Assembly: GCA_033439265.1 (NCBI GenBank)
Contig: JAVTVX010000004.1
Coordinates: forward strand, 21,403,701-21,467,700
DNA length: 64,000 nucleotides
DNA from: Dillenia suffruticosa
Lineage: Eukaryota > Streptophyta > Magnoliopsida > Dilleniales > Dilleniaceae
Direction of reading: 5' to 3'
Positions 1 to 64,000 of the stretch are shown here, in pieces (within the stretch, counting starts at the first letter, position 1; the number at the start of each line of letters is the position of its first letter). The position numbers and the translations under genes are program-made. The notes below the pieces were generated by a model. That model had not been told where the DNA came from, made no database searches, and saw only the letters and a program-made list of their open reading frames with translations.

Positions 1-510
1 CTTGCATGAGTGGTCTAAAATTAGATACCTCTCGTGTGGGTTTGGTACAAAAGACTCCTTGCTCAGAATCTGACAGACGGGCAGACAGACTGACGTTGAT
101 ATGTGCATCTGTATCCGGAGTTGTATTGATTTACGCTGTTTTTGTATTGGGGCAATAATTCCAATCAAATTGAGCCTTTGCCCTGATCTGATCTGAATAG
201 ATTTTTCCTTTCCAAGGTGCCCCATGCCTCGGTTGACATTTACAAGTTTCCCTATTTTCCTCTTTTCAATAACATAATATATAAAAATAATATTTACTGA
301 CCTCATTTCAAACTGTGCATTTTGTTTTCTCGGTGTTCCCTTTCGCGTTAATATATATATAATTAATTGATTCCAAATACTTATATTCAATATTAAATTT
401 AAATATTATATACAATAAAAATAAACATTTAAAAAATTTTGCTCCTTAAAATTTAAACCAAATCAAATCCGATTTAATCAAAATCAAAATGATTATCCAT
501 TTCACAAAAA

Positions 511-535
511 TATATATATATATATATATATATAT
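511..535. repeat. (TA)n microsatellite
   Basis: Uninterrupted TA dinucleotides in AT-rich spacer DNA. Confidence 0.95.
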
Positions 536-3500
536 GTGATTTCATTTTACATTCATTCATTTATGCTATCAATATATTTTTACATATATATTATAATATG
601 TCTATGTTCTATTTATATATATATCACAATATGTTTCGTTATCTATATACGGTAAAATATATAATTAGTTTGAATTTAGCATTTTTTTGTTTAATTTGTA
701 TAAATACCTCTTTGGTATTAAACATATAGAAATATAAAGTCTCCGATTGGACAGTTTAGTGGTATAAATCTCATCTCTCAATTTGATAATCTCAAATTCA
801 AATTTTTGTATAATAAAAAAAATATAAAAATATAAAAAATTTTCTCTCTCTTTTATTCTCTCTGACCACTTATTTTTTCGTTGAGATGGCAATATCTGAT
901 CTGACTAAACGAATACCCAAAAATTTTGATCTGTAAGGTCAATTTTTTTTTTTAATCAGGTTAGGATCGGATCATAATCGGGTTTTAATATTAGAGTAAT
1001 CAGGTCGACTTGTTTTTTCTTTCTTTACATGGTCTAAATTTTGAAACAATTTCAAATAGATTTAATTTTTCATTTTTCTTTTTCCATACAATTTTATTTA
1101 TTATTTTTTTTTCTTGGGGCGGATATGTGTCGAGTACGGGTCAATTTAGAATCAAATCGGATCAGCTTTTAAACACATGTAATATATCAGATCAAATCAG
1201 ATCGAATAAAAATTTTTGAAAAATCCATATGGTTGGATATGCTTTTTTATTTTTTAACCCGAGTCAGATTGATATTAAATTTAGAATTTAAGATTTGATA
1301 TGATATTAATATAAACCGAATTATAACCTATTCATTGTCATTCCTATTTCTTTGATGCGAAACAATTTCAAGGAAACCTAATTAGTTAATAAACAGTTTT
1401 ATAATGAAAAAAATTAGTAATGGTGCGTATGGATGAAAACATCAGTATTTATTGCATAATTCGATAATACTTTTAGACACAGTAGGACCAAAAAAAAAAA
1501 CATACTATTATTATGGTATTAATTTTATTACATTGTTGAACTCGCTCAAAAAAAATCATAATTTAATTTGAATATCTTTATAACAAGTAAAAATTTATAG
1601 TAAAACCTGTTGTCCAACCACTCTTTTTTATGGTGGAAAAGAAAAGGTTTGGCTTCACATGTGAATCAATTAATGATTTTATTTATAACGTTCTGATACA
1701 ACAGTATGTTTTTTAAATTTAACTTGATTTGAATCGAATTTAATCGTATTTAATATAATTATCGAATATCGATAGTTAAAAAAAAAATGGGGCACTTTAT
1801 CATTGTCTAGTTTATGGGGACAAAGTCAATCAAGGGTTTCAAGAACCTCATAAAAACCCTATTTCTATATTTGAAATAGTGAGATTAATGAAACTTTATG
1901 AGAATTATCATGTTTTTTTAGCAAGAATTCTGCAAATAATTTTACTTATCAGCTTTGCTATTATCCCATTGTCTCAATAAATACATACTCCTTCATAGAT
2001 ATTCAGATGTATATATTGATTTTTGAAAGAAGGATATTATGATAATTCAGCATAATATACATTTCTATTGGGATTCCAACCAAAGTCCTAAATACTAATT
2101 AATTTGTATGTGCACCAATCCCTCACCATAGTTTGTTTTTTAGAAATCCATACCTAATCATTGAATAAGAAATTCTGGGTTGCTACGGTTCAAAGCTAAT
2201 TTGCACGAAAATGAAAAGTATAAAAGCAAAACAGGTTCGGATACAAAATGATATAAAGAAACGACACTTTATAAAAATAGAGTAAACAAAAATGTGAGAA
2301 ATGTATAAATATAAAAAAATATATAAAGATTTTATTAAAATATTATTTATTTTATGGAAATAATAAAATAGTTATATCTTTTATAATAAAAATCTAAATG
2401 ATCAAATATATAATTATTAATCATAAAATAAATAAAATAAAATTTATAATTATAATTATAATTATAATTAAATAAATAATTTATTAAATATTGACAAATA
2501 AATAAATATAAAAAATATAAAAACTTTTATATAAATATTAATTAATTTAATATATTGAACCGTTCCAAAATGAAAAATATTAGTGTTGAAAAGTTCTGTA
2601 TATCAAAAGTACAAAGTCTACGGGATAAATAAAAAAAAGGTGTAATCTCGATTTCAAATGTCTTTCCTCAAATGTCGCATGACCTTGCAATTGTGTTGAG
2701 TACCTTTTCAAGTATCAAGTGTAATTCTTCTAAAGAATTGGTTGAAATTTATACCTTGTAATCAAATATTGAATTATGCAATAATTATAATTCAAATAAA
2801 ATTTTTTATGCCGGAACTCATAAATTTAGTGATTTTTTTTTTCATAATCTCTTGATAGAGTCGAATTTATAATCTAAGAAGAAAATCAGACTCTTTAATC
2901 GGTCAAACAATATTGAATTAACACAAAACAAAGACCAAGAGATCATAAATAATTTGGTCCATTATGAAGTTGTCTAGATATATAGCTACATTTGTATCGA
3001 CAACAAGTGGATTTAATGTTAAAATATTAAATTTTCTTAACTTCAGTTTTGAGTTTGAGTTTTAAAAATGAAAAAACAAATGTCGGATAAGCAAATCCTA
3101 ATTGGGACGCCATAATTATTGAAACTGAATTAGTTGAGTTTTTGGATACTGATAGTCAAGTGTCCCAAAAAAAAAAAGAAAAAAAATATATAGCTAGATT
3201 TGTAGACATTAGGGGAGAATATGTTCAACGTCTTCTTTTCTCATCACAAGGAATAAAGGCAAATGCACCTATTTGGATGAAAACAAAAAAGGGGTTCAAC
3301 TTTTATGGGGCTTTATATATATAATATAGGCATTCTCATCACCCATGGTAATTGCTCATGTTTTTCCATCTTTAGCACTAAAGCATCAATCTGTTTGGGT
3401 ATATGTGATGTTGAAAGAATACAGAAACAAGGATATGGTGTAACACAAAAGGATTGATCAATGGTATCAAAAGCTTTGGAATGATCAAGTTGAGCTACTA

Positions 3501-3927
3501 CTAGTAGCAGCCAAATGCAAATTCCATAATAGCACCAAGATGGCTTTTCCAAATTTCCACTTTCAGTCAAATCAATGGCTTAGATTCTTCCACCCCATGA
3601 TACTTATAAACATATCCATCAATATCTCATCCTTGTTGAGGATGGACGGTAGATCTTTGCACACGTTTCATGATCATATTGGACCGTCCTAGAGTTTCAT
3701 AGAAGGCTAGAGGTTAATAAGAACAAAATACATGGAAAAACAATCAAATTTTATCTGAAGCTTTGTTGACTTTGATTTAGAATGAGAGGTCAATTTTATG
3801 TTTCTACTTTTGGAACTAAGATTCTTCGACCGTGTCTATTGGTCGACACAAATTAAGGTTTTCTAGTCACGGTTGCATGTAGGGTACAGTACAATAATGT
3901 CTAGGGTCACATTTTTTTTTTTTTTGA

Positions 3928-4086
3928 TTTTCGTCATCGTACCCGAATTTCATCCGATTAATCTGATTCGAGTATTATGGGGTCTATTTTAAGGGTTGAC
4001 TCTCGTAAATCCTTTTTCGTTATTTCTAGAACTCGAGCTCGAGACTTCTGATTAAAGGATAGAGTATCCGACTACTCAACCCAAAA
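3928..4086 (-). repeat. Au-like tRNA-derived SINE copy
   Basis: On the minus strand the copy ends in the block GATTAATCGGATGAAATTCG followed by a GGTAC-like segment, which matches the 3' consensus shared by other copies in this window (near 51.9, 50.2 and 60.0 kb). The 5' side carries a degenerate tRNA-like head. Boundaries are approximate. Confidence 0.5.
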
Positions 4087-4119
4087 AATTTTATGTATAT
4101 AGTAAATGAAGTGACACCG

Positions 4120-4285
4120 ACTTCTTCTTATTAGTTTAGTGATAAAATATTAAATTTTATTAATTAAAATCTCAAATTTAAATATTGAAAATGAAAAAAT
4201 AGATATTATGAGAGTTAATTCATAAATTAAACTTTAAGACTATTCAAATCGGATTAGTTAGATTTTCAGATATCGACGATAAGTA
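4120..4285 (+). repeat. Degraded SINE-family copy
   Basis: Shows the recurring order seen in other copies: TTAGTTTAGTGATAA head, an AATCTCAAATTTAAAT box-B-like block, a variable middle, then CAAATCGGATTAGTTAGA and a GATATCGACGAT tail. Family assignment rests on comparison within the window. Confidence 0.5.
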
Positions 4286-6133
4286 AAAATAAATAAGTAA
4301 ATGAAGAGACACACAAGTGCTTATTGGATGTGTTCGGAGTTTTTCTACTAGGGCGACACGAAAGTTAAAAAAATTAAAATTTTGGCCATCAAATAATCCA
4401 AGAGAATTAAAACTTGAAAGTGAGCCATTGAGTGAAGGAATTTATGAAGGGGCATGGTCCAAGTCAGGGTGCCCTTGAAATTTTGAAAAGAAAAATATTT
4501 ATAGTAATATTTCAATAAATATTATTAAAAATTTTAGAAATAACATTAAAGATTTTAAAGAATATTACTAAAATTTTTTTAAAAAATATATATATATTTG
4601 GTTCTGTATCTCCTATACCTGCATATTATAATTCACCCTCTTAATATATGTACACATATATATACATGTATATATAAACATATTAACTTGAATCTTTTTT
4701 CCAAAAATGCACATTTAATAGTAATTAGGTACATTATGAAATATAAACTTGAGTATATAGAGCATTATAAAAAGTGCAGTTAGTTCAAGTGATAAGAATG
4801 CTATTTTCCCTTTTTTTTTTTTTTTTTGGTATGCATAATATCAATTACATGATTATGTTACGACTTCAAAGCTTTTAGAAATCGATCTTCGATTAGGGTA
4901 ATCGATAAAGATTAAAGTAAATATTCTTTATACAAACTTTCAATGTACAATACCATCGATTAATACTCGCAAAATGTAATCTGTTTTTTGAAAATGTGTT
5001 TGACTCTTTATAACTATTTGATACAAATATTGTCTATAAATTTTGCTCATCCTTACAACATTTTAAGCTATAAAATATGACCGATAGAACACCAAAATCA
5101 TTTTTCTTTTTTCTTCGCTTCGCCTAACAAGTAGGACAGAGTAGAATTTGAATTTGAAATCTTCACGATCGACAAGGATTTCAAGGAAAATTATTTGAGG
5201 CAAAACTTTTGGTACACCCCCAAAAACTTTGGAACCTAAAAGGATGAAAATATAATAGGATCAAAATGAACAAGGTTAGTTGTGAATTTCCCCATATATA
5301 TATATATTTAGCACCCATATTTACTAGCTCAACTGTCCATTGGTCACCACAAACACCATTGTCTCTCTAAATTTAAGATTGCACCTAATTGACAATCAAT
5401 CGGCTCAACATATTCTAGGGTTTAGTTGCATTAATATTCCATTTGGGCACTAAACCAAATATTTGAATGGGTGTGAGTTGAGATTGATCCTCTCACTACA
5501 AAAACTCAAAAACAAAGTAAGTAAATAGAAAAGCTCAAATTTAGCCTAAGTAGGCCTAATTTTAGGGTAAACCCAAACACAAGCCTGAAAAGCTTTTGTC
5601 ACTGGCCCAGCCATGCCAATGTGACCCAACATGTAGGTCTACATACCCTACCACAATACTTAACCAAAACAATAGTTTGTCCTCTTCAAGGACAAGTTAA
5701 AATTTTTCATGTGGCACTCAAAAGCCTATAACTAGAAGAAAATGACACGATTATGACAAAAGATAATGAATTGTTGGAGAGAAGTACAAAGAGCAACTGG
5801 ACTGGTTAATATCAAAAATAGGGTTGCTTTCCATGCTTGACGACAAGGCCATTACATGTGCCCAAGGAAGATCTCAATTCTCATAGAATTTGTTTAAAAT
5901 GCCCAACTTTTTTGGTCCTTTCCCTTGTCTTTGGCCTTCGCGTGCATTCACGCATTCATAAACACTCTCATCTGTCGCTGTTCTTCATTTAAGTACCTAA
6001 AACTACAACACCACACCATTTCATTTTTGTCCTCAAATTGTTGTATGTTCATCTTTGACATCACAACATACTACATGTGTCCCATAAACTATATTCGTCA
6101 CTTACTGAGGATAATTGTAAAGATATTCTTCTC

Positions 6134-6138
<5 letters not shown>

Positions 6139-6172
<34 letters not shown>
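6139..6172. repeat. (AG)n microsatellite
   Basis: Seventeen AG dinucleotides in a row, about 0.7 kb downstream of the last exon of the EGF-like gene. Confidence 0.95.
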
Positions 6173-6177
<5 letters not shown>

Positions 6178-6339
6178 TAAGGTTGCCATCATCGACCAAA
6201 AAACATGTCCATTTCTTTGTCTCAGACAATAAATACTCATCAATGTATTAAATTAGTACCAACTTGTCTTTTGGTGTCGAATGCCCAAATTTGCAGTAAT
6301 TTCTTTTCCCTTTTTGTAAAAACCAATGAAATGACAACG

Positions 6340-6500
6340 AAAAGTTAGTCCAATGGGAACGATGTTAAATCTCTAGGACTCAAATTCAAGACTTGAAAAT
6401 TAAAAAAAATTATATTAAGAGAACTCCTTAAAAAAGGACTCAACAGTAGTTTAAATCAAATTACTTAGATTATAAACTCTGAATACCGATCGATGGGCAT
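6340..6500 (+). repeat. Degraded SINE-family copy
   Basis: Contains the family blocks AGGACTCAAATTCAAGACTT and AAATCAAATTACTTAGATTA followed by TACCGATCGATGG, in the same order as the other copies in this window. Ends are approximate. Confidence 0.45.
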
Positions 6501-6748
6501 GATTCACGGCACCAAAAAACAAAATTAAAGAAATGTACTCAGAGGGTGTATTTCCATGGCTATACTAAGAACAAACCTCATCCACGCAATATTTTATCGT
6601 GTAAGCTGCAAGTAGACAAGGGGAATTGCTTGTGGCAGAAACTTGGATTAGGAACGCCAAAACACAATATTCATTTAAAATTATAATTTTAAGAAATGTG
6701 AGTTAGATCTTTTATTGAAATAAAACAACATTTGAAATTATAAATTTT

Positions 6749-6753
<5 letters not shown>

Positions 6754-6788
<35 letters not shown>
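6754..6788. repeat. (AT)n microsatellite
   Basis: Uninterrupted AT dinucleotides about 70 bases beyond the stop codon of the minus-strand EGF-like gene, so possibly in or near its 3' untranslated region. Confidence 0.95.
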
Positions 6789-6791
<3 letters not shown>

Positions 6792-6857
6792 CGGTATGTG
6801 AAGCTTATACATTTACCTATATAATATATATATTATAAGATCATGTCCTCGTTTCTT

Positions 6858-8888
6858 TTAGCCCCCTAAAACCAGGCTAAGAAAAACCGCGGCTGCCGAT
6901 GCCATGGTCACGGAACATAGATTTCTCGAGCAATTTGGTGTTTCTTTTGGGCCTGCACTTGAGCCGTAAATAGAATCATTACCAACAATGCTAAGTCATT
7001 TCAAACAAACAAAAATTATATCTAAAACAATAAGAGAAAGGGAAAGACCTTATCACAACTAAATTTTAGATTCAAAATTTAGGAATAGAAAATTACGCCG
7101 GGAGGGTCATCCCTAAATAAGACTCCTATAAATATTCTAATCGGATTAGTTAGAATATGATTTTGGATACCGATACTCTAGTATCAAGAAAGAGAGAGAG
7201 AGTCAAATGAAAGTTTATTGCATTAAGAGTAATATTATGTGAACTAAAAACCAATCTACTTTTCAATGACTTCTAAAATATGGCGGACACTTGGGAAATT
7301 AAGATCAATTCATCACAAACATGAATAATGACTGGCTCCAAATAGTATAGAATAGATATATTACCATATCGAGAGGGTGCTCTTGCAGGAGGTGCACTTG
7401 CCGAAGTTTGGGTTGATGGTGCCGATGGGCTAGTGCTGGGGCCAAGGCTAAAACCATTACAGTCTGCTCCTAAGGAGCCTGCAAATAAGAAAGGCAAGAT
7501 TAAGGAAGAAGATATGACCATGCACATGGCAAGCATCTCTAGCAATTCTGTTTTATTATCTTTTTTTTTTTCCTTTTTCTCTTTAGTTCTAAATATAAAC
7601 AATACCATTAGCTTTTGTTAAAGTTCACCATTTTATCATTTATTGCTATTATAAATTAAGACTCCATGCCCATGAAGGTCTCAAATGCGAAATAACACAA
7701 ATAGTTCCAAGACTATGCAGAGGACTAAAAAGAGAGTTCTGTTTTTCCTTTAAATGTTGTGGCTCTCTCTTGATAGGTCAGGGGAAAGATCTTTCTTTTC
7801 GCCATGCTTGATGGACCTCACTCTGGATTTTCATAAAATATTATGCTATATATGCCTTTTTTTTTAATTATATAATTGGTATTCTCACTCTTCCAGCCAA
7901 AATTTGAAAAGGCTTTGTGACTGGTTAAACATACAAGCCCACCACATGCAGACAAGACAAGCCCAAGGATTAGGTAAATTTTAGATTTCAACCAAAAGAG
8001 CCAGCCATGGAGCGCACTATTGGTCATTTCTGGTGTCCACCTCCTCCCTTGGCCCTTGAGATTAGATCAAAATGTGACGCTACAATAGGGTAAAGACACC
8101 TAAAATTCATCTGAGCAAACAAGAATGAGAACAATCAAAAAGACTACGTCGATTAAAACTATGATGAAGGAGAAAGCACATACATAATGATGTTGGGCTA
8201 GCCAATGAAGTATAGCTCAATTGGCACAACCCCCTCTCCCTTGTAAAAATCTCGAATTCGAATATCTTTATATTACAAAATATATATATATACGTGTGGG
8301 GCTAGACCAATGAGAATTTTGTATGTGACACTCATATTTTCAAAAAAGCACTATATTGGGTTCTTACATGGTTTAAAACAAGGCCAGGCCGATGAGTTGT
8401 ACGCATTGTATGAACCTTCATTGCATTGGCATATATGACCAGTGCCATTAACCACACAGATTCCCTCATTGCACCACACAAGGAAACAAGCTGCCAACAA
8501 AAGAAAACCTGCCTCAGCTTCATCAATGAATACATAGACAAAAAAGACAAGAAATCGGAATGAGGATTAATTACGTGTAGGGACAGGTAGAGAAGCCGGT
8601 GGGGGTGGCAGCAATGGCGAAGGAGATGGAGGAGAGCTGGAGCCACATGTGAGATTAACCGTGCCTACAAAAGCATCAAAAGCCGGGTTCAGATATAAAA
8701 GTAATAAATATTTGATATTTCACCTAAACAATAGAAAATATTTTTTTTTAAATAAAATTGATCGCAAAACAAACAGACTTCTAATATCCTTCTCTTTTCC
8801 TATTCATCCAAGTTATGTTCTTGTATCTTCATTGGTACCGCAACACAAATCATATGAGCAATGATCAAAACAAAATATGTCCATATAG

Positions 8889-8935
<47 letters not shown>

Positions 8936-9386
8936 CACAGTTAGGAAGGAAACATGCTCCAGGGGGAAAAGGTGGAATGTCAAACTTCTTCCAGCCAGGA
9001 AAGCAGTCACATTCATAACCATACAATGATGCATTAGAAGGCTTGCATGTTCCTTGCGCACAATTCACCTTATCACAAACATCTACGACCAAACATCACA
9101 AAACACACCAACCCACATCTTCATAAAAAATAATTAATCACACAATACTAAACACTGTCCTATATTAACTAAACAAAAATTACCCACAAAACAAAAATTA
9201 AAAAAACAAAAAAAAAAAAAAAAACCGAGTCATTAAAATTCAAGAGATGAACATGATGAAATCCGAGTGGGATTTTTCTCTACCTGCTTCACTTACTAGG
9301 GGATTGCATATGATCAAAGCGAGAAGAAGAAGATAGAAAGATTTGACAGTGAAAAAAACCAAATTGTTAAAGTTTCCGAGCCCCAT
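6858..9386 (-). CDS. Small secreted EGF-like, Pro/Ser-rich, GPI-anchored protein
   Basis: Six minus-strand exons join in phase to a 222-residue protein: 9386-9284, 9082-8939, 8664-8575, 8490-8368, 7478-7365, 6952-6858. Residues 1-34 are a signal peptide with a Leu-rich core around residues 18-26. Residues 35-83 hold EGF-like cysteines (pattern CDKVNCAQGTC ... YECDCFPGW). A Pro/Ser-rich linker follows (about 88-112), then a second Cys-rich block near 114-154 (WCNEGICVVNGTGHICQC). A Ser/Thr/Pro/Ala-rich stretch comes next, and the C-terminus is hydrophobic (VTMASAAAVFLSLVLGG), as in GPI-anchored proteins. All introns fit GT-AG and every junction keeps frame. The architecture resembles plant proteins named only by weak notch/EGF similarity, and their role is unknown. 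It is likely at the outer plasma membrane or wall. The last short exon rests on splice signals and the GPI-like tail, so it is the least certain. Confidence 0.85.
7030..7190 (+). repeat. SINE-family copy inside the last intron of the EGF-like gene
   Basis: Has the family blocks TTTTAGATTCAAAATTTAGG, TCTAATCGGATTAGTTAGAA and TTTTGGATACCGATACTCTA in the usual order. It lies between exons 5 and 6 of the EGF-like gene, in the orientation opposite to that gene. Confidence 0.55.
8205..8290 (+). repeat. tRNA-like SINE head
   Basis: TATAGCTCAATTGGCACAA fits an RNA polymerase III A box, and CTCGAATTCGAATATC resembles a B box about 45 bases later. An AT tail follows. It lies in intron 4 of the EGF-like gene. 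Confidence 0.45.
8892..8932. repeat. (GA)n microsatellite touching the exon 2 donor of the EGF-like gene
   Basis: About twenty GA units on the plus strand. In the minus-strand transcript they read as a (CU)n tract that starts right after the GTGAGT donor of EGF-like exon 2. Confidence 0.95.
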
Positions 9387-11033
9387 ATTTTTTCTTCTTT
9401 TGAAGGTTTGTAAAATACAAGAATGTCTCTACATAAGTGACCAAACTAAGCAGCTAAAGTAGAGTTCAACAAGGCTTTTTATAAACAAGTTATTCTTGAA
9501 ATTGTGATAAACTCACCCATAGAAGCACTAAGTTTTATACAAGAACACTCCCGATTATACGTGGCGAAGTACAAAAACAGAAAACGAGAATATTATATTC
9601 CCATGGGTAATATCTCATATTAAATACTGTTTAGCAGAAATAATTTAGTTTAGACGGATGAATCAACGAAAGAAGAGAGTGAAATACAACATCTTTGTGG
9701 GCAGGTCGATTTTAGCCATAATCCTAAACTTATAAAACATATTTATGTCGTACAAAGATTGGTCTTTGAATGAAACCTTCAAAGGGTCTTACCTTATTTT
9801 TCTCATTTTTCATACTCTTTTTTAGGAGATTTTTTTTTTTTCCTATTTTTGTTTGTTTCTTTTTTTACTGATTTGAAAGTACAAATTAGGCAGGATTGTC
9901 AGAGCTAGTTTAGTTTGTGTTCATGAGAAATCATCATATTGTTAATTAAATTTTGCATTCTTTTTTAATTGAATGCAAAAATATTTTCTGAGAAAAATAA
10001 AATAAAATAAAATGTAAGCAACGCGTTATTAAAATTTTCATTTTTTGTGAAACAAAGCAATCACATCCACCACCAACATAGACTAAATAAATCAATAATT
10101 AATATGATCCGATATGATAATGTCAAGATTTATTGATTATTGAAAAATAGCTTAGGAAAATCTTATAGCAATTAATTTAATAATTTTTTTAATTTTTTGT
10201 TCATCATAAATTCTACTCTACCTTCGTAGAGCTCATTCTCCTCAAATATAATCATTCTACTCATTAACTTTTTTCGCTTTATATAACATTATAGCCATAG
10301 CCTGTAGTGCTTTTGGACTCTAGAAAGCTAAAAATACCAAAAATAAATAATTAAAATTAAAATTAAAATTAAAAACTTAGAAGACAAAGTCAAGAAAACA
10401 AGTCAATAGTAAATCATAAGAATAAGCCAAATTGGACAACTAACACGAAAGCCAACTTAGTGAGATAAATTACTAAATTCTTTAACTAAGTTTTCGATTT
10501 GAAAATTATGAATGGAAAATACTACAGTAGGAAAACTATGCTTAGATAGGACCCCACATATGCTCAAATTGGATTACTCAGATTCCAAAAACTAATAGTG
10601 GAAAACAAAATTAAATAAATAAAAAATAAAAAAATAAGCCATATTGGACAAAAGCCGTCTACCTTGGAGTGATCAGAGGGTACATAAGGTTATGCTCAGC
10701 CTCAGGATAGCACACTAGAGGATCTGACCCTGTCATAAAACACAATACAAGAAGCAGGGCAATTTTAATTTGTACTGGTAATTCCAAGGGCTCTTAGCAA
10801 GAATGAAAGATGCAGGGAATTGCATTTCATTAGTGGTTATACATACAACAAACGTGCAACAATGTAAGACCTTTTCAGCATCCCCCAACATGCCAAAGTA
10901 GGCTACATAAAACAACCATAAAGAATTAAGACCAGATAATAAGCAATGGTATAGGACAAACTATGGAATAAAAACACTCGACAACCTTCGGTACAGGCTT
11001 TTTTACTCATTTCCAAATTTTTCAGTAGACTTC
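9387..11033. other. Spacer between the EGF-like gene and KTN1
   Basis: It contains the promoter and 5' leader of the EGF-like gene and the 3' untranslated region of KTN1, both on the minus strand. A degraded SINE copy lies near 10450-10600 (AAATTGGATTACTCAGATTC block). No other gene is supported. Confidence 0.55.
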
Positions 11034-17856
<6,823 letters not shown>

Positions 17857-17988
17857 TCTGTCAATAATTTACTCTAATTAGGGTTTTCTGAAGACGAGCA
17901 GTTTGAGAAACTACACCGATTTGATTGCATTTAGGGTTTCTTGAGAACTTGAAAATTAAGGTTTCGAACAAATGTAATGCAACAGCTG

Positions 17989-18012
17989 CTCTCTCTCTCT
18001 CTCTCTCTCTCT
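17989..18012. repeat. (CT)n microsatellite in KTN1 leader/promoter
   Basis: Twelve CT units about 130 bases upstream of the KTN1 start codon. They read as (GA)n in the KTN1 sense. GAGA tracts near plant transcription starts are known binding sites for BPC factors; that role is inferred here. Confidence 0.9.
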
Positions 18013-20455
18013 CCCCACTTTTCTCTCTCCTGATTTGGTCCTTGGGCAGTGGTAAAGGAGATGATGCGATGCGACACCTCAACGATCGAAGGACAGAAAG
18101 ATGGGGATATGAAATGACGAAATTAACCTTCTACATCCTAGTTCGGGTTTTGAATGCTCCGCGGGACAGGACGGCCTTTTCATATTATTATTTGAGGTTT
18201 CACTAATGGGCCAAGTTACTCCTAATCATTACAAATAATTAAAAAACAGAACAATTGAACGCAACAAAATTTCCGATTAATATTAAGAGTAAAACGTTTT
18301 TTTTATATTCGATTATTTGATTAATTCGATTCGAATATTATAGAATTAATTTTAAAAATTTACTTTTTCAATATCTATTTTTTATTTTTAAGATCTAGAA
18401 TAATAAAAAAAACTACTTATTATTCAAAATTATTTAAAAAATATTTAAAATTCAAATAAAAATAAAATATTATAAGAATTACTTATCGATGATCAATCTT
18501 AATTAAAAAAGATAATTTAAGATGTCATACAAACATTTGAATGCATATTCTCTTATTAATTGTTTTTTGCAATGTTTTTATTTCTATTTTGGTATATAAT
18601 CTGTCTAACGATCTTTTATCTTTTTTATTTTTCAATTTTAGTAAATACTATTGTAAAAAATCAAAAATGATATTAAGAAAATAATCGAGAGAGGTCATGA
18701 TTTTTTAGAAGATATGAAAACTGAATTTAAACTAATGATTTTTTTTCGATCGTCGGAAAAAAATGAAAGTAAGCAAATTGCGCTTTAAGTGTATAGTTGG
18801 GCAAGAAAAAAACTATTCTAGAATTAACTTAATATTAATGAAAATAATTAAGTTTGTCAATTAATTTCTTAAAATATTATTAAAATTTTGGTTATTGATA
18901 ATAATATTTTATACAAGAATGAATTACAAAAGTGGAAGATTAATTCATAAACTTAATTTTTTAAACAAAGCCAATTTTCTTATTTTCAAATCACTTGGGA
19001 TGAGTAAAAGATATTTTAGAAAACATAAATAAATTTTTTTTTTTTTTAAGAAATTAGGGTCTACTACCAAAATCTATGCTTTCCTCTCTTTTTTTTTGTT
19101 TTATGTTCCTTTTTATGGTTTTTATCCTCGATATTCGGATTTTATCTGATTAATTTGATTCGAATACTGTAAAGTCTATTTAAGAATCTACTATTTTTAT
19201 TTCGGTTTGTTTTATGTTCCTATTTTTATGTTGCGGTGGATGAAGCAATCTTATATTAGAATTTCACCCATTTTTTCCCTCTTTTAATCAATATTTTTGA
19301 AAATGAATACGAAAAAAAAATATTTTATAAAAATATAAAAAATATAATTAAATAATTAAATAATTTATTAAATATAAAAAATATGTAAATATTAAAAATA
19401 TAATAAATTTTATATAAATATTAATTAATTTATCATGTGAAATATTTTTTAAAAAATGTTAATATTTCGTGTTACATCATACTTTAAAAGCATAACGTCT
19501 GGTGTTGAGACATGAGAGCCCACCAAGAAGCAATATCATATCAAATCAAAAGCCACACAAGCCATCCCATCTGTTGGATGCTTCCTCTCCTACCCTAATC
19601 ATATCAAAATGCCTACTTTCTACTGGTTAAGCTATCTTTGATTTTTCAACAACTCCTCCCCAGGCCTCTTCCTCTATTGATTTGATTCCTCCCCCACCAC
19701 CAAACTAAATCAGATTTAAGTACTCCCCCACGGCAATGGGATTTCCGATAATCCCAAATATATAAATATTTCAAAGAATAACCATAGCAAATTATTTTAT
19801 TTTATTTTATTTATATAAAGATTCGAACTCAGAATTTCAAGATTAGGGAGGAGGATTGTGATCACCAGACTATTTTTTTGAGATTAAATTATTTTACTAT
19901 GTTTTCTATTAAAAATAGTAACTCCATTATAATCGATCTCAAGTTCAGATAAAAGAAAAAAGTTATGATATATTGATACCAGTATAAAATCGATATCAAA
20001 ACTAAAATAAAAAACAAATATAAGAAATTTCTATCATATATTGATTTGTTAAATGACTGATACTAAAATTTAAAATTAAGTTTTAATTTATTATTGTTGT
20101 TTCTATTAAAAATAATAATTATAAAATGATATTCCAACAATTAAAATTTTCATGTATATTAATACATATCGAAATTACAGAAAATCTCTAATGAAATTTA
20201 ACAGGCAAAAAGATAAAATAAAAAACCCATATTCTCCTTTTCACTTGACCTGAGCCCGTGCGTCATGCCGAATGCAGAGTGACCCTCATTTAGATATTGA
20301 AAAATAAAAATTGGGTCAGCTCAATTCAAGTGAAGTCCACTGTTTTCCCTGAAACCTTTCTTTGATTCTTACAACACAATGGATCAAAGATTAAAAGGAC
20401 TCCTGGGTCGTGTCTACCTAGTTCTCTTTTTCAACTCAAATCAGACCAAGCAGGC

Positions 20456-20481
20456 ATATATATATATATATATATATATAT
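20456..20481. repeat. (TA)n microsatellite
   Basis: Uninterrupted TA units in spacer DNA. Confidence 0.95.
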
Positions 20482-21183
20482 TCCTATTTTTAACAAATTT
20501 CTAACAATTTCTTCACATTACCCCTTACCAGAGTCAAACTTGAGATCTCATCTCAATGAAAAGAGCAAAATCCTTTTTCAGATTAGCCAATCTCTAAAGT
20601 GGGAAGCAACATTTTATAAGTCCTCCATAAAGGTATCTTATGTTGCAACTTAGCTTGTTGGCTTTCCCTCTTCTAATGGACATAGATACGTGATTTGCCA
20701 ACAATAACATTAACCACTTCCAAATTATAATGGAACAGAATGAACACAATTATTGACTTCCAACAATCATTAGAACCAAATGAGATGCATCTTTGGAAAC
20801 AGTTGCATCTCCTGGTAGAGGTTCAACGTCTCCTTTTATTCTTAAACAATGGAGACTGAATCTCCATATGATCATACATCTCATAAAGACAATATTTGGC
20901 GTACACCTTTTCCGAAAATGTAAGCATGTCCCGGAAATAAACATTATCACCCCAATATACATCAATAATCTGGTATGTGTCTAATCTTTGCCAAATCTAT
21001 GCATATATTGGAAAATCACTTTTTTCTCGTATACATCAACAATGTAACCGCTCTCATTGTGAGTCGCTCACCAAAGGCTATAGGTTCCAATTATTCATGT
21101 AAAATCAGAAGTTGAGAATTTCGAGTAAAATGGCCAAATGTGCGAATTCAAATGACATGAAGCATAAAATGAACAATCAGCAG

Positions 21184-24100
21184 CTACTGCACCATCCCAT
21201 CTTTAACCAGTTCTTCTAATCCTTTTCTTAATCTCTCTGCAGCAACTTTACAGTCTTCCTCCTTCAACCCACCAAACGAGATCCTAATATAGCCCGGACC
21301 ACCACTTGAACTCCCAGGAATCACCACTATCCCATGTTTGTTAGCAAGCCAATTAACAACTTCAAAGTCATCGGGAAATTTGTCAGGCAGTTTTGCCCAC
21401 AAGTAGATTGCACCTTCACCTCCTTTTACCGCATTGTCACCAAGTGGAGAAAGTGCGTCTACAAGTAGTTCTCGGTTCCTAACAAGATCTTTTACTTGTT
21501 CTGTAACCCACTCAGGACCTGTTTCTAGAGAGTAGAGAGCAAGCCGTTGCGAAATTATAGCTGCACAAATTGGGATGTTATCTTGCACTTTTAGAAGCTG
21601 AGCACCAAGGCCTTCAACTTCTGATGGGTATGCTATCTGCAAGCATGAAAATAAATGGGACAATGCATGAAGCAGAGGCATACCTAGAATCAGAAGTGTT
21701 TCACTCAAAGTAATGAAGCAATTATATGTACCAACGCTCAACCACCTTAAGACTCCCAGCTGATTTATGTTTATGGCCAACTTTAATAGTAAAAGTAAAA
21801 TCATTCACAATATTGTTGGCATTGGTTAAATAAAGCTTTCAGAGAGAACCAATAGGAGATCATATTTATAGAGTATAACAAATGAAACAAGAAAAATAAA
21901 GAGTAAAAGTGATATAGATTACAGAATTTCTATTTGCAACTATCTCCTGGACAGATATTTCTAAGCCCCAGAGGGTTCAGATGCAAAATAAAGATCATGT
22001 TATATTACCCAAAGACGCACTAGTTCGGAGGAACGAAATCTTAAATGTAGAAGATCTAGTGAAATGTCGAGATAAATCGTTGAAAATCTGAATACAAGTT
22101 ATCCGTAAATATATAAGTGTCAAGAATTTAGTTGAAAAAATCTTTAGATAGAAACGAGTGACGTAAGAGAATCCAAACCAATTAAATTAATGTACTATTA
22201 TTATAATAGGTTCTATGGATAATTTATTTTTATTTTTTTAGTTTTATTTTCTCTATTTTTACTTTCAAACTCTAATTTTATGTTATGTTATGTTATTTTC
22301 TCTCTCCTCATCTCTCAAACAGTCTATCCCAAAATTTGAGATGATCCAAATTCTTTTTTGGTCCATCCCAATAAGCCCACCTGTTATATTTTTAGGTTAG
22401 AGTTTTGTTTTTGGCATATATATATATAGTGCCTATTAGGATTTGGGTGTTGGATATTCAGTTACCATTCATCTGACAACTCCTCTTGTACTCCTTTATT
22501 CTCATTTAGTGAATTCTTCTCCTCTGTTCGTGATTTTTCTCTGGTTTGGGGTTTTCCATGTAAACGTTTGTGTGATTTTCTCTTAGCTTATTTCCAACAG
22601 ATCAAATAGGAAAAAAAAATGTTTCAGAAAGTGATCTATTCTAGATGAAAACAAACCATTGAGGAAAGCCTGCATATTTTGTAGGCAGCTACAACATTAG
22701 GAACGAGTATTCACAACCTTATCTAAGGGGATTCCTGACATATATTTCTGGAAAACTGTACCAAGTTCACACAGAGGCAACCATTAACACCACTCCCCCC
22801 TCAAAGAAAAAAAAGAAAGATCAAGAAGGAAAAGTGGAATAAGCAATGAAATGACTTGTAAGCTACCATCACTAATCAAACTAGAATTTCAAGATTCATT
22901 AGGCAAAAGTCCTGTCTAACATGTGAAAAAACAAAGAAATTTCCTCCCCTTTGCACCTTTAACCGATCAAATCCTAAACAAGGAAAGTTTTGGAGAAACT
23001 TCAAAAACGAAAAAAAGAAAGGGAACAATATTCTGGTTGCCAACATCATGTTTAAACACCTTTTTTAGGACATTCTTATCTTCACCAAATAGGCTTTAAA
23101 TTGAAAACACCAAAATGATATGAAGTCTGAACATTAATACTCGGAGCTTGCAACTTGATCTAACAATCAAACATAAGGAAGGGAAGTTTTACTTACATAT
23201 CCAACTCGCCATCCCATCATCCCATACGCCTTTGAGAAGGAGAAAATGTTGACTATGTGATTGTCCTCCAAACATGAGTGTTTCCGACCGTCATACATAA
23301 AGTACCTGCAGTGTTGTGCCTTGAGACTCTTGCATGCTTCAAGAGTAATACCACAAGAAAATATATTTATGCAACAGACATTAGGAACAACCATCTCAAG
23401 ATGAAAAAATAGGGTAACTAGACAGTAGACCAGCTAGTTCAACCATTATTGTCGTGATCTTCAGATATAAGTCGAAAGCCAAGTTCAAAAATCACCACAG
23501 GGATTATGAGCCCCAGGTAAAAGATCTCTCTCTGCGTATTAATATAAGGAAGCAAAAAACCATTTCTTCTGCATCTTAAACATAGAGTGGAACTTACTTT
23601 AGAGCCAAAAAGGATAACATCAGTGGCAGAGCTAAAATGCTCCACCTGAGAAGTTCCTCATTTCCTCCTTCCTTCCAAATTGATCTCATACATCAGTCAG
23701 CTTTACAAAAATAGTTCATAAGGCTGGCTCTTGCAGTCTATGTTTTGACATAGGATACTAACCCCTTACCTGCCTCAGCATACTTTAAACATACATATTT
23801 AATTCACGTAGTTACACTTACCAAAGGTATCAACAAAATTGAGGGGGCTTTTCCATTAACTATCGGTTGTTCCAAAAGCTTAAAACTTTTGGAGCAGTTG
23901 TTATCTAACATGTTACCCAAGCAAGCAATTCTAAGTTCAAAACTTGCTATGCTACTTCGACTGCATCTGTTTTTTTTCACATGTTTGGGACACTCTTACA
24001 AAAGTCATTCCAAGCCTACATGTAAGGTGTAAGAAAATATAATATATATAACATAAACATATAGTTGTTTCACACTTTCTGAGGTTCATAGTGAGATTGA

Positions 24101-27100
24101 TATCAATGATATTTCACAAAATAGGAGGAAAGACAAGGTGTTGAGCCAGATTCATGTATTGTGAGCGCCAGCAATTAAACTTACAGTTGCACACTCCTTG
24201 GCATCTCTGCAGATCAGTGGGTTTTGTAAAGAAACTTAAGTGGGTTTCTTGTGTACTGGTTATAAAGGTTTCGGTTCTACAAAATAGGGTGGAAATGTTG
24301 CTGCGATACAAGTTTTATAGAGAGAGGAATTCTTTCTAGTGGACCTTTATGGGACAGAACACTTAACTTACAATGCATCAAATGCTTTTCCAAAGAGATT
24401 AGCATTTCATACTCTTTAATGTTTTACTTAGGAGTCTGTATGAGGACTTCTTCCTTTTCCTTCAAACAAATTTCTCCTTTTTCTATTTAACGTATAAATA
24501 TTCCACAGCATAATTTCTAGGCAGTCAACAATTCAACATCTTTTCTCCAGAGTGGAGACAAGTTGATCACCAGATACAATAATGTAATGCATATTACACA
24601 GGCTGAAAACAAAGGTAAAGTATAAACGTTCATAATTTACAGGTAGTCAATAATTTGATACCTGATCTCTACAATAGAGAGCATTTTTCATCCAACATGA
24701 TAATGTAATGAATATCGAATGTGCTGAAAATAGATGTATCTTGTACATACTCATATGTATTATCCACCACAAGCCAGGATCCAGCAGCTTTGCAGAGATC
24801 TGAAATTCTCTACTTAAAACCAAGAGATAAAGAAGTTAGAGAATTATTTATATGTTAGTAATTGATTCCACGCACACACAAGGAGGGAGGGAGGGAGGGA
24901 GAGAGAGAGATACCCCAAGAAGATTCTCCGGAATATAGGTCCCTGAAGGATTGCCAGGATTGACAACAGTAACAAGCTTGGGAACAGGTTTAGTTTCTGA
25001 TAGAATCCTTTCCAGCCAGTCTGGTAGATGAAGACAATTTCAATAAATTGTTGAAAGCATGACTTAAGCAACAAAATACACTTGACACATTTAATGGTAT
25101 AACATGCAGAATTTTCTACAGCTCACTTCCCTTTCAATGAGCAGCAGAATCAGCACTGGACTACAGTTTCCTACTTAACAAACTTTCAATGTAATGATGA
25201 ACGTGAAAGTCAAACTGTTAACAAGCATCAAGAAACAGGAAATGCTCTGCCTACTCGATGTTTAGCATCTTGATTTAATAGTTTTCGTATTGTTTGCCAT
25301 GCAAAATCCTGACTAGTTAGGAACCAAGTTTATGATTTTTTTTTAAGTGATGAATTAGCAGGAGCCCTTACCAAGATTCCATGGGGAAAAGGACATCACA
25401 TGCTCAAATATGAAATTAATCCGACAATTTCAAAGGTGGCTCACGACCACTAGGAAGGTATCACATGGCATTAACTTACAAGCCTCAACAAGTGAGCAGC
25501 CCTTACGTAGCTTAGTTGCAAGTTTGATGGTCAAGCTGAGAATAAGGTGCTATGCTATAGATGTTGAGGGTTCTACTCGCAGCAATCAAACTATTTAAAG
25601 GTAACAAAGAGTTCCATTCACCTATGATGGATTACAACCTATAAGTGGGACTGCCAAAGAAAAAAGAATAATTCCAATTTCTTCATGACATTACATTATA
25701 ATACCCTATAATGTTCATATGATTGCAATCTCCTATTATCACACAAGTGACAAAAGGAATGGGATCCTTGCAAGTGACAATACTCCTGGGTCTCACAAGC
25801 ACTTCTTCACCCGGTACACAAAGGTTGCAAAGAACAACCTAGCAAGCCTTTGTGTAGAGCAACATACCATGACAAAGAACAAAATCTACCAAGTCTAGAA
25901 TTCTACAACAGAACTCTGTGGGATTCTGTAGAGGTTCACAAAAGCTAAGCAAGACAACCTCATCAGCTTCTGCTAAATTCCATGCATATTAACAACGTAT
26001 ACGTGCTTGAGAAATAAGCTCAGTTAAATTCAGCCACAGCCATTTCTACCATTTAACCATGTAGCCCATTCATCAGAGGAAAAATAAAAGCATACACCAC
26101 ATAGAGCAAAGATAAATGAAACAAGTTATAAACCATGTTAGCAAAGTAAAACTTAAAAAGGAATCATCTGGAACATGGGATCAAACATCATAAAGCAGTA
26201 CAACATATAACATCATGCATAAGCCTGCCACCTCCATTCTTGACATAACTTGTCGACCAACATAACTCAGTTTCATTATTTTGGAAGCTACTTTGTACCA
26301 TGTCTTAATCCCCGCTAGTTCAATTAAGAAGCAGAGCCAACATAGCACAAGATATGGAGATCTCAGCAATAAGTAAAAACCTCATGCAGAAAAATCAGTT
26401 TACGGATCTTCTAACCTGCATCTGGATAGAGAGTCTCTGGATCACCGGGCCCCACCAGTATGTTAGTGATGCCTGTCATTTGGAATGACATGTATGCGTT
26501 GAAGTAGTAAGGTGCAAACATAACAACAGAATCCCCCGCATCACATAATGTAAGCACAAGATTCACAAAAGCCTGCCACAGAACAAGGCAGAGAGACAAC
26601 ATGAAAGTTATTTAAATATGTTTCAATTCTTAAGAATTTCTGGGTTGGTTTCTGTTCTACCAGGATGTAGCATTTTACTATTTCTCATACATGATGAAAC
26701 CTCTATAACTCATATGAAATCACCTGGTTTGCACCTGCAGTAACCATAACTGAAGATTTGTACAACTTGTTTTCCTTGTGCAACTGCAAAAGATCGAGCA
26801 ATTTAGTTTGCAGAAATGGTCAACACAGAAAATGGTTACAGCAGAAAACAGTCAGGTTTGATGAAATTAAAATTTTTTTTATTACATGTTACAAGGTGTA
26901 GCAGCATATTTTAAGTTTGCCTAACATGAAAGGAAAGGTGAAGCCAAGACACATCTAAGATACAGAGAATAAAAGTGGGGATGATGCAGATTACGCGGAT
27001 GATGTATTTTGAAACAGGTTCAGGACAGTGACAAAAATTCAACTTGATGTCCACAAATCAAGGTTTTGATGAGTAAAACAAAGTAGAAGATAGGACATCC

Positions 27101-30100
27101 ATACTTGCAAAACAGGCTGAAGATACAGGTCCAGATATCCTTTGGCCACATTGGCAAGCATGAGAACATTTTCCAACTAATTAAAAGCTTAGCTATCACC
27201 TCAATTTCATTTACGATCACTTAATTGACTATTTAAACAAAGAAAGTTGAAATTTGTGGTTTTCAATTAAGCAGCAAACTATGTAATTCCACATGTAACG
27301 ACTACCTTTGTCTTTCACATTGTATAACATTTTGATCAAACACTAGCTACCAAATTCCAAAGCATGAATCTCCAGCATGGAAGTTTCTAAACCAGTTCAA
27401 ACATAATGATACCTTTTTAGTCAAAGCCTCTCTTAGTTCAGGAAGACCTTCATCAGCACCATAACGACTGACTGAAGGATCCACTACAAGGTTCTTGACC
27501 TTTTCCATAGCATGCCTGGGTGGCTGCCAATACACTACTCCCTGCACAAAAAATATCATCAACGAATGGTATCCATTTAACGCAACTATTTCATTATGTC
27601 CCAAAGAAGAACTTCAAGTTCATCTTCTCTAGAGATAAATTTCCATGTAATAGTGAGTGGTTTCTGATTAATTTCATAGTCACAGTTCAACAAAATAATA
27701 AATGCACGAACACAAAATGCAGCATCCAAAACAAAAATTCACAAGTCAAGCAAGACCCATGTGAGGACCAAAAGATTTTGCAATTAATGTGGCAATCTCT
27801 CAGAGCTAAGAAGAAGTTATGTTGCCCATCCTCCCGTAAAGATTTGCGTTAGCAGTCCACATTCCACTACAACACAAAAGCATATTGACGTCTATGTGCC
27901 ATCTTCTGCTGTAGCTTCACTTGTAATTAGAGATATGCCCAGGCCGGTTTGGGCCTGAAAACCAGCCCAGCAGGCCTAAAAAAACCCCGGCCCGTGAACA
28001 GGACCGGAGCTATAGTAACCGGGCCCGAACCGGGTACTGTAGGGGTCCGGGCCGGTTCAACCGATTTTGGAATCGGGAACCTGCCCGGCCATGGAACCGG
28101 CCCCGGCCCGAAACCGGCCCCGGCACGAAACTGGCCCGGAACCAGCCCAGCCCCAGCCGGTTCCAACGGCTCCTTGTCCCTCTTTTTTTTTTATTTTTTT
28201 CAATTTTTTTCAATTTTACCCTTCCCAACAGCTATTAAACGGCTAATTTTGAGGTTATTTTGGTCCATAAGGTCAAAAATTTTTCCAATAAATACCTTAT
28301 ACCCCATTTCCAAAATCTCCACAACAAATTATCTCTCTCTCACATCTACATTCTCTCAACATTACTACATTCTCTCAATTTTTATTATTATTTCCATTAT
28401 CATTTCCTTTTCACCATTTTTACAATTCTTTATACCATTTTCATTAATATTTTCTATACCATTTCCACTAATTTTTACACCATTTCCATTATCATTTCCA
28501 CTATTATCTTTATTTCTATAATTTTATTCATTAAACACATTCTCAAATTTGTACTCTAAACTTTTGTAAAACCTATTGACTCAGTATGCAATGGCATAAC
28601 ATGTCTAGGAAAGTTCTATCAACTAATTGTCGAAAGATAGAGGTACTTAAGAGAGAACAGACAAGCTCCATCTTTTACATGGAAACTTTCCTGGTGCACT
28701 TGTTACAGAACGGTCTGGGTGAAGAAGGGAAGATTACAAATTTTTTACGACCTTCAACATTGATCAAGATTCGGCAAGATTTCGAAATTGAGAGGTCAAA
28801 TTCAAGATTTTGCAAAAAACAACTGTGATATCCGTCAAGTCGGTACATTTAATTTTTTTGCATCTTTATTTTCTTGCATTTGCATTACTTTTAAAGAAAA
28901 AAAATTAAATCTTAAAATTTTTTTAAAAAATTTAATCTTAAATTTCCTTTTATAAAATTTAATCTTAAATTTTCTTTTAAAAATTTAATCGTATATTTTA
29001 TTTTGATAATTTATTCTTAATTTTTTAATAAAATGGCCGGAACACACTCTTCGCAATGTTCTCAACAATCTCCTCTTCCTCCATTTTTTTTTTCAAGATG
29101 AAATTTCCGATAATATAAATATTGAAACTCTCTTGGAAGAAACTAAACCTAGTTACACAAAATCTAACACAACACGGACTAAAAAAGATGATATTAATAT
29201 ATGGACATTTTTTGAAAAAAAAAATGATGAACAAAAGGCAATTTGTAAAATTTGTCAAAAAAAATATAAATTTTTAAAGGGTTGGGGGTAAGCACACTTA
29301 AGAGACACTTAGTTAATAATCATCCAGATAAATTATCACAAACAAGACAAACACAAATTGCTATAGGGGGAGGTAATATAACTGGTACATTTAAATATAA
29401 TTCGGATAAAAAAAAAATTGGACAAATAGAATGGTTAGTAAGAAAAGAATTACCACTTAACATAGTTGCATGTCCCGTATTTGAAAAATATGTACAAAAA
29501 TATTTACAACTCGATTATAAAAAAAGTAGTAAAAGTGGATTTTAAAAATCATTGTAAATAGAAAAAAAAAATCAAAGTGATGTAAAAATCAAAATAATGT
29601 AATAAAAAAAATTAGTAGATTTTAAAATCCAAGTGATGAACTTGGTAGTGGACGTACACCGAATTCGGTGGAACCACTCTAAAAATTGTGTCTCTAATTT
29701 TTAATTTATTTTTTTATAAAAAGTGAATTAAAAAAACAAAATAAAAAAAAATAAATCATTACAAGAGAGTAAAAAAAAACAAAGTTAAAAAAAAATGGAG
29801 TTACAAAAATAAAATAGAATTAAAAAATAGAGTTACAAAAAAATAGAGTTAAAAAAAGGCAGTAGAGAAAAAAAAAATTTCGGGCAGAACCGGGCCCGGC
29901 CCGGTGTGAACTGGCCCACCAGTTCTGGTTCAGCAGGCCGGGCCGGTTCAACTAAAAAAATTTTTTAACCGGCCTGGCCTGGCCCGGACTGGCCTAGGAA
30001 CTACAGCTAGCCCGGCCTGCAGTTCCGGGAACCGCCCTTGAACCGGACTGGGCCCAGCCCGGCCCGGTTACAACTCTACTTGTAATAATTATCACGCAAA

Positions 30101-32801
30101 AATAAGCATGTCCTTGGGTGACATTCCGTGAAGAAACTCAAACCCGCCTTGTGGTCAAAAACAATTTGGCCAAGCTTACCAAAGTTTTAACCTATTATAG
30201 CCTTACCATGAAGGAGAGAAATGAAACTTGTTTCACACAGAATTATCTCAGCATCATGAATTACTTTTATAAGAAAGAAGAAAAGTAAAATATCAAAGGA
30301 TGCATCATGTGTTGCACCTCCAAACAAACCTACGATAGTAGAAGAAATCTTTCAAAATGACTACATCCTCATCAAAACAAAGGACCATGAAGAAAATTAT
30401 AATATTTGAGAATTTGAAACAATGTTCTACAAAGATAGTAGTCCTCACACAAAAATATAGTTGCTCCATCAGGCAGCAAGTCACAGGTACAAACCACAAA
30501 AACAACATATTTGCTTGCAGGGGACACACCTGCAGATGCCCCCTGTGGATCTGCAATTGCAGGAGCTTTATGCACCAGGCTGCTTTTCAACCCAGAATTT
30601 CAAAACTAGAAAGGGAGCTGTAAGTTCTCACCACAATACACGGATTCTTCACTTTGTCCAGTGACACCTATTTGAACCAGACAAAGTGGGAATTGGTGAA
30701 GACGTCAAATTTTTTTTGTCAAAATGAGGCATGTCACCATTGTGACATGAACCTGCACACAGGCATGAAATGCATGTGTCAAAGTCCATGTGACATAGGT
30801 GCTCCCAGAAACTTGTTATTTCTCTCCCTCCACAACAACCAAAAGGTAGTTACTAGATGCTTTTCTTCCTCTTGACACAACTAGTCAATTAATATGAAGC
30901 AAAGAGAACACAATCACTAATAGACATCCCATCCATGGCAGAGCATTAATAAACAATATAACCACTTCAAACAACCGCTTACAAAGATTGATTCCATTTA
31001 TCAGGTGACACATGCATTTTGACTGTACTGTTGAGTTACTAATGACTGATCAATCTGACTGTGCAGTTGAGTTGGTAATGACTGATCTTATCTAAATTCA
31101 TTTTCCATTCAGGTAGCTATCTACGAGGGAGCCATACACTTTTCCAATGCTTTCCAAGGGATAGAAAATCTTTTACCCATGTCAACCTCCCTGATGCAGA
31201 AACCTTGACCTCAAACTCCCCCCCCCCCGGGGGGGAGACAAAGTCTTACTCCATCTAGGAGATTTCTCACCCAAACAAAAGTTCTTTATGATTCCAACAC
31301 TTACATGCCAGATGAACTCCACACTCCACATCAAATCCCCAAGAAACACCACTACCATGCTAATCAAGGCCACCTTATTCCTAAGGATATCAAATAGATC
31401 AAGAAACCAGTCCTTTGAAAAGATATGAATGTCCCAAAATATGCAAGAGGACACCATCACCCATTCCCTACTCAAAAGTATACCTCCATGCCTGGACGTA
31501 TACTACATGCAAGCAGTTTGATTACATGGTAGCCAATGCCAATCATAATATCTAAAATAATCCGTGCAGCAGTTTTTTTTTTTTTTTGTATGTGATGCTT
31601 AGAGAGAGCAAGATTGAGGGACGATCCTTAGTTTATAATGGCAAAAATTCAGCCAATGGCTACGTTAAATCTCTTGGACCTTGCCTAAAAGGCCATGTTT
31701 GAGAATTTTTTAAATAATTTAGATACTCCAAGAGATAATAGCAAGAAGGTCCAAATTCAGGGCAGATCAGAAGCCCCTAATTCTACTGCAGATATGGAAC
31801 ACAACCAATGCCTTCAACTTGACTCTGTGCTTTTGTATGTCCCAGCACATGTATATGTGCTTTACCAAAACTTCCCACTTGCACCTTCGGTCAGTCACCA
31901 GGAATTACGGTCAATTCTGAAGGAAAAATTTTGCATTGCAGAGGAGGAACCATAGCCCTTCAGGATCTCTCAAGACCTGTTACAAAAAAAGTGACTGGTT
32001 GTGCATGGGAAAAGTCCCCCTCCCCCATGTACAATCTAGACCTGCTAAAGATTATCAGATTATAACATCCCTTATGGTTTTTGAGGCCACAATTTGTATC
32101 TTGAAGACCTTCGGGTTTAAAGACTTGCCTCTTCATCCAGGTATCTCCTTTTGTTGATTATACTGGATTTTCTCGGGTCTGCCAATTGATGTAGGCTCTA
32201 AAGCCAAACCAGGTCAGTTATACGTTCTCGTTATTCCCTGTACTCATGATTATTTATTTTTGTTTTCCTGTACTCATGATTATTTATTTTTGTTTTCGGC
32301 TTTATTCTAACAAGCAGGCACCCCATTTTCAAGCATTGGCATCCTAAAGACCGCCTTTAAATTCAAAATTCCGAACCCTTAGACAAGACTAGGGAGAGAA
32401 GTGTACCAATGACACAGGTTTGCATGGAACATGGTAATTCACTAATTGACATTTTCACTTCCAAACTTAGTAAACTCATAACAGAAAAAGGAAAACATCA
32501 ATTTCTACATTACAACAAGCAATGAAGACAAACCTGGGCAAGCGACATGGCATGCTTTACCCCACGTAGCAATTCTTGTATCTGAAAACAAACAAAAGCA
32601 CACATTAGATGTAACCTTTTTAACACCAACAAACTAATCAAAACCAAAAAAGCATGATCAATAAACAATTAATTTGATAAAAAAAGAACAAACCCATATC
32701 GAAATTTAGATTCATACTCAAGTTCTACAAGGCAATACCTTGACCATGACAGGTGTGTCAGTCTCCAAAGCCCTCCTAGCCAGCTTTCCATAGGAACCCA
32801 T
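21184..32801 (-). CDS. ISS1: PLP-dependent aromatic/methionine aminotransferase ISS1 (VAS1)
   Basis: Nine minus-strand exons join to 394 residues, the Arabidopsis ISS1/VAS1 length as I recall it: 32801-32739, 32581-32534, 27541-27413, 26783-26724, 26572-26416, 25020-24914, 24809-24751, 23305-23197, 21636-21184. It is a fold-type I (class I/II) aminotransferase. TAGANQAF lies in the cofactor-binding region, and VVNPGNPSGTY and VVDNTYEYF are the conserved core. The Schiff-base lysine is K233 in SFSKAYGMMGWRVGY. The tail holds the phosphate/carboxylate-binding arginines (GYIRISFGG). In Arabidopsis the enzyme moves amino groups between methionine and indole-3-pyruvate, holding back auxin and ethylene precursors in the cytosol. 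All junctions are GT-AG and in phase. Intron 2 is 5.0 kb and carries a hAT element; intron 8 carries a solo LTR. The coding sequence looks intact. Confidence 0.96.
21993..22604 (+). mobile_element. Copia-like solo LTR in ISS1 intron 8
   Basis: A single 602-bp LTR (21998-22599) begins TGTTATATTACCC and ends TTATTTCCAACA. It is flanked by the 5-bp duplication GATCA (21993-21997 and 22600-22604). A TATATATATATAG motif near 22420 and the GGGGTTTTCCATGTAAACG block before the end are typical of plant Ty1/copia LTRs. There is no internal region or second LTR, so it arose by LTR-LTR recombination. It lies antisense to ISS1. Confidence 0.85.
24884..24911. repeat. GGGA/GA microsatellite next to ISS1 exon 6 donor
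   Basis: (GGGA)n passing into (GA)n ends one base before the donor of ISS1 exon 6 (exon end at 24914). In the transcript this is a pyrimidine run just after the GTATCTC donor. Confidence 0.85.
27920..30086 (+). mobile_element. Defective hAT-superfamily DNA transposon in ISS1 intron 2
   Basis: The element (27928-30078) is bracketed by a perfect 8-bp target duplication CTTGTAAT (27920-27927 and 30079-30086), the length typical of hAT. The left end begins TAGAGATATGCCCAGGCCGG; the right end, read inward on the other strand, begins TAGAGTTGTAACCGGGCCGG. Both subterminal regions (about 27935-28170 and 29880-30070) are dense in CCGGCCCGG-type motifs, unlike the AT-rich surroundings. The interior keeps only a broken BED zinc-finger part of a transposase; the catalytic RNase H-like domain and dimerisation region are absent. 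Intron 2 would be about 2.8 kb without it. Confidence 0.9.
29033..29545 (+). pseudogene. hAT transposase remnant with BED-type zinc finger
   Basis: The reading starts at an ATG and is broken by a shift at the ten-T run (29084-29093). It resumes through INIWTFFEKKNDEQKAICKIC, breaks again at the G run near 29284-29288, and continues as STLKRHLVNNHPDKL. Together these give the BED finger pattern C-x2-C ... H-x4-H, which in intact elements binds the terminal repeats. The open stretch then ends at SSKSGF without the rest of the transposase. Two shifts plus the missing domains mean it cannot supply activity. Confidence 0.75.
32237..32296. repeat. Perfect 30-bp tandem duplication
   Basis: The 30-bp unit starting CCTGTACTCATGATTATTTA occurs twice head to tail with no mismatch, in ISS1 intron 2 close to exon 2. 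Confidence 0.9.
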
Positions 32802-33462
32802 CTCTCAACTTTCCACCCAAAATCACTCACGCCCCTTTAAATTAATCAAAAGGCCAAAGCACAATCACGAATCCAAAACCTTAAAAAATTATGCAGATTA
32901 GGAAAAAATTTTAGGAAAAGCAGAAACGGCTTTTGAGCTTCCTAGAGATAAACTTGAAAGGGAACAAATCTTAAATTATGCAAAAAGTAAATGCAATTCA
33001 CCGTTAGTTTAATGAATTTTGATAACTCCAACAAGACCGAGAGAGAGAGAAAGAGAGAGAACAAGAACAAAAACAAAACAAAAGCCAGAGCTAAAACCCC
33101 TTTTTAGGGGTTGCGTATATTGACTAGTTAAAGGAACACGTTTGGTGACAACCTAACTCTCCCATTACTTTACTCTCTCTCTCTCTCCCCGAGAAATTTT
33201 GAAATTTGATTTCAGAATCTTAAACTTTGGGAATGTTGATTCTTGGACTTAACCTCGAGCTTCATAAACACATAAAAGTCGCAGAATTGGGAATCACAAA
33301 TTATAAAATTAAGAAAGATAATAAATAATCAGACACAGACTTAACTTTTTAGTTATTACGATGAAAATGTTGATAAATTAAGATATCTCAAGTATGAAGA
33401 TAGGGAGGGGAAGAGTTGGTGAAGGAATACCAAGAGAGTGAACGTAGGTGTTTGGTGGTATA

Positions 33463-33512
<50 letters not shown>
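33463..33512. repeat. Compound (CG)n(GA)n microsatellite
   Basis: A short CGCGCGCG run passes directly into about twenty GA units, roughly 0.65 kb upstream of the ISS1 start codon. Confidence 0.93.
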
Positions 33513-33518
<6 letters not shown>

Positions 33519-34833
33519 ATGACTTGCCAGGAAAGGAGAACCTCCGGTTGAGTGTGATTAAAACACAAATGAGACTCGGAGCTTTTCAAGATGCAGACAA
33601 AAACGGGTCGGAAATTTAGACAAGCAAAATTGGGAGTTTTGTTTCAGTGCAACTCGTCTTTACCTTATTCAGGTGCACTCAACTTCCCAATTTGACTATC
33701 CAAAGTCAAAAAAACAAAATCTTAATTTGTGTGTGTATATTTGTAGAAATTTAATTTTTGATATCTATATTTATAGAAAATCGAGATTTCCTAATAATCT
33801 AACTAAATAATTTACTTTTTTTTAAAATGTATGTATGTGGTTAAATAAATCAACTTAAAATGTAAACAATTTTTGTACTTAGAGAATAGAATGCAATATA
33901 AAAAAAAGAATAATTTTAAAGAGAAAATTATTTTTTTTTTTGTGTAATACATTGAACAAATAAGATATTTATATAAATTAGGGTATGTATATAAAATAAA
34001 ATATTTAAAATCAAACTAGTGTCATATGTATTTTTCGAGAATATTTATTTTTTATATGTTAATACATATGTTAAATATGTACGACATTAAATGTTTTATG
34101 GACATACATCCAAATTTCTTAAAATTTATAACACTCCCATTGGATATTTATTACACAGATAATATGTATGGTTAAAACTTTATGAGAAAAAAAAAAGTGA
34201 AAAAATTATGTGAAGTAAAAAGTATATTTTTCAAAGTGTTTGATAATATATTTACTCCTCTAATTAAAAATATCCTTTTAGATCTTTAAGTTGATACATT
34301 TCAATTACTTTTATTAACTGTCTAAATACAGTAGTCAGTAATGTCTTGATAAATAAATCTACTAAATTCTGAGTTGATCGGATTTGTTATACATCAAATT
34401 TACCGATCTTTTGAAAATCATGTGTAATAAAGAATTTTGGTAAAATATATTTAGTTTTATCTCTTTTGATATATTCTTCCTTTAACTGAGCTATGCAAAC
34501 AACATTGTTTTTGGATAATACTGTGGAAATATCTCTCTTGCAGGATAGATTTTCGGTTATAATAAGTTATTGATCTTAATAATTTCATAAAATAATAGAT
34601 TAACAATTTATATTTTTTCATAGATATTGAAATAATTAAGATTTTTTTTGACAAAATTGTAATAGTTAAAATAATTAAGGATAATTTTTTTATTTTTTAT
34701 TAAAAAATATCTTTTTAAACAATTTTTAAAATCCCTTTGCTTTAACTTTTAATTTTAAATTAGTTTTAATTTGGAATAAAGATAAACCAAACAGATATTA
34801 GTATTGCCCTTGAACTAATTTTTCTTTTAACTC

Positions 34834-34851
34834 TAAACCCTAAACCCTAAA
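34834..34851. repeat. Short interstitial telomere-like repeat
   Basis: TAAACCCTAAACCCTAAA contains two full plant telomere units in tandem. It is too short to be a telomere relic with certainty. Confidence 0.7.
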
Positions 34852-35301
34852 GAATAGTTGAAAAGGAAAAATTGATAGTTTTAATTCCAAAAATTGATAG
34901 AGAATTCCCTACCTAATTGGAAATAATATTCATGGCAAATAAACTAGAAGGGACGGAGGCCCGCACGGGCTGGGGTCCCCGGCCCAAGACTTTTGAAAAA
35001 AAAAATTATATATTAGATTTTAATCAATGAAAAAATAAAGAGTATAATTTTCATAAATTATTTACTTATTTTAGTATATTTTTTATTTCTAACAAAAATT
35101 ATATAAATATATTTTTATACTTTTGTCATTTTATTTTTAATTTCTTTTTTTATTATTATTGTTTGGTAGGAAGACTTCAGTCATTTTCAAGTTTACCTCC
35201 ATGAGCTATTGCATTGCATTGGAAACTAAAGATTTAAGATTATGGGTGTTCCAAAATTCTCTTTAGAAGACTAAAATTTTACTCAATGGGGGGAATTTGA
35301 G

Positions 35302-35303
<2 letters not shown>

Positions 35304-35332
<29 letters not shown>
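35304..35332. repeat. (ATT)n microsatellite
   Basis: About nine ATT units followed by a short (GTTATC)n run. Confidence 0.93.
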
Positions 35333-37479
35333 GTTATCGTTATCGTTATGAAATAATTTAATGGTATCCAGCCCTAGTGCCAACCCAGAAAATATCTCTT
35401 ACATCTGCAAAATTTTGAGTATGAGCCCCATTTCATTACAGAGAAGTCTTGAATTATTAGCATTTTGTTAATGTTATAATAATATTAAATGAGTCACTGT
35501 AAGTTTTAAATCGAATTAATTAAAATATAATTCTAGATATCGATTGGTATAATATAAAAAAAAATCAACATGGGGTAAAATAAAAAACGAAGGGCCAAAA
35601 CGAAAAGAAAAAAAAAATAGGGACGATGCTTTAGGGGCGTCCGCAAAGAAAGGAATAGTGGCGGGTGAACGGCAGAGCCTTTGGCGCTTTATTTATAAGG
35701 TAAATACCATCGCATTAAATGAGTTGACATTTGTTTGTTTCATTTGAAAAATATTTTAATTAAATTACAACCACTTAGAATCTCCAAAATTTTAACTTTT
35801 ACAAATATAAATCGGTGCATAAGATTTGACTTATAGAACATCAAATCATGTAAAGAGAAGAGGGTATTAGAATCGATGACGGTTGGAGATATTAAATTTT
35901 TTAATTAAATCTTGAATTTAAAATTTGAGAATAAAAAAAAATTATACTGAAAGAACTGTTTCCTAAATAGGGTCTCAAAAATACTCAAATTAGATTAATT
36001 GAAATATAATTTTGAATACCGATGATGAAAAAAAAAGTGTATTAAAACAAATTTTTAGATACAATAATGTTATTTTGTCCACGTAATAATTTTGCAGGGT
36101 TTGATTTCAACGAGCAGGAGTTTTGTTCAATAACGTTTCCATTATTTATCATGTAAAAATTATTTTGTACAAGTTATAATTCATTAAACATTATAATAAC
36201 CTTATTTTTTTCATAATGTTAAGATAAATAATTGAAAATATTATTATGATATAATAATTTTAATATGTTATGAAAATATTTGATTTATATTTACTGAATT
36301 TTATATTTTCAACTAAAAGGTTTCACTTTATTAGAATATATTATTCTTAAACCAATATCACTTTGTGTAGTTGTGCGTATTATTATGTTTAATACAAAAA
36401 ATAAATTTAATTTATGATATCGATATTTATAGATAAACTAGATTTCCAAATAATTTACTTAAATAAATTTTTAATATATATCTAACTAAATAAATCAACT
36501 TAAAAGGTAAACAATTTTATCTTTATCCTCTTATTTTGTAAATATTTTTCAAGTTTAATTTATTATGTCAACTGACTATCGGTCTGAGAAAGGTATGATA
36601 CATGTGCTTCTTCGGCTTCCTTTAACGAAAGAGGCTCACCAACATTTTTTTTATGTATACATGGATTGCTTGTCACCAACCGAATTTTATATTTCGTCCG
36701 ACTAATTCAACCCGAGCATTATAGGACCCTTCGTGAAGGAATTGATTTTTTTTTTATTCTATTTTTTTATTCTTATGACTGAAATCTAAAAATCAAACAA
36801 TTACAATATCCAATCGTTTAACCCATAAGAATTTAGTGAGACCCACCACCATTATCCATTATACATACAACAATCAACATAAGAGATCTACCAGAGGTCT
36901 ACCAGAGGCCTTTGACCCCTTTACAAAAGTTAAGGTTGGACTGTCTTTGTAGGGATATTCAAGTAATTAAAAATTCATACTCAAATATTTTTTATGAGAT
37001 AAAGATTTAAAATTTAAATTTTCGTAAATAGTATATTTTGGTGATTATTACGATTATATAATAAAAAAATTGAGATTAAACTTTGTTCAAATTAAGATAA
37101 GAATTTTCTAATAATACCGAAATTCTTAGTTTGTTTAGCATGAGAGATTGAGTCTCTCCTGTGATTCTTCACGGATTGAGGTCGGTTCAATTGATAGGTC
37201 ATTTTTGGATGCCAACTCCTCGACAGATGGGAGGACTCTCTGGCAATTAACCCCGAGACACTTTTCCGAACTATATGTTCTCGGCCAGCTAAAAAACTCC
37301 AAATTAATGATGATAATCTTAAAAGAAAATAGACGATCGTCGATCTCAAATCATGAGAAATAATTTTTTATACGAAAGCACTGGGTAATAATTGTGATTT
37401 ATTTTATTCTATTTTTGAATAAATACTATAATAATTACTGTATTTTATTGTCATTGATATAATAAGAATAATGAAGGAG

Positions 37480-38690
37480 ATTTTTAAAGGAAAGAAAGAA
37501 GGGAGAAGCCAAATTTGAAAATACTTGAAGATATTCCAAATATTTGCGAATTTAAATTTTGAAGAATTCCAATTTTTATAATCTTCTATTTTAGTTAGCT
37601 TATCTAATTGATAAGTTAGTTAGGTTACTTCTCATTAATTTTTTCTTTATTTGATAGTTGTTAAAAATTTAGAAAGACCTTCTCTTTAAAAATTAGGTTA
37701 ACTCACATCTATATATATATATACGAGACATTACGTATAGGAGGAGAGAGCCTAGAGGGGGCAGCCGCCCCTTCACTGTTTTTCCAATAGAAACACATTA
37801 TTTTTTGTAGTTTAGGTTTTGTCTTTTTGGGTGCTTCAAGTTCCAGCCAGCTGCTCTTTTGCAAGAAAAGTATGGTTGCCATTTTGTTTTTTTCTTCCAT
37901 TGCTCTTCAACTTCAATATTGAATAAAATTTTGTGAGTTTTCTTTTTTCTATATTTTCTTTTTAATTTTATTTTTCTAGTCGAAAGTTTATTAAAATCTT
38001 GATTTTTAATGGTTGTGAGATCTAATTGAACATATTAATTCAATATATTATAGATATTTATTTAATTTCTATGTTTCATGGATCATGATTTTCTAGAGTT
38101 TATTGAATAAGAGTCCATATTTAATAGTTCTAAAATAATACACAACTAAATAAAACTGTAAATCCGTAATTATTTATTAGTTTTAATAAAGTGGTGAATG
38201 ACATTTATATCATGAAATTGAATAATCTAATTTAAATGAATTCGTCGTATGTTTGTTAATTAAAAGTAGATTTCTCTAAATCTTAATACTGTTGAGACTT
38301 TAAATCTTAAGATTTTCTCTAACGTTGACTCTCGATTAAGAAAATAATTAACGAATTTCTCTTAATTATCGACAAAATAAGAAGAGATTAGTTATTAGGC
38401 GTTTGTCAATAACTATAACCAATTTATCTATAGTTATTGAAATCTTTAGGTAGGTCGATGATCAATCGAATGAAATCAAGATGATATAATTTCTTTAGTT
38501 AGATTTTATTCTTATTGATATTTTCTCTTTTAGTAAGTATTATTTAATTGTCTTGTTTTAATTGATTTTGTTGATTTATTTTATTAGTTTAATTTAACTC
38601 AAACTCTCATATTTTTGTTTTATTTTTATTTTTCTTAAAAGAGATAAATCTATCATTTTGGATCGGTCCTATATTCTAAACTTGTCTTTT
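37480..38690. repeat. Dispersed ~1-kb repeat, copy A (possible degenerate solo LTR)
   Basis: It aligns with 58590-59710 through a series of shared blocks: TCTTCTATTTTAGTTAG, TTATTGAATA, TTTTAATAAAGTGGT, AATAATCTAATTTAAAT, ATCAATCAAT-like and ATATAATTTCTTT, all in the same order and orientation. A TATATATATATA run and a TTGAATAAAATTTTGTGAG block resemble LTR promoter and polyadenylation signals. No coding domain is seen. Its right end nearly touches the ERF pseudogene stop codon. Confidence 0.6.
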
Positions 38691-38714
38691 ATGAAGTAGA
38701 TATTTTATTTTTGA

Positions 38715-39323
38715 TCATTTTACAATACACCATACACCATCCTCGCTATGGATCCCACCATCATTTTCTACTTCTTTGACCCGTTCCCCCGCAACCGTCT
38801 CTTTCACTCTTCTCTCTCTTCTCAAATCTGGCTTGTATGCATCATCAAACAACCGGGCATCTTGGATTTTCATAGAATTTGAAGTCACGCTACCGTTGCA
38901 AGCACTGATGCTGCTGCTTGCTGAAGAAACAGATTTGCTGTTTTCAGAGGAAATAGAGTCCTCTGTTTTGCACTGTTGTTTCGCTCCTTTTTTCTTGTTG
39001 AGGAGACCCTGTATCCGAGTAGCGAGCGGAGAATTGGGAGAGACGTGTGTGATGAAGTTGGTTCTTGTCTTAGAACCGCGAAGATGACAAGCGGCTTCAT
39101 CGTAGGCGTGAGCGGCTTCTTCTGCAGTCTCAAATGTTCCAAGCCACATCCTAATCTTGTGTGTTGTGTCCTTGATTTCCGCTACCCATCTCCCCGAAGG
39201 TCTCTACCTCACACCCACAAATTTGTTATTGTTATTACTTCGGTTTCTGCCTTTGAATTTACTCATTTTGGTAACAGGGCTCACTCTTGTGCTCTGTTTT
39301 TGTTGTTGGAAATGAATTTCCAT
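38715..39323 (-). pseudogene. ERN1: AP2/ERF transcription factor, ERN1/RAP2.11-like, with in-frame TAG
   Basis: A single minus-strand exon of 203 codons starts MEIHFQQQKQ, a start I recall for ERN1-type factors. The AP2 domain opens KFVGVR, then an in-frame TAG stands at codon 40 (39204-39206) where the family has glutamine. The frame then stays open through [40 protein letters not shown] and [10 protein letters not shown] to a TGA at 38715-38717. Several other near-invariant positions differ (TTH for TTQ, AAH for AAR, CHL for CLL, SKT for SNT). After DDAYKPDL the C-terminus looks unlike the family and is short. Intact members bind GCC-like boxes and act in symbiotic or nutrient signalling. 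As read it would give a 39-residue peptide. A sequencing or base-call error at one position remains possible. Confidence 0.8.
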
Positions 39324-40799
39324 AGAACAAAACACACTTACCCAGTTCTAAGAGAGAGATGGTGCCGGTTTTGTTGAGGCATCGAGAGAACAAAAATGGA
39401 ATGTCTCTTGGAGGCTCTGAATTGGCGATGAGTGGAGAGCTCGTCTATGTCTATCTGTTGGATTACATATGTGTGAATACATAAGTTTGAATACTGTGGG
39501 ACTGAGTTTTCAATGGAAAATTTTTGGTCTGTCCTCTCTTTTGTATGCTTTCGTCTGTTAGTGATTGTCAGTTTATGGTATCAGAATTTATAATTCTAAA
39601 TCACTCTTAAACCACGTTTGACCTTGTCTACCAGCACCGCATGCCCTTTGGTTTTGGTTCTTCTGTTGGATGAATGTCTTCCTCCCACATATTTACCAAA
39701 CCCCTTGTCATTCGTACGTATCAAATTTCATAATCAAACAGAAATGACCTTAACCCCGTCTTTCCCTGAGACTAAAAATGCACCTTTTTTCTTTGGGAGA
39801 ATCGAGTTATCTGTCCGCCTTAACGGTAGAAATTGGCAAATGGACAAAAAACCTAACGACAAGTGCCTGCCTACATGCATTAATGCACCAACATTACGTA
39901 TGTCCTCCTTATTTCATATAACTTCCACGAGATTGCAGCTATTTACATTTTAGTTTGAGAGTTGTTATCAAATACACTAAATATTAGAAATCAAAAAGTT
40001 ATGAATGCATATTAAATTTTGTGTACCCATATACAATTTTACTTTATATAATAACTCTTCTGTAATACTATGATTTTATGAATATAGCTCAGTATTTGAT
40101 TTTTTTTTTTTTGGTTCCAATAAACTTCATGTTTCCACCCAAAACAAAAATATATACGCTTTGCTACTCACGATCACAAGTCAGGTTTTGTTTCTTGTTT
40201 CTCTCTTTTTTTTTAATAAAATTTTGAATCTGGAATCACCATATTGGGGGAGGGGGTTTGTACCATTAGACTGTCCCCTTGAGGATCTCGTTTCTCTGGC
40301 AATCCAAATATAAATGGAAAAACTTTATTTGGATAAAAACAAAATCACTAAAATGATTTCAATTTGAGTGTAAGGTGATATAGATCCTTTTAGTACAAAT
40401 ATATATATGCATATGCTTGTTTGAATGGTAGATAATTAAAATCAATACATACATGAAGAAAATATTAACTAAATCAATTAAGTATAGAGAGCAAATTAAG
40501 AAATAATTAAAATTAGAGAGAGATCATTTAAAATAATTTAATTTTTTTAAATAAAAATAAATTAATTTATATAATTTTTGAAAGAAAAAACTTAAAATGA
40601 ATGAGATTAGATAGAAAAAATATAAATTAAATTGATTTTTTAGATAGTGAAAATTAAAGTGCTAATTTTTTAAGAGAAAATTTAAATTGGTTTATTTATA
40701 GAAAAAATAAAGTTTTATTTTTTAGAAACATAAAAATTAAAATAAATGTATTTGGGGAGCGAAGAGAGAGAGATAGAGAGAGAGAGAGTTGTGGGGTTC

Positions 40800-40885
40800 C
40801 CAAAGGGACAGTATAGTGGTTATAATCTCTCCTCCAATTTAGTGATTTCAGATTCGAATTTCTGTGTAACTAAAAAAAGAAAGAG
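40800..40885 (+). repeat. tRNA-derived SINE head
   Basis: GGGACAGTATAGTGGTTATA resembles an A box and AGATTCGAATTTC a B box about 40 bases later, followed by an A-rich tail. A similar copy is at 745-850. Confidence 0.5.
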
Positions 40886-41014
40886 AATTGTGGGAGAACG
40901 TGTCAAAAAGGTATAAGAGGATGGTGAGACCCATCACAAGAAAAGTAAAAGTCAGCGTGTTATGAGAGAGAGAGATAATCATGGTGCCACATTATCAATG
41001 ACGGCTTGGTTCTG

Positions 41015-41039
41015 CCACGTCAGCAAATTGCTAACGTGG
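41015..41039. promoter_or_regulatory. 25-bp near-perfect palindrome with ACGT cores
   Basis: CCACGTCAGCAAATTGC runs into TAACGTGG and folds on itself with one mismatched pair. It holds two ACGT cores, the heart of bZIP/bHLH sites, about 0.65 kb upstream of the likely CYCA2 leader. The flanks repeat TGACATG/CATGTCA fragments, so it may be part of an old inverted repeat, not a regulatory site. Confidence 0.4.
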
Positions 41040-41535
41040 TAACATGTAATGTCTTCATATGCTGACATGACAACGACAAGTCAGTATCCGTATGACACTC
41101 AGACTGTCACGTATTTCATGTCAGTAGTTAACGGTCATCTTGTCATCGTTATTGACGGAAAGACCAACTCATTACACTTTTAAAAATTTGAAAATCATAA
41201 GGTAATATTCTTAACCGTAAGAAATAATTTGTAAAAATGAGAAAAATTTTAAGAACCGAACGGGTAATTTACTCAAACCCTTTCAACGTCCTTTTTCTCA
41301 CAGGCGAAGAAACAGTGACACTTGTCTCCGAGGTGGATGAAAACGTGAAATGACATAACTGCCTTTCGATTTTGAAGGCAATAATAGCAAAAGAGAAGGT
41401 CAATTGCGTCCCCAAACTTTTGGGTAACCAAACTTGGCGTACATGGGCAGGTCAGAATATCAAAAACCCCAAATCCGCGAGACGTTAAAGAAATGGGGAT
41501 TTAAGTTTCAAATCAGGCCAAAGATAAAGATAATG

Positions 41536-41565
41536 AGGTGAAGGTGAAGGTGAAGGTGAAGGTGA
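41536..41565. repeat. (AGGTGA)5 hexanucleotide repeat
   Basis: Five perfect 6-bp units just upstream of the CT-rich leader region of CYCA2. Confidence 0.93.
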
Positions 41566-41649
41566 AAGAGAAGCTGGTAAATTTATTATTATTTTGATCT
41601 CATGATTTCTCCTCATTGTTATTAGAATTTTGAAATTCTCATCATCCCG

Positions 41650-41732
41650 CTCTCTCTCTCTCTCTCTCTCTCTCGCTCACAAACATTGAATCCCCACTCT
41701 GTCTCTCTGTCTCTCTGTCTCTCTGTCTCTCT
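41650..41732. repeat. (CT)n and (GTCTCTCT)4 tracts in CYCA2 upstream/leader
   Basis: A (CT)n run at 41650-41674 is followed by four 8-bp GTCTCTCT units at 41701-41732. CT-rich tracts are common around plant transcription starts. Confidence 0.9.
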
Positions 41733-41772
41733 TTCTTGATTTGAGGTTTTGGAGCTGAGAAGGCAAAACCAG

Positions 41773-42039
41773 GTTTATTTTCAACATTTCCTCTTTTGAT
41801 CCATCCTAATTGCATTTGTCTATCTTTTCTTTTTTCTTTTTTTGAATCTTTTTACTGCGTTTTCTACAACTTCAATTTTCAAAAATTTCTAGAGTTTCTG
41901 ATCTGGGCCAGTTTTTTTTTTTTTTTTAATACATCTCTCTACTCTCTCTCTCTCTCTCTCTCTCTAGATTTGTTGTTTGAATTGAAGAAAAAACCGGGTT
42001 TAATTTTGAAATTTCCCTACTACATCCAATCTCATTCCT

Positions 42040-42079
<40 letters not shown>

Positions 42080-43455
42080 ATTTCACGGTGCAATCAATTA
42101 TTTAAATTTGAATTTTGGGGTTTGGGGACCAACGTTTTCACTCTTTATCTTTAACGTTTGTAATCGTAATGTTGGTTTTTTTTTCCCCTTTAATTGTGAT
42201 TGTGGTTGATTGACTAACGCTTATGATTTCCTGATCTGTTTTTATTTGTTCTTGATTACAATTTGAAAATTTTGGAATTTCGGCACCTGAAATTTAACCC
42301 TATAAACTTGCACATTCTCTGATGCAATTACTGAAGGAAATTAGGGTTTCTGAAAATACAACTATATTTCAAGAATCGGATTTGAAATTGCTAACCAGAT
42401 TAAGGACTATTTGTCTTGTCTTCCAGATTTTTTTTTTTGGTGTGTCAAAAGTATTTATTTACAAAAGTATATACCGGAGATCTTTTGTGCACAAATTCAT
42501 TCTGGTTGATACTAGGGTTTCTGAAAATAGATATTGATTTTCTGTACTGATTAATTAACAATTTTGTGAGTTAAATTTAAGATCAACCCCACATTGTTCC
42601 TTTGTAATATGTGTATCACTCTTTAGGTTCATCAGTTGTCTGGAATTGAAGCCAAATAGGATAAAAGAGAAAAACAGAAGAATATATTTATTGAAAAGAA
42701 AAGTGGGGGTATAAGAGATTTCCCTGACCCACCGATTAAATGAAAGAAGATGAAGAAGGAGCAGTACATCTCTTCTGGTGTCTGCCAATTCAGTATCAAA
42801 CAGTCTCCATAAAGGATTTGTTACAGACTGATGGAACAGAACTATATTGTACTGTTGTATGCTTAAAACTCGAGATGAACACAAGTAAACATTAGATTAC
42901 TATTGTCCATGCTTTCGTTGGATTCCAGGGATTGTTTGCTGGGAAGGTAATAAATTCTGTACTACTGACTAGATGTCTGTGAATTGCTACTAGGCAATGT
43001 TGTCCTGGTTTTGGAGAAATGCAGAACCTGGAATTGCATGTATAGTGTCGGTGCTTCACAAGTCTAGTAACTGCTAATAAAATTAAACACCTAGAAAGGG
43101 ATTTTGTTGGTGTGATATGGAATTTGGTTATGTAAAGCAGTTTTGAGTCACAGATACGAGTTTCATATCTTTAGGTTAGTTATGAGTTGATGCATTCAGA
43201 AGAAACATCCTCTGAAGTTTAGTACTGTTTAATCAAAATATATATGATGTCAAACTGTTTTATGACTTTGAGACCTTCCTATCCAAACATACAACGTCTT
43301 GAGAATCAAAGATGTAACTCTTGTGCTGTGATTCTTTCTATTACTTCTACTCATCCTCAGTTTTTATGTCTTTTGTACTCTTTATATCCCAAAGCTTGCC
43401 TATACACGCCTTACTCTTCCATGATGTTGACTCTTATTTGCTCATGTTGTTTCAG
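41773..43455 (+). other. Probable intron in the 5' untranslated region of CYCA2
   Basis: AAAACCAG|GTTTATTT at 41772/41773 reads as a donor and TTGTTTCAG|GATTATT at 43455/43456 as an acceptor, 38 bases before the start codon. The interval is T-rich, has a (TA)n run, and gives no gene of its own. Transcript evidence is needed to confirm it. Confidence 0.4.
42042..42076. repeat. (TA)n microsatellite
   Basis: Uninterrupted TA units in the probable CYCA2 leader intron. Confidence 0.95.
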
Positions 43456-43492
43456 GATTATTAAGCATTGTGTTGTGTGCTGAGTTGTAAAG

Positions 43493-46400
43493 ATGAATAA
43501 AGAAAATTTTATTCGTGTTGGGGTAACAGAGCCAAGTGGCTGCATTACACGTGCTCGAGCTGCGGCCTTACATGCATGTACAAGTACACATCCTTCAAAA
43601 TTCCCCACAAAACTGGTTCAGAAACGGATTTCGAAAAGTGCAGTGTTGGATGAGAGTAGTGCTAAAGCTTCAGCTATTGATTGTCATCAAAACAAGAGAA
43701 GGGCTGTATTGAAGAATATTGCTAATGTTTGTTGTGAACATTCCCACATAAATTGTTTAAATGCAAGTAAAGTTGAGGTCAAGGCAAGTGACACTCACGT
43801 TTGTTGACTTTCCTACTTTACATGTATGTTTTTCTGCTTGTATATAGTATTTAGGAATTTCTGGTTGTTACATTTTGTGGAAATGGGATGGTGTTGGTCA
43901 AGCCAATACTGCATTCATTATCGAATTCCTAATTTGGTTGCATGTATGCTCATAAATGTTGCTAATGGATGTTTTGATTAAATCAAAATACAAGGCTGAG
44001 TCTAAAAGATCCTTTCTTTCCCTCCCAAGTCTAGGTGGTCTTGCTTTGCTCCCCCAAGTTTAGTTTCAAATCAAGAAAAATATTTAAAGTTATTTGGATT
44101 TCAGGTTTTGGTTTGTCTAATAAAACACAATCCAAAATGTGTGATTTTGGGAACAGTATAGTACTTTTATGCCTTTTTTTTTTGGTTGGGTAAGCCATAG
44201 AAGGAAACTAGAGCATCACCACTTTTAAATGTATGGTTCCTTGCTAAAACCACATCAAAAGGATTTTTGTTTTGTTTGAGAATCTGAAATTTGTCCTGTC
44301 AAACTTGTCAGAAGAAGAACAAGCAGGCCAGAAAAGCCTCATCGGAACTTCTTATTTCAAAGAAAAATATGGCTCAAGCATCCAAAGAAGAAGAAATTTC
44401 ATCTGAAAAACAAATGTCCCTAATAAAGGTGAAAGAATACCGAGATGGCTTCATGGAAGCTCAGTTGGAAAAGCAGAGTTCCAGCCATGCATTTATGCTC
44501 TTTAGCTCTTCAACAAAAGGTGTGCATTCTTTTCCGATGTCTAAACTGTGATCGTGCTCATAATTATTATTATGGTGCTCTTTTAACATTTTTGTGTCCA
44601 AGTTGTTTACCATTTGCTGATGCCCCACTTCTATTGGAACTGAAAGTAACATAGGAATATTTACTGGTGGAGAAAAATTCCTGTTCCTGTATATATGATG
44701 GCTAGGCATGCTTTAAACAAAAATTGCAATAATGTAGATGATTAAAAAATTATATGTGAAAACTTAAGGCGTATGGCTGCTGTTGTCTTTCTAGAGCTGG
44801 AGATAACAGAAGATTTATTGGTGTTCAAGAGATAACAATCAGTCATAGAAATATTTTAACAGGATATGAGCAACATCGAACCTTAGATGACGCCATAGTG
44901 CTTTGCATATTTTCTCAAGTTCCTTGTAGCAGCAACTGGCCGTGCAATATAAGATTTATTGACATATGTCAAAAGGTTCATTGTTGTAAAACTGGAACAA
45001 TGAGATTGCCTTCTTTGTCATTAATGATTATGTTCAGTTACCATTAATACAAGCCTTTTCACATAGCAAGGATTGCAGGTCAGACAAAGATACTGATGGA
45101 AGTTAGAGTCAGTTCTTGTAGTACATGTTTTAGCAAAAGCAGCAGGGATCATCCTTTGTCGGTGATCCTTTTTCTTTTTCCTTTTAATTCAAAAGCCTGC
45201 AGTCTAAGGTTTGACATTTTTTTCCCAATTGGACACAGCTGAGAGAAACATCCTGCACAAGAGCCTTGGGTCCTCAGATGAACCAGATGTTATTGACATT
45301 GATTCTGAACAGAAGGATCCGCTGTTGTGCAGCCTCTATGCCGCTGATATCTATGGCTATCTGCGAGTTGCTGAGGTATGTGCTAAGATCCTTAGACATT
45401 ACCCTTTATTTGAAACAACACCAGTATTGCTTTCTTTTGCAGTTATGATCACACTTTGCTACAGCTCACAAGCAGATCCTCTTCAAGTTTTATGGAAATG
45501 GTGCAGCGAGATATCACACAGAGCATGCGGGCAATTTTGATTGATTGGCTTGTGGAGGTTAGTAAGCCTAATTACACTAGAAACTTGTCTTTGCACAATG
45601 ACTGCGTGCTGTTATATTTATTTATCCATGATTAGGTCAACATTACTTAACTTCTGATGTTGGCCTATCTCCTTAACTACAAGACATAATCCTGGATGTG
45701 CATGGTAAGCTTGGTAATACATTCAAGATTCTATACTAAAGACATGTATCCAAGGTTGTCCTTAGCATGTGCTTGGGAATATTTGCGTTTTTCAATCACT
45801 AATCAAGGCTAAAAATTGAAAAAAAAAAAAAATCTTACAGGTGTCTTGATACTTGCCATAGTTTTTACTACGTGCCATATTTAAACCAAAATTTACATCT
45901 CATCAACCTTTGGAGTGCTTAATTATTTTGGGAAATCTCTATTCTTTTACTTTTCATTTCATATCCTGCAGCCTGTCCTTGGACCGCCCTAATTTGAATG
46001 TAGTTGAATGTAGCAAGTTCTACTTTGACTAAGAGTTCAGCATCTAACCTCCATAAGGCTCTTAATTCTATAAGAGCTGGTGCTGATATGTTGTAACTGT
46101 GTAATGATAAATCTTATTAAACTATGTCACAAGCTGTAAGTTGTCCATTGTTTTTGGTTGACTTCTTGTGTGCTTTCAGATTTCCTTCAGAAAGTTTTCA
46201 CTGCACTCACAAAATTTTCTGTAAATCTCTAATGAGTAGTGCCGTGTTTTTACTTAAGTGAGTGAGCAAATTGAACATTTTTTGGTCTAAGCAAAATATA
46301 TTTCCATTTTTATAGAATTTGGACACATAACATGAGTTGAATATCTTTGAGTTGAATGTCTTCTGATTATCACACTTCACACTCATGTGAAGCAATTATC

Positions 46401-47273
46401 AACTAAATAAGTATACTCCATTTCAGGTCTCAGAAGAATATAAGTTGGTGCCGGACACACTTTACCTCACAGTTCATCTCATTGATTTGTTCCTCTCTGA
46501 AAATTATATAGAAAGACAAAGACTTCAACTCCTTGGCATCACTTGCATGCTTATTGCCTCGTAAGACCTCCAAATTTAATACAGTAATTTCAATTCAGGT
46601 TTACTTTTCCCACATATCTTGAAAGACAACTAAGATATGAAAGCATTTCAAAATTTTGCATTTGGCTGTTTATTTGGTGAAAAGATAATGTGGTATTTTA
46701 TTACTTTCTGTATTTGCTTTTGAAGGAAGTATGAAGAAATTTGTGCACCACGTGTCGAAGACTTTTGCTTCATTACGGACAGCACTTACACAAGAGAGGA
46801 GGTATTTAGTTACTTTCTTATCTGACATGAATTGCAACTGAATATCCATACCAGCCACCTGCAATTGAAGTTTAATGCATCTTTGCTACTTCAAGAAATA
46901 CTTCCCCTAACTTTCTATTTCTGTTTGTAACTCTTCATGCATGCCTAGATATACATATTTGTACAAATTTATCCACAGTTCTTGTACTGGTGGCATGCAA
47001 ATGACCCAATTGTTATGTCTACAGTTTATAATGGCTTTAAAAAAGATTGTTTGTTTGACAATGCGGCTTCATATTACTCGCATTTTGTACCTTGTTGAGA
47101 ACGGAGACCGAGAAAGAGAATGAGGAGAAATCTAGATGAAGTGGGAAGCGAGGGGGAAATGAGAGAGAGACAGAATTAGCCAGTTATCAATTTCGGTATC
47201 AGCTTCAGTTTAATTACCTAATGACCATCCGAAGTATGAAACTAGTACCTTATCATTGAAAAAGATTCTAAAG

Positions 47274-47307
<34 letters not shown>

Positions 47308-49432
47308 AGCTAGTTATCAATTTCGATATCAACTTCATTTTATTACTTAATGATCATCCCAAGTACGAAATACTCAACATATCACTGAAAAAGATTGAGG
47401 AGCATCTCTTTTGGCATCTTCTTAAAAGGGTGAATACAGAAATTATCTTATCTTTGCTTTTATTAGGAAACTGGGATATTGAATTCTCAAAAAGTTAAAA
47501 CTAAGCAACCATCTTTGCTTTCTGGAACATGAAGAAACATAATTTGACAACCATGCAAACACCTACTTCATAGGAAGAAAAGCTCAAATAACCATTAGAT
47601 TTCTTTATTCACTGCAAAGAGCATTGATCTTTCATATTCTTAGTTCCTTTTGGCATATTTAGTCATAATGGATTAGTGTTCACTATGTCAAGTTTTGTAC
47701 TGTCTTTACAGTAAGATAAATTTGGATTTATTAGCTCGTTTGATTTGGAGAAGAATAGACGAGAGGGTATGTCCTCTCCAGAACAAGTTTTTGGAAGAGC
47801 GCCAAGTCCCCTGCAATACAAAAGTTTATCTGCTCCAATTTGGAGAGGATTAGATGGAGGGATAAGAATTTAATGATATTTTAATTATTCTCCCAAATAT
47901 ATCCTTACTTCTAAACTTATAGGGAGCAAGAGGGACAATCTTGTTATTAAATGAAAATAAGCCTCATTCCTCCCCTCTTTCACACTCCAACAAATGTGGA
48001 GGGTCGATCCCCTCTCCTCCATCCTTTCCTTACTGCGTCCCACCTCCCTGAAACAATTTCCCTCCGAGTGTCATTATCTAACTTCATCAGAAAGACAAAC
48101 CGGTTTGTAATCTATCCATGCAACTATATTTGGGGAACCTGCCCTAAATGAGATCTCAAAAAGGCCAGGATGGTCTGAAATGAAAGTATCCATGGAGACA
48201 AGTTACAGATTTGATAACTGTAATTTGGAATATCAATAACTTGAACACAAACTTTCCATGGTTTGTGTAAAGATGATATTGACTTACCAATAAACTTTTA
48301 ATATTTGTGTGATTTTATGGAGCAACTTAGGCACATGGAAGGAGTTCTATTCGAACAAATCATCTTCATGCTGGGCTTTTTATATTATTTATGTTTTTTA
48401 TCAATTGAACTCCTGATTCAGGTTCTTTAAATGGACTTCTTCGTGTTTTACATATGTGACTGACTAACAAAATTGCCAGGTACTGAAAATGGAGAGTCAG
48501 GTGCTGAACTATTCTAACTTCCATATAACAGTGCCAACCTCCAAAACTTTTCTGAGGTATTTTACCTTTTAAAAGATTCCCAAAATATGGCATTTTCATT
48601 CCTGACCTTTTGTACTGGATATCTGAATATTTCCTTTTCAATTTGGCCTTGCTTTCAGGAGATTTTTACGGGCAGCTCAAGCACTCAACAAGGTAATGCA
48701 GCTTGTCCGTCGCATATAGACTTTCAATGCAAATACTAGGCATATTTGTATTTTTAGTCATTTGATATGTAACTACAAAAATTCTCTTCTTTCATTTTTA
48801 ATTACAAGCAACTTGCAGGTTCCCAGTTTGGAGCTGGAATACTTGGCCAATTATTTGACAGAATTAACTCTGGTTGACTATGCTTTCCTAAATTTTGTCC
48901 CTTCCATGATTGCTGCATCTGCGGTATTTCTTGCGAGATGGACCCTAGATCAGTCAACTCATCCATGGGTTGGTGTCTCACTATTGTGCTTCTGATTGCC
49001 ACTCCTACTTTTATTTTTTATTTTTTGAGTATGACAAAGTACAATTTTCTTGTAGAACACAACTCTGCAATATTATACCACATACACGGCATCAGATCTG
49101 AAAACTGCAGTTCTTGCATTACAAGATCTACAGCTAAACACCAAAGGTTGTCCAGTGAATGCTATACGCACAAAGTATATGCAAGATAAGGTAATGAAAA
49201 CAGCATAAATCGTCCTCATTAACATTATGCTTGCAGTTTGTTGTTTACTAATGCCACACTTGTGGATGGCACCAAGATGCTCTCTTATTATGATCACTCT
49301 GCAAACATGGGTATTGTGTAGAATTTTGCAATGACATTTCTTGTGGTTCCCATCACAATGTTGTTTTTCTTGATGCAGTTCAAGTCTGTGGCCTCGTTGT
49401 CTTCTCCGGAAGTTCCTCAAACTCTCTTCTGA
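43493..49432 (+). CDS. CYCA2: A2-type cyclin
   Basis: Eleven plus-strand exons join in phase to 462 residues: 43493-43783, 44312-44519, 45239-45375, 45465-45557, 46427-46560, 46726-46801, 48480-48556, 48659-48692, 48819-48968, 49056-49190, 49379-49432. The N-terminus has ITRARAAAL and a destruction box RAVLKNIAN (70-78), the degron read by the anaphase-promoting complex. The cyclin box begins around residue 185 (PLLCSLYAADIYGYLRVAE), with the A-cyclin signature MRAILIDWLVE at 233-243 and KYEEICAPRVEDF for CDK contact. The C-terminal cyclin fold ends in LNTKGCPVNAIRTKY and PQTLF. A2 cyclins partner CDKA/CDKB from S phase to mitosis and restrain endoreduplication. Intron 1 seems to use a GC donor (AAG|GCAAGT); a GT donor 6 bases upstream would also keep frame and remove two residues. 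The other introns fit GT-AG. Confidence 0.95.
47161..47396. repeat. Imperfect ~118-bp tandem duplication with (GA)n in CYCA2 intron 6
   Basis: Two adjacent copies each start with a GA run, then AATTAGC-AGTTATCAATTTCG, a TAATGA-CATCC block and CACTGAAAAAGATT-like end. The second copy has an expanded (GA)n at 47277-47304. Confidence 0.8.
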
Positions 49433-49790
49433 ATCATCATTGACCCAAATAACTGTTAACACAATAGCTTCCTCTCTGGTCAGTAACTTGCACCCGGTAC
49501 TTAATCAGTCTCTCTTAACCATTTATCATGAAGCCCATCTGAATTTTACCTCTTAATTTTTTTTCCCTCTCTCGCCTATGCAAAGTGTCCTCCTCGAGTT
49601 TGGTTCTTCCAAACTATACTTACCCGCTCCCACATCTGAGTTCATGGCCAGACATTTTTTTTCCTTGAAAAACAGCAACACCTTCGGTGTATGTAGAGAC
49701 TGATGATTTGAATTTTTATGTTTGAAAGGCAAAGTGTAAGTTTGTAACAACTAGCTCAATGTACTAGCTGTGCAGCCACACGCCGAGTTA

Positions 49791-49796
49791 AATAAA
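49791..49796 (+). promoter_or_regulatory. Candidate polyadenylation signal of CYCA2
   Basis: AATAAA about 360 bases after the stop codon, followed by a T-rich stretch. Cleavage would fall near 49810-49830. Confidence 0.45.
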
Positions 49797-50107
49797 CTTC
49801 TCTTCAGCTCTGTGCATTTTTTCTCAAAAATGTCTCTAGCACTTTATTTTGTGACTACAAGGATTTTTATATATCTTGGTATCAATAACAGTTTCATTAG
49901 CTGGGAATCTTAATTGTGATGTGGGTGATTAGCATCTCCCAAATGCTACAAGCTTGGGTTTGGATCAATGAAATGAGAATAAATGTTTAATAACGAAATT
50001 ATCAAAATATGAATTTTGTAAAAGTCAAGTAAAGGCTTCATTCGAGACCCATCTCTCAAACCCAAAAAAAATCCCTTCACTATTCTTCCATTCTGTTCTC
50101 TCTTCTC

Positions 50108-50285
50108 TCTTTTTTTTTATACTATATTAATCGGTATCTGAAGTCATATTTCGATTAATCTGATCGAAAACTTACAGTGGCTCATTTAGGGAGTTACTGT
50201 GTTCTTTTATACTCAAATTACGAGTCGAATTTAGGATCTTAGTTAAGAAATCTAACGTCACATCTTATTATGCCAACAGGCCGTT
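50108..50285 (-). repeat. Au-like SINE copy
   Basis: On the minus strand it reads from a tRNA-like head (GACTCGTAATTTGAG region) to GATTAATCGAAATATGACTT, a CAGATACCGATTAAT-like end and an A tail (T run at 50109-50117). The same order is seen in the copies at 51.9 and 60.0 kb. Confidence 0.6.
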
Positions 50286-50309
50286 AATCTCTCTGTTCTC
50301 TCTCAAACC

Positions 50310-50590
50310 CATCTCTTCTCTCTTTCCCCCATCACCTCCCATCCCACCTCTCCATTAGCAAATCCGTTGTCATCTCCATTTCCGTCACAGTCTCAGGTTG
50401 CTACGACGATTCCATCAAGATCTACGACCTTTCTATCACGTTCAAAATCAGAACTCTAAATTACCCTTCTGGCTCAATCACTTCCCTCTCTTTTTTCTCC
50501 TCTCCCTCTCTCTCCATCCCCTGGAACCTCTCTTCTGCATCCGACGATGGCGCTTTACATCCCTTCGCTCTCCGGAACCAACTTTTGTAA
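50310..50590 (+). pseudogene. WD40-repeat gene fragment (PAK1IP1/MAK11-like)
   Basis: One frame reads HLPSHLSISKSVV, then VSGCYDDSIKIYDLS, SGSITSLSFFSSPSLSIPWN and SSASDDGALHPFALR before a TAA. This matches the first WD repeats of plant p21-activated kinase-interacting protein 1-like proteins, nucleolar WD40 factors of ribosome biogenesis, as I recall them. There is no start codon in context, no further repeats, and the last part departs from the family. It is best read as a captured or degraded fragment, intron-free over this span. Confidence 0.6.
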
Positions 50591-50633
50591 CCCCATTTGG
50601 TTGGCATTAATAGAAGGAAAGAAGAAAAAAAGA

Positions 50634-50660
50634 AATATATATATATATATATATATATAT
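50634..50660. repeat. (AT)n microsatellite
   Basis: Uninterrupted AT units directly after the WD40 fragment. Confidence 0.93.
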
Positions 50661-51811
50661 CGGCTTAAAAAAATATTGGTTTCACAAAAATATGGGTCAA
50701 AAAATATGGAAGGGCATTATATATATGTATAAATCTTTTTTGGGCATTAAATTCTATTTAAAAACCACCTAAATTTGTTTCATTTAGCAAAGGAATAATG
50801 CCAACAATAATTTCTATCTCAATTTTTGTTTGGAGAGGTCTTTAAAAAAAAAAGAAAATAATTTTGTATTTTTCAATATTTTTTTAATAAACAATAATAT
50901 TTTTTATTTTATTTTTATATTTTTAATAAAAATAGCGATATCTTTTATCAAGAGCAATGTTTTTTTTTATATAAAAATATTTTAAATCATAAAAATATTT
51001 TTTGTTATATATTTTTTTATTTCAAAAGATATAAAAATCAAATATCAATAATAATAATCATATTCATTTTAAAATTTAAACAAAGTATAAAGTATCAAAT
51101 TTATATTTTGACTTTGATTTTTAAGATTTATAATTTTTACGGAATACAAATCAAAGGCCACCTTGTTGGTAGAAAGATCTTATGTTATACTACTGTCATG
51201 CCGCATCATGTGTGAGGTCTTTGGTCCTTGGCTGACACTACTCGACGCAATGCTTGAATCATTGATTTGGATTCCCTCGTGCTCAATAAATTTTGATATT
51301 GGTTACTCCTTTTGGCATTACATAATATGCTTAATATCTTACAACTAGATCTATAGGTCCTTGGTTCATGAAATAATATTATTAAGATAACGGAATTAAT
51401 TATTAAATTTATAAAAAATTTTATATGACACAACTTCATTAATCAAATTTCATTCCTCAATAAACAAAAAGTAAAATTGAAAAGCAGATTGAATATTAGA
51501 CGATGTTTAATAGAAAAAAATTATATCGATTCTCGGATTTGATTCACCATTTCATTTGCAACAAATATCATGTTATCATAAAATAGATTTCTTTTATGCA
51601 TATCATTTTTTTTAATAATTTTTTTATTACAAAGAAAAATATCGATAATGATTCATTCAAACTCCAAATTTCAGATCAATTGAGGAGTTCTTGATACTAT
51701 TAACACCCAATGGCCCTAGTTTCGTCGTCTCTTCATCTAGGTACATGCATTGCAATGACAAGATCCTACCAAGACACCAACACTTATTGGCATAGGTGGA
51801 AAGGATACTTT

Positions 51812-51982
51812 CATCCCTTAACCGGTCAGGAATTTAACTTCTCCTGAACACGAAAAAAACAATATTGAGAGATTTTCCCTTTAAATGAGACCCGACAGTT
51901 AGGTCGATCCGGATTAGTCGGGACGAAATCTCAGATACCAGGTGGTGACCTAGCCATATGGACTGAAAAAAAAAAAAAAAAA
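51812..51982 (+). repeat. Au-like SINE copy, tail intact
   Basis: The best-preserved 3' end of the family in this window: GGATTAGTCGGGACGAAATC followed by TCAGATACCAGGTGGTGACC and, shortly after, an uninterrupted run of about 18 A residues. The long clean tail suggests a relatively recent insertion. Confidence 0.7.
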
Positions 51983-52321
51983 AGAAAGATCCTACCAAGA
52001 TGGATCGGCTTCCATCGCCTTCCAAACTGGACTTGATTTCTTTTTTTTTTAATCCAAAAAGACTTGTCAATGACAACCAAGTCTCACACACATAAACCGT
52101 CGAACCAATATTTTTAAAATCAGATTGAATCAACTAGTTCAATCAAGAACTATTGTATGATCCGATTTAGTTTTTATTATTAAATCAAATAAAATTAAAT
52201 TCAATCAAAATTATTTAAAATTTATTAAAATTGATAAAACATTCAAACCGATATAAACCGATATAAAGAAATATATAAACTTTATTTTATTTTTAAAAAA
52301 TATAATATATAAATTTTATAC

Positions 52322-52356
52322 ATATATATATATATATTATATATATATATATATAT
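52322..52356. repeat. (TA)n microsatellite, interrupted once
   Basis: TA units broken by a TT step. Confidence 0.9.
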
Positions 52357-52935
52357 GATATCATAATAACATTATCCGACTTATAAAATGATTCTATCGA
52401 TCCAATTAATAAATCAATATATGATAGATTGATCTTCGATTTTAAAACCATTAATTTGAATCAAATTACTCCATATTAATAAATTAATTATCAAATATCG
52501 AGGACCCTAAAAAAAAAAAACACAATCACGTCGAAACTTCCAATTTTCAAACCAATAGAAAAGTTTTGCAGTTATTTCGTCCAAATATAATATACCATTT
52601 CACACGCAATCGTAATGATTGCTTTCATAAATCGCAGAACTTCATTTACATGAAACTAATTTTTAAATCTTTGGTTAAAACCCAAAAAAAAAGTTATTTA
52701 ACCTAGTTGAGTCCTATGATTTGCAGCTTTGAAGATCAAGAATGTAGAAAGAGAAGGGGAGATTTTCTTCTTCTAATACTCATGCAATCCATGTGTGTTT
52801 ACATCTCTCTCTCTACAAAATTAAAAACCCCACAATCCCAAAAGAGATTTTTAGGGTAAACAAACAAAAAACAAGTCCTACAAAGAAAACAAAAATTTAG
52901 GTTTGCCTTTCTGCACAAGGCATCATAATTTGAAT

Positions 52936-53981
52936 CTAGCAACTTGTGCTCGATGGCAATGGAGGTGTCCTTGGAGCTGCACACAAAGATAGACAAATGA
53001 ACAAATAATCAAAACAATATTACCCTTAAATAAAATTTAAAATTCTAAAGACAGGAAATTCTGTCCCCTTAAAAAAACAGGAATTTATAGCATGTATATT
53101 GAATGTTACCTAGTCCAAGTGCCTCTGAGCTCTTCATCAAATGTAGCCTCTTACATGACTCAACAAACATTCTACAAACAAAAATGGAAACAATAACATA
53201 TATTACACTTAATCTAATTAAAAAAAAAAATTATTTTGAGAGTTATATTTGTATAAATACTTACTTCCATGGAACATCTCCAACAAGCATCCAATCACCA
53301 TCCTTGTCTTCATAGGTAGGTACGTACTCTGTTCCTTTAACTAGATCCATTAGTTTCCCATCATTCATATAATTACCTATAAAAATTAATCAAAACAAAG
53401 ATCAATTATCAGTAATCAATCAATTAATCCCAAAAATTAAAGAAATTCTTTTTTTTTTTTTTTGAAGAAAAACTAATAATTATATTGGATACTAACGTAT
53501 GGTGAAGCAAGAAAACATAGATTCTAAACAGGTCAATAGTTGTTGGTAACTTGTGTACAGCTCTAGATCCACCTTGCGCAAATAGGGTGCCCCATCTACT
53601 GCAACCTTCACATACTTGCAACTCTTTATTGTATTCTTTCTAAATGTTCTCACCGGTGGCCACCCCACAATCTGTGCCCTAAAAGGAACAAATCGTAAAT
53701 GAATTAATTGGGTAAGGAAAATTTTGTACTAAATAAAAATGGGTTTTCGAGAAAACTTACTTTGAAGCTGGAGATTTTGCAGGCTCAGCAACTTCAACTT
53801 GTGATCCATCATTTTCCTGATCATTACTCTGTTTCTGATGAAGATTCAAATCAACCATCTCAGAAAATCCACGTTTTACACCGGATTTTTCTCCGATAGA
53901 CGGCCGTGATTTCCCCGGAAGGCCTAGAGTGAGAGCCGTCTCATCAAAATTCATACTTGAATCGTCAGATTCGGAAGACAT
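52936..53981 (-). CDS. IAA15: Aux/IAA auxin-response repressor (IAA15-like)
   Basis: Five minus-strand exons join to 205 residues: 53981-53761, 53678-53497, 53376-53265, 53171-53110, 52976-52936. Domain I has the EAR motif LTLGL at 17-21, which recruits TOPLESS. A KR pair follows at 36-37. Domain II is the intact degron QIVGWPPVR (76-84), bound by TIR1/AFB with auxin. The PB1 domain (III/IV) starts near [17 protein letters not shown], with the basic K98 face, and carries the acidic [14 protein letters not shown] (156-169) for multimerisation and ARF binding. The [10 protein letters not shown] stretch and the short [13 protein letters not shown] end fit IAA15-type members more than IAA7/14/16, though the exact paralogue is an inference. 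The protein acts in the nucleus. Nothing is missing and all junctions keep frame. A TATA box and an ACGT palindrome lie upstream. Confidence 0.94.
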
Positions 53982-54074
53982 CCTCAGAAATTTCTCCTTC
54001 ACCTAGCCTTTTTCTGTTGGAGCTCTTCTGTTTTTTTATATGAACAAACGTGAGAGAGTTGGGTATGTGTTGTG

Positions 54075-54080
54075 TTTATA
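54075..54080 (-). promoter_or_regulatory. TATA box of the Aux/IAA gene
   Basis: TATAAA on the minus strand (within AATATAAACAC), about 95 bases upstream of the start codon, a fitting distance for a short leader. Confidence 0.55.
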
Positions 54081-54127
54081 TTGGGAGGAAGATTTGGTCG
54101 GCAAACGTGAGGGAATCATACCCATTT

Positions 54128-54139
54128 GGACACGTGTCC
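54128..54139. promoter_or_regulatory. Perfect 12-bp palindrome GGACACGTGTCC in the Aux/IAA promoter
   Basis: It combines a G-box (CACGTG) with inverted TGTCC/GGACA arms that contain the TGTC core of auxin response elements. It lies about 50 bases upstream of the TATA box. Binding by bHLH/bZIP or ARF proteins is inferred, not shown. Confidence 0.5.
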
Positions 54140-57100
54140 ATCAAGGAGCGGTTGTGATTGGTCCAAGTGGCGTAGTGGCTTGGAGTTTTTGGGGCTCTTG
54201 CTCTTGGGTTGGTGAGACCATGCAGTTAATGTTTTTCATTTTTTCCATAGGCTTGTCTTGTGCACTCAAATCTGCCCTGCGAATGTTATGCAAACAACAT
54301 CAATTGAGCAGGTGAGCATTCATTGCATGTCTTTTCCTCTCCCCTTTTTTTTTTTTTCAAATTTACTAACTAAATTAGTCATTCCAAAAATTCAAAAATC
54401 CTTTTTTTTTCATTATTTGATGATTTTCATATTAAAATATTATTATAAAGTTCAACAATTGTTTGAAATTTTCATTAGTTTCTAATAATTTATGTATACA
54501 TTTTTTTTCTATTATTGGTCTATTAGATTTGAACCCAAATAACTTTATAGAAAAATCATTTTCTACTATAAAAAGGGCATATGACTTGAAAATATATTTT
54601 TTGTCCTAACTTTACAAAATATAAATCATAAATTTTAAACAAAAAAATGAATAGATTTTGAAAATTATTTGGGGACTTTTTAATTAAATAAATGGTAAGT
54701 AACATGTTTGTTTTATTATAAAATATATTTGATATATTTTTTAATTACGCGTCAATTAATCGAAGAGAAAGAACTTAGAGCATAGCTCAATTAATCAAAG
54801 TGCAGTGTCCACCCTAACGTATTGTTGGTCTAGTAACAAAATATAAAATTTTTTTAATTAAAATCTCAAATTCAAATTATAAAAATAAAAAACCAGATAT
54901 CGTAAAAATCGATATTTAAATTAGATTTTATAGTATTTGATCTAGATATTGATCAGTTAAAAAAAATAAAACAGCACCCACTTTGCCTCTGATAAAAAAA
55001 ATAAAAGTAAAAATCAAAGAAAAAGTGAAAAAAGAAATTAAAAGAAAAGAGAAAAAAAAAAGGATTCTAAATGATAGAAAGTATCTCAAGACTCCAACCG
55101 AAAGTCATAATAGGTGAAGAGAGGCAAAACCAAGTCATGCTCGTGTGGCGACGGTGATGAAAGTAGTGGGGCCTCTATGTCTGTGGGGGATGCATCTTGC
55201 TCTTCTTGGCTTCTAAGTCAACGTTTTTCTAATGAGTTTGCAAAGACTCTCGTACGATAGAGATCAATATTTGTTCACATAAATACCAAGAGTATCTTTA
55301 TCCTGTAATTAGGTAATTAGGTTAAGAGTTTTACTTTTTTAAGAGTTTTACTTTTCTTAAATAAGAAAAAAATAATATTAAAAAATCTGATTTTATAAAA
55401 TGAGTCTTATAGTGATCGATTCAGATTAATTAGGATAAAATTTTAGGTATTTCACTGTCATTAAGTTAAAGTGCGAAAAGAGAAAGGCAGGCCCCCACAT
55501 AAGCATGTGACCATGTTGGTCTGTCGGTGGCCTGTCCCTTTCCTGTCGAAGTTAATTTTCAAACTCAAAACTTTCAAAAGAAGGGTTGAGGTTTTTCTTG
55601 TACTAATGATTACTTTAATCTCATTCTTTGTTCTCAAGTTTTGCATTTTAAATTGTTAAATAGCAAATTCGATAAATTGTTAAATGTTTTGAGTAATATC
55701 CTATTAAAAAATCTATACAAAAATTGTCTTCTCAATAAATTGAAAAGCCTTATGGGGTTGCTAATTAAGGGGTGTTGGCCTAATTTAGTGAGATCACAGA
55801 TGCATTGTCCCGCACAAGGTATGTTTTGGATGAGACGGATAGATGCATGGCCTATTTTCCTAGCCTCAGCAATTTCAAACACCACTCTTGTGAAGTGCTT
55901 AAAGAAGGATAAATTTAAATAATACAATCCACCCAAAAGAAAAAAAAAAGGAGAAATTTGTGTTGCCTTGCCAAACTTAGATTTTAAAGAAGACAAGAGA
56001 GTTAGGAGCTTGTACAAAACCCAAGATCCAATGTCTCAAACTATGTGCTGTCCTTTTCTTTATTTGATAGAGCACCTTGTACTTCCCTTCTTGCCAAGAA
56101 TACTTCTCAAATTTGCTTGTAGTTTGGGAGTTTCTGTGTTCCGTTATCGAATAAGTTTTAATTTTTTTTTATTGAATCAATCGATATTTAAAATTATATT
56201 TTAATTAATTTAATTTATATTTATATCAGATATCTTTTAATAAAAACTCTCGTAATATAATATTTTTTATTTTTAATATTAAAATTTAAAATTTAATTAA
56301 AAAATTCAATACTCTTTCTATCAGATCAACCAATGTTTTGGATTTTCTATGGTACATTACATTGGATTGCTTCTGTTTTACATTAATGGTGTCAAACTTT
56401 GGCCACCATCCCATTGTCAAACTTTGTGTCAAAACTAAAACTATGTTCCTACATAATTTTACCATCCACTTCCAAGACCACGTTGCCAATTGTTTCCATA
56501 GTTTATCATAGTCACCCATGGTTTTAGCAAATCTCAAAGTAACGATAATCAATAATTTACAATAGCCCTCCCTTGGCGAGGGTGTGAAGCACTTATTTTC
56601 AAGATAATAAAATTTTCATTTCAATTAAATTTAGTTTTAAATTGTAAATAACTTGACTTTCAAATCTAATTTAACATATTTTTCTAAAATTATAATTTAT
56701 AACAAAAATATAAATAATAAAACTCGAATTCATTCCCTTAAATACCTTTTTGGTATAATTATCAGTTTCTATTAATTATATTAAATTCGATTAAATTTAA
56801 TTCAAGTTGGATTATATTTTTAAGGGACAAAATTCTCAGACGTCTATTTTCTTCATGCACAGAAGTTAAATTTGAGATTTTATTTAAAAAAAACCGGAGT
56901 GTCTGATCCTTAAAACAACTTGATATTGGTTCATTCCCTTAAATATCTAGCCAGCACACATGAGAATACAAATGCATACCTCATGGCCAAGACTTAGACC
57001 GCAGGCAATGATGTACTAAGAGAGCTACAAAATGTTCGGTGTTTCGTGCATGGGAAATGCTAATTAAGATGATAGCTCGTCAGCGAGGTTCCTAAATTCT

Positions 57101-57983
57101 TGAATCATCAAAAATCACTTGGATTGAATCTAATTCTTGATTACGATTCACTTTAATCAAATAGTTCTCAAACAACTTATACGTATTGTAAAAGGCCCAA
57201 AATAAAGAATCCCATTAGACATGTTACTCGAGAAAAAAAAAAATGAAAGACATGGTATATAGCTTAGTAGGGGATAAGAAATGAAACTTGATCTAATTGA
57301 CAAGTAATTTTTTATTTATCGAAAAGGAGATAAATACTAAATTAAATTAAACTTAATAACTTGAAATATTTGTTGAACTTTTAAATGACTCATGACCTTA
57401 TTTGATTAGCTTAGACGCAAGACAAATTTAATTTGGTTGCAAATAATTTATTTATTTATTTATTTTTTCACGCGTGACTTTATTTAATTTGTATTAAATT
57501 ATGTATTTATTCGGTTCAATTTAAAATTTGTCATAATTTGATTCGGTAGCGATAGAAAATTACCTCTCATCAAATTTTTGAAACGAGTAGTGACTATTTA
57601 CGTATGAGACGATAAAAGATATAATTTGTTGGTCTCTAAACACAATGAAGTATTTTGTCATAATAATTGCTATTTAGATTCATTTTATATATCACTAATG
57701 GATGCTCTAAAAAATAATTTAATTCATTATATAAAAACATTTTGTTGATAATATTATACATATCATGAATATTGAGGCAGTAAAAGTTAAAATATATGAT
57801 GGAGCTTTATGTTCTAGAGATGCAAAAAAAATAAAAAATAAAAAAAAATTAATATTTTTGAATTTGTTAAAGTCTCAAAATTGTGAGCACAAAGCTTAGG
57901 GTGGGTTTTATGTTGGATTTTTAATTCAATGTTTGCATTATCATTTAGAATATAGCCCTGCTAATAGTTATTTGATATAGAAC

Positions 57984-57987
<4 letters not shown>

Positions 57988-58013
<26 letters not shown>
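57988..58013. repeat. (TA)n microsatellite
   Basis: Uninterrupted TA units in spacer DNA. Confidence 0.93.
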
Positions 58014-58019
<6 letters not shown>

Positions 58020-58454
58020 ATGTAAAATTTTTAAATGTGTAAGGATGAAATGGTAATTTTCTATTCTGGGTTAGAATATAAATACTAAAAAGATAAAAAA
58101 ATGATTTTGAAATTACTAATAGTCATCTTTAAAGGGTTGTATCACAAAACTTACTCCCCCATCACTGAGAGAGAGAGAGAGATCAAGGAATATGTACTAA
58201 TATGAAAGATTAAACCTAGAATCTACAAAGACAACCCGCTTCAATGGAATCGATGATAGGAGTTAAATGAATGTAATATTTATAATTGATTTTACTTTAT
58301 TTTTTAATAAATATTACGCTAATATTTATATTTTTTGATATTTGATATGTTAGAATTAATGAAAGATGCTTATGAAAGAAAGTGGAGAAAAATAAAGCAA
58401 TTCGAAGGATTATGCAAAAAATAAAAAAATTAGACAGTAATTTTCTTTCATTAA

Positions 58455-58510
58455 CACGTGAGCACGTGGATCTTAGGAAATACACATGAGCACGTGGATC
58501 TTAGGAAATA
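58455..58510. repeat. 24-bp direct duplication carrying G-boxes
   Basis: TGAGCACGTGGATCTTAGGA plus four more bases occurs at 58459-58482 and again, identically, at 58487-58510. CACGTG appears three times (58455, 58463 and 58491). Confidence 0.8.
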
Positions 58511-58589
58511 ATGCAAGATTTTATTGAACAATCACAACAGCAAGTTTCCTTTCTAATGGCACAAAATTCAAAAAAGGAAAAAGCCTAAA

Positions 58590-59710
58590 TTGAAAACTTG
58601 GAAACATAGGAGACTTTAAAGATATTATTTTATTCATAATATTTAAGAATATAAATATTAAAAAATCTAATTTTGTGATCTTCTATTTTAGTTAGACTAT
58701 TTTTTTGACAAGTCAATTAGGTTATTTGTCATTAGAAACTTCCTTTTTATATTTTTAGTAGTTGTTTGAGATCCATAACGAATATCTCTGAAACTCGTTT
58801 ATATAAATGGGAGGCAATATATAGTTCACGTCGAAGCAAAGGGGGCCACGACTCTTGTGGTTTCCAAGCACATTATTCTCTAGTAGCAGGGCACATTCCC
58901 ATAGGACGTTATTTTCAACAAACTTTGTCAACAACATTTATTTAATTCAAGCAATATTATTTATTTTGTGAGATCTATTTCTCCATATTTTTTCTTTAAA
59001 TTTATCTTCTAGTCAAAAGGTGATTGAACTCTTTACGAATGAAAATTATGAAATCTAATTGAGATATTGACTCAATATTTTATAAGTATTTATTTAATTT
59101 TTTTAATATTTATGATTGTTTTGGCTTTATTGAATAGAAACCTATATTTGATAACTTTAAAATAGTTTATAACTAATTAAAAACGACAAAATTTGTTTAC
59201 TTTTAATAAAGTGGTAATTAGCATGATTTTGATTTCACAAACGGTTAACTTATATCATGAGATTAAATAATCTAATTTAAATAAATCCCGATTGAAATTT
59301 ATTAATTAGAATTGAGTATCTTTAGATCTTATGGCTGTCAAAATACTAAATCCAACGAGAGTTTTTTGGATTGTCTTTCGATTAGAAAAATAATTAATGA
59401 TGATATTTTAATTATCAAAAAAATAATGAGAGATTGATCGCTTCGTAGTATTTAACGGTTATAACTAATTTATTTACATAATGTTGAGTAATTTTTGTAT
59501 CAATGATCAATCAAATATATCAGGGTGAATATAATTTCTTTGACTAGAAATTGAATTTCCATTCTTTTAGTTTTAACTTATTTATTTTTAGTCATTTATT
59601 TTCTTAATTTATAAGTTCAGTTAATCTTTAATCCCCATATTTTATTTTTAATTTCATAAATTTGTGAGAATACGATCCTATTTATCCTAATTTCATCTTT
59701 TGTGAAATGT
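58590..59710. repeat. Dispersed ~1-kb repeat, copy B
   Basis: It aligns in the same orientation with 37480-38690. Shared blocks include ATCTTCTATTTTAGTTAG, TATATAAATGG-like, TTTTAATAAAGTGGT, AAATAATCTAATTTAAAT and GAATATAATTTCTTTGACTA. The downstream GAGAATACGATCCTATTTAT block recalls sequences near Ty3-type LTR ends, but no internal retrotransposon domain is present. Confidence 0.6.
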
Positions 59711-59910
59711 CTTTTTCTTTTCGTTGGTTTGACACCCAGTAGTCAAGTACGTTATTTATTTATTTCATTAAATTAGGTTTTATCAACGTTCCAAAGGTAA
59801 TATGTGGTTACATGTTCCCATCAGGATTTATATGGCATGGATAAATATAAAGCAAAAGTCTCAGGCTAGAAAAGGGATACACATGAGGCAACGCCTATTG
59901 TTAGCGAGAT

Positions 59911-60090
59911 TTTTTTTTTTGTATCATGTTTTAGATATCATCCGGTATCTGAGATTTCACTCCAACTAATTCAGACCGATCGCTGCAGTGGCTTCTTTCA
60001 GAGAGCCCGATACTCTCAGCGGGAGTCGAATCTCAGTCATGTTTAAGCGTACTCAATCCCACATCTAGTTGAGTCAACCCACGTTGGTGC
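59911..60090 (-). repeat. Full-length Au-like SINE
   Basis: On the minus strand it begins GCACCAACGTGGGTTGACTC (A-box region), has AGATTCGACTCCC as B box, then GAATTAGTTGGAGTGAAATC and TCAGATACCGGATGATATC, and ends in an A run (T run at 59911-59920). The order of parts matches tRNA-derived Au SINEs. Confidence 0.7.
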
Positions 60091-61253
60091 TGTTAGTAAG
60101 TTTCACCTGTTGTGAATCCAACAAAAATTTGGTAAAAGTTGTTTTCACAACAAAAATGGTTATGAAAGGAAAAAACATGGTATGAAGGGGGAGAGATAAA
60201 AATCTCTCTCTAAAATCATGTCTCCTCATTGGCTTTGAATATCGGATGATCAATAAATAAGAGTGTTATATTTTTTAATTAAATTTTGAATTCAAAATTT
60301 AGAAATAGAAAAAATTACATTATAAGAGTTTTCTCACTACAAAAAAACACGATTTTAGCCACGGATTTTCACGACGGAAAAAATTCGTTGCTATTTTGCG
60401 ACGAATTTAGCGACAAAAACTTTTTCGTCGCTAATTTGCTACAAAATTTGTAACGAAAAGGAAGTCGTGGCTAAATTAGCGATGGATACATCATTCGTAG
60501 TAAAATTCGTCGCTAATTAGTGACGAAAAAATTTTTGTGATTAAATTCGTCGCTAATTGGCGATAAAAAATTTTTCGTTGTAAATTTCGTCGCTAAATAA
60601 CGTCGCTAAGTTTTTTTATATATAATTAAATAAAATATAATATTAATATAATATTTAAATTAAAAAATTAATTTAACAACCACGAAATATATCAGTTGGT
60701 AATTTAATTTAGCGACGGATTTCCAAATCCGTGGCTGATTCAGCGACGGATTCCAAATCCGTCGCTGAATAATTAGAATTTTATTTTATTTTTATTTTAT
60801 TTTAATAATTTCAGCGACTGATTTGAAAATCCGTCGCTGAATCAACGACGGATTCCAAATCCGTCGCTGAATTTTATCTTCTTTTAATTATAATTTTATT
60901 TTATTTTTATTTTATTTTATTAATTTATATTAACAAATTATATTATTATTTTATAATATTTTAATTTACATTTTATTTTATTATATTATTTCATTTTTTT
61001 AGAAGAATAATATTATTTAATTCTTAAAAAAAACCATATATTTTATTTTATTTAAATTATATATATTTTTTAATTTATTTATTATTTTTTTCTTTTTTTA
61101 TTTAATATTTTTTATTATTGTATAGCTAATTTTATTTTATTTGTATTATTTTATTCAATAATATAAATTTTTTAATTAAATATTAATCGAACCTGCGCAG
61201 GCGCCGGCCCATGCACGCACGGGTGCCTGCTAGCCCGCACCCTGCGTGCGCCT

Positions 61254-61331
61254 GCCTGGGCGCCCGCGCCTGCTTGGGCGTGCCTGGGCGCCCGCGCCTG
61301 CTTGGGCGTGCCTGGGCGTGCCTGGGCGCCC
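61254..61331. repeat. GC-rich minisatellite, 28-bp period
   Basis: TGCCTGGGCGCCCGCGCCTG followed by CTTGGGCG repeats about 2.8 times inside the CACTA element. The GC content is far above the flanks. Confidence 0.85.
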
Positions 61332-61367
61332 TTCATTATTTTAATACAAAAAATAAATTATAGTTAA

Positions 61368-61432
61368 AAGGATTCGAACCTTGGATCTTGGATTTAACAG
61401 ATAATATATCACCACTGCACCACCGCTTAGTG
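61368..61432 (-). other. tRNA-like segment with A and B boxes inside the CACTA element
   Basis: On the minus strand TGGTGCAGTGG (61412-61422) fits the A box and GGTTCGAATCC (61370-61380) is a perfect B box, about 32 bases apart as in a tRNA gene. The arms around them do not fold into a full cloverleaf by eye, so it is called tRNA-like and not a tRNA gene. Confidence 0.6.
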
Positions 61433-62012
61433 TTGTGTAATAATTATTTTTGTTTTCTTTCTTCCTCCTCTTTGTTTTCTATTCTCACTTTTTTTTTCCT
61501 TATCTCTATTTTTGGGTTTTTTTTCTTTTTACTCTCATTTCTTATATATAATAATTTTGTTATAATATATAATAATTTTATTACAACGAATAAAAATATT
61601 TGTAATTAAATATATAGATTTTTTAAATTATTAATATATTATAATTTATTGATAATTATAATTTTATAGTTTTGAGATATTATAATCCATTTTTAAATTA
61701 TGGATTAAAAAATAAAATAAAAATGAAAAAAATAATAAAATAATAACATAAAAGAAAAAAGAAGAAATCAAAATATAATATTAACATATTTTTTAATTAA
61801 TTTATTATTTTATTTTAAATTAGTATTTTATTATTTTTTATTTTATTAAAAATTATCATATTTATTATTTTTAATTAATATTATTTTAGGTGGGTGGTAT
61901 AAATAAAAAAAGTTATTATATTTTTATTATTTTAAATTATTATTATATATTATTTTATTATTATTAGAAAAATGTGAAATAAAGAAAAAAAAATTTATAT
62001 CATAATAATATC

Positions 62013-62075
62013 TTTAACTCGATGGTTTACAGGTTGTGTATGTGCATGCAGGAGTTTGGAGTTCGAACCACGGTG
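62013..62075 (+). other. Second, weaker tRNA-like segment inside the CACTA element
   Basis: TTTAACTCGATGGTTTACAG resembles an A-box region and GAGTTCGAACCAC a B box about 40 bases on. It points toward the right end of the element, opposite to the segment at 61368-61432. Both boxes differ from consensus at several positions. Confidence 0.35.
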
Positions 62076-62493
62076 GAGGCAGAAGGCGCGGCATTTTCCA
62101 GCAATTAAGAGTGCCTGTGCGGGGGTGCTGGCCCGGGCGAATGGAATTTGAAATCAGCGACGGATTCCAAATCCGTCGCTGAATTTAGCGACGGATTTTT
62201 TTATTATTACAGATTTTTTTTTCCCAAATTAGCGACGGATAATTTTTCGTCGCTAAAGTTTGTGACGAATTTTAGCAACGAAAAATTATTTGTCGCTAAA
62301 TTTAGAGACAAATTTCAATTTTCGTCGCTAAATTTAGCGACGGATTTCTAATTTTTGTCGCTAAATTTTTGCAACGCGTTATTAACGACGAAAAATTTTT
62401 CGTCGCTAAATCCATCGCTAATGTTTTTAGCGACGAATTTTTTTAAAATTTTTGTCGCTAAATTTGTGGCTAAAAGTCTGTTTTTTTGTATTG

Positions 62494-62912
62494 TTCTAAA
62501 TTATATCCGACAACGATCAGATTGAATTAATCAAAATACGATTTTAAATATCATTTAATTATTAAAAAAAAAAAAAAAAAAGATTGCAACTACTCGTGGT
62601 ATGTTGATCCCTTATCTGAATCACGTGTATGACCATTAACTGGTTCGAATTTTGTGTCTGGTGGTGGTATTTTTGAAAACCAATGAATTTATACAAGTTT
62701 TTATAGCCATCATTGGAATTTTTTTAAAGATTCAAAAATTGGAAAAATATTCGTCAGCATAGATATGTTCAAGCTTGGCTTATATTTTAGGAAATAGAAA
62801 TTTTTCTTCCATACCAAGTTTTCTTGTATAACTTGTACTGTATTTCATATTAGAATTATATTTTATTTATAAAAAGAACAACTTTATAAATACTATGGTA
62901 TACAACCTATTG

Positions 62913-62950
<38 letters not shown>

Positions 62951-64000
62951 CTTAAAAGGACAACTTTATAAGTACTTTTGTATACAATCTGTTAATTAGA
63001 ATTATATTAGATTGTATATTGTATTTCATATTAGAATTATATTTTATTTTATAGTTAAGGTTGGCCCAAGTTGCACGTTTAGAAATAAAATTTCAGTGTG
63101 GAAAAATAGGGAAGATTTTCATTTACTATTGCTCAGATCATAGAGGATTTTTATTCTTTTATTATTTTTTTTAAGTTTTCCGTATATTGGTACCTTTTGT
63201 GTAAATCAATCAATATTTAGAGTTATATTTCGATTAATATAGTTTAAATATTATTGGATTTAATTTAGAAAGGAGTTCTCTCAACATAATATTATTCATT
63301 TTTAAGTTTTGAATTCAAAATTTGATTAAAAAATTTATTATTTTTATCTATCAAGTTGATCATCTATCGATTAAAGCACTCAATTTAGAGATGAGTTTTT
63401 TCTAATATAATTTTTTTATTTTTAAATTTTAAATTCAAAATAAGAAACACGATACCTAGCCATCTTCGATTTGACATGGTATAAAGCATGATGTCATGAT
63501 TTCAGAACTCTTAAGGCCTTGTCCTAGGGCATTCACGTGGGAGAATATTTATGTCCAACGCTTGACCTCAGACAAGGATGTCCTAAGGGAGCTGACACCA
63601 AAATTTATTCATGGTTAGTGCTTTGTGCACATCCTTCACCATTAGCTTTTGGATGGTTGCTCAAATATTCTGCAATCAACAAGACTCGCACACTGATCAA
63701 AAATTTGTTTGGTGACAAAAATTTACCTTGTCGGTGGTGGAAGACACCGACAAGGCGCCGACAAGGCGGTGGGACAAGGCGACCGCTAGCTGCGCAGAGG
63801 GAATCTTCTTCCCCGGTGGTCATACCTTCTTCATTAGATCTCTAAGTACTTTTCAAGCCCTCTAAGATCATGGGCATGGCATTCTTGAGACCTCCAAAGC
63901 ATCTTCAAACTCCCGGCGGGATCACCATAACATTTTCTTTTAGAGGGTTCCAGGAAATAGACAAGAACATTGGTCAGGTCATAGACAACTTCTCGTATAC
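62494..64000. other. Spacer to the window end
   Basis: It contains the right half of the split SINE, a (GA)n tract at 62916-62946 within interleaved short duplications (62838-63051), and minus-strand SINE-like copies near 63195-63340 and 63380-63440. From about 63.5 kb the sequence is less AT-rich and has GACAAGGCG-type microrepeats (63740-63785). I could not assign a gene there; it may be an edge of a gene or transposon continuing outside the window. Confidence 0.5.
62916..62946. repeat. (GA)n microsatellite
   Basis: About fifteen GA units lying between two copies of a 30-bp CAACTTTATAA-TACT block (62879-62908 and 62961-62990). Confidence 0.93.

Follow-up and report, generated by a model that had tools for sequence, protein, structure and literature searches.

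ERN1 (ERF Required for Nodulation 1) belongs to group V (Vb) of the ERF factors and is represented by MtERF058/Medtr7g085810, LjERN1 and AhERN1. Medicago and Lotus need ERN1 for their infection threads. Infection in both depends on this gene (PMC13125057, PMC9888413). MtERN1, 259 aa long, has 0 introns in a table that gives one intron to each of seven other Medicago group V genes; the MtERN2 locus stands outside that table (PMC4717309). For AhERN1 the published length is 272 aa. PMC6405277 names orthologues of MtERN1 for two non-legumes, Moringa and Sclerocarya, and orthologues of MtERN2 for neither. Because of these orthologues ERN1-type genes are not bound to nodulation alone; such genes can be kept, and presumably also be lost, with nodulation playing no part.

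The window, as we call the whole 64-kb stretch of DNA that was analysed, contains on its minus strand an ERN1-like ERF frame of 166 codons with one internal stop (38826..39323), recognised by translation, by the Pfam AP2 profile and by alignment to a RAP2.11 sequence. The frame starts with the ATG at 39323, reads MEIHFQQQ...KFVGVR and then meets TAG (39204..39206, minus strand) as codon 40, a placement that follows from the translation and from an alignment to AtERF96; the last ERN-like residues, AYKPD, lie at 38826. An earlier note on this DNA had reported an in-frame TAG inside the AP2 domain of an ERN1-like gene, in a frame open on both sides, and this was confirmed: the TAG at 39206-39204 is in frame with ATG 39323, and of the two open segments one spans 39323-39207 and the other extends from 39203 as far as the TGA at 38717-38715. 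Behind the TAG, 162 codons follow without a stop; 144 of them are opened by the next in-frame ATG (39147..39149, minus strand; residue 59 in the translation and the AtERF96 alignment). Apart from this stop, which interrupts the reading frame within the AP2 domain, a single exon extends without a gap from ATG 39323 across the domain. This agrees with ERN1, since MtERN1 is listed with 0 introns. For the same reason we discarded a retrocopy deduced from the missing introns, as MtERN1 is intron-less too. No second ERN copy was found within the window, and Rfam and tRNA scans gave no matches.

The AP2 domain is otherwise well recognisable, as the earlier note had also stated. When the stop was written as X, the Pfam AP2 profile (PF00847) matched residues 34-83 over profile positions 2-53 of 54 with 53.7 bits (E 2.6e-14), the curated cutoff being 33.3 bits, and the segment behind the TAG alone reached 43.3 bits. 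A comparison with PDB gave five distinct AP2-domain sequences (AtERF96, AtERF1 twice, WRI1 and TEM1) at E 5.9e-11 or better; the sixth row, at E 1.1, is an unrelated protein. The AP2 domain match is far above chance.

For the assignment within the ERF factors we used the Arabidopsis protein RAP2.11, in a sequence not taken from a database record. Aligned with 39224-38826, this sequence is 53% identical over 134 columns and has a glutamine opposite the stop. In the AP2 stretch the same residue stands at 51 of the 57 codons, a likeness that places the gene, by this sequence, with the RAP2.11/ERN subgroup; the six differences are the stop, one K/R exchange and four missense changes (TTH, AAH, CHL, SKT). 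We take the segment behind the domain (FITHVS..SPLA) to resemble ERN1 more than RAP2.11, and the C-terminal motif of RAP2.11 was not found in the window. With ERN1 it shares the AP2 domain, a short N-terminal part and the lack of an intron before or in the domain. Unlike ERN1, it has a stop at codon 40, a dissimilar tail past codon 166 and at most 202 residues versus 259 in MtERN1 and 272 in AhERN1. From its sequence the gene appears to be an ERN1-like group V ERF and is likely to be ERN1. In tblastn searches, 24 viral contigs held relatives, whose best segments were 42-62% identical; in the prokaryote collection there was one bacterial contig (44% identity); the plasmid collection held no relative. 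ERN peptide strings gave no match in a text search of the literature.

What the stop would mean for DNA binding can be read from AtERF96, whose contacts to DNA are made by the AP2 residues R16, R19, R21, R31, R39, W23 and W41, as given in PMC7593309. In the alignment to the PDB sequence the TAG takes the position of R20, flanked by the equivalents of the DNA-contacting R19 and R21, and behind it come the counterparts of R21, R31 (a lysine in this gene), R39 and W41. Where AtERF96 has R16 and W23, the ERN1-like protein has valine and serine. Translation from ATG 39323 would end at codon 40, in the first AP2 strand, and yield 39 residues without a DNA-binding domain. The downstream ATG 39149 immediately precedes the W41 equivalent and is situated beyond the first two AP2 strands and most of the contact residues. 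A DNA-binding product is consequently not expected, because the TAG splits the contact arginines and ATG 39149 follows most of the contacts. The null allele that the earlier note had named as one possibility is supported, for the ERN1-like gene in this copy, by the translation and the AP2 alignments. The bases directly 3' of the TAG are AGACCT. To our knowledge this sequence matches no read-through signal. We also considered splicing around the TAG and rejected it, as MtERN1 has no intron and an intron of usual length would remove AP2 strands.

A second probable lesion, missed in the earlier note, is found at the C-terminal end. The ERN-like sequence stops at 38826 (residue 166) and is followed by a tail of 36 codons (38718..38825, minus strand) which is unlike RAP2.11 in the alignment and is closed by the TGA at 38717-38715. 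Read through, the frame would give 202 residues, of which roughly 166 are ERN-like. With the RAP2.11 C-terminus as query no C-terminal activation region was detected: only chance-level matches were obtained in the window, the best of them (E 0.34) inside the katanin gene described below. The C-terminal activation region thus seems to be absent, as judged from this RAP2.11 sequence and the published lengths of two legume proteins.

Close to the 3' end of the frame lies one copy of an AT-rich dispersed repeat (37302..38724), about 100 bp from the last ERN-like codon. Local alignment located the other copy at 58354..59734 in the same orientation. The two copies are diverged, the core (37928-38629 versus 58963-59657) being 66.3% identical over 739 columns in blastn (E 8.5e-44). 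This repeat may have caused the loss of the C-terminus. In addition, 58 bp of the tail recur inverted at 40934-40879 with 78% identity. The match carries little weight: of 200 random 116-bp pieces of the window, 26 show a second match of equal strength, and after this control the repeated tail piece was marked down as a sign of inserted DNA.

The earlier note had further argued that the changes TTH, AAH, CHL and SKT affect normally fixed positions and point to relaxed constraint. As far as is known, only the RAP2.11/ERN subgroup keeps these four positions fixed; in other AP2 domains they vary. In the PDB alignments the histidine of TTH faces histidine in AtERF96 and TEM1, that of AAH faces histidine in the first repeat of WRI1, and the lysine of SKT faces arginine in AtERF1; at the third changed position (CHL) the displayed alignments have polar or charged residues. 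For this reason we did not accept the four missense changes as a strong sign of decay, and as the same positions vary in solved AP2 domains relaxed constraint is weakly supported by them. The missense argument carries little weight because of this variation in AP2 domains at large; the case for decay is carried by the stop and the missing C-terminus.

The possible age of the decay was assessed by a simulation of neutral drift, starting from the present codons minus the stop, with 1000 runs per distance, assuming transitions to transversions of 2:1 and indels at 1/8 of substitutions. At 0.005, 0.02, 0.03, 0.05 and 0.08 substitutions per site, the fraction of runs that had no indel and not more than one stop was 0.734, 0.28, 0.133, 0.037 and 0.003, respectively. 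Over 165 codons the mean number of missense changes was 6.7 at 0.02, 10.1 at 0.03 and 16.0 at 0.05 substitutions per site, and the four missense changes in 57 codons fit a simulated distance of about 0.03-0.04. At this distance one stop without an indel would, under the model, be fairly usual. If the ERN1-like frame is neutral, it has been so only for a short time.

The surroundings of the gene were inspected as well. At 11037-17856 on the minus strand lies a katanin p60 (KTN1-like) gene; it was found by tblastn with a KTN1 sequence and shows AAA, lid, Vps4_C and MIT in Pfam. Its seven tblastn pieces (17856-11037) cover residues 1-523 except residue 200 and none of the seven contains a stop. 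It lies 21-28 kb from the ERN1-like frame. Between its exons there is a direct repeat of about 0.5 kb (12632-13157 and 13994-14466, 72.6% identical). The minus strand further holds a class I/II aminotransferase piece at 21187-21804 (PF00155, 44 bits). Cyclin-A-like pieces were recognised by eye on the plus strand at 43484-43804 and 45208-45537; Pfam gave no hit for them with an E-value of 0.01 or below. We take the order katanin, aminotransferase, cyclin A to resemble that of Arabidopsis At1g80350-At1g80370. A BED zinc finger at 29010-29288 (plus strand; 21.3 bits versus a cutoff of 20.6) is likely to derive from a hAT-type element, and a WD40 stretch at 50288-50587 (plus strand), BUB3-like by eye, stays below its cutoff (21.9 versus 27 bits). 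The genes suggest that the window is plant DNA.

Taken together, we consider it fairly probable that the locus is an intron-less copy of an ERN1-like group V ERF gene that has become a pseudogene, probably a young one. The stop at codon 40 would truncate the product before the DNA-binding domain is completed. The C-terminal activation region would be lost as well, either through a deletion or because a rearrangement placed repeat-rich DNA near codon 166, and a working protein would not be produced from this copy. Against a pseudogene it can be held that only one stop among 166 codons, and agreement with RAP2.11 at 51 of 57 AP2 positions, would equally be expected of an intact gene with one wrong base or of a null allele that arose very recently. 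If the stop were an error of sequencing or assembly, it would be absent from the plant and the gene would be intact with a diverged, short C-terminus; one stop only, no frameshift and an otherwise well-kept AP2 domain are what such an error would leave. The neighbouring katanin gene, free of stops in all seven pieces, argues against a poor assembly, and the C-terminal region was apparently lost independently of the stop, so that we regard an error as unlikely. The argument of the earlier note against a base-call error is borne out insofar as an error has become less likely as the whole explanation; a single wrong base keeps a low probability.

The young appearance of the decay in the simulation would also suit a null allele that segregates, with a working gene at the same locus in other individuals. 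To this the apparent loss of the C-terminus is opposed, as it suggests more than one step, and we give this alternative a low probability. Finally, a truncated product might still be used, either the 39-residue head or the 144-residue protein from ATG 39149, for instance as an interfering small protein. The long open frame behind the TAG with its ATG would permit the latter, but neither form has the full AP2 domain or the ERN C-terminus, which makes such a use extremely improbable. The young pseudogene is hence the explanation that we prefer.

As such, the locus resembles the cases in PMC7397163 and PMC9055685, in which a gene of the nodulation programme has decayed. Loss of a symbiosis function, another reading offered in the earlier note, is a hypothesis here. 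In the literature consulted no report of an ERN1 pseudogene was found, which is no proof of absence. One dead gene copy is an ordinary event of a known kind; it would be of interest only if it were the sole ERN1 in a plant of the nodulating clade. That the plant belongs to this clade, has no other ERN1 and carries the lesions in fixed form, so that ERN1 would join NIN and RPG as a marker of decay, we consider very unlikely. If it were true, ERN1 decay would mark the loss, or the bypass, of intracellular infection by nodule bacteria. A fixed null without a second copy would mean that the plant can dispense with ERN1, and would be an aid in dating when an infection programme was lost.
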